Source of the DNA: a bacterium BMS3Bbin14
GTDB taxonomy: Bacteria > Desulfobacterota > Desulfobulbia > Desulfobulbales > Desulfobulbaceae
Reading direction: 5' to 3'
NCBI GenBank assembly: GCA_002897615.1
Contig: BDTX01000003.1
Coordinates: forward strand, 1 to 64,000
Length of the DNA stretch: 64,000 bases
A program made the position numbers and the translations under genes. Positions 1-64,000 of this stretch are shown one piece after another; the first letter of the stretch is position 1; each line of letters starts with the position of its first letter. The notes beneath the pieces were generated by a model, which saw only the letters and a list, made by a program, of their open reading frames with translations, searched no databases and had not been told where the DNA came from.

Positions 1-807
1 CGAGGAAGCGACCCCACCGGACAAAAAAATGCCCTTGTCCATGTCACCATGACCGAACATTGAGTCAACCGCCTTGAGAATCATCCGCCGGGTCGTCCGG
101 ACCGATTCCTGATAGTCCGGCTCCGGCTGACCATTCATATAGCGTGCTTTGGGCATTTCTCCAAAGGAGTAAGCATCTTCCCGGCCTGCCCCGTCAATAG
201 TGAGCACATGGCCTGGCTGTACCTGGCGGATATTTTCGAAAAAAGACCGGCCAGGGGAAACGACATATCCGAACACCCTGGTTTCCCGGAGGGAGGTAAG
301 ATCGAGAACAGGGGACACGTCGGGGTGGGCAAGAATTCCCTTGATCTCCGAGCTGACCAGGACTCGATGACCAAGGCGGGTGAAATAGAGAGGCTTGATT
401 CCGAATCGGTCACGGGCCAGCACGAGCTTGGAACCGTCCAGGATGGCAATGGCAAACATGCCCTGCAATTTTTCGGCAAAGGCCTCGCCATAAAGCTCAT
501 AAAGCCTGGCGATGAGTTCCGCTTCAAGGTCGGTATTGGCAACTATTCCAACATTGTTAAGTTCTTTCCAAAGTTCGGAGTAGTTGTAAATTTCCCCGTT
601 TAATAAAATTATTCTGTCGGAATGAGGATCATGATAGATCATCGGCGCCTTGGCATCGCCGAAGATGGTCAGACGACAGGCGGCAACGCCATGATTCCCG
701 TGACAACATATCTCCAGGCTGTCAGGCCCGCGATGGTGCACTGCCTGCGCCATGGCGCGGAGTACTTCCCGCTGAGATTCATTGTAGGTGACGACTATTG
801 TGCACAT
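1..807 (-). CDS. Asparagine synthetase (AsnB)-like protein of the RiPP locus, C-terminus beyond window
   Basis: The visible 269 residues start MCTIVVTYNE, so Cys2 is placed as the class II glutamine amidotransferase nucleophile. Further family motifs are HHRGPDS, NGEIYN, ARDRFGIKPLYF and SSEIKGIL. After about residue 255 the ATP-pyrophosphatase domain begins, and its PPi loop reads SGGVASS (263-269) where the family has SGG(L/V)DSS. The Asp is therefore Ala at 267, at the very edge of the window. The start lies 2 nt past the stop of the upstream gene, so it is the last visible gene of the operon. Lasso-peptide cyclases are AsnB homologues, so a role in peptide amidation or cyclisation is possible, but those often lose the N-terminal Cys, which is kept here. 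Function is inferred from context. Confidence 0.85.
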   Translation of the reverse strand, partial: MCTIVVTYNESQREVLRAMAQAVHHRGPDSLEICCHGNHGVAACRLTIFGDAKAPMIYHDPHSDRIILLNGEIYNYSELWKELNNVGIVANTDLEAELIARLYELYGEAFAEKLQGMFAIAILDGSKLVLARDRFGIKPLYFTRLGHRVLVSSEIKGILAHPDVSPVLDLTSLRETRVFGYVVSPGRSFFENIRQVQPGHVLTIDGAGREDAYSFGEMPKARYMNGQPEPDYQESVRTTRRMILKAVDSMFGHGDMDKGIFLSGGVASS

Positions 808-809
808 AA

Positions 810-1616
810 TTACTCTTTGGCAGCCAAGGCCTTCATCGCCTCAACAGCCCCGATGAGGGCCAGTGAAGCGCCATCGTCAAGGTAATGATATGGCCAGTAT
901 CCTGAAGGGAGCTGTTTTTTTTGCAGCCAATCCAAGGCCCTTTCCAGGATGGCGGGATCAACCTTGTCTCTCCAGCGGGACAAGCCCCAAAGCACCACGC
1001 CGGTGGACCAAGCTTCACTTCCCATGGGATGGTCCCTCCAAGGGGCAAAACCGCCGTCGGAGTTTTGGTCTTGCGCAAGATGGGCTATGGTCTGGCCAAT
1101 GAGCTCATTTTCCTGATCTTTGGGCATTGCCAAGAGATAAAAGCCTGCTTTATATGACAACTGTACCGGACCACGAAAATCACGAGCCCATTCGTTTTGT
1201 AACCAATCGATATCTTCCCTCTTAAAGGCTTCCGGGACCAGAGATGCGATTAATGCGGTGATCGGAATCCGGGCCTGATCACGCGGGTGTCGCCCCCAGC
1301 CTCCCGTGGACAGCCGGGCATTATTTAGCCAGTTTGTGGCTGCCTGCATGGCAGGATCTTCCCGGCCCCGTACCAGACTGATACAGCTTATGGCCCAGGC
1401 AGTCTCTTCAGGATCTGACCAACCACCATCCGGTCGCTGTGATTGGATAAGTTGTTCAGCAACCCGTCGAAACAAATTGCCTGATTCTTTGTTACCAGCT
1501 AATAAGAGTGCGGTAGCACCCCGAGCAAGGCGGACCGGTTCGAGCGATCTGGTGATGGCCTCATCAAGAAAGGTTATGAGTTGACCAACAGCTGGCGCGA
1601 TTATTCGGACAGGCAT
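810..1616 (-). CDS. Terpenoid-cyclase/prenyltransferase-like alpha-barrel repeat protein
   Basis: The 268-residue protein has about four QW-like helical repeats: QRPDGGW near 79, STGGWGRHP near 110, QNSDGGFAPW near 185, and PSGYWPYHY near 240. This is the signature of the squalene-cyclase/prenyltransferase alpha6-alpha6 fold. I see no DxDD or DDxxD motif, and it is much shorter than true triterpene cyclases, so terpene cyclisation is unlikely. Proteins of this fold are found in several peptide-modification loci. ATG lies 2 nt after the stop of the 1,180-residue gene, which suggests translational coupling. The specific function is unknown. Confidence 0.8.
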   Translation of the reverse strand: MPVRIIAPAVGQLITFLDEAITRSLEPVRLARGATALLLAGNKESGNLFRRVAEQLIQSQRPDGGWSDPEETAWAISCISLVRGREDPAMQAATNWLNNARLSTGGWGRHPRDQARIPITALIASLVPEAFKREDIDWLQNEWARDFRGPVQLSYKAGFYLLAMPKDQENELIGQTIAHLAQDQNSDGGFAPWRDHPMGSEAWSTGVVLWGLSRWRDKVDPAILERALDWLQKKQLPSGYWPYHYLDDGASLALIGAVEAMKALAAKE

Positions 1617-1618
1617 GA

Positions 1619-4600
1619 TCAGCGTGCTTTTTGGGAAAAGGTTCGTAACTCCCGGCCGATTTCATAAAGTTGCCCGAGCCGCGTCTGACGGACATCGGCT
1701 GGCGTTGCCTTTTTGCATGTTTTGCATATATAAAAAATAGCCTCATCCTGACCGAACCGAAAATAATCAATTTCACTTAATGGCCGATGTTTATCACAGA
1801 GCGCACAAAGGAATTCAAATTTACCAATCGGCTGATCACCTTCAGCATAACTATGTAAGAGAATATCCAGCCCAACATCAACCGGCACTATTTGCCAATC
1901 TCTTGTTAAGCCCTGTTGAAGCCGTTTTACAATATCGGTACGGATTCCGCCGCGGAGTTCTTCACCGAATTCCCCCATAAGGATAAGTTTATCCTTTCGT
2001 GGTTCTTTGTAAATTTCTCTTAAAAAACGGATCATACCCATCAGATATGGATGATTTTTTGAACGGATTAACGCTTCGCATTTTTCTGCATTCGGATAAT
2101 CCTTGAAATGGTCTTCATCTTTTTTCTTGTGGTTAATAAGCGATCCAAGGTGCATAAGTAATACATCACAATCAGCATATTGCGATGCGACATCTTTCCA
2201 TCGAGGAGCCTCTTTATCTTTATGACATTTTTCTTGACAAGTGGGCTCATCATTCGGACATCCCTGATTATAAAGATCCTTGCTGACCCATTTCGTGTCA
2301 CCAGTATATCCGAAACAAAATTGCTTATCGTCAGTTTCAGAAGAGTCCTGCTCTCGAACTTTTATAAGAAAGCCGAAGCTGTCAGATATCTCAGAGTAGT
2401 CCTCATGATAGGCTCGAGTTGGCCAAATCTCAATTTCCCGGTTGGTACCATTATTTGTGCTCCCTGGTAGAACGGGTTGCCAACCTATAGTCTTTTCATT
2501 TTCCTTTTTCTGAGAGAAAGAAAAACAATAATTCAATAGGTTTTGAGGGGTTTTATCTTCTTCGGTGCGGGCTAGTTTTTTAAAAAAATTCGGTTCAATT
2601 TCTTTGCGGATGTCAAGGACTAATGGATTAATGAACCGACGCAATCCCGGGTTGTTGATGATGTGAGACAATCTATGGTAGCTTCCCAAGGTCAAAACAA
2701 CATTAAGCTGGTGAATTTTGTGCGTTTTGCCCTCCAATTCATGCAGCAACTGAACCATGGATTCAAAGTCCCAGAGATGATCCGGGTGCGCATGGCTAAT
2801 AAGCACTATATCCACATCCATGAGACTGAATCCCATACGAAAAAGATTTCGGACATAATCAAAACCGGGATCAATTGCGATGCCTAAATCAACCTCACCA
2901 TCACTGTCTGTCCGATAAATAAAATACCCCCCGCCAACAGACTTACCTTGTGCCGGTGTCAAAGAATTCCAGCGTTGTAAGCCGATAAAGCGCAAAGTTT
3001 GCTGAGGGGGTTGCTGAGAATGCCACGCTAAATGTTCTGTAAGGTGCTTCTCCGTATCCTGCATAATGAACTCGTAATCATTATGGTCCATATTTCTCTT
3101 TTCAGGAGGAAGTTCTTTTTTGTCAGACGGTATTTCTTTCTGAAAGGTCTGACAGAGCAGAAGGCCATCAAAACTTTCAGGCGAAAAAGACTCATTTATT
3201 TCCATCAAGCAATTTGTACAACCTCCTTTGGGGTCAGCTTTCCCTTTGACGCGATGCCAAATGAGCCGTTCGTCGCATCTCTTTAGCGCATGTATCTGCT
3301 GATTTTCACCGAATTCTTCATGAAATTCGTCCAGAGCTGCGAGTAATTGGAGATGATCATCTTTCAATAAGGTTAAGGTGATCGCTCCTTTACGTGAATT
3401 CTGAAAAGCAGCTGGGGGAATAGCTTTTTCTTTTAAAAGATAATTACTCATTTTTTTGTAAAAAACAGAAAGCCCATTTGTAAAATCTGGGAGGTCATCA
3501 GACCGGAGATTTTCTAGTTCTATGGTTTTGGTTCTATGATTCTTAGGACGTTCATCACGAATTACCGGCAATTTTTTTTTCTTAGAAAGGAATAAGTATA
3601 AATCGATAGTGTCTTCGAGAAGACAGGCGGAAGCATCTCCAGGCTTAATAAGTGAGGTAGGCAGGTTTAGTCGGAAGTCAGGCGGTTCTCCCCCCAATTT
3701 TCGCAGTTTATCCACGGTTTCCATTCCGAGTTTAAGGAGTTGCGCCCATCTGGAAAAATAGATTAACTCATCTTGATTATTACCCTCAACCCAATCCCAA
3801 TAGGAAGAGGATCCCTGTTCGGCATGCCAAAATATTTTGATCAACCCTTTAAGATAGGTAAACGATTGTTTGATTTCTTCCGAAGTATTCTCATCACGAG
3901 TACTTTTCTCAATTTTCGATTTATTTTGTGGATTTGGTAAAATGCGAAGTAGCCTACTAGCTTTTTGCTCAAACCATTTAAGAGTATGTTCAACAAGTTG
4001 GGTTTTGATAGCCTTGTGAGAAGAGCCTTCCTCATTCAAAGGCAAAGTCACAACTTTAGGATTCCAGTCTTTGTCATTAAATATATCGTCGTGAGCTTTC
4101 TTCAGCCAATCTTTTGCACGATCATCGTTCTCCAAGTCTAGTTGAAGAAGAGCTTCTATTCGCTGAAGATCAATACGTCGTTGAAGATGATCCGTTGCAT
4201 CACAAATTAACTTCTCGGGGCTATCCCCTTTGATTTTCAACAATAAATCATCTAAACCCTTGCTAAGTGTCTGTAGAGCATGATAACCTAATTGAAGTTT
4301 TAAATTTATCGCTGCTCGTTGAAGATATGCCGGAACAATGTTGATAAGATATTCTAAAACTATATCAACATTACGCTTATGTCCGCATCCTTCGCGGAGA
4401 ATCTTTTCAATTTTTTCCTTGTTTTTTTCGGGCTTTTGTAACCAAAATTTTCTAATAACCCAGTTGAAGTCCAAGACAGCTTCCTGGTTACGCCCAACCA
4501 TATGTTGGTATGCCATTCCTTTATTCCATAAAATCCAGCGATCGTAAGGCCCTCTTTCAGGATCGTCATATTCTTTGTAAAGCTTATACAGGGTATCTCT

Positions 4601-5161
4601 GGCCCTTTCCGCATATCCATAACTGGCTTCGCTTGTAGCCACAGCAGATTGTTCCATCAGATAATTGAATTTCGTCAGGATAAAATCTGTTTGGTTTTCT
4701 GATTTGCTAACAGGTATTCTCCTATCGAGAAAGGTGAGCAAATCCTCATATCTTTTGTTCCACGTGTCTTTATTATGGCATAGTAATTCAGCTCTAATCC
4801 GTTTGGCCCAAAATAGGTCAGACCAATTTTTGAGGAGTGGTTTTGGTTTTATACCTGCCTCATTTTTTAAGGGATATGGCGGTTTTTTTGCCCTAAAGAG
4901 TAGCGAGGCTTGAATAGTCTCAGATGATATAATGGAGGGAGTTATTCTGATAACTTCAACTGGAAAATCAAACTTTTCTAATCCAAATGCTTCAAGTGAT
5001 TTTTCCCCATTTGGTTTATAAAGGTCATCAATATAGCTTTGAGCGTTAGTGCTTAACCCAATAATGTCATTTACTTCATCATATAACTCGCAATCGATAC
5101 ACAAATCGATTATTTGGTTTACCTTTTCCAAGTCATAAATTATGTCAGAACATTCGGGCAT
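1619..5161 (-). CDS. 1,180-residue metallo-beta-lactamase-fold protein with long helical N-terminus and zinc ribbons
   Basis: The C-terminal third carries the metallo-beta-lactamase signature HAHPDH (790-795) after a hydrophobic strand, and later Asp/His-rich segments fit the fold. The first ~700 residues are charged and helical, possibly TPR-like, and match no family I can name. Candidate zinc sites are C648-x2-C651, and C1119-x2-C1122 paired with C1146-x2-C1149 near the C-terminus. MBL-fold proteins include hydrolases, nucleases and the PqqB-type partner proteins of PQQ synthesis. In a locus with PqqD and PqqE-like proteins a PqqB-like role is tempting, but PqqB is about 300 residues. Only a weak ribosome site precedes the ATG. 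It sits 82 nt downstream of the precursor gene. Confidence 0.85.
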   Translation of the reverse strand: MPECSDIIYDLEKVNQIIDLCIDCELYDEVNDIIGLSTNAQSYIDDLYKPNGEKSLEAFGLEKFDFPVEVIRITPSIISSETIQASLLFRAKKPPYPLKNEAGIKPKPLLKNWSDLFWAKRIRAELLCHNKDTWNKRYEDLLTFLDRRIPVSKSENQTDFILTKFNYLMEQSAVATSEASYGYAERARDTLYKLYKEYDDPERGPYDRWILWNKGMAYQHMVGRNQEAVLDFNWVIRKFWLQKPEKNKEKIEKILREGCGHKRNVDIVLEYLINIVPAYLQRAAINLKLQLGYHALQTLSKGLDDLLLKIKGDSPEKLICDATDHLQRRIDLQRIEALLQLDLENDDRAKDWLKKAHDDIFNDKDWNPKVVTLPLNEEGSSHKAIKTQLVEHTLKWFEQKASRLLRILPNPQNKSKIEKSTRDENTSEEIKQSFTYLKGLIKIFWHAEQGSSSYWDWVEGNNQDELIYFSRWAQLLKLGMETVDKLRKLGGEPPDFRLNLPTSLIKPGDASACLLEDTIDLYLFLSKKKKLPVIRDERPKNHRTKTIELENLRSDDLPDFTNGLSVFYKKMSNYLLKEKAIPPAAFQNSRKGAITLTLLKDDHLQLLAALDEFHEEFGENQQIHALKRCDERLIWHRVKGKADPKGGCTNCLMEINESFSPESFDGLLLCQTFQKEIPSDKKELPPEKRNMDHNDYEFIMQDTEKHLTEHLAWHSQQPPQQTLRFIGLQRWNSLTPAQGKSVGGGYFIYRTDSDGEVDLGIAIDPGFDYVRNLFRMGFSLMDVDIVLISHAHPDHLWDFESMVQLLHELEGKTHKIHQLNVVLTLGSYHRLSHIINNPGLRRFINPLVLDIRKEIEPNFFKKLARTEEDKTPQNLLNYCFSFSQKKENEKTIGWQPVLPGSTNNGTNREIEIWPTRAYHEDYSEISDSFGFLIKVREQDSSETDDKQFCFGYTGDTKWVSKDLYNQGCPNDEPTCQEKCHKDKEAPRWKDVASQYADCDVLLMHLGSLINHKKKDEDHFKDYPNAEKCEALIRSKNHPYLMGMIRFLREIYKEPRKDKLILMGEFGEELRGGIRTDIVKRLQQGLTRDWQIVPVDVGLDILLHSYAEGDQPIGKFEFLCALCDKHRPLSEIDYFRFGQDEAIFYICKTCKKATPADVRQTRLGQLYEIGRELRTFSQKAR

Positions 5162-5201
5162 TACATCGGCACCTACGCGGTTGGGAGGTTGGTCGGTAAC
5201 A

Positions 5202-5228
5202 AATAATGAGATCGGAAATCACATTATT
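5202..5228 (-). other. Weak hairpin between precursor gene and MBL-fold gene
   Basis: A 7-bp inverted repeat (AATAATG at 5202-5208 and CATTATT at 5222-5228) lies just after the precursor stop codon. It has no U-run. It could stabilise the precursor mRNA or lower read-through into the downstream gene, as often happens after RiPP precursors, but AT-rich chance pairing is equally possible. Confidence 0.25.
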
Positions 5229-5243
5229 GCATTCAAGCCAAGC

Positions 5244-5387
5244 TTACCGACAGCTATGGCATGAAGAGCACTGCTTGCAAACCACTCCCTTGCTATTGGC
5301 CTCAATGATATCGATGGGGAAGCTCATCTTGGTCTGCTTGACAATTCTCGGCTTTTCATACTTTTTGATCTTTTTGACGTCTTTCAT
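5244..5387 (-). CDS. Candidate RiPP precursor peptide, C-terminal CxxCxxCxxC
   Basis: The gene encodes 47 residues behind a strong AGGAGG site 7 nt before the ATG. The ATG overlaps the PqqD-like stop codon (ATGA). The N-terminal half is Lys-rich and contains Y10-E-K-P13-R-I15, which resembles the YxxPxL leader element bound by RRE domains in lasso-peptide systems. The C-terminus is VVCKQCSSCHSCR, with Cys at 37, 40, 43 and 46, a perfect three-residue period followed by a final Arg. Size, position between PqqD-like and downstream genes, and Cys-rich tail are what one expects of a radical-SAM-modified peptide such as a sactipeptide, ranthipeptide or thioether macrocycle. A GK/GG cleavage motif is not clear; N31-S-K-G-V is the nearest candidate. 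I could not assign it to a named family. Confidence 0.8.
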   Translation of the reverse strand: MKDVKKIKKYEKPRIVKQTKMSFPIDIIEANSKGVVCKQCSSCHSCR

Positions 5388-5677
5388 GCGGATACCTCCT
5401 CAATTATGCTATTTTCCAACGCATACCGAATTATTTCCGACAAGTCCTCTTGTGCTGTATCCTGGCTCAAGTCGTATTCCTTTGCAAATTTATCAATCAA
5501 CCCCTGAAAACTCGTTTCACTGCCGATGGCTTCCAAGACCCAATGGGCCGTATGGTTGAGTTTGAAATGATCGCCTGTGGAAGTGTTAAATGCAAAATAG
5601 TGCTCCAACTCAGGAATACCTTGGAGCGAAATGCCTTCCGCCAGGACAAATTTAGTGTCTGAATTTATAGCCAGCAC
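5384..5677 (-). CDS. PqqD-like peptide chaperone (RRE domain)
   Basis: The 97-residue product reads V/MLAINSDTKFVLAEG, then LEHYFAFNTSTGDHFKLN, then helices ending EEVSA. This is the PqqD/RRE winged-helix pattern with a conserved 'x-x-x-hydrophobic-N-x-x-A/T' turn (KLNHTAHWVLEAI). I chose GTG at 5677 because GGAGG sits 7 nt upstream and the PqqD homology begins there; an open frame extends further up but only inside the radical SAM gene. The gene overlaps the radical SAM gene by 13 nt and the precursor by 4 nt. PqqD proteins bind the leader peptide and deliver it to the radical SAM enzyme. Confidence 0.85.
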   Translation of the reverse strand: MLAINSDTKFVLAEGISLQGIPELEHYFAFNTSTGDHFKLNHTAHWVLEAIGSETSFQGLIDKFAKEYDLSQDTAQEDLSEIIRYALENSIIEEVSA

Positions 5678-6690
5678 TGTGGATCCTCCGCCATATAATC
5701 GCCAGTGGTGAAATAGGCCATGGCGCGACACCCCCGACACTGCGTGAGCAGGCTGCAATTATTACATTTTCCAGAAAGGTTCTGTGGATTTCTGAGCCGC
5801 CAGAGGACTTCAGATTCATACCAAATTTTATAAAACCCGTCAGATAAAACATTACCAATTGGGATCGGCAGTCTCCGGCATGGAAAAACAGTGCCGTCAG
5901 GCATGATGGTCAAGGCATTGTTTCCCGCAGAGCACAAGGCCCCCGCTGTATGATCTTCAGGGGCGATCAAGGTAAACAAAGGACGATAGAGGAGCATCCG
6001 GACCGGAGAATTGTTTGTAGCCAGAGCATAAACCTGTTCGTACAGCGAATGCAATTCATCACTGGACAGAACCTGATCGATCATATTCTCTCCTGCACCC
6101 TCCGGGATCAATCGTTCCAAGGCGAGCGTCGTAACCTTCTCGTGCCCAGTCAGTTCGATCAGCTCCGGTATTTCCCGGTAGTTCAAACGGCTGATGGTGC
6201 TCATCACGGAGACATCAATTCCTGCTTTGCACAGGAGCCGAATTGCATTCAATGTAGATTCAAAGCTTCCAGGGCCACGGATAGCATCATTGGTTTCCGC
6301 TGTTGCCCCCTCCAAAGATACCTGAACCCTTCGCAACTTGTGGTGTTCCGCCAATCGCTGCGCTTCATCCTCGGTAATCAGAGAACCATTGGTCAAAATA
6401 TCATAATAGGCGAGCAGATCGGAACGGTCGATGCGGTCCATGAGGGCATAAAGATCATCCCGGCGCAGAAAAGGCTCACCACCGGTAAGAGATAGGGTCC
6501 CCTGTTTTTCCCATTTTCTGACCGCTCCCTCCATCAGATCAACTATCCTGAACAGATCATCCAACGCAAGTTCCGGAGCGGGGTTCCCGTCTTGATAGCA
6601 ATGCCGGCAGGCACGGTTGCAACGTTCGGTGAGGTGCCATTGGAAATAGAATTCATCACCAAGGCCCGGTTCATGGATTGATTGTTTCAT
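5665..6690 (-). CDS. Radical SAM/SPASM peptide maturase
   Basis: The 341-residue protein has the radical SAM cluster motif C24-x3-C28-x2-C31 (TERCNRACRHC) and the GGEPF element (LTGGEPFLRR). Its C-terminal SPASM domain is rich in Cys: C near CSAGNN, FPCRR, GKCNNC, TQCRGC and a last C two residues from the end. Enzymes of this class (PqqE, anaerobic sulfatase maturases, sactipeptide and ranthipeptide synthases) bind SAM-cleaving and auxiliary 4Fe-4S clusters and cross-link peptides. It is the first gene of the locus, overlapping the PqqD-like gene. No strong ribosome site precedes the ATG, and the ~300 nt upstream are AT-rich. Confidence 0.9.
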   Translation of the reverse strand: MKQSIHEPGLGDEFYFQWHLTERCNRACRHCYQDGNPAPELALDDLFRIVDLMEGAVRKWEKQGTLSLTGGEPFLRRDDLYALMDRIDRSDLLAYYDILTNGSLITEDEAQRLAEHHKLRRVQVSLEGATAETNDAIRGPGSFESTLNAIRLLCKAGIDVSVMSTISRLNYREIPELIELTGHEKVTTLALERLIPEGAGENMIDQVLSSDELHSLYEQVYALATNNSPVRMLLYRPLFTLIAPEDHTAGALCSAGNNALTIMPDGTVFPCRRLPIPIGNVLSDGFYKIWYESEVLWRLRNPQNLSGKCNNCSLLTQCRGCRAMAYFTTGDYMAEDPQCWL

Positions 6691-7005
6691 GTATCTAATC
6701 GCGGAACAGATTTGATTACAAAAATAAATTAATCACCAGGAGACAGCATACTACTAAAAAGTTTTTTTTAAAGTTCGTTTTATAAAAAACACTTCTTATC
6801 TTAATATTATTTTAAAATCAATATATTAAGAGTTCGAACAAAATAGTTTATTAAAAAAAGTACGTTATTTTTTATTATGCTTAGATGACGCAGAATGATA
6901 ATTTGGAACCAGGTCCAGAGAGAAAAAGAATGCTTCATATTTCGCGCGTACTTCGGGGCTGGCTCAACTTGTTGACATTTGCTTCGGGCCTCTTGTTGCC
7001 ATGTT
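6691..7005. other. AT-rich intergenic leader before the RiPP locus
   Basis: No credible gene is seen. Positions about 6720-6890 are strikingly AT-rich compared with the rest of the window. This stretch must carry the promoter of the radical SAM gene, but I cannot pick one -35/-10 pair with confidence. A 72-codon open frame on the minus strand here has no ribosome site and no recognisable sequence. Confidence 0.5.
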
Positions 7006-7068
7006 TTACAGCTTCCCAGCCTCAATCAGTTTGATCGCATCCCTTTTCTCATTTTCCGTCAGCTTCAT
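7006..7068 (-). pseudogene. 20-codon remnant of a DNA-methyltransferase-type N-terminus
   Basis: The ATG overlaps the TOPRIM-like gene stop (ATGA) and encodes MKLTENEKRDAIKLIEAGKL before a TAA. From memory, the same start (NEKRD-IKLIEAGKPLP-KYRFLLF) opens a family of site-specific DNA methyltransferases. The frame stops just where PLPxKYxFLLF should follow. It is thus likely the stump of a third gene of the ATPase operon. A second, longer decayed copy lies at 9162-9299. Confidence 0.5.
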
Positions 7069-7649
7069 GCCCATTCCCTAAACTTATTACGTACACTTTT
7101 GAGGAATTGCCCCAAGGATGCATCGGTCTGCTCCATACGTTCAAAATCCATGGCATTGACAATATCTTCCGTAAACTCTATTCCCCCCAAAGAGGGATGA
7201 ATCCCGGCCTGCAACATGGCATCCATTAATATTTTTTTATAGCGGCCCCGTTCACATTTATGGTCCGGCGCATCGCACCCTTTACCCATTACTGATTTGA
7301 AAGCGGCGGAATCCAGAAGCAGCCACCGTTCGATATGCGGGTCCGGGATAGCGTAAATGGAAATATTCCGCCAATCAGCGATTACGGCATCTATCTCTTT
7401 TCTACGCCCCTGATATCCGCTGCAATTAGCATCCGTTGCTACTACCAGCAGATCAGGGAAGCCAACCTTTTCATTGCGGAGCTCCCTTAAATATAACTTC
7501 AGCTCGGCAACTGCCTTGCCATGTCCTCCGCGAGCGCTGCGAGGAATAATTTTAACCACCTTGCCTTGTTCTTTTGCGAACCTTTGAATGACCGATGAAA
7601 TAAAGGCCTCGTGCCCATAATCCTCGACAAACAAAATTATCCTACGCAT
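7065..7649 (-). CDS. TOPRIM-like protein paired with AAA ATPase
   Basis: The 194-residue protein begins RRIILFVEDYGHEAF, an acidic motif (E9) like TOPRIM motif 1, and has LLVVATDANC with D73 and N75 where the fold usually has DxD. The segment AIPDPHIERWLLLD and a C-terminal FLKSVRNKF follow. The pattern fits DUF4276/DUF4435-type TOPRIM-like partners of AAA ATPases. I chose the ATG at 7649 because AAGGGG lies 8 nt before it; a GTG 9 nt upstream is in frame. It overlaps the ATPase stop by 8 nt. In PARIS and OLD-type systems such a pair detects phage proteins and acts as a nuclease toxin. That role is inferred here. Confidence 0.75.
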   Translation of the reverse strand: MRRIILFVEDYGHEAFISSVIQRFAKEQGKVVKIIPRSARGGHGKAVAELKLYLRELRNEKVGFPDLLVVATDANCSGYQGRRKEIDAVIADWRNISIYAIPDPHIERWLLLDSAAFKSVMGKGCDAPDHKCERGRYKKILMDAMLQAGIHPSLGGIEFTEDIVNAMDFERMEQTDASLGQFLKSVRNKFREWA

Positions 7650-8946
7650 CAAAATCACCCCTTAAGATACGTTCGGACACCAAAGGCTGCTCCTTGTTAA
7701 GCGCTTTGTCAATGTCCGTTTTTCTACCTAACGGACCCCAGGTGGTAAAAGGTTCGATTATTGTTTTCTCTTCTTCCCTGCGGCACACAAACAGGCTGTC
7801 ATTGTCAATCATGTCCGGCAAAATCGGTGAATGCGTGGTGACAATAAGCTGGGTATCACCTGAAAGCGTGCGGTTTTTTAATATATCGGCAATCATCCTG
7901 ATTCTTCTTGGGTGGATGCCGTTTTCAGGCTCCTCAAAACCCAGCAAAGCCGCCGGTTCCTTTGCTCCTACCAAGGCGAGCAAACCCAGAACGCGCAATG
8001 TGCCTTCGGATAGAACCCGGGCCGGAATAGGTGTTTCCCCTTCGATGAGCTTTAAATCGACTTCCCCGAGCTCATTTGCCTCAACTTCAATGCCGGTGAC
8101 GTTTGGAATAACCAGATGCAGGGCCTTCTCAACCGCCCTGAACTGAGGGGGATCAAGAACCTTGAGCGTATTCAGGAATGAAGCCAGCTCTTCCCCCATC
8201 AGACCGATATGCCGTACTTCTTTGACCACATTGGAAGCCCGCATACGTTCCCGCGGTTCAAAATAAAAAAAGAACCAGCTTGCCAGCTCCTGCCGGGCGG
8301 CAACCAGATGAGGATAGTGCGGAGGATAATGGGGCATGGATAGAATACTGTGGTCCAGGTAGCATTCATAATATGTCGGATGGGCCTGGCCTTCCATGCG
8401 GAGATGCAAACGTCCGTTGACTTTTTCTAAAAACGCACTTCTATTCCGGCTGATTTCCCCCTGTTTGTTCAGGGCGGCAAGATATTCATCCACAACACGC
8501 AGGAAGCCTGACTTCGGCAATATTTCCACTTCAATGCGATAACGGAGAGATTTTTCACGCACGAATGACTGATTTTTATTGCTTCTTCCATTTTTTTCGG
8601 AAGTTTTGGGTCTTTTCATCTCGCGAATTTGACGATTAACGGTATCGACCACACTTTCAGAGAGTTCAATGTCCACTTCGATTAAAAATGAGGCGCTTTC
8701 TTTCTTTAGAAGTCCCTTGATGCCGTCCCGGCCAAAAGAGAACGACTCCAAGGGCTTCCCCCGATAAGGAGGTTCAAAGGCTTCCTTTAATGTGCGGCTG
8801 GTCACAAGTCCGGATAAAAGCTGTAACGCATCCAGGAAATTGCTTTTCCCGGCCGCATTCGGGCCAAAGAGGACAGAAAGGGGACAAAGGCGAACCTCCA
8901 GGTCAACGAGAGACTTATAGCCTTTTATTTTTATCCTTTTGAGCAC
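7642..8946 (-). CDS. AAA family ATPase (OLD/ABC-type), putative defence protein
   Basis: The 434-residue protein has Walker A GPNAAGKS (28-35) directly after an N-terminal strand, an ABC-like signature VLSEGTLRVLGLLALV, Walker B ALLGFEEPENGIHP and the switch His in QLIVTTHSPILPD. This is the AAA_21/AAA_15 architecture with the arm inserted between Walker A and the signature. Start is GTG at 8946 with AGGAGG 5-6 nt before it; the frame is open only a little upstream. It forms an operon with the TOPRIM-like gene by overlap. Homologous pairs include AriA-AriB (PARIS) and OLD-type abortive infection proteins. Confidence 0.85.
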   Translation of the reverse strand: MLKRIKIKGYKSLVDLEVRLCPLSVLFGPNAAGKSNFLDALQLLSGLVTSRTLKEAFEPPYRGKPLESFSFGRDGIKGLLKKESASFLIEVDIELSESVVDTVNRQIREMKRPKTSEKNGRSNKNQSFVREKSLRYRIEVEILPKSGFLRVVDEYLAALNKQGEISRNRSAFLEKVNGRLHLRMEGQAHPTYYECYLDHSILSMPHYPPHYPHLVAARQELASWFFFYFEPRERMRASNVVKEVRHIGLMGEELASFLNTLKVLDPPQFRAVEKALHLVIPNVTGIEVEANELGEVDLKLIEGETPIPARVLSEGTLRVLGLLALVGAKEPAALLGFEEPENGIHPRRIRMIADILKNRTLSGDTQLIVTTHSPILPDMIDNDSLFVCRREEEKTIIEPFTTWGPLGRKTDIDKALNKEQPLVSERILRGDFDA

Positions 8947-8989
8947 ATTGACCTCCTGATCAATTCTGTGTGATCATTACTAAGTCGGT

Positions 8990-9156
8990 GCGTAAAAATA
9001 ACTTGGCCATCTTGCATCTCATCTTCAGGCGATCTTTGGCCGATTCTCAATCGCACAATCCTCAGCGTAGCGTTGCTACGCCTGCGGTTGTGTTCAATCG
9101 GCTCAACCAAATCTCACCTGAATCTGAGCGCAATCCCGGCCAACTTATTTTTACGC
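8990..9156. repeat. Long imperfect palindrome, family C repeat (MITE-like)
   Basis: Ends match as 19-bp inverted repeats with one mismatch (GCGTAAAAATAACTTGGCC at 8990-9008 against 9138-9156 reversed). The centre is a perfect hairpin GCGTAGC-GTT-GCTACGC (9065-9081), and the arms between also pair loosely (GGCCGATTCTCAATC with GATTGAACACAACC reversed). A shorter relative with the same core lies at 23371-23447. No gene is credible inside. It sits between the ATPase promoter region and the decayed methyltransferase fragment. Confidence 0.75.
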
Positions 9157-9161
9157 GCCTC

Positions 9162-9299
9162 CTAAGATTTCAAGATGTGGGCCTCGGCGGTCTTACAGTT
9201 CCAGATCAAATCTACTTTCAGAGCATCATCAAACAACAGAAAGCTGTACTTGTTCCGGCAACGGCTTGCCCGCATCAGCTTGATGGCGTCTCTTTTTGA
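9162..9299 (-). pseudogene. Frameshifted DNA-methyltransferase N-terminal remnant
   Basis: Reading minus strand, KRDAIKLM is followed in the same frame by RASRCRN and then KYSFLLFDDALKVDLIWN. If one base is shifted, the DNA in between reads AGKPLPE, restoring the expected KRDAIKLI-AGKPLPEKYxFLLFDD pattern. Two compensating indels within about 25 nt therefore explain the odd residues. The frame ends soon after KTAEA, next to repeat C. It is a second copy of the sequence at 7006-7068. The family name is from memory. Confidence 0.55.
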
Positions 9300-9329
9300 G
9301 TTGTATTTTGAGTTGTATATACTGTCCCC

Positions 9330-9512
9330 CAAATATTCCTCGAATACAACTGAAATTGTATACTGCCTTGAGACCCTGGAGTATTTCTGTCTCAGACGGC
9401 CGATTTTCCCCATGACCTTGTCATATTGTCTGAGACAGCATTTTTTATCCGGACCGTTGTTCAACTTTTGCAGCGTTTCTTTAAATCGACCTATAAAACG
9501 AGCGCCTCTTGC
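9330..9512 (-). mobile_element. IS1634-like transposase remnant
   Basis: Minus-strand translation gives RFIGRFKETLQKLNNG, then QYDKVMGKIGRLRQKYSRV and SRQYTISV. That resembles the central part of IS1634-family (DUF4277-linked) transposases, where RF-E-LEKL, KRYDKVLERIGRLKERY and a following Tyr are typical. Only about 60 codons survive, with no DDE residues, no inverted repeats and no start. It runs straight into the methyltransferase remnant, so the fusion point near 9300-9330 marks a rearrangement. Confidence 0.5.
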
Positions 9513-9550
9513 CTGATCCGGTGACCGATCCCTTGCTGCAGGATCGGGAT

Positions 9551-10669
9551 TCAGAACCGGCCGGGGAAGTGGCGGCCGGCCGGGAACCGGGGCATGGCCG
9601 GCGGTTGTCTCCCGCCCGGCCGGGGCATCATGGGGGCCGGCAGCGGTCTGATCCCGGGCCGGATGTCCGGGGGCTGGCTGCGCAGAGTCGGGACCGGGGC
9701 CGGGGCCATGAAGACGCGGCCGGCCTGAAACACGCCGTGCCGGTTAAAGGTGCCGACCAGGCGGACGAGACGGCCGGTTTGGGCCGTATTCGCGGCTGCG
9801 ATCTTATCCGGGTCAGCAACCTGAAACGGCATTCCGGCCAGATACACCTGACCACCGTTCCTGACCAGCACCGGCACGGCCTCGATAATAAACCGGTCCG
9901 CCCGGCCGTTGAACGGCACCCGTGGATCTATCCGCCAGTTGCCGGCGACCAGGGTTTTGCCCCGGAGACGGCCGCTTATCCTGATGATATCGCCCGGCCG
10001 GGGGGTTCCGGCCGGCCTGTTGCCCAACTTAACCGGGACGCCGGCGACCACGGCCCGGCCGCCGGTGATGGAGTCCACCCGGCCGACAAGCAGGGCCGGA
10101 TCTCCTTTCTTTCCCATCTCCAGCCTGGAGGCGAAAATCAGGCCGTTGCCGGCCCTGAAGCCGCTGACCCGGACCAGCGTCCCCGGGCCTGGCAGGCCGG
10201 CCGCCCCTTTGCCCCGGATGGTCCCGGTACCGATGACCACCGACTGGCCCAGGACCTTGATAGTGCCGCTCTTTTCGTCTATAGCGCCGACCGGGCCGGC
10301 CACCTCGTAACGGATGCGAATGTCGCTGCCGGTTACCCGGCCCTGTTCATTGCGGGCCAGCACCTCCACCACCTGGCCCAGGGCCAGATCGCCGACACCG
10401 GCCGGAGCCCCGGCCAGTGACACCTTGGTTGCCTGGTCGTATTCCACTTCAACGCCGTTGACAAAGATGCTGCCGAAACCGGTAATCCTGCCGATCAAAC
10501 CCAGGCTTTTCCCCTCGGTGCCGGCCAGGATGCCGGTGCCGCCGATGCCGGTACCGCCGATACCGGTGCCACGGTCAACGACGCGACCCTGCTGGTCTGC
10601 CTGAAACGAGGGGGCACAACTGGTCAGTAAAAGAATCAGAAGCCAGAAAAAAGAAGCTCGTTTTTTCAT
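9551..10669 (-). CDS. DUF5666-like lipoprotein with Gly-rich repeats
   Basis: The 372-residue protein starts with a lipoprotein signal peptide ending LLLTSC (lipobox, Cys18), then repeats GTGIGGTGIGG, then about four copies of a small beta-domain motif such as GRITGFGSIFVNGVEVEY, GPVGAIDEKSGTIKVLG and GRVDSITGGRAVVAGVPV. This repeat fits DUF5666. The last ~50 residues are Pro/Arg-rich, with RPG and PPAM repeats. The start overlaps the upstream gene stop (TAATG), with GAGGAGG before it. The role is unknown; the product should face the periplasm or outer membrane. Confidence 0.75.
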   Translation of the reverse strand: MKKRASFFWLLILLLTSCAPSFQADQQGRVVDRGTGIGGTGIGGTGILAGTEGKSLGLIGRITGFGSIFVNGVEVEYDQATKVSLAGAPAGVGDLALGQVVEVLARNEQGRVTGSDIRIRYEVAGPVGAIDEKSGTIKVLGQSVVIGTGTIRGKGAAGLPGPGTLVRVSGFRAGNGLIFASRLEMGKKGDPALLVGRVDSITGGRAVVAGVPVKLGNRPAGTPRPGDIIRISGRLRGKTLVAGNWRIDPRVPFNGRADRFIIEAVPVLVRNGGQVYLAGMPFQVADPDKIAAANTAQTGRLVRLVGTFNRHGVFQAGRVFMAPAPVPTLRSQPPDIRPGIRPLPAPMMPRPGGRQPPAMPRFPAGRHFPGRF

Positions 10670-11508
10670 TATGTATCCTCCTCGTCTCCCTGGTGCCAGT
10701 AAAAGCCGAAGCGTATCCGCCGGCTGGCATCGGCAAGGTTTTTGTCCCTTTGTTGCAGCTCAAGAGCCCGGCGGTTGACCGCCTGCAGGGCCTTCATGCC
10801 TTCCTTTTCGGCGAGCCGGCGCAACTCATCGGCCGCAGCCGGGGTCAGTTTATCATAGTAGACGTTTCTTTCCGGCTCCGGCGCTCCGTCAGCCAGCAGG
10901 TTGCGGGTGCAGGCCGCCAGATGAGCCCGGACATTCTCACCGAGAAAATAGGCCTTTTCATCAAAGCCGCGCTCCGGCACAAAGGCCTCGATGTTCAGGT
11001 GCACCAGGTTGTCATTATCGACCCGGACTACGCCGAGACGCTGCCATTCATCAAGAATGGCCCGCGGCCGGACATTGGTGCACAGCTCCTCTGCCAGGCC
11101 GGCGAATGACACCCCATGGGTTTTGGCACTGCTGCGCGGTAAGGGCCGGGGCCGGCCGTTTTTGTCGAGATAGCGGGGATCGGCGGTCCAGCGGGAAATG
11201 AGCAGGGCGCCGAGTGAACTGTTGTCCGCCGCCGGCCCGGTATCCGGCTGGTCGGCGCTGAGCAGGGCTTTGACATCCTTCCGGTGGACTCCGGTCAGAA
11301 GATGGATACGGCTGATGGTCTGTTCCTTGTCCGGCAGCCGGAAGTACTTGTCCGCCGTGGCCACGTACACTTTTTTCAGCAGCCGCCCGAACTGGGGATA
11401 GGTGAAACGATGACTGATCAGCAGCCGGACCAGGGGCTGAAGGAGTCTGGCGACCGCGCCGGCCAAGGCCGGGGGGGTCTGGGTATCGCCGGGGCTGGTA
11501 TCGTGCAT
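10669..11508 (-). CDS. DUF6502-like cytoplasmic protein, upstream partner of the lipoprotein
   Basis: The protein contains LLQPLVRLLISHRFTYPQFGRLLKKVYVATA, then ISRIHLLTGVHRKDVKALL, and further RWTADPRYLDKNGRPRPLP. This pattern is what I recall for DUF6502, with a helix-turn-helix-like N-terminus. I chose ATG at 11508 (AAGGGA just upstream) over ATG at 11529, which has only one base between its Shine-Dalgarno-like GGA and the start. The pair with the lipoprotein gene is coupled by overlap. Its upstream region holds two 17-bp dyads. Function is not known; transcriptional regulation is a guess. Confidence 0.7.
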   Translation of the reverse strand: MHDTSPGDTQTPPALAGAVARLLQPLVRLLISHRFTYPQFGRLLKKVYVATADKYFRLPDKEQTISRIHLLTGVHRKDVKALLSADQPDTGPAADNSSLGALLISRWTADPRYLDKNGRPRPLPRSSAKTHGVSFAGLAEELCTNVRPRAILDEWQRLGVVRVDNDNLVHLNIEAFVPERGFDEKAYFLGENVRAHLAACTRNLLADGAPEPERNVYYDKLTPAAADELRRLAEKEGMKALQAVNRRALELQQRDKNLADASRRIRFGFYWHQGDEEDT

Positions 11509-11589
11509 GGTTCCCTTAATTCGTGCCATATCCTTTGGCGGAAAAAACAGCCGTAATTGAAAATTAATATATCATAGCATAAAAAAAAC

Positions 11590-11618
11590 TTGACGTGGGA
11601 AAATTTTCCACATACTGT
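11590..11618 (+). promoter_or_regulatory. Candidate sigma-70 promoter with operator in spacer
   Basis: TTGACG (11590-11595), a 17-nt spacer and TACTGT (11613-11618) precede the secreted-protein gene at 11708. The -35 is a good match and the -10 is weak. The spacer is almost entirely the dyad GTGGGAAAATTTTCCAC, the usual place for a repressor to block RNA polymerase. Confidence 0.45.
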
Positions 11619-11648
11619 GCAGAAAAAGGGCGTGGGAAAAAATCCCAC
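11595..11648. promoter_or_regulatory. Twin 17-bp dyads (operator pair)
   Basis: GTGGGAAAATTTTCCAC (11595-11611) and GTGGGAAAAAATCCCAC (11632-11648) are near-perfect palindromes sharing GTGGGAAAA, with centres 37 bp apart. They lie between divergently transcribed genes (11508 minus and 11708 plus). The regulator is not identified. Confidence 0.6.
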
Positions 11649-11707
11649 AACAAGCGTCCTGCCCCGGCCGGGAATTTTACAGAAACTTTATTATGGAGGA
11701 ATGTGTC

Positions 11708-12106
11708 ATGAAAAAAACAGGAAAGTCTTTTGTCCTTGCAGGGTTGCTTCTTGCTGGTATTGTCAGCGTAGCCGGGGCCGGAGAGATGATGCCGGTCCCG
11801 GGATCCGCCGGCGACCAGGGTGCCGCCGTCGCTGCCGGTCAGGGGCTGTTTTCCGGCCGGATGAACGGGAATGAAACAGCTCGGGAAACGGCAGCCACTA
11901 TTCGCGACGAGATGGCGGTCCAACGGGAACAAGGCTTAAAAACGGCTCAGGAACGTCAGCGGCAGGCCTTAGGCCGAGCCTGCGACACTGTTGAAAAGGC
12001 TCAGCAGGCCGGGCCGATGGCTGGCAGCTTTCAGAATCACGGGGCAGCGGGCCTCCGTGGGCAGGCCATACGCCCGGAGGTCCGAGTCCGGCCCCGGTTC
12101 CGGTAA
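11708..12106 (+). CDS. Small secreted protein of unknown function
   Basis: The 132-residue product opens with a signal peptide, KKTGKSFVLAGLLLAG then SVAGAGE, with a probable cleavage after AGA (about residue 24). The mature part is Ala/Gln/Arg-rich and helical (RETAATIRDEMAVQREQG, KTAQERQRQALGRA) with a basic C-terminus RPEVRVRPRFR. ATG at 11708 was chosen over 11693 because GGAGGA lies 8-10 nt upstream. No family recognised. It may be controlled by the dyad pair just upstream. Confidence 0.65.
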   Translation: MKKTGKSFVLAGLLLAGIVSVAGAGEMMPVPGSAGDQGAAVAAGQGLFSGRMNGNETARETAATIRDEMAVQREQGLKTAQERQRQALGRACDTVEKAQQAGPMAGSFQNHGAAGLRGQAIRPEVRVRPRFR

Positions 12107-12142
12107 GCGCCGGGGGCGCGGCAGAATTCCACAAACCAACCA

Positions 12143-12280
12143 CCTGAATCCGTGACAGCCTGAGGAATACTCGGGCACGGCGCATTTGCTGCGCTGGCGA
12201 CCAGTTGACATCACAGCATGATAATCGACATCGTTGCCGCCTGGCATCTGCGCCGTTCCCGAACGTTCACGGATACAAGG
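12143..12280 (-). repeat. Family A repeat, internally deleted, minus orientation
   Basis: It begins CCTGAATCCGTGACAGCCTGAGG and ends GAACGTTCACGGATACAAGG, as in the full copy at 47181-47399, but about 80 bp of the middle is missing. The remaining core (GACATCACAGCATGATAATC then ATCGTTGCCGCC) matches the long form. Confidence 0.8.
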
Positions 12281-12308
12281 AATTTTTTAATCTCAAGGAG
12301 AAAACACC

Positions 12309-13202
12309 ATGAAGCAACGAAAATCCGTGGCCCGGTTTGCGGCGGCCGCCCTTATTCTGGGTTCCGCCCTGGCGGCGGCCGCAGGTCCTGCCCTGGCCGG
12401 GGAAAACTCAACCCGACTTTCAGTGGCATATTACCTGTCGACCGGCGACTACGGCCTCGGTACCGATACGGATACCGAATATATTCCGGTAAGTCTTGAT
12501 TATTACCAGGGGCCCTGGTCTTTCAACCTGACCGTGCCCTATGTCCGGATCAGCGGTTTCGGCACGGTAACCATGGGACCGAGCGGTCCGATCCAGGTCA
12601 GCCATACCCCGGGCGGCGGGATGTTCGGCGTTTACGGCGCCGGCTCTTCCCCCATGGGCAGCCGCACCACCACCACAACGACGGCCACCACCTCCTCCGC
12701 CACCCTGACCAAGGTCACCGAATCAGGCCTTGGAGACGTTACCGCCGCAGTAGGCTATTCATTTCTGCCGGCTGCGGCCGACGGGCTGCTCATCGAGGTG
12801 AACGGCCGGGTCAAGTTCCCCACTGCCGACGAAAAAAAGGGGCTGGGAACCGGCGAGTTTGATTACAGTGCCCAGGTCGACCTGTCCAAACCCTTTGGCG
12901 CCCTTACCCCCTTTGTCACCGCAGGCTATACGATTACCGGCGATTCGGACCGGATCGATTATAACAATGTCTTTTATTCTTCAATCGGGACGGCCTACAG
13001 CCTGACCGATGCCGTCAGCGTCAAGGCCTCGTATGATTATCGCCAGAAAGCGACCGATGATGCGGACAACGCCGAGGAGGCGTCGGTTTCTCTGAGCTGG
13101 CTGATGAATGATACCTGGTCGGCCACGGTTTCCGGGTCCACCGGTTTTACCAATGCCAGCCCGGACTGGAGCGGCGGTCTCGAAATGGCCATGAGTTTCT
13201 AG
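12309..13202 (+). CDS. Outer-membrane beta-barrel, MetA-type transporter-like
   Basis: The 297-residue protein has a signal peptide ending GPALAGEN, then amphipathic beta-strands, and ends in ...MAMSF. The C-terminal Phe is the usual signal for outer-membrane assembly. Strands such as LSVAYYLSTGDYG, IPVSLDYYQGPWSFNLTVPY and GLGDVTAAVGYSF resemble the phenol-degradation MetA-like barrel family. A Thr-rich loop (TTTTTTATTSSATLT) sits near residues 118-135. A strong terminator follows. The substrate is unknown; 'MetA-like' refers to fold only. Confidence 0.7.
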   Translation: MKQRKSVARFAAAALILGSALAAAAGPALAGENSTRLSVAYYLSTGDYGLGTDTDTEYIPVSLDYYQGPWSFNLTVPYVRISGFGTVTMGPSGPIQVSHTPGGGMFGVYGAGSSPMGSRTTTTTTATTSSATLTKVTESGLGDVTAAVGYSFLPAAADGLLIEVNGRVKFPTADEKKGLGTGEFDYSAQVDLSKPFGALTPFVTAGYTITGDSDRIDYNNVFYSSIGTAYSLTDAVSVKASYDYRQKATDDADNAEEASVSLSWLMNDTWSATVSGSTGFTNASPDWSGGLEMAMSF

Positions 13203-13245
13203 CCGGACTCTCCCGGGAACAGGAACCAGGCCGTTTTTTTTACCA

Positions 13246-13285
13246 GGGGGCTGTCGTCTAGCCCGGACGACAGCCCCCTTTTTTT
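13246..13285 (+). terminator. Rho-independent terminator after the barrel gene
   Basis: A 13-bp perfect stem, GGGGGCTGTCGTC with its complement, closes a 7-nt loop and is followed by seven T. It begins 44 nt after the barrel stop codon. Confidence 0.92.
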
Positions 13286-13300
13286 CGGAATCCATCATGC

Positions 13301-13342
13301 CGCCTTGCACCGGCACCGTTCTCGAACGCTCACGGGTTCAGG
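13301..13342 (-). repeat. Family A repeat, right-end fragment
   Basis: The stretch CCGTTCTCGAACGCTCACGG followed by GTTCAGG matches the terminal 40 bp of family A in minus orientation. It abuts the stop codon of the zinc-ribbon gene at 13345. Confidence 0.7.
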
Positions 13343-13344
13343 TT

Positions 13345-13872
13345 TCAGGCAAAGCAGAGACCGCAGTCCGGGCAGGTTGCCTGCTGCGTGGAAAAACGGC
13401 AGCCGCAGGCCGGACAGGTTGTCTCCTCGGCGTCGGCATTGAAAACCGCGTCGACATAACTGGTATCATGATCGGCCAGGCAGGTGGACTGCACATGTTC
13501 ACGGCTCAGCAGGTCCATGACGTCCCGGGCATCATCTTTCCGGACCCGGAGAACGAGGTTGGCCCCGCAACAGCCGCCGCCGCAGGAGCCCTCATCGCCC
13601 AGGGCCAGGGAGGAGAACCCCTCTCGGTCAAGAAATAACTGCAACTGTTTTATATCAAGCACCGGCCCACTGCGAATATCGACCAGCTCGTCGTCAGGGC
13701 TGATTTCTCTGGAACGGCCGGCCGACCGGGACTTTTTCCGCTCCTCGATTTCCAGGAACTGCCGGCCGCTTAACAGCTCCACGCCGCAGGCCGCGCACAA
13801 GACGATCTCCGCCCGGTACTCATCCCGGCACTGCGGGCAATACTTCAACTCCGGATCAATTGTAAAATCCAT
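13345..13872 (-). CDS. Zinc-ribbon protein with DUF2007-like centre
   Basis: The 175-residue protein carries an N-terminal zinc knuckle pair (CPQC ... CAAC, near 12-34) and a C-terminal one (CPAC ... CPDC, near 153-170), with a Cys cluster GSCGGGCCG near 96. The middle (LDIKQLQLFLDREGFSSLAL, RKDDARDVMDLLS) looks like the small DUF2007-type domain. It is the gene directly downstream of hslU, with the same strand and a 40-nt gap. Function is unknown. Confidence 0.7.
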   Translation of the reverse strand: MDFTIDPELKYCPQCRDEYRAEIVLCAACGVELLSGRQFLEIEERKKSRSAGRSREISPDDELVDIRSGPVLDIKQLQLFLDREGFSSLALGDEGSCGGGCCGANLVLRVRKDDARDVMDLLSREHVQSTCLADHDTSYVDAVFNADAEETTCPACGCRFSTQQATCPDCGLCFA

Positions 13873-13912
13873 GACCTCGCTCCGGTTCCATTTTTCACTC
13901 CCTTCAAGCAGT

Positions 13913-15325
13913 CTACAGAATAAATCTGCTCAAATCCTCGTTTTCCGAAATATCGCTCAGGTGTTCGCGCACATACCCGGCGCTCACCACGAATTTCGGC
14001 TCGGCAAGTTCAGGGGCGTTAAACGATATCTCGTCCAGCACCCTTTCCATAATAGTGTGCAGTCGCCGGGCCCCGATATCCTCGGTCCTCTGGTTCACCG
14101 CTACCGCGATCCTGGCCATCTCCCGGATGGCATCCTCCTCAAAAACCAGCTCGATACCCTCGGTGGCCATCAGGGCGACATACTGTTTGAGCAGGGCATT
14201 TTTAGGTTCCGTAAGAATCCGGAAAAATTCGTTCTCCCCCAGGGCGTTCAATTCCACCCGGATGGGGAAACGGCCCTGCAGTTCGGGAACCAGGTCAGAG
14301 GGCTTGCACAGATGAAAGGCCCCGCTGGCAATAAAAAGAATGTGATCGGTCCGGACCGGGCCGTACTTGGTTGTCACCGTTGTCCCCTCGACAATGGGCA
14401 GCAGGTCCCGCTGGACCCCCTCGCGGGAGACATCGGGCGCACTGGACCCGGCGCCGCTCCTGGAGGTAATTTTGTCGATCTCGTCAAGAAAGATAATTCC
14501 GGACTGTTCCGTGCGGCGGATGGCCTTTTCCGTCACCGTTTCCATGTCGATGAGGCGTTCTGCCTCTTCTTTTTTCAAAAATTCAAGCGCTTCCGGGACC
14601 CTGACCTTGCGCTGCCGTTTTTTGCCGGGAAAAATCTTGCTGAAAGCGTCCTGCAGGGATGACTGCATATCCTCCATGCCCGAGGCCGAAAAAACCTCAA
14701 CCATGGGCATGGAAACCTTGTCGGCAACGGTCATGTCCACCATGCGGTCATCCAGCTTGCCCTCCCGCAGCATCCGGCGGAACTTGTCCCTGGTGCTGTA
14801 CAGATTCGACTCCCGGGGCTCATCGTTACCGGCAAGGGCGAGCACATTGCTATCTGCAAGAGACGACTGCGCGACCTGCTGCGGGGCCTGTGCCGGCGGT
14901 ACAGGCGGCAGCAGGAGATCGAGAAGTCTTTCCTCCGCCTGCTGCTCCGCCTTTTGTTTCACCAGTTCCTGCTCTTCCTTGTTCACCATGTTGATGGCCA
15001 GCTGGGTCAGGTCCCGAACCATGGATTCGACATCGCGGCCCACGTAACCGACCTCGGTAAACTTCGAGGCCTCGACCTTGATAAACGGAGAGTCGGCAAG
15101 ATTGGCCAACCGCCGGGCGATCTCGGTCTTGCCCACTCCGGTCGGGCCGATCATGATGATATTCTTGGGCGCTATCTCTTCGCGCAGAGGCGATTCGACC
15201 TGCTGGCGCCGCCAGCGGTTGCGCAGGGCAATGGCCACGGAGCGCTTGGCGGCATCCTGGCCGATAATATAGCGGTCCAGTTCCAGGACCGTCTCGCGGG
15301 GAATCTTTGAATTAATTTTACTCAT
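13913..15325 (-). CDS. hslU: ATP-dependent protease ATPase subunit HslU
   Basis: The 470-residue AAA+ unfoldase has the usual N-terminus ([16 protein letters not shown]), Walker A GPTGVGKT near 61-68, the pore loop GYVGRDVE near 93-100, Walker [11 protein letters not shown] and a C-terminal tail ending DLSRFIL that docks in HslV. Length is near the family norm, with an I-domain rich in Gln/Ala. It starts inside the hslV stop (4-nt overlap), so the two are coupled. HslVU degrades misfolded proteins in the cytoplasm. Confidence 0.97.
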
Positions 15326-15858
15326 ATTTTCTCGACAACAATATTATGATTGGTATAGATGCAGATTTCCGAGGCAATGCCCATGGCAGCCCTGGCGATC
15401 TCTTCCGCATTCAGGTTCGAATGTTTGACCAGACCACTGGCCGCGGCCTGGGCATAAGGTCCGCCGGAACCGATGGCCAGGATACCGTCATCGGGTTCGA
15501 TAACATCGCCGCTGCCGGACAGCAGCAGAGATGATTTTTCATCCACCGCCACCAGCATGGCCTCCAGCCGCCGCAACATCCTGTCGGTCCGCCAGTCCTT
15601 GGCCAGCTCCACCGCGGCGCGCACCAGGTTGCCGTTAAACTGTTCCAGCTTCTTTTCCAGCAGGTCGTAGAGGGTAAAGGCATCGGCGGTGGCCCCGGCA
15701 AAGCCGGTGATCACCCGGTCATGATACAGCCGCCGTACCTTGCGGGCCTGATGTTTCACCACCGTGGCCCCCAGCGTCACCTGGCCGTCACCGGCCACGA
15801 CGACCTCTCCCTGGTGGCGGATGGAAAGAATCGTCGTTGATCGTACCTCTCTCTTCAT
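15322..15858 (-). CDS. hslV: HslV protease, peptidase subunit
   Basis: The 178-residue Ntn-hydrolase has [23 protein letters not shown], where the first Thr of TTI is expected to become the N-terminal nucleophile. The propeptide here is MKREVRS, longer than the single Met in E. coli. GSGGPYA and [16 protein letters not shown] follow the family. ATG at 15858 was chosen because AAGG sits 5 nt before it; a GTG two codons upstream is possible. Confidence 0.96.
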
Positions 15859-15949
15859 AATCACCTTATCCTGCTTTTAGGGCCGCGTTACAGTAGATAC
15901 TACTTTCCGGGTCCCTTGAACGAACGGCCCGGAAACACTCGGCGGCCGA

Positions 15950-16858
15950 TCAATGTTTTTTCGCCAATGGATGGGCCCGGTCATAAACTTTGGCCAGGTA
16001 ATCCATATTCAAATGCGTATATTTCTGGGTCGTTGACAGACTGACATGGCCGAGAAGCTCCTGCACCGTGCGCAGATCGGCCCCCATTTCCAAAAGATGC
16101 GTGGCAAAGGAATGACGCAGGGCATGAGGCGTCACCGTCACCGCAATCCCGGCCCGTTCACCGTATACCCGAACCAGCCGTTCCACACTGCGGGCCGTCA
16201 GCCGGCCGCCCTGACCGTTAAGAAACAGCGCCGCCCTTTCCGGGGGCCGGCCACGAATAACCCGGGCGAGAATCAGGGCCTCGCGCCGGGGAAAATAATT
16301 CCGCAAGGCCTCGGCGGCCGGTCTGCCGAAGGGAACCACCCGTTCCCGGTTCCCCTTGCCGATTATCCTAACCATTCCTGTCTCAAAATCAAGATCATTC
16401 ATGTCCCGGGATACCAGCTCGGAAACCCGCATCCCGGAGGAATAGATCAATTCCAGAACGGCCCGGTCCCGCAGGGCATAGCGGTCCCGGCCGTCCGGCT
16501 CTTCGAGCAGGGAAAAAACCTCGTCAACCGTGAGAAAGACGGGGATTTGCCGGGTACCCTTGGGGTTGGCGATTCCCGCCAGCGGGTCATGAGAGAGGAC
16601 TCCCGCCCGGCTCAGGTAACGAAAAAAGGTTCGCAAGGCGGAAAGTTTCCGGGCCACCGAGGCGCTGCTGTTCACGGAATAGAGGGATGAAACAAAGAGA
16701 CGGACCTGCTCGGAGCAAATATCATCCAGCTCCCCTCCCTGACCGGCAAAACGAAAAAACTCATTCACATCGCGTAGATAGCATTCAACAGTATGGGGGG
16801 AATACCCCTTTTCCACCCCCAGCCAGCTGGCAAAATTGTTAATCTGTTCCAAGAACAT
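15950..16858 (-). CDS. xerC: Tyrosine recombinase XerC
   Basis: The protein has the SAM-like N-terminal domain and the catalytic set: R in SGMRVSEL, K in IGKGNRER, H-x-x-R in HALRHSFATHLL, H in LLGHVSLSTT, and Tyr in QKYTH. It resolves chromosome dimers at dif. The open frame extends 18 codons above ATG 16858, but the conserved region begins FLEQINNFASWL, so the shorter start giving 302 residues fits the family better. No dif-like site was picked out. Confidence 0.93.
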   Translation of the reverse strand: MFLEQINNFASWLGVEKGYSPHTVECYLRDVNEFFRFAGQGGELDDICSEQVRLFVSSLYSVNSSASVARKLSALRTFFRYLSRAGVLSHDPLAGIANPKGTRQIPVFLTVDEVFSLLEEPDGRDRYALRDRAVLELIYSSGMRVSELVSRDMNDLDFETGMVRIIGKGNRERVVPFGRPAAEALRNYFPRREALILARVIRGRPPERAALFLNGQGGRLTARSVERLVRVYGERAGIAVTVTPHALRHSFATHLLEMGADLRTVQELLGHVSLSTTQKYTHLNMDYLAKVYDRAHPLAKKH

Positions 16859-16975
16859 AAAAGATGAGTTGAAAGCAATTTCTATAAAGTTTATTATATA
16901 ATCTTGTTGCATTGATTCTTAGCCGGCATTGTAAACACCAATCCGACCGGCCGCAACAAGGTATTTATTGGACTT

Positions 16976-17221
16976 ATGGCAAAAAAAACATTCGAAAACG
17001 CTCTCGCCCGGCTTGAGCAGATCACCTCGGACCTTGAAGAGGGTGAACTGAGCCTGGAAGACAGCCTGAAAAAATTTGACGAGGGCATCGGCCTGGTCAA
17101 ATTTTGCAACAGCAAGCTTGAAGAAGCCCGCAGCCGGGTGGAACTGCTGCTTAAACAGGACGGGACCCTGACCCCGGTGAATTTCGACGAGAGCGAGCGT
17201 GGAGATCAAGACCTATCTTGA
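16976..17221 (+). CDS. xseB: Exodeoxyribonuclease VII small subunit
   Basis: The 81-residue product has [20 protein letters not shown], then [20 protein letters not shown], then a basic helix with [13 protein letters not shown]. This is the XseB pattern. It is the first gene of an xseB-ispA-dxs operon, a common grouping, and overlaps ispA by 23 nt. XseA is not in the window. Confidence 0.95.
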
Positions 17222-18095
17222 AGGGCAGAGAAAGCTCGTTGACGAGGGGCTTGGCCGTTACATGCTCAAGGCCGAGGGCGATGTTGCCGAACATATCGAG
17301 GCCATGCGCTACAGCCTCTTTGTCGGCGGCAAACGTGTCCGGCCCATCCTCTGTCTTGCCGCCGCCCGGATGACCGCCGGCGGCCGGGATATCGACGAAG
17401 CGGTTCTTCCCGTTGCCTGCGCCCTCGAGTGTATCCACACCTATTCCCTGATCCATGATGACCTGCCGGCCATGGATGACGACGCCCTGCGCCGGGGGAA
17501 ACCGACCAACCACACCATCTTCGGAGAGGCGGCGGCGATCCTGGCCGGCGACGGCCTGCTGAGCTTTGCCTTTGACCTGCTCAGCAGTCCCGGCGACCAG
17601 GCCATCGCCCCGGCGGCACGGCTTGAAATCATCTTTACCATTGCCCGGGCTGCCGGCCCCCTGGGCATGGTCGGCGGCCAGTCCCTGGACGTGGCCAACG
17701 AAGGCCGGGATATTTCGTTCGAGCTCCTGCGGACCATTCACCGCAGCAAGACCGGGGCCTTGATTACGGCTTCGATCGTGGCCGGCGGCATTGCCGCCGG
17801 GGCGAGCCCCGGGCAGCGCCAAGCCCTGACCGAATACGGCAACGCCATCGGCCTTGCTTTCCAGATCGTCGACGACCTGCTCAACGTGGAATCAACAACC
17901 GAACAGCTCGGCAAGGCGGCCGGCAGCGACGCACAACGCGGCAAGGCAACCTATCCCGCGCTGCTCGGTCTTGAAAAATCAAGGGGTCTGGCCGGTGATG
18001 CCGTCGACAGGGCAATAACCGCCCTGCGGGATTTCGGCCCCGAAGCCGACCCGCTGCGGGACCTGGCCCATTATATTATCAACAGGAAAAGATAA
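17199..18095 (+). CDS. ispA: Farnesyl diphosphate synthase / short-chain polyprenyl synthase
   Basis: The 298-residue protein has the first Asp-rich motif [10 protein letters not shown] near 85, the second DDLLN near 228, GGKRVRP near 43 and the KTG(A)L element near 180. A small residue at the chain-length position (HTYSLIHDD, Ser/Leu upstream) fits a C15 product. Start is GTG 17199, inside xseB, at the start of the homology. It makes the isoprenoid precursors from the MEP pathway, consistent with dxs immediately downstream. Confidence 0.93.
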
Positions 18096-18097
18096 CC

Positions 18098-20002
18098 ATG
18101 CTCATGATGGATACACTACCCGACCGGAAAACCGGTCTGCTTGATACCATAGATTCACCAGCGGATCTGCGGCGGCTCGAGCAGAAAGACCTGGTAATCC
18201 TGGCCGAAGAGATCAGAAAAGAAATCATTCATACCGTCTCGCAAACCGGCGGCCACCTGGCCCCGAGTCTCGGCGTCGTGGAGCTGACCCTGGCGCTTCA
18301 CTATGTCTTTGACACGCCGAAAGACAAACTGATCTGGGATGTCGGGCACCAGTCCTATGCCCACAAGCTCATCACCGGCCGGCGCGCCAGGTTTCACACC
18401 CTGCGTCAGTACAAGGGAATCAGCGGTTTTCCCAAGCGTTCGGAGAGTGAGTATGACGTGGTTGAGACCGGCCACAGTTCGACCTCCATCTCCTACGGCC
18501 TCGGCCTGACAACCGCCAAGGACATCAAACATGACCACAGCAAGGTCATCGCCGTGATCGGGGACGGCTCAATGACCGCCGGCCTGGCCTTCGAGGGACT
18601 GAACCAGGCCGGAGACCTGGATAAAAACCTGATCGTTATCCTGAACGATAACGAGATGTCCATCTCGCCGAATGTCGGGGCCATGTCAAGTTTCCTCAGC
18701 CGCAAGCTGACCGGCAAGACCGTGCGCCGGTTGCGCCGCCATGTGGAAGAACGGCTGAAATCGCTCTCCTCGGTCGGCGAAAACATCCTGACGATTCTGC
18801 GCCGGAGCGAGGAAAGTTTTAAAAGCTTTTTCACCCCGGGCATGCTCTTCGAGGCGCTCAAATTTGAATATATCGGCCCCATCCCCGGCCACCAGCTTAA
18901 TGAACTCATCGAAACCCTGGAAAATGTGAGGGACAACAGCCGGGGGCCGGTGCTCATCCATGTGCTCACCACCAAGGGCAAGGGCTACGAACCGGCGGAG
19001 ACCAACCCCGGCGATTATCACGGCGTCGGCCCCTTTGACGTCGCCACCGGCAAGCCGGTGCCCTCTACCGGCACGGTCTCCTACACGGAGGTGTTCGGCG
19101 ACACCATATGCAAACTGGCCCGGCAGGACGAACGGGTTATCGCCATCACCGCCGCCATGCCGGCCGGGACCGGGCTGACTCGTTTCAGCACCGAGTTCCC
19201 GGACCGCTTTTTCGATGTGGGCATTGCCGAACAGCACGCGGTCACCTTTGCCGCCGGCCTGGCCATGGAGGGAATGCGGCCGGTGGTGACCGTCTATTCA
19301 ACCTTCATGCAGAGGGCCCTGGACCAGATTATTCACGACGTCTGCCTGCCGGGCCTGCCGGTCATCTTCGCCCTGGACCGGAGCGGCGTGGTCGGCGATG
19401 ACGGCCCGACCCATCACGGCGTCTTCGACCTGTCTTTTCTGCGTTTCATCCCCAACCTCGTGATCATGGCGCCCAAGGATGAAAATGAACTGCGACACAT
19501 GCTGAACACGGCCGTGCAGGGCGATGGTCCGGTGGCTATCCGTTACCCGCGCGGCAGCGGCGAGGCCGTCAAGCTTGACAACCGGCTGACCAGGCTGGAA
19601 ATCGGCCGGGGCGAACTGCTGCTCGAGGGCGGCGATGTCCTCCTCCTGCCCATCGGCAACCGGGTCTATCCGGCCCTGGCTGCCGCCGAGGGGTTGAAAA
19701 AGCTCGGCGTCAACGCGGCCGTGATTAACCCGCGCTTCGTCAAACCGCTTGATAACGAGCTGATCTGCGAATGGGCGGCGCAGACCGGCCGGGTGGTGAC
19801 GATTGAAGACAACGTGAAAAAGGGCGGCTTTGGCAGCGCCGTCCTGCAACTGCTCAGCGAACGGCACCTGCAGGTCCCGGTCCGGCTGCTGGGCTACGGC
19901 AACACCTTTATCGAGCATGCGCCCCAGTCCTTACTCTGGAAAAACAACGGGATCGACACTGCGGGCATCATCAAGGCCACCCTGGAGGTCATGAAACAAT
20001 AG
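18098..20002 (+). CDS. dxs: 1-deoxy-D-xylulose-5-phosphate synthase
   Basis: The 634-residue thiamin-diphosphate enzyme has [12 protein letters not shown] near 131, [15 protein letters not shown] near 155 (cofactor binding), and in the second half [15 protein letters not shown], plus the Asp-rich [15 protein letters not shown] loop. It condenses pyruvate with glyceraldehyde 3-phosphate, the first step of the MEP pathway. It begins 2 nt after ispA, so the two share an operon. ATG 18098 is kept; a second ATG six nt later is equally possible. Confidence 0.96.
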
Positions 20003-20058
20003 CCTGAAGGAGAGGTGCTTCGAGCGACCATGCTTTTTTACCGCAAGCCGTCACGGCT

Positions 20059-21450
20059 TTATAGATCGTATTCCTGGTGCAGACGGGGCATCTCCACCCG
20101 GGTGTGGTCCAGGAATTTCGCCAAGACAGTCATACTTTCTTCCTCACCGTGCACCAGAAAAGTGGTCTCCGGCTCGCCGGTCCGCCGATACCAGGCCAGG
20201 AGCTCGTCCTGGTCCGCGTGGGCGGAGAATCCGCCGATGGTATGGATTCCGGCCCGGACCACGATCTCCTCGCCGAAAAGAGTGACCTTCCTCGCGCCGT
20301 CGATGATACGGCGGGCCAGGGTACCCCGGGCGGCATAGCCGACAAAGACGATACTGGCCTCCCGGCGCCACAGATTATGTTTCAGGTGGTGACGAATTCT
20401 GCCGCCGGTACACATCCCCGAGCCCGCGATAATAACGGCGCCGCCCCGCAGCTTGTTCAGGGACATGGAATCGGCCGTCTCTCTGGTAAAATGAAGACCG
20501 GGCAGGTCGAACGGGTCCTGTCCCGACCGGAACAACTTGGATGTTTCCGCATCATAGCATTCAGGATGACGACGAAAAATCTCGGTGGCTGAAATGGCCA
20601 TGGGCGAGTCAAGAAAAACCCGCATATTCCTGGGCACCTTGCCCTGGGCCAATCCTTCGCGCAGGTAGTAGATGATTTCCTGGGACCGTTCCAGGGCAAA
20701 GCTGGGAATCAGGACATTCCCGCCTCGATCCAGGGTTTCGGTAACGGCCCGGTAAAGCTCTTCAATGGAGGGCGCCAGTTCCTTGTGCCGGCGGTCACCA
20801 TAGGTAGTCTCCATAACCACCACGTCGGCATGAGGGGGCCGGGCGGGATCACGCAGAATGATACGGCCGCTGTAGCCGAGATCACCGGAAAACAGGACGC
20901 GGCGGCGGTAGCCGTTCTCCTCCAGTTCAAACAGGACGGCCGCTGCCCCCAGGATATGACCGGAATCGAAAAAGGTCATCCGAATGCCCTCGGCAAGGGT
21001 GCGGGGATCCTCGAATCCGGGAACCTCGGTAAAAAAATCCAGGCAGTTCAGGGCATCCAGTGTCGTATAAAGCGGCTGCGCCTCCCCGTCCCTCTCGCCG
21101 CGACGGCGTTGTTTTCTTGACTTATAGAGCGCCTCTTCCTCCTGGATGCGGGCCGAATCGAGCATAACCAGTCGTGCCAGCTCCCGGGTGGCCGGGGTCG
21201 CAACGATTGTGCCCCTGAAACCCCGTTTGACCAGAAGCGGAATGCGGCCGCAGTGATCGAGGTGGGCATGAGTCAGAACCAGGAAATCAACGGCCCTGGG
21301 ATCAAAACCGAAATCGCCGCTGTTCTCCTCGTCTATTTCCCGGCCGCCCTGGTACATGCCGCAATCGACAAGAACCAGCTTGCCGTGACAGCGGATGAGA
21401 TGACAGGAACCGGTGACGTTTCTGTCGGCCCCGTGAAATTCAATCTTCAT
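20059..21450 (-). CDS. MBL-fold/beta-CASP ribonuclease (CPSF73-like)
   Basis: The 463-residue protein has the MBL motif HAHLDH near 59, the later GHILGAAA and GDLGYSGR, and the beta-CASP elements METTYGDRRH and a C-terminal GYAARGTLARRI / HADQDELL / VHGEEES. This arrangement is that of bacterial CPSF73/RNase J-related mRNA-processing nucleases (YSH1-like). It lies on the strand opposite dxs, and convergent with it. Confidence 0.92.
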   Translation of the reverse strand: MKIEFHGADRNVTGSCHLIRCHGKLVLVDCGMYQGGREIDEENSGDFGFDPRAVDFLVLTHAHLDHCGRIPLLVKRGFRGTIVATPATRELARLVMLDSARIQEEEALYKSRKQRRRGERDGEAQPLYTTLDALNCLDFFTEVPGFEDPRTLAEGIRMTFFDSGHILGAAAVLFELEENGYRRRVLFSGDLGYSGRIILRDPARPPHADVVVMETTYGDRRHKELAPSIEELYRAVTETLDRGGNVLIPSFALERSQEIIYYLREGLAQGKVPRNMRVFLDSPMAISATEIFRRHPECYDAETSKLFRSGQDPFDLPGLHFTRETADSMSLNKLRGGAVIIAGSGMCTGGRIRHHLKHNLWRREASIVFVGYAARGTLARRIIDGARKVTLFGEEIVVRAGIHTIGGFSAHADQDELLAWYRRTGEPETTFLVHGEEESMTVLAKFLDHTRVEMPRLHQEYDL

Positions 21451-21473
21451 GAAAAACTCCTGCAGGCAAAAGA

Positions 21474-21600
21474 CCTGAATCCGTTATCGGGCGGACCGCA
21501 TGGCGGCGCGGCACAGAGCAGAAAATGCGTTTACTCGGCAACAATGCGATAAACTCCACTATTGCACAAAATATCACCTCAAGCCGTCACGGAATCAAGG
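21474..21600 (+). repeat. Family A repeat, short form
   Basis: The left end CCTGAATCCG is joined directly to TTATCGGGCGG, which sits mid-element in the 220-bp copies. The right half then continues as in the long form to AAGCCGTCACGGAATCAAGG. The same junction is found at the 3' end of mltG. Confidence 0.8.
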
Positions 21601-21750
21601 AAAGGGTGTAGGGTGTCAGAATACCCGGCCGGCCCGCGAATTTCAAGAGGGCGGCACAGCCTGTCTGCCACCGCCGCAGGACAATATTCGGGACACCGGC
21701 AAGATCGAAATGTTAATCAGGGTCACGGACCAGGTAAAACGGAGACCAAG

Positions 21751-22659
21751 TTGCAGAAACACCTGAACACATGCACCGGCTGCCCCCGTCAATGCCGGGT
21801 AGACCGCAAGTCCGGCCGGGCCGGGTTCTGCGGCATGAATGCCGGGATAAAGATTTCCCATGCCGGCCTGCATTTCGGCGAGGAGCCGCCCATTTCCGGC
21901 AGCAACGGTTCCGGGGCCATCTTTTTCGCCGGCTGCAACCTGCGCTGTGTCTTCTGCCAGAATTTCCAGGTCAGCCAGGAATTCCGGCACGGCCGGACCC
22001 GGGACCTGACCGTGGAGGAACTGGCGTCTGAAGCCCTGCGCCTGCAGGATGCCGGCGCCCATAACATCAACTTCGTCTCCCCTTCCCACCTGATTTTCCA
22101 AATGGCCGAAGCCATTGTCGCGGCCAGGTCCCGGGGCCTGGTTATCCCGGTGGTGTATAACTCCAACGGCTATGATGCGGTGGCGGCCCTCAGGCGAATC
22201 AGGGGGCTGATTGATATTTATCTGCCGGATATCAAATACATGGACAACAGACTGGGCAAACGCTATTCCGGAGTCGACGATTACGCGGATATCATCCCGG
22301 CGGTCCTCGAAGAGATGCGGCAACAGGTGGGCGACCTGGAGACGGACCGGCACGGCATTGCCAGACGCGGCCTGCTGGTCAGGCACCTGGTGCTGCCCGG
22401 CTGTCCGGATAACAGCAGGAAATGCCTCCGCCTGCTGGCCGGTTTATCGCCGGACATCCACCTCAGCATCATGTCCCAATACTCACCGCAATATAAGGCG
22501 GCCGCTTATCCGGAGATCAACCGGACCCTGACCGCCGCCGAGTATGACGAGATTACGGACTACGCCCTGGAGCTTGGCCTGGAGAATGGTTTTGTCCAGG
22601 ACCCGGCAAGCCGGGATTGCCAGCTGCCTGATTTTGACCTGGCGAATCCTTTCACATAA
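21751..22659 (+). CDS. PflX-like radical SAM protein
   Basis: The protein has an N-terminal Cys motif (TCTGCPRQCRVDRKSGRAGFC), then the radical SAM cluster GCNLRCVFCQN, then LPDIKYMD and a C-terminal GFVQDPASRDC. It matches the PflX family, of unknown substrate, annotated as pyruvate formate-lyase activase-like. The frame is open up to 21562, but that part overlaps a family A repeat and carries no homology. I chose TTG at 21751 with GGAG 6 nt before it. Length is then 302, the family norm. Confidence 0.8.
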   Translation: MQKHLNTCTGCPRQCRVDRKSGRAGFCGMNAGIKISHAGLHFGEEPPISGSNGSGAIFFAGCNLRCVFCQNFQVSQEFRHGRTRDLTVEELASEALRLQDAGAHNINFVSPSHLIFQMAEAIVAARSRGLVIPVVYNSNGYDAVAALRRIRGLIDIYLPDIKYMDNRLGKRYSGVDDYADIIPAVLEEMRQQVGDLETDRHGIARRGLLVRHLVLPGCPDNSRKCLRLLAGLSPDIHLSIMSQYSPQYKAAAYPEINRTLTAAEYDEITDYALELGLENGFVQDPASRDCQLPDFDLANPFT

Positions 22660-22695
22660 AGCGCTTCCGTCATTCTTGCTCTATTGTTGTTCTTA

Positions 22696-22915
22696 CCTGG
22701 ATCCGTGAGCGTTCGAGAACGGTGCATATGCAAGGCGGTAACGATGTTGATTATCCTGGTGTGATATCAACGAGTTGCCAACGCAGCAGATGTGCCGTTA
22801 TCGGGCGCCCCGCAGGGCGGCGCGGTGAAGACCAGTGAATGAGTTTATTTAACAATGATGCAATAAATTCAACATATTGCATAATATAATAATCTCAAGC
22901 CGTCACGGATTCAGG
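22696..22915 (+). repeat. Family A repeat, full length (220 bp)
   Basis: It starts CCTGGATCCGTGAGCGTTCG and ends AAGCCGTCACGGATTCAGG. It is about 80-90% alike to the copy at 45009-45227 by eye, and ends 2 nt before the stop codon of the next minus-strand gene. Confidence 0.85.
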
Positions 22916-22917
22916 TC

Positions 22918-23145
22918 TTATTTTTCAAGTTCATCACACCTCTGCTTCAACAGCACGATGCAGCGCTTCATCCGGCCTGCGCCCTTCTCTCTCCCCTTTT
23001 GTTCATAGTACATCCGGCCGAGTTCCAGGGACTCAATCGCCAGTTGCAGGTGCCGGACCTGCGCATCGGCCGCCTCACTTTTCCATGCTTCAACGGCCAA
23101 CCGGGCTTTATCTTCATTGTCGATATACGTTGGTCTCATTTTCAT
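22918..23145 (-). CDS. Small charged helical protein, unknown
   Basis: The 75-residue product (MKMRPTYIDNEDKARLAVEA... ELGRMYYEQKG ... CIVLLKQRCDELEK) is mostly helix, with two Cys and no family I recognise. The frame allows two ATGs; I chose the one 6 nt after AAGGAGG because the first directly abuts it. The stop codon is next to a full family A element, so the gene end and the repeat boundary coincide. Confidence 0.6.
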   Translation of the reverse strand: MKMRPTYIDNEDKARLAVEAWKSEAADAQVRHLQLAIESLELGRMYYEQKGREKGAGRMKRCIVLLKQRCDELEK

Positions 23146-23293
23146 TTTCATCCTCCTTGTAAATCACGCGACTCCCGAAGCATCCTGGCCGGTTGTTAAC
23201 GACCGCCCGGGAACGAATTTTTTATTCGATAACAGGTCGGCGCAGACTCCGGTCAATCTACTGCTCCTGGCAAAATTTGCACCGGTGAAGCCT

Positions 23294-23321
23294 TTGACAA
23301 GCAAAAAATTCTATGTATAAT
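23294..23321 (+). promoter_or_regulatory. Perfect-consensus sigma-70 promoter
   Basis: TTGACA (23294-23299), 16 nt, TATAAT (23316-23321). Its expected start near 23328 lies about 240 nt before the hybrid histidine kinase at 23570, leaving a long leader that contains the family C hairpin. The opposite small gene reads away from it. Confidence 0.65.
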
Positions 23322-23370
23322 TCCATGTATACCATAACGTATCCCGGCTTGGGGCCGTCTTGGGCCGCGC

Positions 23371-23447
23371 CTCAATCACAAAATCCTCGACGTAGCCCTG
23401 CTACGCCTGCGGGTTTGTTCAATTGGTGCAACCAAAACCGGACAGCA
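23371..23447. repeat. Family C repeat core, short copy
   Basis: It matches the centre of the element at 8990-9156: CTCAATCACAAAATCCTCGA, then CGTAGC-CCT-GCTACG (23391-23405), then CCTGCGGGTTTGTTCAATTG. The outer arms of the longer copy are missing. It lies in the leader of the hybrid kinase gene. Confidence 0.65.
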
Positions 23448-23569
23448 CTGTAACGGAATGCAAGCCGCCGGATTAAAACCTTATTCCTATTTCAAAAACG
23501 TTACCGGGTAGCCAAAATTTCAGCACCCCGTTACCCTTCGGATAATCCGGGGTTCAAAAGAGGAATAAC

Positions 23570-25675
23570 ATGTTTCCAGTGCTCATCATTGACGATGATC
23601 GGCCAAGCCGTAAAACTCTGGCTGATATCCTCACCGAAAAAGGCTACCAGGTTCAAACCGCCGACACGGGTGAAGCGGGACTCAAAGCGGCCCGGACAGA
23701 GCTGTTTGCCGCCGCCCTTATTAATCTCGTATTGCCGGACATGTCCGGACTGGCGGTCCTTAAGCAACTAAAAGAGCAGCAACCCGAGCTCTGCGTCTGC
23801 ATAGTCACCGACAATATCTCGGCCAAGGATACGGCGGAAATATTCCGCCTGGGTGCGAATGATCTTTTCATCAACCCCCTGATCATCGAAAGAATCATTC
23901 ACCGGATAACGGACGCCGAAGACAACCGGAAGCTCCACCAGTCACTCCGGCAATCCAAGGAAGAACTGCTCAAAAATTTCCAGACCTCCCAGGTCATCAA
24001 CGCCCTTTTGCGTATTGCGTTTGAAGATATCACCCTGAAGGAAAAACTGCAGCTGACCCTGGATCATCTCCTCTCTCTTCCCTGGCTGGTCTTTGAACGC
24101 CGCGGCGCCATTTTCCTGATGGACCGGGGGAAAGAATTCCTCCTCTTGCAGGTACAGAGCGATCTTTCTCCGAAGCTTCTCAAAAAATGCGCCCGCCTGC
24201 CGGTAGGGAGATGCCTCTGCGGCCGGGTGGCGGCAACAGCAAAAATTGCCTTTGCCGACTGCATCGACCCGCGTCATGAAATCCGCTATGAGGGGATACA
24301 GCCCCATGGCCATTACTGTGTTCCCATCCTGCTGCACAACGAAGTACTCGGCGTTGTCAACGTCTATATCAAGAATCGTCATCGCCGGGACAGCAGTGAG
24401 GAACAATTTCTCACGGCAGTAGCCAACACCCTGGCCGTAATCATCGATCAGCACCGGGCAGAGAAAGAAAAGAAAAAACTGCAGAATCATGTCCGCCAGA
24501 GTCAAAAGATGGAAGCCATCGGCACCTTGGCCGGCGGTATTGCCCATGACTTCAACAACATCCTTACGGCCATCCTTGGCTATGCCGCCCTGGTCAAGGA
24601 GGATTGTCCACCGGAGAGCCAGACATACTCGGACGTGGAACAGATCCTCGCCTCCGGCAACCGGGCCCGGGAACTGGTTCGGCAGATGCTGACCTTCAGC
24701 CGGCAGCGGCCCAATGAAATTCAGGTCATCCAGACCCATCTCATCATCAAGGAGGCGCTTAAAATGCTGCGCGCCTCCATCCCGACAACAATTAAAATCA
24801 ACCAGGATATCAGCACCGAGCAGACCACGGTTTTCGGCGATGCAACCCAGATCCACCAGGTATTCATGAATCTCTGTACCAATGCCTATCATGCCATGCG
24901 CCTGCGGGGAGGGGTTCTCGATATCCGCCTCGAACCGGTCTGCCTGTTCTCCCCCCACCCGCGGCTGCTTGGCCGCCTGCCGGCCGGCGAATATGTTCGC
25001 TTGACGGTTACAGACACCGGCAATGGTATCCCGCCGGAAGTCAGGGAGAGAATCTTTGAGCCCTACTTCACCACCAAAAACGCCGAGGATGGGACGGGAC
25101 TCGGCCTGGCGGTAGTGTACGGTATTGTCTCGGAAATGAAAGGAGACATTGAGGTCCGGAGTGAACCGGGCATCGGGACCGTCTTCGAAGTCTATTTTCC
25201 CAAGGCCCGATGCACCAGACAGGAAAATATCGTGGCCCCGGAGAGTATGTCCGGCGGCGCCGAACATATCCTGTGCGTTGACGACGAAGCGCCGATTACG
25301 GAAATCTATCAGCGCTCCCTCAAGTTGCTCGGCTACCAGGTAACCGTCCGCACCAGCAGTATCGAGGCCCTGGGAGCTTTTCGAGCCCGGCCCGACAGGT
25401 TCGCCCTGGTAATCACCGACCAGACCATGCCCAATATGACCGGCATCGAACTCATCGATGAATTGCGCGAAATCCGGCCCAATGTGCCGGTGATTCTCGC
25501 CACCGGTTACAGCGAGCTCATCAACAAGGACACCATTCAGGATCACCGAATCAGCAAAATCCTGATGAAACCGATTACCCGCCGGGATCTGGCTTTGGCG
25601 ATCAGGGATGCCCTTGAGACCACCACCAAGGAGGGAAGCGGCGATAGCAACAGAACCCCCGGCCGGCCGCATTGA
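23570..25675 (+). CDS. Hybrid histidine kinase: REC(degenerate)-GAF-HisKA-HATPase-REC
   Basis: The 701-residue protein begins with a receiver fold (VLIIDDDRPSRKTL) whose phosphoacceptor position is N52 (ALINLVLPDMSG) instead of Asp. A GAF-like region (~160-300), the HisKA His326 in GGIAHDFNN, the ATPase motifs DTGNGIPPEVRERIFEPYFTTK and GTGLGLAVVYGI, and a C-terminal receiver with D617 (VITDQTMPNMTG) follow. The first receiver should not be phosphorylated normally and may be a structural or sensing domain. GAGG lies upstream of the ATG. The partner and signal are unknown. Confidence 0.9.
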   Translation: MFPVLIIDDDRPSRKTLADILTEKGYQVQTADTGEAGLKAARTELFAAALINLVLPDMSGLAVLKQLKEQQPELCVCIVTDNISAKDTAEIFRLGANDLFINPLIIERIIHRITDAEDNRKLHQSLRQSKEELLKNFQTSQVINALLRIAFEDITLKEKLQLTLDHLLSLPWLVFERRGAIFLMDRGKEFLLLQVQSDLSPKLLKKCARLPVGRCLCGRVAATAKIAFADCIDPRHEIRYEGIQPHGHYCVPILLHNEVLGVVNVYIKNRHRRDSSEEQFLTAVANTLAVIIDQHRAEKEKKKLQNHVRQSQKMEAIGTLAGGIAHDFNNILTAILGYAALVKEDCPPESQTYSDVEQILASGNRARELVRQMLTFSRQRPNEIQVIQTHLIIKEALKMLRASIPTTIKINQDISTEQTTVFGDATQIHQVFMNLCTNAYHAMRLRGGVLDIRLEPVCLFSPHPRLLGRLPAGEYVRLTVTDTGNGIPPEVRERIFEPYFTTKNAEDGTGLGLAVVYGIVSEMKGDIEVRSEPGIGTVFEVYFPKARCTRQENIVAPESMSGGAEHILCVDDEAPITEIYQRSLKLLGYQVTVRTSSIEALGAFRARPDRFALVITDQTMPNMTGIELIDELREIRPNVPVILATGYSELINKDTIQDHRISKILMKPITRRDLALAIRDALETTTKEGSGDSNRTPGRPH

Positions 25676-25713
25676 CCGGCCCTTTCCATTTTATATCATT
25701 TGACGAGGACACC

Positions 25714-26058
25714 ATGATCGAAGACTACAGTTTCGGCCGCATGGTTATCAACGGCAAAACATACTCCGCCGACCTGATCATTTATCCGGATGGCCGGATC
25801 CAGGAATCCTGGTGGCGGCTGGAGGGACACCGGCTGCAATTGGCCGACCTTGAAAAACTGCTGCGGGCAGAACCGGAAATCATCGTGGCCGGCACCGGCG
25901 CCAGCGGCATGATGAAACCGGCCGCCGGGCTGACGGCCTTACTCAAGGAGCAGGGAATCGAACTGATCTGCCAGCCGACGGCCACGGCATGCGGAACGTT
26001 TAATGAACTCCTGCAACACAATAAAAAAGGGGCGGGGTGCTTTCATCTTACCTGTTGA
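25714..26058 (+). CDS. Mth938-like domain protein (NDUFAF3 family)
   Basis: The 114-residue protein (MIEDYSFGRMVINGKTYSAD ... GASGMMKPAAGL ... ATACGTFNELL) matches the Mth938/DUF498 fold, whose bacterial members are of unknown function. ATG 25714 was chosen for GAGG 5-6 nt upstream; an upstream TTG at 25672 is open but overlaps the preceding kinase gene. The end, GCFHLTC, lies at the start of a family A repeat. Confidence 0.8.
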   Translation: MIEDYSFGRMVINGKTYSADLIIYPDGRIQESWWRLEGHRLQLADLEKLLRAEPEIIVAGTGASGMMKPAAGLTALLKEQGIELICQPTATACGTFNELLQHNKKGAGCFHLTC

Positions 26059-26222
26059 CCTGGATCCGTGACGGCTTGAGACGAGATTCCATATAATATG
26101 TAGATTTATTGCGTTATTGCCGAATAAACTCATTTTCTGGTCCGCACTGCGCCGCGCCCGGCGGAGGAGCCCGAGAACAGCGCATCTGCCGCGTTGACAA
26201 CTCGTTGATATCGCACCCGTGT
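26059..26222 (-). repeat. Family A repeat, one end missing
   Basis: From CCTGGATCCGTGACGGCTTG it follows the minus-orientation form (compare 47181-47399) through GTTGACAACTCGTTGATATC, then diverges near 26222. The right terminal inverted repeat is absent. Confidence 0.75.
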
Positions 26223-26282
26223 CATGTTTGTTGGGAAGTTACAGATTCTGCATCTCAGGCCAAGGGCCTTTGACCCGGGGAT

Positions 26283-27032
26283 TTACAGGCTGATGCGGGT
26301 TCCCTCGACCGGCAGGGTCGCCGAGGGGTTGCGGGCAAGGATGTCGCTGATGGCATCCGCCTGCTCCCTGCGAACACCTCGTTCCAGGTGAACCAGGGCC
26401 AGGCGTTTTATCCGGGCCTTTTCCGCCAGCCGGAGACAGCCGTTGATAGAGCCATGACCGGGGAATTCATCTTCGAGTTTGAAGGCTTCGTGGACGGCCA
26501 GGTCACAGTCCCGGGCAAGCGCCGCGACGTCTGCCGAGGGCCGGCCGTCACCGCTGTAGTACAGTTTCCGGTCACCGTCATCCAGAAGCAGGCCCAGGTT
26601 GCGGCGGGAATGAACGGTCTGGACGGTCTGCATGGTCAGGCCCGCATGTTGCCGGGATTCGCCGGGTTCAATCTCTATGAAGTCCAGGGGATAGCAGAGC
26701 TTGTCGGCAAAACCGGAATAGGCCATGTCAAAAGACTTCCGCACCTGACCGGCAACGCCGGCCTGACCGGCAATGACCAGCGGCCTGGAGCGGCGCATTT
26801 CCCAGAACCTGAGCAGCAGCAGCGGCAGGCCGAAATAGTGGTCCCCGTGAAAATGGGAGATCCAGACCATTTCCAGTCCATCGGGATCATCGCAGATACG
26901 GAAAAAATGATGCGGCACGGAAAAACCGCAGTCGCAAAGAACCCGGACGCCGGGGCCGGTTGTGACCAGGACCGAGGTGTTCCCATGCTCTGAATCGCAG
27001 GCCTCTCCGACCCCGATAAAAAAAACGTCCAT
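26283..27032 (-). CDS. RNase Z-like MBL-fold protein
   Basis: The 249-residue protein has HFHGDHYFG near 78, and later GDGRPSAD and HEAF (residue ~190). The start (MDVFFIGVGEACD) and TSVLV fit the ribonuclease Z/arylsulfatase-like branch of the MBL fold. ATG 27032 has GGAG 6 nt upstream; the longer frame begins 21 codons earlier. Whether it processes tRNA or another substrate is not shown. Confidence 0.75.
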   Translation of the reverse strand: MDVFFIGVGEACDSEHGNTSVLVTTGPGVRVLCDCGFSVPHHFFRICDDPDGLEMVWISHFHGDHYFGLPLLLLRFWEMRRSRPLVIAGQAGVAGQVRKSFDMAYSGFADKLCYPLDFIEIEPGESRQHAGLTMQTVQTVHSRRNLGLLLDDGDRKLYYSGDGRPSADVAALARDCDLAVHEAFKLEDEFPGHGSINGCLRLAEKARIKRLALVHLERGVRREQADAISDILARNPSATLPVEGTRISL

Positions 27033-27095
27033 TCGCTTCTCCCATGCGACCAGCTGTTTTTCTGGCGCGGATCCTTCCTGCCGGCAAAAAAACAC

Positions 27096-27740
27096 CTACC
27101 CCCGGATCAACCATGCCCCGCCGGTCTCGGGACCAGGCGGCAAACACCCGGCGGCCGCCACCGGGTCGCCGGACACGGTATCGGCCAGTTGCCCGGGGGC
27201 AAACGGCAGGAACGAGAACATATGGTGTTCAAGCTCCACGCACCTGGCAAAATTCTTCCTGATCAATTCGTGGAGCAGCAGATCGTTCCTGCCGTAATGC
27301 TCAAGAATATAATCAAGGCGCTCATCCAGACTGACGATTTCTTCATGCCGGACCCGTTTGTCGGCATAGTAGACGATCTCCCTGGCGGTAAACGCCCCCC
27401 GGCGATAACGTTGCGGGTCATGGCCCCGCAGGATTACATGTTCCGCCACGATTCGGGCAATCCCGGGATAACCGTGCCGCCGGCATATTTCCGCCCCGAC
27501 CTCGGCGTGATCGCAGCCGGCAGCCAGGCAGGTGGTCTTGGCAATGTCGTGCAGCAGAGCGCCAGCCACGCTCAGGCCCTGATCCGGGACCGGGGCCGAC
27601 AGGAGGTCGCTACGCTGCAAGGAGTCGATCAGCCGCCAGGTCACCCTGGCCACCACGATTGAGTGCCGCCGGATATTGGGCAGCATCTCGTACTGCTCCA
27701 TAAGCCGGAAACATTCGTCAATGTCCGGAATTCTTTCCAT
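27096..27740 (-). CDS. HD-domain phosphohydrolase
   Basis: The 214-residue protein has the metal set: H near 26 (RRHSIVVARVTW), H-D in ALLHDIAK near 64, and H in GCDHAEVGA and AEHVILRGHD. This is the HDIG-type arrangement, a hydrolase of nucleotides or second messengers. It sits between hemE and the RNase Z-like gene in the same direction. The last 20 residues are Pro/Gly-rich and not conserved. Confidence 0.8.
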   Translation of the reverse strand: MERIPDIDECFRLMEQYEMLPNIRRHSIVVARVTWRLIDSLQRSDLLSAPVPDQGLSVAGALLHDIAKTTCLAAGCDHAEVGAEICRRHGYPGIARIVAEHVILRGHDPQRYRRGAFTAREIVYYADKRVRHEEIVSLDERLDYILEHYGRNDLLLHELIRKNFARCVELEHHMFSFLPFAPGQLADTVSGDPVAAAGCLPPGPETGGAWLIRG

Positions 27741-27747
27741 TCACCGC

Positions 27748-28776
27748 CTATCTGCCGCTGAACCGGTGTACGGCCTCCACGGCAATCCGCGCCTGTTCAG
27801 GCGGGGTCTGCGGCAGAATTCCGTGGCCGAGATTGAAGATGTGCCCCCGTGCCCCGGCCGCGTTATCGAGGATCCGTTTAATCCTGGCCTCCAGCTGATC
27901 CCGAGGCAGAAACAGGGCCACGGGATCAAGATTTCCCTGCACGGCATGATCGCCGACCCTGGCCACGGCATCCCTGATATCGATACGCCAGTCCAGTCCC
28001 AGGACATCGGCACCGGCCGTCCGGGTCAACTCAATGAGCGTGGCGCCGTTATTGGCAAAGTAGATGACGGGGACATCGGTTACCTTGCGCAGATCACTGA
28101 TAATCGACTGCACATAGGGCAGGACGAAACGCCGATAATCATCGGGGGCAAGAATCCCGACCCATGAATCGAAAATCTGCAGGGCCTGGGCTCCGGCCCG
28201 GGCCTGGGCCTGAAGGTAGAGACTCGTGCACTCGGTGATTTTCGCGAGCAGGGCGTGATATAGTTCCGGCGCCTGGTACATCATCCGCTTGGTTTCCAGG
28301 AACACCTTGGACGATCCGCCTTCAATGAGATAGGTGGCCAGGGTGAAGGGGGCACCGGAAAAACCGATGAGCGGCACCTTAAGCTCACGCCGCAGGAGAC
28401 GGATGGTCTCCATGACAAAGGGCATCGCTTCGTCCGGATCAGGGACCAGGAGATCGTCCACGCCCTGCCGGTCACGAATCGGGTCGGGAAAAACCGGACC
28501 GCGCCCCTCGTGGAATTCGAGGCGGAGATTCATGGCCTCCATGGGGATAAGGATGTCGGAAAACATAATGGCCGCGTCAACATCCAGGATGTCAACCGGC
28601 TGTATCGACACCTCGGTGCATAGTTCCGGGTCCTTGCACAACTCCAGGAAACTTACCTTGCCGCGGACCGCTTGATATTCGGGCAGGTACCGGCCGGCCT
28701 GGCGCATGAACCAGACAGGGGTGTAATCTGTTTTTTCGCCGCGGCAGGCCCGTAAAAATGTATCATTCATCAACAT
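27748..28776 (-). CDS. hemE: Uroporphyrinogen decarboxylase
   Basis: The 342-residue enzyme has WFMRQAGRYLPEY near 22-34, then FSDILIPMEAM with the catalytic Asp near 73, GFSGAPFTLATYL and the C-terminal GHGILPQTPPEQ. It converts uroporphyrinogen III to coproporphyrinogen III. Only 7 nt separate it from the HD gene downstream, so they are likely co-transcribed; the AhbD-like gene lies upstream. Confidence 0.96.
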   Translation of the reverse strand: MLMNDTFLRACRGEKTDYTPVWFMRQAGRYLPEYQAVRGKVSFLELCKDPELCTEVSIQPVDILDVDAAIMFSDILIPMEAMNLRLEFHEGRGPVFPDPIRDRQGVDDLLVPDPDEAMPFVMETIRLLRRELKVPLIGFSGAPFTLATYLIEGGSSKVFLETKRMMYQAPELYHALLAKITECTSLYLQAQARAGAQALQIFDSWVGILAPDDYRRFVLPYVQSIISDLRKVTDVPVIYFANNGATLIELTRTAGADVLGLDWRIDIRDAVARVGDHAVQGNLDPVALFLPRDQLEARIKRILDNAAGARGHIFNLGHGILPQTPPEQARIAVEAVHRFSGR

Positions 28777-28808
28777 TATCCTTGTTTAATATTTTTTGTC
28801 TCTGTTCA

Positions 28809-29906
28809 TCAGGAAGGAGCTGCCGGCTTTGATTTTCTACCGATAGCACTATCGCCGCTGCCCGGCTGATAACTGCAAAACGGCTCCTGGGCCAGGTAGT
28901 CTCCCGACATGGCATAGGCCCTCGCCCGGCAGCCCCCGCAGACCTGGACATACTCACAGCGGCCACAGTTATCCTTGTATCCCTTGAAATCCCGAAGTTC
29001 CAGGAAAAGTTTCGAATTCTCCCAGATATCCCTGAACGACTGCTCACGGATATTGCCCGCCGACTTGGGAAAATAACTGCAGGGCAGGACATTACCGTCC
29101 ACATCGAGCAGACAGATCAACTGCCCGGCCAGGCAGCCTTTGGCACCGCCGGTGGAAAACTTCAGCGACCGGCGCTGGAAGCGTTCGCCTTCCTCCTTGG
29201 CACGCTGCAGAACGATCCGGTAATATTGCGGCGCACAGGTAGGCCGCACCAGCATGGCATCCTCGCTTTTTTCCATGTCATAGTGCCAGTTGAGCATGTC
29301 CTCGTATTCGCTCTCCGGGATCAGTTCCTCCATGATCTCCTGCCCGCGGCCGGTGGGCACGATCATGAACAGGTACCAGGCCGTGGCCCCCATGCTCTTG
29401 ACCAGTTCGTAGATTTTCGGCGCCTCGTTCTTGTTGCGCCTGGTGAAGGAAGAGTTGATGAGAAACTTGATGCCGTGCTCATTGAAGAGGCGCATGGCGT
29501 TCATGGTCCCGGCAAAGGCCCCGCTCTGGTTGCGGAAATTATCATGCACCCCGGCGCTGGCGCCATCCAGGCTGAGCGATACCATCTTGATGCCCGCCTC
29601 TTTGATGTTGCGGCAAATCTCCTCGTTAACCAGGGTGCCGTTGGTGGCCAGGCACATGCGCATGCCCAGCCCCGTGCCGTAGGCGGCAATATCGAAAACA
29701 TCCGCCCGCAGCAGCGGTTCGCCGCCGGAAAGCACCATAACCGGGTCCGCGTAACCGTGGATATCATCAAGCACCCTTCTGGCCTCGGCCAGGGAAAAGT
29801 CGGGGTGCCCCTCAATCTCCAGCGCCGATGAGGAACGGCAGTGGACGCATTTCAGGTTACAGCGCCGGGTAATCTCCCAGGCGATCCATTTGGGCTCAAA
29901 TTCCAT
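28809..29906 (-). CDS. ahbD: AhbD-like radical SAM/SPASM haem synthase
   Basis: The 365-residue protein has the radical SAM motif [10 protein letters not shown] near 15-24, GGEPLLR, and SPASM Cys at [33 protein letters not shown] and EPFC. The motifs [12 protein letters not shown] and CAPQYYRI are those I recall for AhbD, which decarboxylates iron-coproporphyrin III to haem b; another SPASM enzyme of this subfamily is possible. It starts 2 nt after ATTATT, with GGAGAG upstream. Its neighbour hemE supplies coproporphyrinogen, which supports the call. Confidence 0.75.
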
Positions 29907-29923
29907 ATTATTCTCTCCGAAAC

Positions 29924-30201
29924 GTAACTATTCAGCAGTTTGTTGGGTTTCGCTATGCTTTGTGGTATTTCTGACTTTTCGGTAAGAACAAGGGATAAAA
30001 GGAACCCAACGTATTGGATATGACCTGCTCAACACCAACCTACCTTGAAAACTCAGGATAGCAGAATGTCCAATTATTTTGTAACCCCCTGTAAACACTT
30101 ACTGTTAAGATAATATCTTCATACCAAAATTTACGAGGTCTGTAGTATGGCTATGTGAGGCGGCCTGATCATCCGAAAATGAAATGTGGCTTAATAGTTA
30201 C
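29924..30201. repeat. Family B repeat, long copy
   Basis: It begins GTAACTATTCAG and ends TTAATAGTTAC, an inverted pair. The right 65 bp (GGCGGCCTGATCATCCG and on) match 33460-33515. Most of the 29907-30372 gap before uspA is this element; no gene is credible there. Confidence 0.7.
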
Positions 30202-30372
30202 CATCTTGTTGAATATATTCACCTTGCACCGGGTGGTCAACTGCTTTGTCATCCGGTGTGAAATTGGCTTGAAAAGTATCCCTCTGTATGCGAAAATAAA
30301 GATAAACAACAAGCAGGGCGTTTTTTGCCTGCATACCCTTCCCTCTCTGCCCATGCAAAAGGAGACACCCGC

Positions 30373-30852
30373 ATGCATAAAATCGAAACGATCCTGACTC
30401 CCATTGACTTTTCAGAAAACGCCTTGAAAATCGCCCAGGCTGCCGCCTATGTTGCCGGGACGTTCAAGGCCAAGCTGCACCTTATCTTTGTGATCCGGGA
30501 GTTTGACGATTACAGCAATTTCTTTGTCCCGCCGGTAAACATGCTCAACCTGAAAGAAGAACTCCTGCTATCGGCCCAGCAACAGATGGACACCTTCATT
30601 GACCAGAGAAGAAAAGAATTTGAGGAGGCCGGGGTGCCGGAGATAAAGAGCGAGGTGCTGAACGGTGACGTGGCGGAAGAGATCATGAATTACGCCAAGG
30701 CACACAACTGCGACCTGATTGTCATGGGGACCCACGGCTACAAGGGTTTTGAACGGATCATGTTCGGCAGCGTGGCCGAAAAAGTGGTTAAAAACGCCTG
30801 CTGCCCGGTCATGACCATCAATCCCTACCAGGAGGAATGCGAGGAACAATAG
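30373..30852 (+). CDS. UspA-family universal stress protein
   Basis: The 159-residue protein has ILTPIDFSENALKIAQ at its N-terminus and the nucleotide-binding G-2x-G-9x-G element MGTHGYKGFERIMFGSVAEKVV near 128-150, then CPVMTINP. AAAGGAG lies upstream. The role is stress response; it is not linked to its neighbours. Confidence 0.92.
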   Translation: MHKIETILTPIDFSENALKIAQAAAYVAGTFKAKLHLIFVIREFDDYSNFFVPPVNMLNLKEELLLSAQQQMDTFIDQRRKEFEEAGVPEIKSEVLNGDVAEEIMNYAKAHNCDLIVMGTHGYKGFERIMFGSVAEKVVKNACCPVMTINPYQEECEEQ

Positions 30853-30870
30853 AAGCAGTCCGGCCGGGCA

Positions 30871-30903
30871 CGGTCTTTGCTCCCGATCTCAGGCGCAAAG
30901 ACC
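30871..30903. terminator. 10-bp hairpin between convergent genes
   Basis: CGGTCTTTGC (30871-30880) pairs with GCAAAGACCG (30894-30903). It lies between uspA (plus) and the minus-strand gene ending at 30914. There is no T-run after it, so it may be a weak or bidirectional terminator. Confidence 0.45.
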
Positions 30904-30913
30904 GCTCACGGAT

Positions 30914-32029
30914 TCAGGACTGTAGCAGCCCGATCAATATGCCGGAATCCCCTGCCGGGGGATTTTTCTCCTGCAGGCCGTCATCCTCGTCACGGCCGAA
31001 ACTGTCCAGGAACAAACGGCTGGCCCCGATCCCCGTAAAATCGTAGAGAGAGAGCCGGCGACGGTCCCGCCCCCCGGCGGGGAAACAACGTTCGAGCAGG
31101 GAGCCCCAGGGGCCGTCCGGGTCCCGGAAGACCGCGCGATCCTGTTCGGACACCTTGGCCGGATCGGCCAGCAGGCCGTCCAGCCGGGCCAGCAGATCGG
31201 CTCCCTCCCGGCGAAACAGATCCCGCTGTCCGGCCGGCTGACCGGTGCCGGAATATTCCGCCGGCAGCGGCAGGTCGAGAACGAGCCCGGGCAGGCTGCC
31301 GTGCCGACGTTCATATTCATCGGCCAGAAGGTCAACGGCGTCACTGCTCCGGGTAATAAAAACCGCCGGCGCATCCGGGAGGGGCAGGCCCAGGGCAAAT
31401 ATCCTGGCCCAGGCCCGCATCCGCAAGCTCTGCCAATTATCGGCCGCCACAGCGGCTGAGGACGAGAGCTGTTCCGTCAGGGAGAAGGGATTGGCTGGCC
31501 CATTGCTCAACTCGGAGAACAGTCCTCTCTGCTTTTCGCTGATCTTTTGCATCTCCTGCCGAAGCAACTCCTGTTCCGCGTCAAAGAACTCACCAAGTTT
31601 CAGCAGCAGCCGCGCCTGCCATAAAAGCAGGGTCAGTTTTTCCTTTTGACGGTCTTCAATGCCGTGACTGTGCAGGAGGCTGGTCAAAATCGAGCCTTTT
31701 GACTCCTGATCCGGACGGCTCCCTGAGGAGAGGGAGGCCAGCGACAGGCGGCTGAGCTGGGCGGCATAATCGTCCCGCCGGTTGTGCAGGTCGGCGACCA
31801 GGCGCAGGAACCTGTCGCGGTCGGCCTCCAGGGGGGCCGGCGCAAAGAAACGGCAGAGTCCCTGCTCCAGCAGTTCCGCGCACTCGCTGCCGCCGCTGTC
31901 CGTCTCGGCCGCCTCGTTTTCCACGGGCCGGCAGTAGACAATCGGGGCAAAAACCTGTACAAGGGGAACAAGCACTTGCGCCAAGGGAACAGTATCCGGA
32001 AAAATAACAGCTGATCGTCTATTAATCAT
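30914..32029 (-). CDS. Conserved-looking hypothetical protein, 371 residues
   Basis: No known domain is recognised. The protein is Leu/Arg/Glu-rich and mostly helical (EQELLRQEMQKISEKQRGLF), with a proline-rich segment (LGLPLPDAPAVFI) and a hydrophobic start. The N-terminus (PLAQVLVPLVQVFAPIVY) could be a membrane anchor. Its ATG shares the CATG with the plus-strand gene at 32028, so at least one of the two starts may be wrong. Confidence is for it being a gene. Confidence 0.6.
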   Translation of the reverse strand: MINRRSAVIFPDTVPLAQVLVPLVQVFAPIVYCRPVENEAAETDSGGSECAELLEQGLCRFFAPAPLEADRDRFLRLVADLHNRRDDYAAQLSRLSLASLSSGSRPDQESKGSILTSLLHSHGIEDRQKEKLTLLLWQARLLLKLGEFFDAEQELLRQEMQKISEKQRGLFSELSNGPANPFSLTEQLSSSAAVAADNWQSLRMRAWARIFALGLPLPDAPAVFITRSSDAVDLLADEYERRHGSLPGLVLDLPLPAEYSGTGQPAGQRDLFRREGADLLARLDGLLADPAKVSEQDRAVFRDPDGPWGSLLERCFPAGGRDRRRLSLYDFTGIGASRLFLDSFGRDEDDGLQEKNPPAGDSGILIGLLQS

Positions 32030-32405
32030 GGAAACACTACGAGAAAAATTAACATTTATTCTGACCGCCTTAGCCTACCTGTTGTTTCATCTGGGGATGG
32101 CGCCGGGTTCCGGTTCCATCCTCACGGGCACCATCATGGCCCTTCTTCATACTCTCCCCTATGAAATAGGGTTTACATATATTGTCGTTGTGTTTATTCG
32201 GCGTACCTCCGGCAACCGCTGGCCCCCCTGGGACCGCGTTGCCAGAATTTTTTTTACGATCGGGATTATTGCCGGCCTGATGTACAACCTCTACGGGATA
32301 GGGGCACGGGAACAGAGGCGGCTCAAGCAGCTCAAAAAAACACCGACTACTTTATCAAGCTTCCGGCAGGATGACAACCGGAAGGTACCGTTGTATTGGG
32401 CATGA
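32028..32405 (+). CDS. Small membrane protein, unknown
   Basis: The 125-residue product has about three hydrophobic stretches: LTFILTALAYLLFHLGMA, IMALLHTLPYEIGFTYIVVV and ARIFFTIGIIAGLMYNLYG. No family is known to me. The start has no ribosome site and is shared in CATG with the divergent gene, and the 3' end overlaps the hexapeptide gene by 58 nt in convergent orientation. Some of these are therefore doubtful, but the membrane pattern supports coding. Confidence 0.55.
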   Translation: METLREKLTFILTALAYLLFHLGMAPGSGSILTGTIMALLHTLPYEIGFTYIVVVFIRRTSGNRWPPWDRVARIFFTIGIIAGLMYNLYGIGAREQRRLKQLKKTPTTLSSFRQDDNRKVPLYWA

Positions 32406-33147
32406 TGATCCCGGCCCGGCCGATAACGGTTCCGGGACTGGTGACCGCATTGCAGCCGGTCTGGGTCCGGTCGCCGAAAATCGCCCCGAACTTGCGCAAG
32501 CCGCTGTTGATCGCACCATCAGGCGTTTTCACCATCACTTCCCCCCGGATAAAACGCAGGTTGGCCAACTTGGTGCCGGCCCCGAGGTTGACGGCGGTGC
32601 CCAGAATCGAATCACCGATATAGGCGAAATGACCGGCCTTGGCATCATTTAAAAAGATGGAATGCTTGACCTCGGTAGTGTGGCCGACCACGCAACGCCG
32701 GCCGATCAGGCAGTATCCCCGCAGATAGGCCCCCTGCCGCACCTCGCTGGAGTCACCGATAATCGCCGGTTCCTTGATGAGCGCCCCGGATTCGATGAGG
32801 ACGCCGCGGCCGATTTTAATCCTGTTGCCCAGCAGGACAACCCCGGCCATGATGACCGAAGCCCCGGCCAGCCGTTGACCATGCCGATACACTGCCAGTT
32901 TACCCTTGGTCACATCGTCGCAGACAAGACGGCAGCCTTCCGCACCGGCCAGGGAACCGTTGTGCAGGATAAGCGGTTCAGCCAGGGGAATGCCGCTGCC
33001 CAGCCGTTCATGGACCAACGGTTCGCCGACATTCGTGTTGATATAATCCTTGAGCCTGCCGAGCGCCTCCCAGACAAACCCGGTATCTGCAAAAATATCC
33101 GCATAGGGGAAATCGGCAAGATCAAAAAAAGATTGCGGTTCAAGCAT
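32347..33147 (-). CDS. Hexapeptide-repeat (left-handed beta-helix) protein, GlmU-like acyltransferase domain
   Basis: The protein has repeats such as GNRIKIGRGVLIESG, PAIIGDSSEVRQGAYLRGYCLIGRRC, and GAYI-type turns to GTVIGRAGIIMPNTTVP. This is the sugar-nucleotide acyltransferase beta-helix. No nucleotidyltransferase domain is seen before it. I chose ATG 33147 (MLEPQSFFDLADF), because the longer frame to 33354 reads through a heptamer repeat tract and gives low-complexity residues. Confidence 0.7.
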   Translation of the reverse strand: MLEPQSFFDLADFPYADIFADTGFVWEALGRLKDYINTNVGEPLVHERLGSGIPLAEPLILHNGSLAGAEGCRLVCDDVTKGKLAVYRHGQRLAGASVIMAGVVLLGNRIKIGRGVLIESGALIKEPAIIGDSSEVRQGAYLRGYCLIGRRCVVGHTTEVKHSIFLNDAKAGHFAYIGDSILGTAVNLGAGTKLANLRFIRGEVMVKTPDGAINSGLRKFGAIFGDRTQTGCNAVTSPGTVIGRAGIIMPNTTVPSGCHPAGSLIK

Positions 33148-33210
33148 AAAATAAGACTCTCGGACAATATAATGAAACTCTTCCGGACCATCGCCCCCTG
33201 CCAGTCCTCT

Positions 33211-33302
33211 GGTTTCCGGCTTCCGGCTTCCGGCTTCCGGCTTCCGGTTTCTGTCTTCCGGCTTCCGGCTTCCGGCTTCTGGCTTCTGGCTTCTGGCTTC
33301 TG
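33211..33302. repeat. Heptanucleotide tandem repeat (CTTCCGG)n with degenerate ends
   Basis: The tract has about 13 units of CTTCCGG, decaying to CTTCTGG at one end. A 7-base unit is not a multiple of three, so gain or loss of a unit would change the reading frame of anything that spans it. It lies 64 nt upstream of the chosen start of the hexapeptide gene. Confidence 0.85.
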
Positions 33303-33412
33303 ATATATTGAGCAACCAGTTTTTATTCAAGAAAAAAAATGCTTTCTTCCTCATTGTACCGACACCGCTTGACTTCGCAGTTGGTTGTGTTTATTTTCTT
33401 TTCTGATTTTGA

Positions 33413-33515
33413 GTAACTATCCGGGGACAAGCGAAAAACTGCCACAACCCCGGTCCGTAACTGTTCGAAGGCGGCGGTCTGATCGCCCGAAGATGGAGTG
33501 CAACTGAATAGTTAC
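33413..33515. repeat. Family B repeat, 103-bp copy
   Basis: It begins GTAACTATCC and ends CTGAATAGTTAC. The interior GGCGGTCTGATCGCCCGAAG matches the long copy at 29924-30201. The remaining gap up to lon holds no gene. Confidence 0.7.
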
Positions 33516-33570
33516 CGATTTAGAATAAACAAGCTAGCGGTTCATAAAGACCGATCGACAGGGAGAAAAC

Positions 33571-36015
33571 GTGGAATATAACGATTCATTATCCGCCAGC
33601 ATGGATGATTTCAGCGAAAATATTCAGGACCTGGAAATCCCGGAAGAACTGCCCCTGATGGCGGTGCGGGATGTGGTGGTCTTCAACTATATGATCATCC
33701 CGCTTTTTGTCGGCCGACCAGGTTCGATTGAAGCCGTCAACGAGGCCATAAAGGGCGACAAGCTGCTCATGCTTGTCACTCAGAAGGACGCCACCAAGGA
33801 GGATCCCGAGCCGGACGACCTCTACAGAGTGGGCATGGTCTGCATGATCATGCGCACCCTCAAGCTGCCCGACGGCCGGCTCAAGGTCCTGGTACAGGCC
33901 CTTTCCAAGGCCCGGATCAAGGAAATTCTGCAGCAGGACCCTCTTTTTCGCGTTGCCATTGAAACCATTGAAGAAGAGGAAGAGGGAATCGAGATTACCG
34001 TGGAGATCGAGGCCCTGATGCGCACCGTCCGCGAGAAGACCGAAAAAATCATGTCACTGCGCGGCATCCTCTCCTCCGACCTGATGATGATCATCAACAA
34101 TATCGAAGAACCGGGCCGGCTGGCCGACCTGGTGGGCTCCAACCTGCGCCTGAAAGTGAACGAGGCACAACGGATTCTCGAAACCACTCCGCCGGTCGAG
34201 CGACTCAAACTCGTGGCGGATCTGCTGAACAAGGAACTCGAGGTTTCCGTGGTGCAGGCCAAGATCCAGTCCGATGCCAAGGAGGAAATGTCCAAATCGC
34301 AGCGGGAATATTTTCTCCGCGAGCAGATGCAGGCCCTTAAAAAAGAACTGGGCGACGACGACAGCTATTCCCAGGAGATCGAAGAACTGCGGGACCGGAT
34401 TAAAAAGAAGAGAATGCCCAAGTACGCCAAGAAGGAGGCGCGGAAACAGCTCAAACGTCTCGACATGATGCATCCCGATGCCTCCGAGGCCAGCATTGTC
34501 CGCACCTACCTGGACTGGCTCCTGGATCTGCCTTGGGGGAAATCGAGCAAGGACCGCCTGGACATCAAGATCGCGGCCAAAGTCCTTGATGAAGATCACT
34601 ACGGCCTGGAGAAGATCAAGGAACGTATCCTGGAATACCTGGCCGTCCGCAAACTGAACAAAGCCACCAAGGGCCCCATCCTCTGTTTTGTCGGCCCGCC
34701 GGGCGTGGGCAAGACCTCTCTCGGCCAGGCCATCGCCCGGGCCATGGGCAGGAAATTCTATCGGATATCGCTTGGCGGCATGCGTGACGAGGCGGAGATC
34801 CGCGGCCACCGGCGGACCTATATCGGCGCCCTGCCGGGCAGGATTCTCCAGGGGCTGAAAAACGTCAACAGCAACAACCCGGTCTTCATGATGGACGAAA
34901 TCGACAAAGTCGGCAACGATTACCGGGGCGACCCGTCGTCGGCACTGCTCGAGGTCCTTGACCCGGAGCAGAATGCCGCCTTTTCCGATCATTACATCAA
35001 CCTGCCCTTTGATCTGTCCAAGGTGATGTTTATCACTACCGCCAACATGACCGACACCATTCCCTCGCCGCTGCTGGACCGGATGGAGGTCATCCGTCTT
35101 TCCGGCTATACCCTGGAAGAAAAGATAGTGATCGCCCGTAAATATCTGTTGCCCCGGCAAATCGAGGAAAACGGGATAAAGGCACGGCAGATCAGGCTCG
35201 ATGACCAGACCATGGAACTGATCGTCAGCCAGTATACCCACGAGGCCGGGGTCAGGAACCTGGAACGGGAACTGGGCAAAATCTGCCGCAAGATTGCCCG
35301 CAAGATTGCCGAGGGCGGTAAAGGACCATACTCGATTACCAAAAACACCCTGGGCAGATATCTCGGGCCGCCGAAATTCCTGCCCGATGCGGAGCTTGAC
35401 ACCGTCAGCCAGCCCGGCCTGGTGGTCGGCCTGGCCTGGACCGAGGTGGGTGGTGAACTGCTGCACATCGAGACCACCATCATGCCGGGCAAAGGGAAAC
35501 TTATCCTCACCGGCCAGCTCGGCGATGTGATGAAAGAGTCGGCCCAGGCGGCACTCAGCTACTGCCGCAGCCGCAGCAAGGATCTTGGTGTTGCGCCAAG
35601 CTACTTTGAAAAAATAGATATCCATATCCACGTCCCGGCCGGAGCGATTCCCAAGGACGGACCTTCCGCCGGCATCACCATGACCACCGCCCTCTTCTCG
35701 GCCATTACCGGACAAACGGTGCAAAGAGGCCTGGCCATGACCGGCGAGGTGACCCTGCGCGGCCGGGTGCTGCCGATCGGCGGGCTGAAGGAAAAGGCGC
35801 TCGCAGCCCTGCGGTACGGAATCACCAGGATCATTATCCCCGCGGACAACCAGAAGGACCTGGTGGAAATCCCGGAGGAGTTGCGCAAAAAGATTACCTT
35901 TCAGCCGGTCGAAAACATGGATGAGGTGATCGAGCTGGCCCTGACCAAGACCAGAAAACGGAACGGCAAGCACAAAACCGGAGCAGACCGGACGGTACGG
36001 CCCGCAGCCGCCTGA
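33571..36015 (+). CDS. lon: Lon protease (ATP-dependent)
   Basis: The 814-residue protein has the LON N-domain (LPLMAVRDVVVFNYMIIPLFVGR), Walker A GPPGVGKT and Walker B PVFMMDEIDKV, and the catalytic dyad S699 (PKDGPSAGIT) and K742 (GGLKEK). Start is GTG 33571 with AGGGAG upstream. It degrades misfolded and regulatory proteins. No sigma-32-like promoter was assigned. Confidence 0.97.
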   Translation: MEYNDSLSASMDDFSENIQDLEIPEELPLMAVRDVVVFNYMIIPLFVGRPGSIEAVNEAIKGDKLLMLVTQKDATKEDPEPDDLYRVGMVCMIMRTLKLPDGRLKVLVQALSKARIKEILQQDPLFRVAIETIEEEEEGIEITVEIEALMRTVREKTEKIMSLRGILSSDLMMIINNIEEPGRLADLVGSNLRLKVNEAQRILETTPPVERLKLVADLLNKELEVSVVQAKIQSDAKEEMSKSQREYFLREQMQALKKELGDDDSYSQEIEELRDRIKKKRMPKYAKKEARKQLKRLDMMHPDASEASIVRTYLDWLLDLPWGKSSKDRLDIKIAAKVLDEDHYGLEKIKERILEYLAVRKLNKATKGPILCFVGPPGVGKTSLGQAIARAMGRKFYRISLGGMRDEAEIRGHRRTYIGALPGRILQGLKNVNSNNPVFMMDEIDKVGNDYRGDPSSALLEVLDPEQNAAFSDHYINLPFDLSKVMFITTANMTDTIPSPLLDRMEVIRLSGYTLEEKIVIARKYLLPRQIEENGIKARQIRLDDQTMELIVSQYTHEAGVRNLERELGKICRKIARKIAEGGKGPYSITKNTLGRYLGPPKFLPDAELDTVSQPGLVVGLAWTEVGGELLHIETTIMPGKGKLILTGQLGDVMKESAQAALSYCRSRSKDLGVAPSYFEKIDIHIHVPAGAIPKDGPSAGITMTTALFSAITGQTVQRGLAMTGEVTLRGRVLPIGGLKEKALAALRYGITRIIIPADNQKDLVEIPEELRKKITFQPVENMDEVIELALTKTRKRNGKHKTGADRTVRPAAA

Positions 36016-36037
36016 ATCGTACCCTCCAGGCCCGCGA

Positions 36038-37060
36038 GTGAAAAAGATTCCGGTTTGGGGACTCGGCCTTTTCATCCTGCTGCTTCTGGGCGGTGCGGCC
36101 TGGATCGGGATCTATGCCGCCACCCCGTCGTCCGGCAGGGGCGAGGTTACGGTCTTTATCCCCAAGGGTTCGAGTGTCCGCCGGATCGGCACCATCCTGG
36201 ACCGGCAGGGCCTGGTTGACAATGACCTCCGCTTCCTGATTCTGGCCCGCCTTACCGGCAAGGCCGGACACCTGCAGGCCGGTGAGTACCGGCTGCCCCG
36301 CGGCCGGACACCGTTGCAGATCCTGCGCCTGCTGGAGCAGGGCGAAGTCATCCGCCACCAGGTCACCATCCCCGAAGGGCTGAACATCTCACAGATTGCG
36401 ACGCTGCTGGCCAGGGACCACTGGATCGACCGGCAGCGCTTTCTGGCCCTGACCCGCGACCCTGAATTCATCAAAACCCTGGGCCTGCATCAGGCCGGCC
36501 TTGAAGGCTATCTCTTTCCCGACACCTATTCGCTGATTCGGGGCCAGGTGGACGAGCGCAGCATTATCTCCTTGATGGTCCATCAATTTTATCATGTCTG
36601 GCAGGAAATCACCAAGAACAGCAAACCGCGGCTGTCCCGCCACCAGGTAGTGACCCTGGCCTCCATCGTCGAGAAGGAAACCGGCAACGCCGGGGAACGA
36701 CCGCTCATTGCCCGGGTGTTTTTAAACCGCCTGCAACGGCACATGCGGCTGCAGTCGGACCCCACCGTCATCTACGGCATCCCCGATTTCAACGGCGACC
36801 TGACCCGGGCCGACCTGGAGCGAAAAACGCCGTATAACACCTATGTCATCTTCGGCCTGCCGCCCGGTCCTATCTGTAACCCGGGACGGGCGGCCCTCGA
36901 GGCGGTCCTGAAACCAGCCGATTCCCCTGACCTTTATTTCGTCTCCCGGAATGACGGCACCCATTATTTTTCCACTACCCTGAAGGAACATAACCGGGCG
37001 GTCTTCAAGTACCAGAAACAGGACCGGCCCGGCGGAGCGCCCGATAACGGATTCAGGTAA
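36038..37060 (+). CDS. mltG: Endolytic transglycosylase MltG
   Basis: The 340-residue protein has an N-terminal membrane anchor (VWGLGLFILLLLGG), a LysM-like region (TVFIPKGSSVRRIGTIL), and the YceG catalytic motif SIVEKETGNAGERPLIARVF with E212. It cuts nascent peptidoglycan and sets glycan length. The GTG start is 22 nt after lon. The last nine codons (GGAPDNGFR) are made of family A repeat DNA. Confidence 0.93.
   Translation: MKKIPVWGLGLFILLLLGGAAWIGIYAATPSSGRGEVTVFIPKGSSVRRIGTILDRQGLVDNDLRFLILARLTGKAGHLQAGEYRLPRGRTPLQILRLLEQGEVIRHQVTIPEGLNISQIATLLARDHWIDRQRFLALTRDPEFIKTLGLHQAGLEGYLFPDTYSLIRGQVDERSIISLMVHQFYHVWQEITKNSKPRLSRHQVVTLASIVEKETGNAGERPLIARVFLNRLQRHMRLQSDPTVIYGIPDFNGDLTRADLERKTPYNTYVIFGLPPGPICNPGRAALEAVLKPADSPDLYFVSRNDGTHYFSTTLKEHNRAVFKYQKQDRPGGAPDNGFR
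37031..37057 (-). repeat. Family A repeat end inside mltG
   Basis: GGCGGAGCGCCCGATAACGG followed by ATTCAGG is the short-form junction (compare 21474-21500 reversed), and the stop codon TAA directly follows. The element supplies the C-terminal tail of MltG. Confidence 0.7.
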
Positions 37061-37199
37061 AAATTCACCAGTGGCCATCAACCTGGGAAAAACTCTGAGT
37101 TGGGTGAATTTCCCCGGGCCGGGGCCTTGTTCGGTTGGGACTTCAAAGAAGACGAAGAAAAAACACTTCTTCAATCAGGAAAGGGGCTGGAGAAGGGGG

Positions 37200-38234
37200 T
37201 CAGGAGATTCGGAGAACCTTGGCCCCACGGATTTTGCCAGTCTTCAACTCGTACAGGGCCTGATTGGCCCGCTCCAGGGGATAGACCTCGACCTCGGGTT
37301 TCAGGTCCATCTTTGCTGCCAGTTCCAGAAAATCGGCCACATCGCGCCGGCAGACGTTGGCCACGGACTTGATTTCTTTTTCCAGCCAGAGATGGTGCTG
37401 GTAATCCAGCTCCAGCAGGACTTCCTGGTCCCGTCCTTCCTTGCGGATGGCGTTGATTACCAGGCGGCCGCCGGGCGCCAGATTGGCCATGGCCGCCACC
37501 ACCGGTCTCCAGGCCGGCGTGGTGTCGATGATGGCGTGCAGCGGTTCGGGCGCGGTCTCGGCCGGGTCTCCGGCCCAGACGGCACCAAGCTCCAGGGCAA
37601 ACGAACGTTCCGCCGGATTGCGGGCAAAGACAAAAACATTGGAGTCGGGGAAAAGATACCTCGCCATCTGCAGGACCAGGTGCCCGGAACCGCCGAAACC
37701 GGTCAGGCCCAGGTTTTGCCCGTTGACCAGGCCGGTAAGTCGCAGCGAACGAAAGCCGGTGCCGCCGGCACAAAAAAGAGGCGCTGCCTGGATATCGGTA
37801 AAGATGTCCGGGACCTGATAGGCAAAGTCCTCGGCCACGGTCATGTATTCGGCATAGCCGCCGTCGGCATCCCGGCCGGTGGCCTGAAATTCCGGGCACA
37901 GGTTCTCCAGGCCGTTTTTACAAAACTCGCAGTGGCCGCAGGCGGAATAAATCCAGCCCACACCAACCCGGTCGCCGGGCTGAAACCGTTTTGCCGAGCG
38001 GCCACCCTTCTCAACCCTGCCGACCACCTGGTGACCGGGAACAACCGGCAAACGCGGGGAAAGCCGGCCCTCGATCTCATCCAGTTCCGTGTGGCAGACG
38101 CCGCAGGCCGACACCCGGATCAGGATCTCATGCTCACCGGGGACCGGGACCGGCAGCCGGCACAGGGTCAGAGGTTCCGGCTGCTCCCGCATATCGGCAA
38201 ACCGTTGCAGGACCTGGGCCTTCATTGCCGGCAT
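37200..38234 (-). CDS. Zinc-dependent alcohol dehydrogenase
   Basis: The 344-residue medium-chain dehydrogenase has the catalytic zinc region CGVCHTELDEI near 44, the structural zinc loop CGHCEFCKNGLENLC near 95-110, and the nucleotide-binding GFGGSGHLVLQ near 180. Its end is convergent with mltG, 139 nt away. The cofactor and substrate are not clear. Confidence 0.85.
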   Translation of the reverse strand: MPAMKAQVLQRFADMREQPEPLTLCRLPVPVPGEHEILIRVSACGVCHTELDEIEGRLSPRLPVVPGHQVVGRVEKGGRSAKRFQPGDRVGVGWIYSACGHCEFCKNGLENLCPEFQATGRDADGGYAEYMTVAEDFAYQVPDIFTDIQAAPLFCAGGTGFRSLRLTGLVNGQNLGLTGFGGSGHLVLQMARYLFPDSNVFVFARNPAERSFALELGAVWAGDPAETAPEPLHAIIDTTPAWRPVVAAMANLAPGGRLVINAIRKEGRDQEVLLELDYQHHLWLEKEIKSVANVCRRDVADFLELAAKMDLKPEVEVYPLERANQALYELKTGKIRGAKVLRIS

Positions 38235-38291
38235 CCCGGCCGGCGCTTACCCGGTCTTGAACAAAAAACCTCGCTGCCGGCCTGGCTCTTG

Positions 38292-39077
38292 TTACTGTTG
38301 CACCGGAGTCTGAATATTTTTTTCCCGCAGATTGGCAATTTCTTCGTCCTTGGCCGCCAATTGTTTGACCAGTTCCTGTTTTTCCGTCCGGAGTTGCTGC
38401 AGGCTGGTTTTTTGCTCAGAAATCTTGGCCAACAGCACATCCATATTGACCTTCGACCGGGCCATCGCCTGCGCCGTCTTTTTTATAGCATTGTTTTTTT
38501 CATCGACAATCTTTTCCAGACCCACAATCTGGGCGCTGGCGGCCGCCAGCTGCTGCCGCAATTCCTCAATGGTCTGCTGCGCGGACCGCCTCTGTTCCTG
38601 CGGGGAGCCCGAGGCTGCGGACCCGGATACCGTACCGGCGGTCATCATATCCCGACCCGCGCTTGCCGGCTGTTTGTTTTGTCTCTTTAAAGCGCTCGAC
38701 AACCGGGCAATCCGGGCCGTTGCCGCCTGCAAATCCTTGAACTGCGCGGCGTTTTCCCCTTTCAACTTCTGCACCGCCGCATTACAGCCAGAGAGCTTAG
38801 ATTCCAGCGCCTTGTTGGCCTTGCGCAGAGCAACCAGTTCTTTTCTGCCGTTGAGCAACTGGTTCTCCTTATCATGCAAGACCTCCTGCAGACTGGCCGT
38901 CTTACCGAGTATCTGCTCCCGTTCCCGGCGGTTGTGCTGCCGCAGTTTCTGCAGCTTGGTTATGGTCTCGGTCAGCTGCTGCTCCAGACTCATTTTTTTC
39001 TTATTGGCAACAGAGCCCCAGATTGAGCCCAGAACGGTCAGCACGACCAAAGCAAAAATAACCAGGTTTTTGTTCAT
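38292..39077 (-). CDS. Coiled-coil protein with membrane anchor
   Basis: The 261-residue product has an N-terminal hydrophobic segment (LVIFALVVLTVLGSIWG), then almost entirely heptad-like helix (LEQQLTETITKLQKLRQ ... LREKNIQTPVQQ) with no other domain. It is likely anchored to the inner membrane. It may be co-transcribed with the TPR lipoprotein upstream, though a family B repeat lies between them. Confidence 0.65.
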   Translation of the reverse strand: MNKNLVIFALVVLTVLGSIWGSVANKKKMSLEQQLTETITKLQKLRQHNRREREQILGKTASLQEVLHDKENQLLNGRKELVALRKANKALESKLSGCNAAVQKLKGENAAQFKDLQAATARIARLSSALKRQNKQPASAGRDMMTAGTVSGSAASGSPQEQRRSAQQTIEELRQQLAAASAQIVGLEKIVDEKNNAIKKTAQAMARSKVNMDVLLAKISEQKTSLQQLRTEKQELVKQLAAKDEEIANLREKNIQTPVQQ

Positions 39078-39106
39078 ATTTCCTCACTCCAGCATGTTCG
39101 TATTTC

Positions 39107-39166
39107 GTAACTATTCAGTGAACGACCTGGGGTATTGCAGTTTTTCGCCGATACCTGAATCGTTAC
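39107..39166. repeat. Family B repeat, 60-bp mini copy
   Basis: GTAACTATTCAG at the left and CTGAATCGTTAC at the right, with an interior GCAGTTTTTCGCC that is seen again at 41285-41314. It lies between the coiled-coil and TPR genes. Confidence 0.7.
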
Positions 39167-39183
39167 CATATTCCCATCTATTT

Positions 39184-41022
39184 TCACTTGGTCTCTGCCG
39201 GTGGTATTATCTCCACCTGCACCGGCGGGGTCTGAGCCTGGGCCGGGGCCGGAGTCTGGACCTGAGGCGGCGATGACCCATTCTGCGTATCCGGCCCGGC
39301 AGCAGGAATGGTAAGCAGCAGCGACGGATCGATAGATCTTATTTCATCATCAATGCGCTGCAAATTCTTGTTGACCTTGTCAATGATCCCGGACTGCGGG
39401 TATTTATCCAGAATTTCCAGGAGCAGCTGACGCGATGCCAGCAGCAACCTCTTTCTGCTGGCCAGGTCCCTGGCCCTGCTGGCGCCGACAAAGAGCTCCG
39501 CCGCCTTCTGCCGTCTCTCCTGCGCCGCCAACTGGGCGGCCTCCTGGATCTGCGCCCGGGCTCTCTCGTCGTACGGCGTGTTCAGCAGGTTGGTAAAAAC
39601 CTTGATGGCCGCATCGTATTCCTTGGCCTGCAGGTGCGCCTGGCCCGTATTCCAGTCTTTCTGCCGGTTCTGTTCGACAAGCAGCCGCTGGACCTCGGCC
39701 TCATGGGCCTGGGCGGTGGTCAACTCCTCCGTCAGTTGACGCAGGGTTTCCTGCTTGTCCGGGGGCAGATTAACCAGAGAGAGCTGTTGCAGACGCGCCA
39801 GGGCTTCCGGGAATTTCTTTTCCTGCTTCAGCTGGTTGACCTGATCAAGGATCGCCGAGAACCATTGCTCCGCCTGGCTCCGGGACTCCTGAAGAATGCG
39901 CTGTACCCTGGCGATCGCCGGTGAACCGGGATAGTTTTCGATAAACTGCTCCGCCAGTTGCACCACCTTGAAACCGTCGCGATCCCGCTTGTAACCGAGA
40001 TAACTCCGCAGAAGAACGGCGTAGCTTTTCACCTCGGCACTGTTGCCGGCCCTGGCATTGAGCTCCGCCTGCTGCTGCCGCGCCCAGTCGCTGCGCTTGC
40101 CGAGCCGGGTATAGCTCTTGACGATCTCGTCGTATGATTTCCAGGCATCATCATAATCTTCAGAGCTGAACTGAAGATCGGCGATCAGCCCGATCAAGGT
40201 ATTTATTTTCCGGGACTGATCCTGCTGCCGCAGCGAGGCCAGCAGATTCTGCAAGACCTTGACGGCCTCCTCGGTGCGGCCGGTCCGCATAAGGGCCCGG
40301 CCATACAGCAAGGTCATTTCATAAGATGGACTTTCACCCTCGTTAAGAGGCAGCTGCCCATACAAGGTGATAACCTGCTGATAATCACCTGCGGCCATTG
40401 CCGCCTTGATATCCTGTTCACTCTTCCGGACAAGGCCGTTCATGGTTGCCGTCAACCAGCCGCCGGCCGGCGGTTTTCCTTTGATGAACTGCTGGCAGCC
40501 GCTCTCCAGGAAACCGATATCTTCCTTCTCGACCCGGAAAAGCAACGCCCGGACCGGCAGCTCACCGGCCTGAGCCGGGCTGAGCTGGAGCAACTTCCGC
40601 TGCAGTCCGTTATAGCCGGTCAGGATATCCTGCAGTCGCTGCTGACAGGCGGTAAGCTTGCCCTGCTGCTTCGCATCCAGATTCATATTCGCCAGCCCGG
40701 CTGAGATTTTCTGCCAGGCCGCGAGCTTATCCTCGTAGGCGGTAATCCGGTCATTAACCAGGGCGAGACTCGACAGCAGCACGTCCTCGGCATCAGCCGC
40801 CGGGGCAACGGCCGGCCGGCCGCCGGCAGCGACACCGTGTACGGAGGGCGGGATTGTCGATGGCAGTTGCGGCTGCCGGGCAGCCGCAGTGGCCGCAGTG
40901 GCTGGCTCCTGCCGGGCCGGATACGGTTCCACGACCCTGGGCGCCATACAGCTGCACAGAGAAAATGAAAAGAAGCAAGAAAGCAGCCAGACCGGCAACC
41001 TTCGGAAATTTTGCTTATACAT
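39184..41022 (-). CDS. TPR lipoprotein
   Basis: The 612-residue protein has a lipoprotein signal peptide ending SFSLCSC, a Pro/Ala-rich linker, then TPR-like helices (GDYQQVITLYGQLPLNEGES, LLYGRALMRTGRTEEAVKVLQ, DWARQQQAELNARAGN) and a Pro-rich tail (QTPAPAQAQTPPVQV). It is probably an outer-membrane scaffold for envelope assembly. It precedes the large PBP on the same strand, separated by about 300 nt. Confidence 0.8.
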   Translation of the reverse strand: MYKQNFRRLPVWLLSCFFSFSLCSCMAPRVVEPYPARQEPATAATAAARQPQLPSTIPPSVHGVAAGGRPAVAPAADAEDVLLSSLALVNDRITAYEDKLAAWQKISAGLANMNLDAKQQGKLTACQQRLQDILTGYNGLQRKLLQLSPAQAGELPVRALLFRVEKEDIGFLESGCQQFIKGKPPAGGWLTATMNGLVRKSEQDIKAAMAAGDYQQVITLYGQLPLNEGESPSYEMTLLYGRALMRTGRTEEAVKVLQNLLASLRQQDQSRKINTLIGLIADLQFSSEDYDDAWKSYDEIVKSYTRLGKRSDWARQQQAELNARAGNSAEVKSYAVLLRSYLGYKRDRDGFKVVQLAEQFIENYPGSPAIARVQRILQESRSQAEQWFSAILDQVNQLKQEKKFPEALARLQQLSLVNLPPDKQETLRQLTEELTTAQAHEAEVQRLLVEQNRQKDWNTGQAHLQAKEYDAAIKVFTNLLNTPYDERARAQIQEAAQLAAQERRQKAAELFVGASRARDLASRKRLLLASRQLLLEILDKYPQSGIIDKVNKNLQRIDDEIRSIDPSLLLTIPAAGPDTQNGSSPPQVQTPAPAQAQTPPVQVEIIPPAETK

Positions 41023-41323
41023 AACGGCTAGTTCCTGTTCAACGGCAAAACCTCACGGCTCCGCATTAGGGGTCCGCACAAAAAAACAACCGCACATTTT
41101 CGCATCCAGGCGCCGATTCCGGGAACTTGTATTTGCGCGAGCCCTGAGACCATATTGTCGAGTTCAACATTCCTGCGGGCCGGACAGAGCCGGTGATCCG
41201 TCGGAAAGATTGGCGGGAACTCCTATTCCGGTACCCTTTGAGGAAACTATCAGAAAATCACCAGGTGGACAATTGTTTTTTACGGCGGTTTTTCGCTTGT
41301 CCCTGAATCGTTACGAAAAACGC
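41023..41323. other. Intergenic region between TPR lipoprotein and PBP genes
   Basis: No gene is seen. A 30-bp partial family B end (GCGGTTTTTCGCTTGTCCC then TGAATCGTTAC, 41285-41314) lies near the PBP stop. The rest shows no clear dyad or terminator to the eye. Confidence 0.5.
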
Positions 41324-44300
41324 CTACTGATGATTCTTCCAGTATGGCTGAAAAAAACGTGCCGGCTCAAAATGACCACCGCCGACCACCTGACCATAGG
41401 TCAGAACGGCAGGCAATGACGGCGTCACGGTGGACCGCAAGGCTCCCCGGCCGCCAATGACTGCCCCGCCATTCTGCGGATCAACCGGGACAAAGACCTC
41501 CCCGGTTTCAGGATACTGCAGATGCAGGCCGTTAAAGCCCAGGTCAGCCACATCGACGCGATCACCGGGATGATCGAGATTCAGGGCCGCCGAGGCGATA
41601 GCGCTCCATGCCGGCAGGGCGCCGGCCGCCCCGGTGAGATGCGTTGTCCCCCGCACCATTGGCCGATTATCGTCAAAGCCCACATAGACCCCGATGGTGT
41701 AGCCGTCGGCCAGCCGCATGACGGTTTTATCATGCGCCAGCCTGGGAACATAGCCGAAAAAGGCCGCATTGCGAAAACGGTTGGCAGTGCCCGTCTTGCC
41801 GAGCAGCGGCACCGGCAGGTCAAGCCGCTGCAGGGCCTGCTGCTTTTCCGGCCTGGTGCTGTTCAGGCGCACATGGGCGTGGGCATAAGCGCCGGTGCCG
41901 TACCTGACAATATTTTGCAGAATATTGCCGACCGCCGCGGCATTCCGCGGGTCAAGCACCTTGTCGGAGACCGGTTTCTGCGAATAGAGCACCTCGCCGT
42001 CAACGGTTTCTATCCGTTCAATAATCGCCAGGCCGTCGTTGCCGGTCTCGTCCCCTTTTTCTTCACCGGCCATGCCGTATCTCTTGCCGGTGACCAGGGT
42101 TTCATACATATGCACGGCATCCATGAGTGAAATAACGTTGGAACCCAGGGGAAAAGACAGGACCGGCTCAAGCTCGCTGCGGACCCCGAGCGCGCGGCCG
42201 AAGTGAACAAGATACTGCAGACCCACCATAAGGCGGTAATCAGGCACGGACGCCAACACTGCCATGGAATAGGGTTTATGAGAAAATAATTCCGTGCGCT
42301 CCCTGGCCATCTGCGCACTGACATGGCGAAAGGCATAAACACTCAGGATGCCGTCGAGTTGAACATTATCCCAGAAGGTCCGCACCGTTTTCTCGTCCAT
42401 GTTTCGCAGCCGCTCCCGCAACGCACTCTCCGACAGCAGCCGCCAGTTCTTCCCGGGCGGTTGCAGCGAAAAAACAACCCGGCCGGCCGGGTCCAACCGG
42501 AAATGGCCATCCGGCAGCGGATTGCCGCTTTCACTGTCCAGAAAGGCCAGAGGATTTTTCTCCCGGCCGCCGGGGCTGTCAAGGGCGAGATAACGACGAT
42601 AGCGGTCCAGGGCCTCCATGACCGGCTGCAGGTCCAGATAGTTGCGGGCGAGAATTTTCCGGCGCAGCTGCAATTCTTTTTGCCGTTGTTCAGGCAGGTC
42701 AAGATCTTCCAGGTCCCGGTCCACGGCTTCGGTATAGGTATCGAAATGCAGGCCGTAAGGGAGTTGCCGCAGCTGACCATAGTCGTAAGACCGGTCATCA
42801 AAGAGAAAATCCGCCTCCAGGGCCTTGACCGCCCGGTCATAGGCCGCCTGTTCCAGGGTCTCCTGGTTAACCCGAATCCCGAAGTGATCACGAATACGGC
42901 GCTTGAAGTGCTCATAGCTTTCCGGCTGCAGGCCGCCGCCGCGCGGCGCCAGGTCGAGATGGGCCGCCACTTCACGTAACCGGGGCGGCGTCAGACGGGC
43001 GGTGAGGTGACAGAGCAGCCAGACCGCTGCCAGGTTTTCCGAATTCACCCCGGTCCAGCTCATGGATACTTCGGCATACGGGCTGTGGTGATCAGGACGG
43101 GGGAAGTAGGGTTTGCCCTGGAAGACAAAAATGTTGCGCCGGTTATCAAGCATATCGGTACTGTTCCAACCCAACTGCATGGCGGCGGCGAAAAGGAACG
43201 GTTTAAAGGTTGATCCCATGAGCCGCCGGGCATCAACCGCCCGGTTGAAATAGCGGTTTTCCATGCCGCCGACCATGGCCCTGACGACCCCGTGCTGCAT
43301 AACCAGGGCCGCCCCCTGGAGCAGCGGAAACCGTTCCAGGTCGCACAGCGGCGTGCCCTGCTGATCGATCTTCCTAATGCTGACACAGACCCGGTCCCCG
43401 GGCCGCAGCTGGCTCAGCAGAAGCGGCAGGTCCCGGTCCGCCGCCTTGCTCCAGCGCTGTTCCTTGTACCGGACCAGGGCCGTAAGCATCCGTTCAAGCC
43501 CCTGCCGATCAATAATTCCGTCCGGCAGGTTATGACCGAACTTAACCCTGATTTCAGGGTCTCTGCCGTTTCCGTTCCGTATCGCTTCAATATGGCCGAA
43601 CATAAAGGCACCCCGGTTCAGCTGGGTATCGCCCTTATAATCCAGGCTGCGATACTCCCGCTGCACCTGGTCCCGGTCATAGCCCCGCAAACGAACATCG
43701 AGCCGCGACAGTTCGCGGCGCAGATCATACAAGGTCTTTTTCTGGAGTTCAGGATCGATGGAGGTGATAATCTTGATCCCCGAGGTCGAGACGTTGCTGA
43801 TACCATGCTCTTCCAGGGCGTTGGTAATTTCCGGGGTACTCAGTCCGTCCCTGACCATATCCATAACGGTATTCAGGGCAAAAGACATCTTGCCGCGGCG
43901 GAAAACAATGGTACTATTCATGGCCTGATCATACTGCGCCTCACTGATCATTTTCAGGCGGCGCATTTTGCCAAGCACATAGGCGGCCCGTTCCTTGGCG
44001 CGCTTGCGGGCAAGATCCGCGGCAGCCCTGTTTTTCTTGATAAAAGGATTATAATAATTAGGCCGCTTGACACTGCCGGCGATAAAGGCATCTTCCAGCA
44101 GCGTCAGCTTGTTCACATTCTTGTCGAAATAATAGCGGGCCGCCACCCCCAGACCATGGCCGTTACCGCTGACAAAAAACTGGTTGATATAAAATTCCAG
44201 GATCTTGTCCTTGGAATAATAATGTTCCAGACGCAGGGCGTTGAGCAGCTCCCGGAGTTTGGCCCGATAGGACCGTGATTTACGCTTGAACAGATTTTTG

Positions 44301-44695
44301 GCCGTCTGCTGGGTAATGGTACTGCCGCCCTGCACAATCCGGCCGGCTTTAATGTTGGCGATCATTGCCCGGATAATACCGGGGATGTCGATACCGAAGT
44401 GATGAAAAAACCGATCGTCTTCGGCCGCCACAATAGCGTTGATAAAGGGTTTCGGAATCAAACGAAAGGGGAGATACTGACGATGGGCCTTTTGAAAAAG
44501 CACTCCTATCTTCTGCTTGCCGTCCCGATAAAAAACAGGGCTTTCCCGGCCGAGAATGCCTTCGATATAGGACAGCTTGATTTCCGGACCGGGGTTGACG
44601 GCTACCAGCCAGTACAGGGTGGCACCACCAACGATGCCGCTGAGAATTGCCAGAACCACTAAAAAAAGTGTCAGTCGTTTCAGGAAACGCTTCAT
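41324..44695 (-). CDS. Large class A penicillin-binding protein
   Basis: The 1,123-residue protein has a membrane anchor at its N-terminus (LTLFLVVLAILSGIVGG), the glycosyltransferase motif AEDDRFFHHFGIDI with E92, GGSTITQQTAKNLF, and the transpeptidase motifs S495-TFK (GSTFKPF), the SEN of the SxN motif, and KTGTA near the C-terminus. It is longer than usual because of an insert between the SxN and KTG motifs, with a number of charged helices. ATG 44695 begins the conserved region. Confidence 0.92.
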   Translation of the reverse strand: MKRFLKRLTLFLVVLAILSGIVGGATLYWLVAVNPGPEIKLSYIEGILGRESPVFYRDGKQKIGVLFQKAHRQYLPFRLIPKPFINAIVAAEDDRFFHHFGIDIPGIIRAMIANIKAGRIVQGGSTITQQTAKNLFKRKSRSYRAKLRELLNALRLEHYYSKDKILEFYINQFFVSGNGHGLGVAARYYFDKNVNKLTLLEDAFIAGSVKRPNYYNPFIKKNRAAADLARKRAKERAAYVLGKMRRLKMISEAQYDQAMNSTIVFRRGKMSFALNTVMDMVRDGLSTPEITNALEEHGISNVSTSGIKIITSIDPELQKKTLYDLRRELSRLDVRLRGYDRDQVQREYRSLDYKGDTQLNRGAFMFGHIEAIRNGNGRDPEIRVKFGHNLPDGIIDRQGLERMLTALVRYKEQRWSKAADRDLPLLLSQLRPGDRVCVSIRKIDQQGTPLCDLERFPLLQGAALVMQHGVVRAMVGGMENRYFNRAVDARRLMGSTFKPFLFAAAMQLGWNSTDMLDNRRNIFVFQGKPYFPRPDHHSPYAEVSMSWTGVNSENLAAVWLLCHLTARLTPPRLREVAAHLDLAPRGGGLQPESYEHFKRRIRDHFGIRVNQETLEQAAYDRAVKALEADFLFDDRSYDYGQLRQLPYGLHFDTYTEAVDRDLEDLDLPEQRQKELQLRRKILARNYLDLQPVMEALDRYRRYLALDSPGGREKNPLAFLDSESGNPLPDGHFRLDPAGRVVFSLQPPGKNWRLLSESALRERLRNMDEKTVRTFWDNVQLDGILSVYAFRHVSAQMARERTELFSHKPYSMAVLASVPDYRLMVGLQYLVHFGRALGVRSELEPVLSFPLGSNVISLMDAVHMYETLVTGKRYGMAGEEKGDETGNDGLAIIERIETVDGEVLYSQKPVSDKVLDPRNAAAVGNILQNIVRYGTGAYAHAHVRLNSTRPEKQQALQRLDLPVPLLGKTGTANRFRNAAFFGYVPRLAHDKTVMRLADGYTIGVYVGFDDNRPMVRGTTHLTGAAGALPAWSAIASAALNLDHPGDRVDVADLGFNGLHLQYPETGEVFVPVDPQNGGAVIGGRGALRSTVTPSLPAVLTYGQVVGGGHFEPARFFQPYWKNHQ

Positions 44696-44802
44696 AACTA
44701 TAAAAAAGTCATATTTTGGAGGAGGGAAAAGAGCAAGCAAGAGCTTTTTCTCTGCCGGAGGACTTCAGAACTTACGTTTTTTCTTGAAAAATATCCAGTT
44801 TT

Positions 44803-44890
44803 AATGGTAAGCATGCTAATAATTAATGGTTAGCATACTGGTAAATATTGGTTAGCATGTTGATAATTAATGGTAAGCATATTGTAGGCT
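44803..44890. repeat. Four 22-bp tandem repeats (iteron-like)
   Basis: Four units start at 44803, 44825, 44847 and 44869, each opening AATGGT(A/T)AGCAT or ATTGGTTAGCAT. Each contains a near-palindromic AGCATGCT or AGCATACT core. The exact 22-bp period and AT-rich setting are typical of cooperative protein-binding sites, or of iterons. The region lies between the PBP start and the MltD-like start, divergent genes, so the site could control either. Confidence 0.75.
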
Positions 44891-44938
44891 GTCACAGGTT
44901 GGATGTAAGGAATAACACAGAGTTTCACACCCTGTGAC
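44891..44938. other. Inverted repeat next to the 22-bp tandem repeats
   Basis: GTCACAGG (44891-44898) and CCTGTGAC (44931-44938) form an 8-bp perfect inverted repeat 32 nt apart, directly after the last tandem unit. A palindrome TTGATA-AAAA-TATCAA follows at 44952-44967. Probably part of the same control region. Confidence 0.4.
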
Positions 44939-45008
44939 CAGTTACAGCATATTGATAAAAATATCAACATTTGCCATGCCCCCGCAAACAGTTATATTTT
45001 GGCAGGCA

Positions 45009-45227
45009 CCTGAATCCGTGAGCGTTCGAGAACGGTGCAGATGCAAGACGGCAACGATGTTGATTATCCAGGTGTGATATCAACGAGTTGCTAACGCAGC
45101 AGAGACGCCGTTATCGGGCGGCCCGCAGGGCGGCGCGGTAAAGAGCAGAAAATGCGTTTACTCGCTAACAATGCAATAAATTCCACATATTGCCTAAAAT
45201 ATCGCCTCAAGCCGTCACGGATTCAGG
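45009..45227 (+). repeat. Family A repeat, full length (219 bp)
   Basis: It runs from CCTGAATCCGTGAGCGTTCG to GTCACGGATTCAGG, with the best-preserved 13-bp inverted ends in the window. It sits between the tandem repeat region and the MltD-like gene. Confidence 0.9.
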
Positions 45228-45276
45228 AGGTATTAAAAGAGGATGTATCCGACATCCGGATGATTGATCTGTGCCT

Positions 45277-46977
45277 ATGAAACCAGCCCCATCTTTTCTC
45301 GTCTACTGGCTGCTCGCATTGGCCATGTCGGCCCTGACAGCATGTTCACCGGCAGTAACCGAGACACGTTTCTCGCCGCTGCCGGTTAGCAATCGCTATG
45401 CGACCCTCCATTTTGATGACAAGAATAATGTCAAAATAGAATACACCAGCGTCGAACCGGAAGAGGTCCTGAAAGAGGAACTTTCGGCGCTGAAAAAGGT
45501 GGGTGACTGGGATGACGGCCACCAGCAGAAAGAAACGGCCGGTTCCCAAAAAATCACCTCTGATTTTCCGATTACCATCAACAAACAGGTCGAATTTTAC
45601 CTGGACCTGTTTCAAAACCGGCAGCGTCCCTACATTAAGCGCTGGCTGGCCCGGTCAACAAAGTACTTGCCCATGATCCGGGAGGAATTGCGGAAAGCCG
45701 GCCTGCCGCAGGATCTCGCCTACCTGGCCATGATCGAATCCGGCTTCAATCCGTTAGCCTACTCTCATGCCCACGCCGCCGGACTCTGGCAGTTTATCAG
45801 ATCCACCGGCCGCAACTACAACCTTCGTATCGACTCCTGGGTCGACGAACGACGGGCGCCGGAAAAAGCGACCAAATCAGCGGTGGCCTACCTGTCCAAC
45901 CTGTACGATCAATTCGGCTTCTGGTACCTGGCAGTTGCCGCCTATAATGCGGGTGAAGGAAAAATAAACCGGGCGATCAAAAAATACAAGACCAAGGATT
46001 TCTGGAAACTGGCCAGGAAGCCCTACCTGAACCTGGAAACCAAGCGCTACGTTCCCAAACTGATTGCCGCGATTCTCATCGCCAAGGACCCGCAGAAATA
46101 CGGCCTTACCAACATCAATTATCAGCCTCCCCTGCGGTACGATACCATCAAGGTACCGCCCCGCACCAACATCGGCGCCGTGGCCATGGCCTGCGATATC
46201 AGTACCGCGAAATTAAGAAAACTCAATAGCGCACTGCGGACCAATCTTACCCCGCCGGGGCGGCATGACTATACGCTGAAAATTCCGGCCGGGACCCATG
46301 ACCTGGTGGCGCAGAACCTGTCCCGGGTCTATCCGGTCGCCACGATTGCTTATAAAACCCATATCGTCCGCCGGGGCGACACCCTGACCCGCATCTGCCG
46401 GCGATACCGGCTGAACAAGACCATTCTGCTCAAAGCCAACAACCTGAGGACCGCCCGGCTCCATGCCGGCCAACATCTGCGCATCCCATACCGAAGCACC
46501 AGATACATCATGCTCAGAAAAGGCGAATCGCCGAAAAACTTTTTTGCCCGGTCCGCCGGCGGAGAGGGGCCGATTCTGCATCAAATCAAGCCGGGAGAAA
46601 CCCTGAGCGGTATCGCCAGACGCTACCGCGTATCCGTGGAAATTATCATGCGGTGGAACAACCTGCAAAGTGCCGGCCGGATCAGGGCCGGACAGCAGCT
46701 TGCCCTTTACCTGTTCCGCCCCGGTCAAAACCAGGCCGCAGTTGCAGCTCTTGCGCCTCAGCATCCGGGCACTCCGACCCTGGCTGACGTCAACAAACAA
46801 AAAACAACCTCGACGGCCGACGAGACCGCCCTGGTCTACTACCGGGTCCAGCGCGGCGACACGCTCTGGAACATTGCCCAGAAATTCCGGATCTCAACCG
46901 GGAATATCCGGGAATGGAATAATCTGACCTCCAACATGATCCATCCGGGGAGGCGCCTGGTCGTGGGCAAAGGATAG
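45277..46977 (+). CDS. MltD-like lytic transglycosylase with LysM repeats
   Basis: The 566-residue lipoprotein has a signal peptide ending MSALTAC, an SLT domain with the catalytic Glu in AMIESGFNP, the GLWQFIRSTGRNYNL and AYNAGEGKINRA motifs, and three C-terminal LysM repeats (HIVRRGDTLTRICRRY, HQIKPGETLSGIARRY, YRVQRGDTLWNIAQKF). It cleaves peptidoglycan in the periplasm. ATG 45277 and GTG 45271 are both possible starts. Confidence 0.93.
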   Translation: MKPAPSFLVYWLLALAMSALTACSPAVTETRFSPLPVSNRYATLHFDDKNNVKIEYTSVEPEEVLKEELSALKKVGDWDDGHQQKETAGSQKITSDFPITINKQVEFYLDLFQNRQRPYIKRWLARSTKYLPMIREELRKAGLPQDLAYLAMIESGFNPLAYSHAHAAGLWQFIRSTGRNYNLRIDSWVDERRAPEKATKSAVAYLSNLYDQFGFWYLAVAAYNAGEGKINRAIKKYKTKDFWKLARKPYLNLETKRYVPKLIAAILIAKDPQKYGLTNINYQPPLRYDTIKVPPRTNIGAVAMACDISTAKLRKLNSALRTNLTPPGRHDYTLKIPAGTHDLVAQNLSRVYPVATIAYKTHIVRRGDTLTRICRRYRLNKTILLKANNLRTARLHAGQHLRIPYRSTRYIMLRKGESPKNFFARSAGGEGPILHQIKPGETLSGIARRYRVSVEIIMRWNNLQSAGRIRAGQQLALYLFRPGQNQAAVAALAPQHPGTPTLADVNKQKTTSTADETALVYYRVQRGDTLWNIAQKFRISTGNIREWNNLTSNMIHPGRRLVVGKG

Positions 46978-47180
46978 ACCGGCCGGCAGAGTCCAGCCAG
47001 CGTTCCCGTGCTTCGCCGCTATATGCCTTTCTCTGCGTCATTCTCCTCATCTATCTGCTTGCGGCGCCTTTCTTTCCTGTTCTCTCTTTACTATTAGCAA
47101 ATTCATGGCTATTGTCTGTCGCATTCATCCCCGAAGCAGGGGACATTCTGCCGGCGGTTGACAATCGTCGATGACGAAAA

Positions 47181-47399
47181 CCTGAATCCGTAACGGCTTG
47201 AGGTGATATTCCATGCAACACATGAGATTTATTATATCATTTACCAATGAACGTGCTTCCTGATCTTCACTGCGCCGGACTGCGGGGCACCCGATAACGG
47301 CGTAGCTGCTGCGTTGGCAACTCGTTGATATCACACTATGATAATCAACATCGTTGCCGCCTTACATCTGCACCGTTTTCGAACGCTCACGGATCCAGG
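47181..47399 (-). repeat. Family A repeat, full length (219 bp), minus orientation
   Basis: It runs from CCTGAATCCGTAACGGCTTG to CGCTCACGGATCCAGG, so the motif order is the reverse of the copy at 45009. The gap 46978-47480 holds this and no gene. Confidence 0.88.
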
Positions 47400-47480
47400 G
47401 AAAAAACAACATTTCGACAGCGCTGGCCCGAATTTTTCCGACAGGGTGCTGGCGATTTCTATTATTCACATTGAGCGAAG

Positions 47481-48677
47481 ATGACAGAGACACCATTCCC
47501 CGGCCACGATTACTCCGATGATGTCGCCGTAATCAGGATCGGCGACAAAACCATCCTTCTCATAGGCACGGCCCACATCTCCCGGCGCTCAACCGATTTG
47601 GTCCGACAGGTCATTGAGCAGGAACGTCCGGACTCCGTCTGTATCGAACTGGACGAAAAACGTTACCTGGCCCTTTCCAGACAACAGCGCTGGGAGAACC
47701 TGGACTTCAAGGAGATCGTCCGCAACAAGCAACTCTCCACCCTGCTGGTGAACCTCATTCTCGCCTCTTATCAGAAAAAACTCGGCGGCCAGCTGGGGAT
47801 CATGCCGGGGACCGAATTGCTGACGGCGGCAAAGGTTGCCGAAAAACACGGCATTGCCATCAATCTCTGCGACCGGGATGTCCGGATTACCCTGCGCCGG
47901 GCCTGGCATGCCACCTCCTGGTGGAAAAAAGGCTATCTGCTGGCCACCCTGATAGCCAGCCTGTTTGACACTACCGAACTTGACGAGGAGAAGCTGGCCG
48001 AGCTGCGCAACGAGGATGTGCTCTCCGAGCTGATGAATGAAATCGGCCATGCCCTGCCCGAGGCGAAACAGGTGCTTATTGACGAGCGCGACATCTACAT
48101 GGCGGAAAAGATCAAGGCCGCGCCGGGCAAGAGGCTGGTGGCGGTGGTGGGGGCCGGCCACATGCAAGGTATCCGCAAGGTCATCACCGGGGACAACCGG
48201 GCGCAACTCACGGAAATGGAGAAAATTCCACCGGTTTCCAAGGCCTGGAAAATTATCGGCTGGGCGATCCCGGCAGCCATTCTCCTGTCCCTGGTCCTCA
48301 TCGGCGTCCGGCAAGGCGCCGGCCAGGCCGGGTCCGACCTGGGTTACTGGATCCTGGCCAACGGTATTCCCACGGCCATCGGGGCCATGATCGCCTGGGC
48401 GAACCCGGCCACAATTCTCTCAGCCTTTGTCGCGGCACCGATTACCAGCCTCACTCCGGTGATCGGCGCCGGTTACGTAACCGCCTTTGTCCAGGTCATG
48501 ACCCGGCCGCCGGTGGTCAGGGAATTTGAATCCGTCAGCGTCGATATCGCCTCGGTGCGGGGCTGGTGGCGGAACAAACTGTTGCGCGTATTTTTGGTTT
48601 TCATCCTCACCGGCTTCGGCTCCATGCTTGGCACCTGGGTCGGCGGTTATCACATTTTCACCAATCTGTTCAGTTAG
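47481..48677 (+). CDS. TraB/PrgY-family membrane protein
   Basis: The 398-residue protein has GTAHISRRS near 31-39, ELDEKRYLAL, and GAGHMQGI near 227-234, the signature of the TraB family. Its C-terminal half has four hydrophobic stretches (WAIPAAILLSLVLIGV, IPTAIGAMIAWANPA, ILSAFVAAPITSLTPV, FLVFILTGFGSMLGTW). PrgY/TraB proteins are thought to bind or destroy peptide pheromones in Enterococcus; a wider role is unclear. Confidence 0.85.
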   Translation: MTETPFPGHDYSDDVAVIRIGDKTILLIGTAHISRRSTDLVRQVIEQERPDSVCIELDEKRYLALSRQQRWENLDFKEIVRNKQLSTLLVNLILASYQKKLGGQLGIMPGTELLTAAKVAEKHGIAINLCDRDVRITLRRAWHATSWWKKGYLLATLIASLFDTTELDEEKLAELRNEDVLSELMNEIGHALPEAKQVLIDERDIYMAEKIKAAPGKRLVAVVGAGHMQGIRKVITGDNRAQLTEMEKIPPVSKAWKIIGWAIPAAILLSLVLIGVRQGAGQAGSDLGYWILANGIPTAIGAMIAWANPATILSAFVAAPITSLTPVIGAGYVTAFVQVMTRPPVVREFESVSVDIASVRGWWRNKLLRVFLVFILTGFGSMLGTWVGGYHIFTNLFS

Positions 48678-48682
48678 GAACC

Positions 48683-49012
48683 ATGAAAAAAAAAGGAAAG
48701 AACAAGGTCACACTCAACGGCAGTCAGAAACGATATCTGCGCGGCCTCGGCCATCATCTGGAGCAAATGGTTATAATCGGCCGGGAAGGGTTATCGGAGA
48801 CGCTGGTTCAATCAACCGGTGACGTTCTCAAGGCCCGCGAGCTGATCAAGGTCAAGCTGGGCCAGAACTGCCCGCTGGACAAAAAAGAGGCGGCCAACCG
48901 GCTGGCCGAGCAAACCGATTCGTGCCTGGTGCAGCTCATCGGCAAGACTATCCTGCTCTACCGCCCCAACCAGGACCTGGCCAAGGAGCAGCGCATCCGG
49001 CTGCCGCGCTGA
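48683..49012 (+). CDS. YhbY-like RNA-binding (CRM domain) protein
   Basis: The 109-residue protein has KRYLRGLGHHLEQMVIIGREGL, VLKARELIKVKLG and LVQLIGKTILLYRPN. This is the CRM domain of YhbY, a 50S-assembly factor. AGGAACC precedes ATG 48683. It starts only 5 nt after the TraB-like gene, so they form an operon. Confidence 0.92.
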   Translation: MKKKGKNKVTLNGSQKRYLRGLGHHLEQMVIIGREGLSETLVQSTGDVLKARELIKVKLGQNCPLDKKEAANRLAEQTDSCLVQLIGKTILLYRPNQDLAKEQRIRLPR

Positions 49013-49126
49013 TCACTCCGGTCGGTTACCTTGATAAACTCCTCATCATGCCGCAGGAGAAGAAAGATGCAGGAAATCGGCGGATAAATACGGCACAACT
49101 CATGCCGGCATGATAAAATAAAATGA

Positions 49127-49244
49127 GTTATCGGGCGGACCGCAGTCCGGCGCGGTAAAGACCAGAAAATGTGTCTATTCGACAACAATGCAATAAATTC
49201 CAGATATTGCATGGAATATCGCCTCAAGCCGTCACGGATTCCGG
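49127..49244 (+). repeat. Family A repeat, short form lacking a left end
   Basis: The short-form boundary GTTATCGGGCGGACCGCAG is preceded by ATGA instead of CCTGAATCC. The right end AGCCGTCACGGATTCCGG is complete. Confidence 0.75.
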
Positions 49245-49285
49245 TAGATTAAAAAACCAACTCAAAAAACAGCGGGAGAGAGATC

Positions 49286-49489
49286 ATGGGAGAGGTGCAA
49301 GCAGTTCCAGGCCTGTCGGCCAACCTGAAAAAAGCCGTCCTCTGGCTCGGCGAAACAGCCAGCCAGCATCCGGAACGCCAACGAGCGGATATAGTCAGAG
49401 AGGCCCAGCTGCGTTTTGACCTGACCCCGCGTGAATGTGAATTTCTGAACAGCAATTTCAACAAAATAACCAGCGACGAGCCCCGCTAA
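49286..49489 (+). CDS. Small hypothetical protein
   Basis: The 67-residue product (MGEVQAVPGLSANLKKAVLW ... QRADIVREAQLRFDLTPREC) is helical and has no family I recognise. GGGAGAGA lies 6-8 nt before the ATG, which supports it as coding. It ends 4 nt inside the divergent kinase gene end (convergent overlap). Confidence 0.5.
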   Translation: MGEVQAVPGLSANLKKAVLWLGETASQHPERQRADIVREAQLRFDLTPRECEFLNSNFNKITSDEPR

Positions 49490-51348
49490 CCAGCGTCTTC
49501 CCCGCCGGTCTCGTCGTACCGGGGCAACTCGACAATGACCGTTGTCCCCTGCCCCTCGATGCTGTCGATTCTGATTGTGCCGCCATGGTCGCTGATGATC
49601 TTCTGGGAAATGGCCAGACCGATCCCGGTCCCTCCCGGTTTGGTGGTGAAATAGGGATAAAAGACCTGGGACAGGTTCTCTTCGGCGATACCGCAGCCGG
49701 TATCCCTGACGGTCACGATCACGGTTGCTTCGTTGGGGCTGTTTTCCGCGGTCATCCACAGGGTCCCGCCTTTCTCCATCGACTGGAGCGCATTGAGCAG
49801 GATATTGATAAAGACCTGGTTCAACCGGTCGCGGTCGGCGGCAACCGGCAGCAGATTATCGGCAACCTGCAGCCGCAGTTCAATGTCAGTGCTTTGCGCG
49901 TCCGAGGAAACAAGGCGCATCACTTCCGCAAGAAGCTCTCCGAGATCGGTGCGGCGGACATCAAGAGGAGCCGGCCGGGTAAAACTGAGCAATTCCGAGA
50001 CCGTTCGGTTCATCCGTTCCACTTCCTGAATCAATAACCCAGCCGTTTCACTTTCACGGCTGCCATCGGCAAATTTTCCCTTGAGCAGCAGGGCCAGTCC
50101 CTTGATGGAGCTTAAGGGATTGCGGACCTCATGGGCCACGCCGGCAGCCATCCTGCCCACGGCCGCCAGCCGTTCATTCTCGCGCATCTTCTTTTCCAGG
50201 CCCTTTAATTCGGTCAGGTTGGACAGCAGCAGGACCTGTCCCATATACTTCGATTCATTGTCACGAACCGCCATGATGTAGCAGAGAAAAAACTCCTTTC
50301 TGCCCGCAACGGCAACCGTAATTTCCTTCTCCAATCCCTCCGGCAGGCCCTCTCCTGACCCCGTCAATTCCGCACCGGAGAAAAAAACGGCAAATTCCGG
50401 CGGCAGCACGTTTTGGGGCAACCGGCCGGAGGCCTGCTTCCAGGTTATTCCCGTCATCTCACCGGCAGCCCGGTTCCAGGTTGTAACCCTGCCTTCCCTG
50501 TCGGTGGCGATGATGCCCACCGGGAGCTTGGCAATCAAAATACCGGTGAAGGCCTTGATATCACCAAGGGTCTTCTGCGACACCCGGTATCCCTGCACTG
50601 CGGCGAGGGAGAGCCAGCCGCCCACGCCGACAAGCAGCATGGCCAGGGAAAGAATCAGGGCCTGGAGCTCGAGACGTTTGAGCGAGCGGTCATAACCACT
50701 CATATCCAGGCCGACCAGCATGTAATATTTGCGATGCAGATCAGGCCCGCCCTGTGGCCTGAATCTAAAAACCGGGCCGGACGAAAGTCCGCCTAAAAAC
50801 GCTATCCCGCCCTGTGGCCTTTTCCACGATCGGCGAAAAACGCCCTGCAGGGCCGGACGATAAGGCTCGAAAATCCGGGCGGCCTCAAAATACCGCCCGC
50901 TCTTCTTGCCCCCGGTAAACCTGTAAACCAGATTGGACACCCCGCCGTGATCAAGTTCGAGCTGCGACAGCAGGGAAATGTTCAGAGTCTTGCCGATGTC
51001 TTTTTCGTTATTATGGGCAATGACCTTACCCCGGTCATCAACAACGGTAAGGAAGAGGACAACGGGGTCCTCGGCCACATGATTGATCATGCGCTGGACA
51101 TATTCGTTCCAGGGGTCGAGATTCCAGACCCCTCGCCGCACGTCCAGGAGATATGCGGCCCTGGCGCCGGAATTAACAACACGTATCAGGGTGGCGGCCT
51201 TTTCTATCATGGCCTCGGTCATGAGCTGCTTTTCCCGCCGGATGTTGCTCATTGCAAACGTCACCACGATCACCACCAGCAAACCGGCAGCCGCAGCCAA
51301 CAGCCAGGGAGAAACATAAAAAAACCTGGGACGCGGTAGTAATTTCAT
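49486..51348 (-). CDS. ZraS-like membrane sensor histidine kinase
   Basis: The 620-residue protein has an N-terminal membrane segment (WLLAAAAGLLVVIVVTFAM), a periplasmic sensor part to about 260, a second segment (LILSLAMLLVGVGGWLSL), a PAS domain (IIATDREGRVTTWN), H406 in AAGVAHEVRNPLSSIKG, and GGTGIGLAISQKI in the ATPase. It resembles NtrB/ZraS-type kinases that pair with sigma-54 activators. No response regulator is encoded in this window. Confidence 0.88.
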   Translation of the reverse strand: MKLLPRPRFFYVSPWLLAAAAGLLVVIVVTFAMSNIRREKQLMTEAMIEKAATLIRVVNSGARAAYLLDVRRGVWNLDPWNEYVQRMINHVAEDPVVLFLTVVDDRGKVIAHNNEKDIGKTLNISLLSQLELDHGGVSNLVYRFTGGKKSGRYFEAARIFEPYRPALQGVFRRSWKRPQGGIAFLGGLSSGPVFRFRPQGGPDLHRKYYMLVGLDMSGYDRSLKRLELQALILSLAMLLVGVGGWLSLAAVQGYRVSQKTLGDIKAFTGILIAKLPVGIIATDREGRVTTWNRAAGEMTGITWKQASGRLPQNVLPPEFAVFFSGAELTGSGEGLPEGLEKEITVAVAGRKEFFLCYIMAVRDNESKYMGQVLLLSNLTELKGLEKKMRENERLAAVGRMAAGVAHEVRNPLSSIKGLALLLKGKFADGSRESETAGLLIQEVERMNRTVSELLSFTRPAPLDVRRTDLGELLAEVMRLVSSDAQSTDIELRLQVADNLLPVAADRDRLNQVFINILLNALQSMEKGGTLWMTAENSPNEATVIVTVRDTGCGIAEENLSQVFYPYFTTKPGGTGIGLAISQKIISDHGGTIRIDSIEGQGTTVIVELPRYDETGGEDAG

Positions 51349-51615
51349 CGTTGATCACCCATCATGCTCTTTTTCTTGCAAAAAACACACCTAAACCGGG
51401 ATACCGGCGCAATGGCAGGCCGGCAGCCGCCCGCCTTCCCTGCCGGCTCCTTGCCGGAATCAAGGGAACGGGTAGAAATTACCCATTGGCGCTAACAGCC
51501 TGGATACTTTTTATCCAGCAACCGCCGGTCTGCAGCTGTTTTCTGTTCGCCGGCGCCAGGCAATGTATTTATTTTTCATAATAAATAAAAATAGTTATAA
51601 ATAAAAAAATAATTA

Positions 51616-51631
51616 TGGCATGATTTTAGCT
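51616..51631 (+). promoter_or_regulatory. Sigma-54 promoter of the ZraP-like gene
   Basis: TGGCATGATTTTAGCT has GG at -24 (51617-51618) and GC at -12 (51629-51630), exactly 12 nt apart as sigma-54 requires. The transcription start should fall near 51642, 39 nt before the ATG. The upstream 60 bp are very AT-rich. Confidence 0.6.
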
Positions 51632-51680
51632 ATAGTTTCAGGCAACAGGCAAACAAAAAAACAACTCAAGGAAGACAACC

Positions 51681-52139
51681 ATGATACGTGGAAATAAAAA
51701 AAAAATAATCCTGGGGGTTGTTATTGTCGGGACCATAGCCATAACAGGCATGCAGGCCGCAGGTGCCGATCCCGCGGGGCCAAATTCTGTAGGACCGGGG
51801 CCACAGCATGGTCAACTCTACAATCAACATTATAAATCCCTTGGTCCGGCCGCCATCGAAGCACGCAACAAATTTCTCGATGCAACCACATCGATCCGCA
51901 GAAAGATGGCCGTGAAGCGGGCTGAAAGACGAGCCATGATGGCCAGCAGCATTCCAAATGCCAAGCGGGTAGGCAAGCTTTCCGGCGAGCTTTTTGACCT
52001 GCGGGAACAACTGCGCGCCAAAGCTCGGGAAAGCGGTCTTGGTGTTTCAGGACTCATGGGTATGATGCATATGATGGGCATGGGAGGCCGTTGCGGCCAA
52101 AAACCGGGTCCGGGCCGAAATTTTCGTGGACCAAGATAA
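51681..52139 (+). CDS. ZraP-like periplasmic metal-binding protein
   Basis: The 152-residue protein has a signal peptide (ILGVVIVGTIAITGMQAAG), a helical segment with KSLGPAAIEARNKFLDATTS, and a Met/His-rich end (MGMMHMMGMGGRCG) that may bind metal. It fits the ZraP/CpxP-type periplasmic sensor. It is divergent from the ZraS-like kinase and has a sigma-54 promoter, as in E. coli zraP. Confidence 0.75.
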   Translation: MIRGNKKKIILGVVIVGTIAITGMQAAGADPAGPNSVGPGPQHGQLYNQHYKSLGPAAIEARNKFLDATTSIRRKMAVKRAERRAMMASSIPNAKRVGKLSGELFDLREQLRAKARESGLGVSGLMGMMHMMGMGGRCGQKPGPGRNFRGPR

Positions 52140-52206
52140 ACACAAACAAGACTATTCAAGCGTTTAACGCTTTTCCTATATATATTTTTTGTATCTCTCC
52201 TCCTCG

Positions 52207-52253
52207 CCCTGGCAGGTTCCCCTCCTTTTACCTGTCAGGGCATCCTTTTTTTT
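52207..52253 (+). terminator. Rho-independent terminator after the ZraP-like gene
   Basis: CCCTGGCAGGT (52207-52217) and ACCTGTCAGGG (52230-52240) form an 11-bp stem with one G-U pair, followed by a T-run at 52246-52253. Confidence 0.8.
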
Positions 52254-52507
52254 ACTCAAACCGTCAAAAAAAAGCCCCGGATTTACAGACCGTCGGTGAA
52301 CGATTACGGCTGGATTGCGTTGAGCCGATTGATCAGCCCTCACAAGGATGTGGTTCTTTGCCGACAATGGGCAATGATCAACTTTGCGAAAAAAGGCCTG
52401 CAGTCTGGAGAAATCTTATGGCGCAACAGAAAAAATCTCTCATATTCGTCAGCAATAACACCATGTTCTGACTTCTTTTGCAAGATCAGCAAAAACGCTA
52501 AAAAAAA
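52254..52507. other. Unassigned intergenic stretch
   Basis: I see no gene I trust. A plus-strand open frame of 79 codons from 52296 has no ribosome site and no recognisable domain. The segment around 52300-52340 contains GGCTGGATTGCGTTGAGCC and could fold, but no known RNA matches. Confidence 0.4.
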
Positions 52508-52536
52508 TTGCATCAACCGAATAAATACAATATAAT
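52508..52536 (+). promoter_or_regulatory. Sigma-70 promoter before the EPS-locus gene
   Basis: TTGCAT (52508-52513), a 17-nt spacer and TATAAT (52531-52536). Expected start near 52543, about 45 nt before the ATG at 52587. Confidence 0.65.
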
Positions 52537-52586
52537 GAATAAGAAATAAAAAATTTCAGATGTCATCCGGGGTAATGGAGAAAAAA

Positions 52587-53318
52587 ATGAAGAGTCTGAG
52601 AATCACAACTCTGCTGATTGCGGCCGCAATGATGGCCGGCGTCAGCACTGCGGGTGCGGCCACGGAAGGACGTATTATTCCCACCAACAGGGTCTCTCTG
52701 GAAAAGAACGGTTCCGTGATCGCGAACTTGACCAGCCAGGCCCCTGTTGATGAAAATGCGCTTATCATCTGCCACGGCACCTGTATGGTCAAGCTGCGGG
52801 GAGTTTCCCTTGTTGCCATGGACAAGACCGAATTCGCCGTCAAACAGATCGGCAACTTCATGAACATCTACGTCAAACAAGGCAAAGTCAATTTTATCAT
52901 TACCGATACCTCCCGGCAGTTCGCCTTTTATGTTCCTGACGGCCGTTATATCAAAACAGAGGGGTTTGTTATCCCCGCCTCCACCGACAACGCCGTCAAG
53001 GGTTATATTGATGTTACCGGCAAGGCCACGGCAATCGGCATGGATCGGGGCGGCATGGTTGTGCAGACTATGAACGGCCGGCAGATGATCAGCCAGGGCC
53101 ATGCCATTCAACTGGCGATGGCGGAAGTTCCCGCGGCAGCGCCAACACAGGGCGCAGCTGGTGCTGGCAGCACTGGCGCTGCCAGCTTGGCAGGTGTCTT
53201 CAGTCACGCTACGCTGGGCACGGTAGTCGCCGGTGTTGCCACCGCCGCATGGGGTGTGGGGTTGCTGACAACTATTAATAACAGCGGGGTTAAAACGCCT
53301 GCCAGCCCCAATCGATAA
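52587..53318 (+). CDS. Secreted protein with FecR-like beta region
   Basis: The 243-residue product has a signal peptide ending STAGAAT, a beta-rich part (GSVIANLTSQAPVDENAL, IICHGTCMVKLRG, IGNFMNIYVKQGKVNFII) that resembles FecR/cell-surface iron-regulator-like domains, and an Ala/Gly-rich C-terminus with a hydrophobic stretch (TLGTVVAGVATAAWGVGLL). ATG 52587 has GGAG 7 nt upstream. It leads the exopolysaccharide locus. Confidence 0.65.
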   Translation: MKSLRITTLLIAAAMMAGVSTAGAATEGRIIPTNRVSLEKNGSVIANLTSQAPVDENALIICHGTCMVKLRGVSLVAMDKTEFAVKQIGNFMNIYVKQGKVNFIITDTSRQFAFYVPDGRYIKTEGFVIPASTDNAVKGYIDVTGKATAIGMDRGGMVVQTMNGRQMISQGHAIQLAMAEVPAAAPTQGAAGAGSTGAASLAGVFSHATLGTVVAGVATAAWGVGLLTTINNSGVKTPASPNR

Positions 53319-53420
53319 AGGATTGCAGTAACAACCACGGCAGGTAGCCCGGCAACGGCGGGGCAACTCTGTCCGCTGGCCGGATCAAAACGGTTTAATT
53401 TCATTTTCTTATATTCGGCA

Positions 53421-53451
53421 AGAGACGGAATTTTTATTCCGTCTCTTTTTT
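53421..53451 (+). terminator. Rho-independent terminator
   Basis: An 11-bp perfect stem AGAGACGGAAT and ATTCCGTCTCT with a short loop of T, followed by T-run. It ends 120 nt before the Wza gene, which therefore needs its own promoter. Confidence 0.9.
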
Positions 53452-53571
53452 ATTTCAAGGGAGAAAACCTTGCCCTCCCGGCGTGGGAATGGTAAGCGAA
53501 GCAAGGACTCGTAAACTCAATTCCATCTTTCTTTGGGGAGATGGATTCATTTGTATTGAGGCATTCGGACA

Positions 53572-54633
53572 ATGTACAGAACTCTTCTCCTGATCTTTAT
53601 CTTTATCTTTTCCCTCATCTCGGCAGGCTGTACCCGGCAGCAGTTAACGCCAACCACTACGCTCGCTAAATTCCAGGAAGAAACCGCCGCCTCGCACATA
53701 AGTAACAACCATACACCGTATTCCCAGGGAACGCTGACCCCGGCCCAGTCCTTAGCTGACGACGACTATATCAGTGATTATATCCTGGGCCCCGGAGATC
53801 TCATTTCGGTCAAGGTTTTCGAGACATCTGATTTAAATACCGAAACGAGAATCAATTCACGCGGCGATATCACCATGCCCTTATTGGGGAACATCCATAT
53901 ACAAGACCTGACGGCGCGCGAGGCTGAACAGAAAATCGAACAGGCCCTGACTAAAAATTACATGAAGGTGGCCCATGTCACCCTTTTTGTCAAAGAACGA
54001 ATGGACCAGAATGTAACGGTTGTCGGAGCGGTCAAGCACCCGGGCACCTTTGAAATGCCGGCGAGGAAAAGACTCATGGCCTGCATCGCCATGGCCGGCG
54101 GCCTGACCGATTCAGCCGGAGACACCTGCTACGTCACCAGAAAAAACAATCGAACTCACACCAGCAAGGTCTTCCTGGTAGATTTGAACCAGCTCATCAA
54201 CAACGGCCAGGTGAGCATGGACATCCTTATTCACCGCAGTGATATCATTTTTGTTCCGCGAAGCAACATGGTCCAGGTTGACGGGGCGGTAAGAAAGCCC
54301 GGCGCCTACAAGATCGACGGCGAGATGACCATCGACGGAGCCTTGGCTGCGGCCGGCGGGCTTGCCATGTATGCCGATGCGAATGACATCAAACTGATCA
54401 GGAAAAAGAAAGACGGCACGCGCGAGATCCTGCAGCTCAGCATGAAGGATATTATTGCCATGAAGAAAAATCAGAATACAAGTATCAAAAACGGCCCGTG
54501 GCACAACCTGTTGCTGCAAAACGGCGATGTTATCTTTGCCGAGGCCAGCGGTTCGAGAACATTCTACAGCGGGGTCGGTTTCAGCCTTGGCTTCCTGGGA
54601 ACAGGCATAAGTTACAAGGCTCCGCGGTATTAA
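53572..54633 (+). CDS. Wza-like polysaccharide export lipoprotein
   Basis: The 353-residue protein has a lipoprotein signal (SLISAGC), the PES domain (YILGPGDLISVKVFETSDL) and SLBB-type repeats (TVVGAVKHPGTFEM, VQVDGAVRKPGAYKIDGE). It forms the outer-membrane channel for exopolysaccharide. Confidence 0.92.
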   Translation: MYRTLLLIFIFIFSLISAGCTRQQLTPTTTLAKFQEETAASHISNNHTPYSQGTLTPAQSLADDDYISDYILGPGDLISVKVFETSDLNTETRINSRGDITMPLLGNIHIQDLTAREAEQKIEQALTKNYMKVAHVTLFVKERMDQNVTVVGAVKHPGTFEMPARKRLMACIAMAGGLTDSAGDTCYVTRKNNRTHTSKVFLVDLNQLINNGQVSMDILIHRSDIIFVPRSNMVQVDGAVRKPGAYKIDGEMTIDGALAAAGGLAMYADANDIKLIRKKKDGTREILQLSMKDIIAMKKNQNTSIKNGPWHNLLLQNGDVIFAEASGSRTFYSGVGFSLGFLGTGISYKAPRY

Positions 54634-54662
54634 ACAAGCAACCGCCTGCCGTCACTTAATCC

Positions 54663-56234
54663 GTGCGTTTGAAACAACCTGTTTTACTGACATTTTTCTT
54701 TATCCTGGCGACCATTCCTCTCATCTTTGGCGCCAGGCACCCCCTGGTTCACGGATTATATTCCTTCTGCCTGCTCATTGCCGGCGGCATCTGGCTGGTG
54801 CTTAATTTCGCGGAGAATAAAAAAAGACTCGTTTCCTTCAACAGTCTCGCGCCCCTCGCCATCATTATTTTCATCGTGGTCTCGGCCCTGCCCCTGCCCC
54901 TTTTTCTGGTCAGGCTCCTCTCCCCGGTCCGGGCCGAAAACCTGGCCGCTGCCGGCCGGATCGCCCAGCTCCATGACCTGGTCACCTCGCTCAGTTATTA
55001 TGCCCCCGGCTCCATGTTTTATGCCATATACGGCCTGGCCCTGTTTTTCTTTTTCCTGGCCTTTTCCACTCTCTTACGTTCCGCTGAAAACCGGCGGAGA
55101 ACCCTCTGGATCATAACTATTGTCGGCGTTTTTGAGGCGGTCTACGGCCTTTTGCAGGCCACGAATCCCGCCTTGGGCGTGCTCTGGCTGCCAAGCGATA
55201 TATCGTCCCGGGGATGTGCCAGGGGGACGATCATCTACCGTAACCAGTATGCGGCATTTCTGAATATGTGCTGGCCCATGGCTTTTGTTCTCGGCATATC
55301 ACTCTATAAACCGGTTCTGACTAAACTAGAATTCCTCCGTAAACAAAAGAATAAGCTCTCAATTGCGGACCGGATTGAGTTCCTGTTTCATAAGGCAACC
55401 GTGCCATTCTGGAGTGGTGCCTTCATGATCCTGGCCCTGATTTTCTCGAGGTCCCGGGGCGGCATCGTGGTTATGCTCATCCTTGCCGGTCTCATGATCT
55501 TCCTGCTGCCTTTTTCCAGACGAAGCAAAATTCTGTCAATTAGTTTATTATCACTGTTTATTTTCGTCTATGGCGGCATGATCGGCTTTCAGGTTGTCAC
55601 TAACCGGTTTATGTTTTTTTATAACAGTGCGCTTTTCAGGTTCCATCTCTGGTTTGTAAGCCTTGCCATGCTGAAGGATCACCTCGTAACCGGCATCGGC
55701 ATGGGCAGTTATCAGTTTCTGTCGCCAGTCTACCTGAAAGACGTGCCTGACCGCGTCTGGTTTGACCATGCCCATAACGAGTATGTCGAAATGGCCATCG
55801 AGCTGGGTCTGCCGGCCATGCTCCTCTTTATGGCCTGGCTTGTCCGGGGCATGACCGGTTACTGGAGACAGATCATGCAAAGCGAAAAAACTGCGGCCGA
55901 GGTGCAATCGGCACAGATTGTGGCCATCGGTGCCTTCTGCGGCATCAGCGGCTTTCTGCTCCACGCCGCGGTTGACTTTATCTGGCGGCTGCCGGCCAAC
56001 GTCATCTACGCCGTTGCCCTCCTCGCGCTTCTAAATGCCGCCTCGAAACAAAAAAAATCGTACAAGTTCACCAGCACCTCATCTTCGCCCCCTTTGGCCT
56101 CCTCACATCCGCCGAGGATAGATTCGGAGGCCCAAACGAACGAACCTAAGGCCCTGGTGAACTCGTACGGTCTGAGTATCTCCCGAGGTTGTCGCCACTT
56201 GGTGAACTGTTACAAAAAAATCCGGCAAAGATAA
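54663..56234 (+). CDS. O-antigen ligase/Wzy-like polymerase
   Basis: The 523-residue protein has about ten hydrophobic segments and the Wzy-C motif region near VWFDHAHNEYVEMAIELGLPA. It joins or polymerises repeat units. Start is GTG 54663. The last 65 residues after NAASKQKKS are hydrophilic and are encoded by inverted-repeat DNA (56060-56168), so the original end may have been near 56050. Confidence 0.85.
   Translation: MRLKQPVLLTFFFILATIPLIFGARHPLVHGLYSFCLLIAGGIWLVLNFAENKKRLVSFNSLAPLAIIIFIVVSALPLPLFLVRLLSPVRAENLAAAGRIAQLHDLVTSLSYYAPGSMFYAIYGLALFFFFLAFSTLLRSAENRRRTLWIITIVGVFEAVYGLLQATNPALGVLWLPSDISSRGCARGTIIYRNQYAAFLNMCWPMAFVLGISLYKPVLTKLEFLRKQKNKLSIADRIEFLFHKATVPFWSGAFMILALIFSRSRGGIVVMLILAGLMIFLLPFSRRSKILSISLLSLFIFVYGGMIGFQVVTNRFMFFYNSALFRFHLWFVSLAMLKDHLVTGIGMGSYQFLSPVYLKDVPDRVWFDHAHNEYVEMAIELGLPAMLLFMAWLVRGMTGYWRQIMQSEKTAAEVQSAQIVAIGAFCGISGFLLHAAVDFIWRLPANVIYAVALLALLNAASKQKKSYKFTSTSSSPPLASSHPPRIDSEAQTNEPKALVNSYGLSISRGCRHLVNCYKKIRQR
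56060..56168. repeat. Inverted repeat at the 3' end of the ligase gene
   Basis: GTACAAGTTCACCAG (56060-56074) faces CTGGTGAACTCGTAC (56154-56168) with one mismatch, and GGCCTCC/GGAGGCC form an inner pair. A small mobile palindrome is likely. It adds codons to the ligase gene. Confidence 0.6.
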
Positions 56235-56239
56235 AAATC

Positions 56240-57070
56240 GTGAACGGCTTGATTGATATCCACAGTCATATTCTCCCCGGCTTTGATGATGGCCCGGAAA
56301 ACATTGAACAAAGCATAGAGGCGGCGCGGCGCTATAAAGATATCGGGGTGAATTGCGTTGTCGCCACCCCGCACCGGGTCGGCGGCACCCGCTGGTCTCC
56401 GTTTCCGGCAGCAATCATTGCGGCGGCGGAAAAAACGGAGGCGGCACTCAACGACGCCGGCGTATCTTTACAGATCCTGCCCGGCATGGAAATAGCCTGC
56501 CCGGAAAATATAGACGCGGATTTTTTGTCGGCGCAATTTCTCTCCCTGGGACACAGCGGCTATTTTCTTATCGAATTTCCGTTCACGTCTGCTATAACAG
56601 ATACTATCCGGAACGTTACGGGCAGAGCGCCGGGTAGAAAACAACCAGGAATCATCGTCGCCCACCCGGAACGATGCACCCTCTTTCAGGACAACGGCGC
56701 CACCCTGCGGCAGGCGGTAGCCGGGGGAATGCTGGCCCAGGTGAACATCGCCAGCCTTTTCGGTGAATTTGGAGCAAAAGCGGCGGCAACGGCATTCGAC
56801 TTTCTGCGCCTGGGTCTGGTCCACTTCCTGGCAACCGATTCCCACGCCCGCGGCAACCGGATGCCGCCTGATCCCAGGCAGTGGGAAAGACTGGTCGAGC
56901 TTCTCGGCCAGGATGTTGTTGAAACCGCCTGCATGGTTAATCCCGGGCGGATGCTCCGTGGCGAAAAGGTGCCGCCCATCACCCTGCCCGACGAAACGAG
57001 GCGGAATACACAACCACCGGGGCACAACCGCAATATCGTGGAACGATTGATCAACATATTCAACAAATAA
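56240..57070 (+). CDS. CpsB/CapC-type PHP protein-tyrosine phosphatase
   Basis: The 276-residue protein starts V/MNGLIDIHSHILPGFDDG, then ATPHRVGG, and later VAHPERC and ATDSHARG, the metal-binding motifs of the PHP fold. These phosphatases remove phosphate from the BY-kinase next to it. I chose GTG 56240, after the ligase stop and at the homology start; an ATG at 56189 is in frame. Confidence 0.85.
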   Translation: MNGLIDIHSHILPGFDDGPENIEQSIEAARRYKDIGVNCVVATPHRVGGTRWSPFPAAIIAAAEKTEAALNDAGVSLQILPGMEIACPENIDADFLSAQFLSLGHSGYFLIEFPFTSAITDTIRNVTGRAPGRKQPGIIVAHPERCTLFQDNGATLRQAVAGGMLAQVNIASLFGEFGAKAAATAFDFLRLGLVHFLATDSHARGNRMPPDPRQWERLVELLGQDVVETACMVNPGRMLRGEKVPPITLPDETRRNTQPPGHNRNIVERLINIFNK

Positions 57071-57105
57071 AACTATTCAGCTACACTCCATCATCGGGAC
57101 AGACC
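57071..57105 (-). repeat. Family B repeat, partial, minus orientation
   Basis: AACTATTCAGCTACACTCCA and TCATCGGGACAGACC match the right side of the copy at 33413-33515 (reversed) in 30 of 35 positions by eye. It lies in the 60-nt gap before the kinase. Confidence 0.55.
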
Positions 57106-57130
57106 AACTTTAAGCAAGAACAGACGAGAC

Positions 57131-59458
57131 ATGAATAATAAAACAGAACCTATCGATAACGCCGGGGACAACAGCCAGGCCATTATGTCCGCCGGAGAGA
57201 CTCATCTGCCCTCAACCAGGGTGTACGAAACCATGCCTCCGGTCGAGGAAGAAATTAATCTGCGCGATTACCTTGATGTTATCCTGCGCCGCAGATGGGT
57301 CATTATCATTACCCTGCTGGTTACCTTTTCCCTGGTCGCCGTCTTCACTTTTTCCTCAACCCCCCTGTTCCTGGCCCAAGGGACATTAAAGGCCTCACCC
57401 AGGGTAGCCAGCATTACCAATTTCAAGGGGATCGCCCAGGGGATGGATGAAAGTTTTATGCAGTCCAAGGAGTTTATCGCCACCCAGGTCAAACTCCTGC
57501 AAAACGAGGGCCTGCTGATCAAGCTCATCAAAAAAATGGACCTCCAGGACAATGTTTTGTTTGCCGGCAAGAAAGACAATGATACCGGATCCGGTATTCT
57601 GGGTGGGGTGAAAGAGGCCTTCGCATCATTAAAAAACATGATCAGGCCCCGGCTGGACAGTGACCCGGCCAACAAAATGAACCGGAAAGTCCAGGAAAAT
57701 ATAACCCTGGATAATAATCTGGGGAAAATAAAAAACGCCTTAACCATTACGCCGGTAAGGGGCACCCAGCTTATCAATATTTCTTTTCAAAACCCGCATG
57801 CCGGCCTGGCTGCCGATATCGTCAATAACCTGATGAAAGAATTTCTCCAGGTCAACGCCGAGCAAAAGCTTGCTGCATTTCATTCCTCCGGGGTTTTCCT
57901 GGATAAACAGGTGAACGCGTCGAAGATCAAGCTCGAGAAATCGGAAAAGGAACTGAACGCTTATGCCCGCCGCACCGGGATTATCTCGCTGAATTCAAAA
58001 CTGAACCTGATCATGGGCCAGCTTGAAGCGGTCAACGAGGCCCTGGCCCAGGCGGTAACCGCGCGCATCAGCAAGGAATCCCTTTATCTGCAGACTAAAA
58101 AGAACGGCGGTGAAAACCTGCCGCAAGTGCTCAACAATCCGTTGCTCCAGAACCTGAAACAACAGTACAGCGAGTTACGTTCCCAATACGAAGTCCTCAG
58201 CACCGTCTTCAAGGATCAGTATCCGAAAGTCAAGAAGTTAAAGGCCCAGATGCAGGACCTGCGAAACCGTTATGCCCAAGAGCAGCAACAGATTTTAGAT
58301 TCGATCAGACTTGCATATGAGGAAGCGCTGGAGAAAGAAAAACGTTTGACCAAAAAGGCGGAATCCCAGAAAAAACTGGCCATTGAACTCAACAGCAGGG
58401 CCACGCAGTATAAAATACTGCGGCGGGAAGTGACCACCAACAGGGAAGTCTATAGCAGCCTGCTGTCACGGTCCAAGGAAATTGAGGCCTCGGCCGGTTC
58501 CGACAACGGCAATATCATGATTGTCAGCATGGCCCGCCCGCCGCTCTACCCCTATAAACCCAAAGTCGCCCGAAACCTGCTGCTGGGCATTGTTCTCGGC
58601 TCGTTCGCCGGTGTGGGCCTGGCCTTTGTCCTTGAGTACCTGGACGACACTATCAAGAACCCGGACGAATTTCCCCAGCGTTACCATATCCCCGTACTCG
58701 GCCTCATTCCTTTCCGGGACGCCGGCAAGACTGATGACAAATTCGACGAGATAGCCCTGACATTTTATAATGAACCTAAGGCCCCGTTGTCCGAGGCCAT
58801 ACGGACGGCCATGGTTGCCATCAACCTGTCCACGGCGGCGACTCCGCCCAAAACCGTCCTGATAACCAGCGTCCTGCCCAATGCCGGCAAGAGTACCATG
58901 GCCAGCAACCTGAGCCTGTCACTGCTGGCGTCAAGCGCCAAAGTCCTGTTGATCGATACCGACCTCCGCAAACCCGGCCTGCATAAAATTTTCGGCCGGA
59001 AAGACAATTCCATCGGCCTGTCAAACTTCCTGGCCGGCACCGCCGATATCGACGAGGTGATCATGAAGACGGAATTCCCCAACCTGTTTTTCATCCCCAG
59101 CGGTCCCATTCCGCCGAGCCCGGCCGAGCTGTTGGCATCTTCGACGATGAGAGCATTCATTGCCGCTGCCGCCCGCGAATATGATTACCTGATCCTTGAC
59201 GCCCCTCCTTTTCATGGTTTTGCGGAAATACTCATCCTCTCCAACATGGTTGACGGCGTCATCCTGACGACCCAGCTCAACAGGACCCCCAGGGACGGCG
59301 TGGAATATTTCAGGAAAGCGGTAACCAATGTCGGCGGCCGCATACTCGGCACCCTGGTCAACAAGGTCCCGACCGGCAAATCCGGCTCCCGTTATTACGG
59401 CGGTTATAAATATTACAAGTACTATAGTTACGATTACGAATATGGCCGTGACGCATAA
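57131..59458 (+). CDS. Wzz-BY-kinase fusion (polysaccharide chain-length/tyrosine autokinase)
   Basis: The 775-residue protein has a Wzz domain with a membrane segment (WVIIITLLVTFSLVAVFTF), long coiled coil, a second segment (LLLGIVLGSFAGVGLAFVLEY), then the kinase: Walker A NAGKSTM with K587, Walker A' LLIDTDLRKPG, Walker B LILDAPP, and a tail with eight Tyr in YYGGYKYYKYYSYDYEYG. It controls polymer export by autophosphorylation at the tail. It is one gene, as in Gram-negative bacteria. Confidence 0.94.
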   Translation: MNNKTEPIDNAGDNSQAIMSAGETHLPSTRVYETMPPVEEEINLRDYLDVILRRRWVIIITLLVTFSLVAVFTFSSTPLFLAQGTLKASPRVASITNFKGIAQGMDESFMQSKEFIATQVKLLQNEGLLIKLIKKMDLQDNVLFAGKKDNDTGSGILGGVKEAFASLKNMIRPRLDSDPANKMNRKVQENITLDNNLGKIKNALTITPVRGTQLINISFQNPHAGLAADIVNNLMKEFLQVNAEQKLAAFHSSGVFLDKQVNASKIKLEKSEKELNAYARRTGIISLNSKLNLIMGQLEAVNEALAQAVTARISKESLYLQTKKNGGENLPQVLNNPLLQNLKQQYSELRSQYEVLSTVFKDQYPKVKKLKAQMQDLRNRYAQEQQQILDSIRLAYEEALEKEKRLTKKAESQKKLAIELNSRATQYKILRREVTTNREVYSSLLSRSKEIEASAGSDNGNIMIVSMARPPLYPYKPKVARNLLLGIVLGSFAGVGLAFVLEYLDDTIKNPDEFPQRYHIPVLGLIPFRDAGKTDDKFDEIALTFYNEPKAPLSEAIRTAMVAINLSTAATPPKTVLITSVLPNAGKSTMASNLSLSLLASSAKVLLIDTDLRKPGLHKIFGRKDNSIGLSNFLAGTADIDEVIMKTEFPNLFFIPSGPIPPSPAELLASSTMRAFIAAAAREYDYLILDAPPFHGFAEILILSNMVDGVILTTQLNRTPRDGVEYFRKAVTNVGGRILGTLVNKVPTGKSGSRYYGGYKYYKYYSYDYEYGRDA

Positions 59459-60719
59459 GCACCATCCGCATGCGATGCACCATATCCGGCCAAGCATTCA
59501 TCAAGACGGCCGGCATAAAAACAATAAAAGAATATGGGCGGGCATGGCAATCATCCTGCTGTTGCTGGTCGGCTACGCCCACCTCAAATACGCCTTTCTC
59601 GCCCAACTCGCCCTGGTCGATACCAACCCGCCTTCATTCAGTTATTCGCAGACTGATCCGGTCGCGTTGACAGACCGGGCCAGGCAGGAACATCTTATCA
59701 ACGGCGATCTCGTCAAGGCCCGCTATTTCTATGACCGGGCTCTTGATTATTGCGTCCTTTATGTCCCCGCCTGGCTGGGCCTGGCCGAGCTGTTCAATGA
59801 CCGGGGCGAAAAAAACCGGGCCGTGGCGGCCCTGGAGTTTGTCGAAAAAATAAGCCGCGGCAACGGCAACCTGGCCTGGTCCCGGGCGATTCTGGCCAAT
59901 GAGCTTGGCCGTGATGATATTCTGACCGCCAACCTTGTCTGGCTGATGAAAAACCAGCCCGGCAAAAGAATGGCGGCCATCTCCCTTGCCGACCTGCGGT
60001 GGCAAGACCCCCTGGTGCTGCTACGTAAATTCGGTGATACTTTTTCGCCCGAGCTTCTCAACTATTATATCAGGGTCAAAGAATTACCAAAAACCAGGAT
60101 TGTCTGGCAGCAGCTTGAACAGGCCGGGCTCAATAATCGGAAAAACAGTTTAAGGTATATCAACTACCTGCTTGCTCATGGCAAAATAACGGCGGCAGCA
60201 AAGATCTGGTCCCGTAACTTCCGGGACGGAGATGCCCTGCTCTATAACGGTCATTTCCAAAAACCGCTCATCGGCTCCGGATTCGGCTGGCGTATCAGCA
60301 GGCCCCGGGGGGTTGCCTGGCAGAATCCCGCGGATAAATCAGGGCTGCGGCTCACCTTTGACGGCAGTAAAAATGTCTCTTTCCGGCTGGCTCAGATTGT
60401 GCCGCTGCCACCCGGAGATTATGTTTTCAAAGGCCGGGCCGAGACTGATTCGCTTAGTACAAATCAACGGCCGTTCTGGATGGTGAGGGGCTTCAAATGC
60501 AAGGGGCCGGTCGTCCGCGCTGCCATGTTTCCCGCCAACCGGAGCCGGAGTGATTTCAGCCTTCGCTTCACGGTCCCGGAATCCTGTCAGGCGGTGTGGA
60601 TTGCATTACAGCGCAACCATTCATATGATTTTGACAACAAAATCTCAGGCACTCTTGTGCTCGACGATCTCACGGTCACCGGCGTTGCCGTCAAGCGGGT
60701 GACAATGGTACACCCCTGA
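59442..60719 (+). CDS. TPR-like membrane protein of the EPS locus
   Basis: The 425-residue protein has a His-rich N-terminus (THKHHPHAMHH), one hydrophobic anchor (MAIILLLLVGYAHL), TPR-like helices (ARYFYDRALDYCVLYVPAWL, AELFNDRGEKNRAVAALEF) and a beta-rich end (LPPGDYVFKGRAETD ... SGTLVLDDLTVTG) like a carbohydrate-binding module. ATG 59442 overlaps the kinase end by 17 nt, which supports one operon. Confidence 0.75.
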   Translation: MAVTHKHHPHAMHHIRPSIHQDGRHKNNKRIWAGMAIILLLLVGYAHLKYAFLAQLALVDTNPPSFSYSQTDPVALTDRARQEHLINGDLVKARYFYDRALDYCVLYVPAWLGLAELFNDRGEKNRAVAALEFVEKISRGNGNLAWSRAILANELGRDDILTANLVWLMKNQPGKRMAAISLADLRWQDPLVLLRKFGDTFSPELLNYYIRVKELPKTRIVWQQLEQAGLNNRKNSLRYINYLLAHGKITAAAKIWSRNFRDGDALLYNGHFQKPLIGSGFGWRISRPRGVAWQNPADKSGLRLTFDGSKNVSFRLAQIVPLPPGDYVFKGRAETDSLSTNQRPFWMVRGFKCKGPVVRAAMFPANRSRSDFSLRFTVPESCQAVWIALQRNHSYDFDNKISGTLVLDDLTVTGVAVKRVTMVHP

Positions 60720-60757
60720 ACCGGGAAAACTTTTTTGTCTGGGGTAAGAATAACATA

Positions 60758-62260
60758 ATGACCAGCGGTTCCGACTCAAAAAAGGCCTACGAGCTTGTCC
60801 TGGCCTTTGCCGGCATTACCTCCACCGAGGAGTTGTTTCTTTTCGTGGCCGGCAATGAGGGCATGCTCTCTTTCTGTCAGAATCTCATCAAACAGCTTGA
60901 CAGCGGCGACAGCCCGGCGCCGGATGTGCAGCTGGTGAACACGGCCTGCTCATCCCGGGGCATACTCACCGGTCTCCTGTACGCGGAGGTAAGGAAGGTC
61001 CTGCTGGCACTGAACCGCGTTCATAACCCGAACCAGGACCATTACGAAGTCCTGGGGCTGGAGGCGACCGCAACTACCGGTGAGGTCAAGAAGGCCTATA
61101 GAAAACTCAGCATGCGCTTTCATCCCGACAGGGCGCATCAATCAGACGGGACCGCGGACCGGTTCCTGAAGATATCCGGGGCCTATCACGCCATTATGCT
61201 CGATTCAAGGACTCCGCGCCCGGAACGGCCAACCCCCTGGCGCAACAAGGTCCATCAAGACCGGCAGGACAAACGGGGCTCAAACAAAAAGAAATTATTT
61301 CTCGGCTTCTTTTCCTTGGTCGCCGTCCTGGTCCTGCTCAGTTTTTTCATTGCGGAACGCTACCACGACCAGGCCCTCACTGCACAGCTGTACTCCCAAA
61401 AGACGCTGCCGGCCGGCCCGCAAGAGACCGTGCCCGAAGTCAGCAGTAAACAGGCCGCAGCTTCTCTCGTTGCAAAACCGGCCGCCGCCCCGACCATGGC
61501 CGCGCCGCCGCCGGTTGCCGTTGTTATTGCCGTCGACCGGGATGTCGCGCCGGAGCAGGACCAGACGGGGACGGCGACCGGTAACCGCAGCGAGCCGGAG
61601 AAACAGCGGGCATTGCCGCCGCCGGTACGAAAGATTCATCCATTAACCGCCAGAAACGACTCTGCCCTCGGGAAAGTCACGACCGTTTCAGTGCCCCGGC
61701 AAAAAATCACGTCAAAATCAGGGGTGGTGGCCGATGGAGTAACAACGGCGCAAAAAACCGGTTCCGCACCAGGCGCGAACCGGGCGCCAACAGCGCGAAT
61801 GACAGCCAAGGGGACCGGCGAGATAGATAACGGCCGGGCACGGCCGGCCGTGAGCCGGGGACAGGCGGAGAAGATAAGAATTCTGAACACGGCGCTGCGG
61901 ATAAATGCCCTGCTGGATCAATATACCAAACTGTATAACCGCAAAGAGTTAGGTCGTTTTCTGGCACTGTTCACCGACGATGCCACGGAAAACGGCAGCC
62001 GGGTCACGTCACTTGTCGGTGACTACAAAAAACTTTTTGCCAAAACAAAGCGGATCGATCTGCGGCTCGAGGGTTTAACCTGGCATGATAATCAGGGCAA
62101 GGACCGGAACGGTTTTCGGGTCCAGGGAAAATTTGTCGGGATCTATACCTATAAGAACGGAACCACGCCAAGATACACCGGAAAAATCGCCTTTCGGTTA
62201 CGGCAGGACCGGGGGAATCTGAAAATCTCCTCCCTGGTCTATTCCTTTCAGCAGCGGTGA
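60758..62260 (+). CDS. J-domain membrane protein with NTF2-like C-terminus
   Basis: The 500-residue protein has a J-domain (HYEVLGLEATATTGEVKKAYRKLSMRFHPDRAH) with an HPD motif, a membrane anchor (LFLGFFSLVAVLVLLSFFI), a Pro/Ala-rich linker and a C-terminal segment (ALRINALLDQYTKLYNRKEL to KISSLVYSF) that looks NTF2/SnoaL-like. It probably recruits DnaK at the membrane or in the EPS complex. It follows the TPR protein after 38 nt. Confidence 0.8.
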   Translation: MTSGSDSKKAYELVLAFAGITSTEELFLFVAGNEGMLSFCQNLIKQLDSGDSPAPDVQLVNTACSSRGILTGLLYAEVRKVLLALNRVHNPNQDHYEVLGLEATATTGEVKKAYRKLSMRFHPDRAHQSDGTADRFLKISGAYHAIMLDSRTPRPERPTPWRNKVHQDRQDKRGSNKKKLFLGFFSLVAVLVLLSFFIAERYHDQALTAQLYSQKTLPAGPQETVPEVSSKQAAASLVAKPAAAPTMAAPPPVAVVIAVDRDVAPEQDQTGTATGNRSEPEKQRALPPPVRKIHPLTARNDSALGKVTTVSVPRQKITSKSGVVADGVTTAQKTGSAPGANRAPTARMTAKGTGEIDNGRARPAVSRGQAEKIRILNTALRINALLDQYTKLYNRKELGRFLALFTDDATENGSRVTSLVGDYKKLFAKTKRIDLRLEGLTWHDNQGKDRNGFRVQGKFVGIYTYKNGTTPRYTGKIAFRLRQDRGNLKISSLVYSFQQR

Positions 62261-62375
62261 ACTCTTAAACTCCTCAGTTTACGCTGGTTTTGCAGACCCT
62301 GGTGAAACTGATACCAGAAATGAGGCGCACGGCACCGTCCCCCTGGTTGCCGGGCGACTCCGGCGGCAGGCCGGA

Positions 62376-64000
62376 TCAGGTGATATATCCCTGTTCCTCG
62401 AGATAGAGCAGAATTTCCTGTACCGCCTCGGCCGGGGTCATGGCCGAGGTGTCGATGACCAGCTCCGGCCGGGCCGGCGGGATATAGGGATCGGAAATAC
62501 CGGTGACCCCCTTGATCTTTCCGGCCCGGGCCTTGGCGTACAAACCTTTCCGGTCGCGCTGTTCGCAGACCTCAAGGGGAGTTGCCACGTGGACCTCGAT
62601 ATAGCCGCCGTAACGACTGATCAGGTCCCGGTTGGCCTGTCGTGACTCCTCGTAGGGTGCGATGGGCGCGCACAGAGCAATCCCGCCGTTCTTGGTAATC
62701 TCGCCGGCCACAAAACCGATCCGGGTCACGTTCAGGTTGCGATGCACCCTTGAATAGGTCAGCTCCGAGGAAAGGTTCTTACGGACAATGTCTCCGTCCA
62801 GCAAGGTCACGGGCCGGTCGCGCATCTCCATGAACTTGACCATCAGCACCTTGGCGATGGTGGACTTGCCCGAGCCGGACAGGCCGGTCATGAAGATGGT
62901 AAACCCCTGTTGCGAGCGGGGCGGGAAGGACTGCCGCAGCTCCGAAACCACCTCGGGATAGGAAAACCAGGCCGGAATCTCCAGGCCCCACTCAAGCCGG
63001 TGCCGCAACTCCTCAGAGGAGATGGTCTTGACCGCCTGTTGTTCGGTTCCCTCCAGAAAGACATAACGGGCCTGGTCCTCAAGATAACCCATCTTTCTCT
63101 GGGGCACCATGGCGATACCGGTTTCCGTGACGTATTCCCGCACCAGTTCCTGCGCCGCGTGCAGGGGATAAAACAGGTCCCGGCCGGTGCCGGCGAAAGG
63201 ATCACCGTGGTCGTCGGCCACCATGAAATGGCTGCAACCGTAGTTTTTTCTGATCATGGCATGCCAGAGTGCCTCGCGGGGGCCGGCCCAGCGTTCGGCC
63301 AGGGGCGTAATGCCGAGCATGATCATGTTCTTGGGAAATTTATTGACAAAGGCCTGGTAACAGCGGACATGGGTATAATGATCCATGCTGCCCGGATGCT
63401 CCAGGCCGACAACGGGATGCAGGAACACACTGGCACCGACTTCCCGGGCAGCGGCCAGCACCATTTCCCGATGGGCGCAGTGCAGGTACTCCTGCGTATG
63501 AAAGCCCAGAACCCGGCGCCAGCCGTACTGGATAAAACGGCGATGGGTTTCTGACGGCGTCAGCCGCAGATCCCTGAAATCATAATGAACCGGTGGAATA
63601 ACCCCCTCAACCGGGCCGCCGACATACCAGTCATGCACCTGCTCATAAAGATGCCTGACCCCGGGATGACGGGCGGGGTCGTCGGTCCCGAAAACCGCCT
63701 GCGCCTCTTTCTTCTTGTCCGGTTGCCAGACATCCTGCACCGTCATGACGGCCAGCAGAAAACCTTCCTGGTCATTCAGGGCCAGCCGTTGCCCCTTAGT
63801 CAGCGAAGCGGCGAATTCCTCCCCCACATCGAGACAGATCGGCATGGGCCAGACCGTGCCGTCGGCCAGCCGCATCCGCTCCAGGACACTCTCATAATCG
63901 GCCCGGTTGAGAAAACCGGCCAGCGGATACAGGGCCCGGTTCAACAGCAGTTCCAGGTCACAGAGCTGCCCGGCACTCAAATCCAGGGCCTTAAAATCCA
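62376..64000 (-). CDS. Sat-CysC fusion: APS kinase with altered ATP-sulfurylase domain (5' end beyond window)
   Basis: The visible part lacks the first codons. The N-terminal ATP-sulfurylase domain keeps the fold (LHCAHREM, GLEHPGSMDHYTHVRCYQA) but its QTRN sulfate-binding motif reads HTQE (LGFHTQEYLHCAH), and its GRDHAG motif reads ADDHGD (FMVADDHGDPF). The C-terminal APS kinase domain is intact: Walker A GLSGSGKS, DGDIVRKN, RRHLNVTRIGFVAGEITKNGGI-like sequence. Normal activity would be APS to PAPS from sulfate; the changed motifs argue for a different first substrate or loss of step one. It is divergent from the J-domain gene (gap of 115 nt). Confidence 0.85.
   Translation of the reverse strand, partial: DFKALDLSAGQLCDLELLLNRALYPLAGFLNRADYESVLERMRLADGTVWPMPICLDVGEEFAASLTKGQRLALNDQEGFLLAVMTVQDVWQPDKKKEAQAVFGTDDPARHPGVRHLYEQVHDWYVGGPVEGVIPPVHYDFRDLRLTPSETHRRFIQYGWRRVLGFHTQEYLHCAHREMVLAAAREVGASVFLHPVVGLEHPGSMDHYTHVRCYQAFVNKFPKNMIMLGITPLAERWAGPREALWHAMIRKNYGCSHFMVADDHGDPFAGTGRDLFYPLHAAQELVREYVTETGIAMVPQRKMGYLEDQARYVFLEGTEQQAVKTISSEELRHRLEWGLEIPAWFSYPEVVSELRQSFPPRSQQGFTIFMTGLSGSGKSTIAKVLMVKFMEMRDRPVTLLDGDIVRKNLSSELTYSRVHRNLNVTRIGFVAGEITKNGGIALCAPIAPYEESRQANRDLISRYGGYIEVHVATPLEVCEQRDRKGLYAKARAGKIKGVTGISDPYIPPARPELVIDTSAMTPAEAVQEILLYLEEQGYIT

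What the first reader, a model, noticed from the sequence alone, without database searches (positions are those of the whole stretch)
1..6690. Uncharacterised RiPP locus with radical SAM, PqqD, CxxCxxCxxC precursor, giant MBL protein, cyclase-like barrel and AsnB-like protein
Six minus-strand genes, with overlapping or near-touching starts for most, combine a leader-binding protein, a SPASM radical SAM enzyme and a Cys-rich 47-residue peptide with three more enzymes. I recall no named RiPP class with exactly this gene set; the AsnB-like and PqqD members echo lasso-peptide loci, the radical SAM member echoes ranthipeptides. Gene order and motifs are seen in the sequence; the joint function is inference.
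Basis: partly seen in the sequence, partly recalled or inferred. Interest (0 to 1): 0.92.

Follow-up and report, generated by a model that had tools for sequence, protein, structure and literature searches.

The report
Modified-peptide operon in phage-defence neighbourhoods
A rare set of genes shared by very different bacteria appears to build a chemically modified four-cysteine peptide and often sits beside anti-virus defence genes, which raises the untested possibility that bacteria use such a peptide inside the cell against phages.

Summary
The six genes are real and co-oriented (AsnB is cut by the contig end). They are the left part of a conserved operon: radical SAM/SPASM enzyme, PqqD-like leader binder, 40-48 aa peptide, large hydrolase, SHC-like toroid, AsnB-like ligase, GT4 glycosyltransferase. 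One scan of GTDB species gave 18 loci in at least seven phyla. In all 15 loci with enough DNA the peptide lies downstream of PqqD and keeps YxxPx(I/L/F) and four cysteines. Protein-family scans and eight literature searches found no described system with this gene set. The hydrolase has an RNase Z-like MBL fold with intact metal ligands, but an HD-like protein (by motif) stands in two loci and an amidohydrolase in two. AsnB lacks its glutaminase domain in two loci and is replaced by a class II aaRS-like protein in two. No exporter or peptidase was recognised within the clusters. Nine of 19 loci have PADLOC defence genes nearby (BREX, Hma, DUF499/DUF1156, type I and IIG RM, SIR2-HerA); pooled flanks hit 266 PADLOC families against 24 for control regions. 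Best reading: an undescribed RiPP class acting inside the cell, perhaps as an anti-phage module. The RiPP part is well supported; the defence role is inference.

The parts
5665..6690 (-). Radical SAM/SPASM maturase, 341 aa
   Evidence: PF04055 5.6e-23, PF13186 2.5e-9; nearest NCBIfam TIGR04340 202.5 bits against a cut-off of 400; CxxxCxxC at C24/C28/C31 and seven SPASM-region Cys invariant in the three rows of A3
5384..5677 (-). PqqD-like leader-binding protein (RRE), about 97 aa from GTG 5677; the mechanical ORF starts at 5758
   Evidence: PF05402 4.7e-9; best NCBIfam lasso_PqqD_Strm 27.6 bits, cut-off 70; start inferred from sequence and the 96-aa homologues in L047 and L050
5244..5387 (-). 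Precursor peptide, 47 aa, MKDVKKIKKYEKPRIVKQTKMSFPIDIIEANSKGVVCKQCSSCHSCR
   Evidence: family alignment A5 of 15 rows: M1, Y10, P13 and the four Cys invariant; purifying selection
1619..5161 (-). 1,180-aa protein: helical/TPR-like N-terminal part (about 108-340), low-confidence middle, RNase Z-like MBL hydrolase (about 720-1170) with C-terminal CxxC pairs
   Evidence: PF00753 9.1e-6; metal residues H790, D794, H795, H919, D955, H1037 invariant in 9 of 9 aligned rows, H792 in 8 of 9; AlphaFold2 mean pLDDT 56, block means 74-89 for about 741-850 and 63-86 for about 1041-1160, lower between; Foldseek top hits tRNase Z, YhfI, PNGM-1, Apyc1 from rank 39
810..1616 (-). Alpha/alpha-toroid protein related to squalene-hopene cyclase C-terminal domain, 268 aa
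   Evidence: PF13243 7.1e-9; profile A6 hits SHC structures at 3.5e-19; D63, R112, D113, Y155, K156, H196, H244 among the columns invariant in 14 rows
1..807 (-). AsnB-like amide ligase, first 269 aa only, cut by the contig end; GATase domain with Cys2
   Evidence: TIGR01536 182.3 bits, PF13537 2.9e-29; full homologue in L020 (583 aa) scores 296.5, above cut-off 267.1
7065..8946 (-). Upstream same-strand pair: DUF4276-type protein (7065-7658) and AAA ATPase (7642-8946), resembling a HEC-01-type candidate defence pair; probably separate from the RiPP operon (374-bp gap)
   Evidence: PADLOC HEC-01A 2.5e-52 and HEC-01B 2.1e-4; NCBIfam MAD3 141.8 bits, cut-off 420; PF14103 9.7e-5, below its cut-off

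Best explanation
This is a RiPP operon of an undescribed class. Proposed mechanism: the PqqD-like protein holds the YxxPx(I/L/F) leader of the peptide; the radical SAM/SPASM enzyme modifies the four-cysteine core CxxCxxCxxC, most simply by forming cross-links at the cysteines (inferred from the enzyme family); the toroid binds or shapes the peptide; the AsnB-like enzyme adenylates a carboxylate and makes an amide or isopeptide bond; GT4 adds a sugar (all inferred). With no recognised exporter or peptidase inside the clusters, the product most likely acts in the producing cell. The large metallohydrolase (TPR-like plus RNase Z-like MBL, other proteins in some loci) is most likely the catalytic output, held in check or switched on by the peptide. 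Location beside restriction, BREX, Hma and DUF499/DUF1156 systems suggests an anti-phage or defence-island role. Shown: genes, conservation, order, module exchange, flanks. Inferred: chemistry, control of the hydrolase, defence.
For: Same order rSAM-PqqD-peptide-[hydrolase]-toroid-AsnB-GT in distant phyla. Peptide found in 15 of 15 loci whose DNA passes PqqD; Y, P and four Cys invariant; purifying selection. MBL metal ligands intact (six of seven invariant in 9 of 9 rows); RNase Z/YhfI/Apyc1-like fold. Hydrolase is MBL in 10, HD-like in 2, amidohydrolase in 2 of 15 loci, 1 cut. Within 13 cluster spans, 8 have no extra ORF of at least 70 aa; of the 9 extra ORFs in the other 5, 8 were scanned with Pfam and none is an exporter or peptidase family. 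PADLOC hits in the flanks of 9 of 19 loci; pooled flanks match 266 families in 117 proteins (42,076 aa), control regions 24 families in 124 proteins (47,213 aa). Rare and patchy: 2 of 257 class genomes and 2 of 395 phylum genomes with strong hits, each count including the window's own genome.
Against: No modification, product or phage effect is shown. Ten of 19 loci show no confirmed defence neighbour: L047, L052, L057, L061 and L062 have 0-3 flank genes, while L045, L048, L051, L055 and L056 have 5-13 and look mostly ordinary by eye (they were in the pooled scan only). Defence genes mark islands of mobile genes in general, and class II lanthipeptide clusters also lie near phage defence genes (PMC12715929, abstract). 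The control was one contig per genome, and the pooled output does not say how many proteins matched. Flank genes were not scanned for exporters or peptidases. The effector role of the hydrolase is a guess; it could be a biosynthetic enzyme. No core protein scanned matches a PADLOC model specifically.
Confidence: 0.5

Rival explanations
1. A RiPP natural product (antimicrobial or signalling peptide) whose cluster moves by lateral transfer and lands in genomic islands that also carry defence genes. Export and leader removal use host proteins.
For: Lanthipeptide clusters co-locate with defence genes (PMC12715929, abstract); several loci have mostly ordinary neighbours by eye; window cluster has GC 45% against 57% and a sharp DNA boundary.
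Against: No exporter or peptidase recognised in 13 cluster spans; a metallohydrolase conserved in most loci; defence genes on the same strand 0.1-0.4 kb upstream in L050, L053 and L054.
Confidence: 0.25
2. A peptide-derived cofactor pathway like mycofactocin or PQQ: peptide is cross-linked, glycosylated and trimmed to a small molecule, the hydrolase taking part in trimming.
For: rSAM, PqqD-like protein, short peptide and glycosyltransferase are shared with mycofactocin (recalled); mycofactocin rSAM model scores 152.1 bits on P0006.
Against: Score below the mycofactocin cut-off of 265; no dehydrogenase among the extra ORFs in the 13 cluster spans examined; rare, patchy distribution.
Confidence: 0.15
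3. A lasso-like peptide, the AsnB homologue closing a macrolactam on a peptide that rSAM also modifies.
For: PqqD-like protein nearest the lasso chaperone model, though below its cut-off; leader YxxPx(I/L/F) in 15 of 15 rows.
Against: AsnB far below the lasso cyclase cut-off (99.4 of 525) but above general asparagine synthase; no B2-type peptidase recognised; no AsnB but an aaRS-like protein in L055 and L056.
Confidence: 0.08

Closest known systems
ACGX-system radical SAM/SPASM (TIGR04340)
   Same: Closest NCBIfam model to the rSAM enzyme: 202.5 bits for P0006, 155.6 for L056
   Different: About half the curated cut-off of 400 or less; core here has C-x2-C spacing, and the four precursors scanned match no precursor model
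Lasso peptide biosynthesis (B1 and C proteins)
   Same: PqqD-like leader binder, YxxP-type leader, AsnB homologue
   Different: rSAM/SPASM enzyme, four-cysteine core, toroid, GT and metallohydrolase; no B2 peptidase recognised; L020 AsnB scores 99.4 of 525 on the lasso cyclase model
Sactipeptides/ranthipeptides (AlbA, StsB, PapB)
   Same: SPASM enzyme beside a cysteine-rich peptide
   Different: Low scores on these models (64.7 of 850, 84.8 of 625, 69.1 of 340); thioethers untested; extra AsnB, toroid, GT and hydrolase
Mycofactocin
   Same: Peptide + PqqD-like + rSAM + glycosyltransferase (recalled)
   Different: 152.1 of 265 bits on the rSAM model; four-cysteine core; AsnB, toroid and hydrolase
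RNase Z / YhfI / Apyc1 MBL hydrolases
   Same: Fold and metal ligands of the C-terminal half of P0003
   Different: Fused to about 700 residues of mostly helical sequence; 9-15% identity in the 50 listed matches; substrate unknown
Class II lanthipeptide clusters near defence genes (PMC12715929, abstract)
   Same: RiPP genes co-located with phage defence genes
   Different: Those are bacteriocin clusters; here a different enzyme set and no exporter recognised in the cluster

Membership tests
RiPP pathway (general) | Short conserved precursor gene next to modifying enzymes and a leader binder | tested here: met
   15 of 15 loci whose DNA extends past PqqD, in L055 2.8 kb downstream of it; purifying selection
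RiPP pathway (general) | Peptide is post-translationally modified | not testable with these tools
   Needs expression and mass spectrometry
Lasso peptide | AsnB-type macrolactam cyclase of the lasso family | tested here: not met
   L020 AsnB 99.4 bits on NF033535, cut-off 525
Lasso peptide | B2 leader peptidase in the cluster | tested here: not met
   None recognised: one search lists extra ORFs of at least 70 aa in 13 spans; 8 of 9 scanned with Pfam, the 144-aa minus-strand ORF of L055 not
Lasso peptide | RRE with YxxP-type leader motif | tested here: met
   PF05402; motif in 15 of 15 rows of A5; W/Y/LxxP/L/I recognition sequence described in PMC12710340 (passages). Binding itself untested
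ACGX rSAM system TIGR04340 | rSAM above curated cut-off | tested here: not met
   202.5 of 400
Ranthipeptide/sactipeptide | Maturase of a named family (PapB, AlbA, StsB) above cut-off | tested here: not met
Ranthipeptide/sactipeptide | Cys thioether cross-links | not testable with these tools
   Chemistry not computable
Mycofactocin | MftC above cut-off | tested here: not met
   152.1 of 265
Known anti-phage system in PADLOC-DB 2.0.0 | A core protein matches a PADLOC model | tested here: not met
   No match at 1e-3 for P0001, P0002, P0003, P0005, L020 AsnB or L020 GT; rSAM P0006 only to viperin models, 68 bits; the ADA-like protein of L020, seen in that locus only, matches CARF_ADA at 1.8e-34. 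The precursor was not scanned
Defence-island resident | Flanks enriched in defence genes over other places in the same genomes | tested here: met
   266 PADLOC families in 117 flank proteins against 24 in 124 control proteins at 1e-10; 9 of 19 loci individually confirmed. Families, not proteins, were counted in the pooled comparison
Class II terpene cyclase (toroid) | Conserved DxDD acid motif | tested here: inconclusive
   DPEETA-like stretch after DGGW in the window, but the middle acid is P, V, T or Q in L047, L055, L056 and L058 in A6

The most novel reading that the evidence does not exclude
A defence system whose control molecule is a RiPP: a ribosomally made four-cysteine peptide, matured by radical SAM, amide-ligase and glycosyltransferase enzymes and kept inside the cell, gates an exchangeable metallohydrolase (RNase Z-like MBL, HD-like or amidohydrolase). 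Seven of the nine loci with confirmed defence genes carry a DNA-methyltransferase gene there (L046, L049, L050, L053, L054, L058, L059), so the module might guard or back up modification-based immunity.
Probability: 0.22. Interest if true: 0.95.

Novelty: new variant of a known kind. Interest (0 to 1): 0.8.

Why it matters
It adds a RiPP family with an unusual enzyme set and a strictly conserved small precursor that is easy to express and test. If the defence link holds, it would be a case of a post-translationally modified ribosomal peptide serving as an intracellular signal or switch in immunity. The exchangeable metallohydrolase next to one conserved maturation core gives a concrete, testable hypothesis.

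Tried and rejected
Named RiPP classes: NCBIfam scans gave no model above cut-off for any window protein of the cluster, and no hit at 0.01 for the three other precursors tried; the full AsnB of L020 passes the general asparagine synthase model only. The TIGR03734 hit of the peptide (E 0.0053, 15.3 bits, cut-off 278.6) was taken as chance.

Wider precursor search: the first two-row profile gave 13 of 395 phylum genomes at E<=0.05, of which the window's own genome (2.3e-35) and G294 (8.5e-8) were strong. One search showed ten of the loci on one strand only, so the other eleven were rechecked on both strands: nine have no CxxCxxCxxC or CxxCxxCxC stretch at all; L033 and L042 have one, each broken by a stop codon; none has an rSAM, toroid or MBL match within the 2.4-3.1 kb held. 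In the class of the Lachnoclostridium genome (G647), 3 of 351 matched at 1e-3; two (G1145, G1223) had no core gene within 16-19 kb and were rejected. In the class of the L053 genome only that genome matched, 1 of 349. Two weak matches in the loci's genomes (L077, L078) contain stops and no core gene in the short loci held.

Viruses and plasmids: viral-contig scan with the rSAM alignment, none of 92 candidate stretches; toroid in plasmids and phages, none; one precursor (L054) in plasmids, none.

HD reading of the 569/623-aa proteins: AlphaFold2 with two sequences was useless (mean pLDDT 38), and neither Pfam (both proteins), NCBIfam (the 569-aa one) nor a PDB profile search supports it (only a sub-threshold Adenine_glyco hit). 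It rests on conserved H275/H278, H321-D322, H432-D433 and D487 in two sequences and is a lead only.

Terpene cyclisation by the toroid was considered and left open. Selenocysteine in the precursor was considered because weak hits contained TGA; those hits had no cluster and it was dropped.
Full report
Observation. The window begins at base 1 of contig G000:C3. Six minus-strand ORFs occupy 1-6690 as described. From the sequence, the PqqD-like gene most likely starts at GTG 5677, overlapping the end of the rSAM gene; its stop overlaps the peptide's start (ATGA). The AsnB-like gene is cut by the contig end. The missing glycosyltransferase was not found elsewhere in this genome: the best match to the L020 GT is 28% identical, E 2e-4, at G000:C3:129577-130404.

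Domains. Pfam and NCBIfam give radical SAM + SPASM, PqqD, MBL, squalene-hopene-cyclase-like toroid and glutamine amidotransferase/asparagine synthase. No cluster protein of the window reaches a curated NCBIfam cut-off. The nearest model for the rSAM is TIGR04340 at 202.5 of 400 bits.

Relatives. A search of 257 genomes of the class with the 1,180-aa protein matched 15, of which one besides the window's own is full-length: G015, 57% identical. G015 has the same six genes followed by GT and ADA-like genes. A two-row precursor profile found a distant copy in G294 of the same phylum. The rSAM alignment of these three, run against GTDB species contigs, returned 18 loci (L045 and L060 are the G015 and G294 loci again). 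That scan looked for two short peptide patterns only, so it is not exhaustive. Record titles name Deltaproteobacteria/Desulfobacterales/Syntrophaceae, Thermodesulfovibrionales, Calditrichaeota, Actinobacteria, Firmicutes, Aminicenantes, Aerophobetes, Spirochaetes and a Levybacteria bin; as the rSAMs of L047 and L050 are very close, one of these bins may be wrong. An rSAM tree of 15 cluster enzymes plus one outgroup row does not follow phylum: L049 (Desulfobacterales) groups with L047 (Nitrospirota) and L050, and L055 (Aminicenantes) with L056 (Lachnoclostridium), both starred; seven of 13 inner branches are open and the bootstrap had not settled.

Gene order. Counts are over the window plus 18 loci, less those cut by contig ends. 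Precursor downstream of PqqD: 15 of 15 (L046, L057, L059 and L061 end too early; in L055 it lies 2.8 kb further on, behind two other genes). Toroid: 14 of 14 (L052 ends too early). AsnB-like: 12 of 14; L055 and L056 have a class II tRNA-synthetase-like protein instead. In L047 and L050 the AsnB-like ORF is 273 aa without a glutaminase domain. GT: 10 of 10 AsnB-type loci that reach it. Hydrolase: MBL in 10 of 15 (in L052 and L062 split into two ORFs, in L060 on the opposite strand at the far end), a 569/623-aa HD-like protein in L058 and L050, 30% identical to each other, an amidohydrolase in L055 and L056; L047 is cut. So the conserved core is rSAM, PqqD-like protein, peptide and toroid; the other modules can be exchanged.

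Peptide. Alignment of 15 rows, 40-48 aa long: M1, Y10, P13 and C37, C40, C43, C46 are invariant, and position 15 is I, L or F. Two forms exist: C(K/R)QCS(S/G)CH(S/G)C(R/K) and, in L055/L056, NWCFGC(S/T)NCNCN. Codon changes show selection on the protein. The YxxP motif is of the type that groups of leader binders including FusE, McjB, PqqD and StsC recognise (PMC12710340, passages).

Hydrolase. In nine aligned MBL proteins (L052 left out, of L062 only the second ORF) the metal residues H790, D794, H795, H919, D955 and H1037 are invariant; H792 is D in L048. AlphaFold2 gave a usable core of the MBL part and a helical N-terminal part, with an unreliable middle (mean pLDDT 56). Foldseek places it with tRNase Z, YhfI and PNGM-1, and lower with Apyc1. 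Strong partial MBL matches outside this operon occur in six further genomes: L024 beside DndB-like, radical SAM-like (below cut-off) and HSP90-like-ATPase genes, L025 beside a radical SAM gene and near GmrSD- and DUF499-type genes. No precursor was recognised in those.

Defence neighbourhood. Individually confirmed by PADLOC at 1e-10: window (HEC-01A-like ATPase), L046 (PglX, BrxC, BrxA of BREX), L059 (DUF1156/HmaB-like methylase), L053 (HmaA, HmaB, HmaC), L054 (DUF499, DUF1156 methylase, PLD helicase), L049 (DrmD-like helicase, about 4.6 kb away, and a DNA methylase inside the operon), L050 (type IIG proteins), L058 (type I methylase and specificity protein), L060 (SIR2 and HerA, about 7.5 kb away). 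That is 9 of 19. L045, L048, L051, L055 and L056 have flanks of 5-13 genes that look mostly ordinary by eye; they were scanned only in the pool, so a hit there is not excluded. L047, L052, L057, L061 and L062 have 0-3. In L050, L053 and L054 the defence genes are on the same strand and end about 0.1-0.4 kb before the rSAM ORF. Pooled scan: 117 flank proteins match 266 families; 124 control proteins from C10 contigs of 17 of the same genomes match 24. The pooled output does not give the number of proteins matched, so this is a comparison of families; one protein can hit many, and big methylase and helicase proteins inflate the first number.

Interpretation. The conserved precursor with leader binder and SPASM enzyme makes a RiPP very likely. 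Absence of a recognised exporter and peptidase in the cluster spans points to an intracellular product, with the caveats that host enzymes could serve, that flank genes were not scanned for these families, and that L055 has a 519-aa protein with only a weak DUF4199 match and an unscanned 144-aa ORF. The defence role rests on neighbourhood, module exchange and patchy spread, each of which has other explanations. Class II lanthipeptide clusters near phage defence genes are reported (PMC12715929, abstract), so co-location alone is not new.

Literature. Eight searches listed no paper on this gene set in the held library; most subscription-journal papers and all bioRxiv preprints are not held, so this does not prove absence. 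PMC4289311 was looked at by passages only; its main text has no match for pqqd, squalene or metallo. PMC8692599 and the other papers were seen in search listings only.

Noticed in passing
window 7065-8946: DUF4276-type gene and AAA ATPase, a HEC-01/MAD3-like pair on the same strand just upstream of the RiPP operon.
   Followed up: partly
window 1-30: At the contig end the AsnB PP-loop reads SGGVASS where the 11 homologues checked have SGGxDS; this may be an assembly-edge error or a real change.
   Followed up: partly
L049:10402-11142: An N6/N4 DNA methylase gene lies inside the operon between precursor and MBL genes.
   Followed up: partly
L055:9791-20190 and L056:5199-10867: A subtype with NWCFGCxNCNCN peptides, class II aaRS-like protein, amidohydrolase and, downstream of the toroid, in L055 a radical SAM protein whose best models are B12-binding ones; the L056 gene at that place was not scanned alone.
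   Followed up: partly
L024:139-8832: A shorter (423-aa) relative of the MBL protein beside DndB-like, radical SAM-like and HSP90-like ATPase genes and two more proteins without Pfam matches: possibly another defence-type cluster.
   Followed up: partly
L025:5842-9312: TPR-MBL protein next to a radical SAM gene, near GmrSD- and DUF499-type genes; no precursor peptide recognised.
   Followed up: partly
L020:1896-2981: ADA-like gene at the end of the operon whose PADLOC match is CARF_ADA (1.8e-34); seen in this locus only.
   Followed up: no
L058:10001-11027: The rSAM gene is split into two overlapping frames, so it may be broken or misassembled.
   Followed up: no
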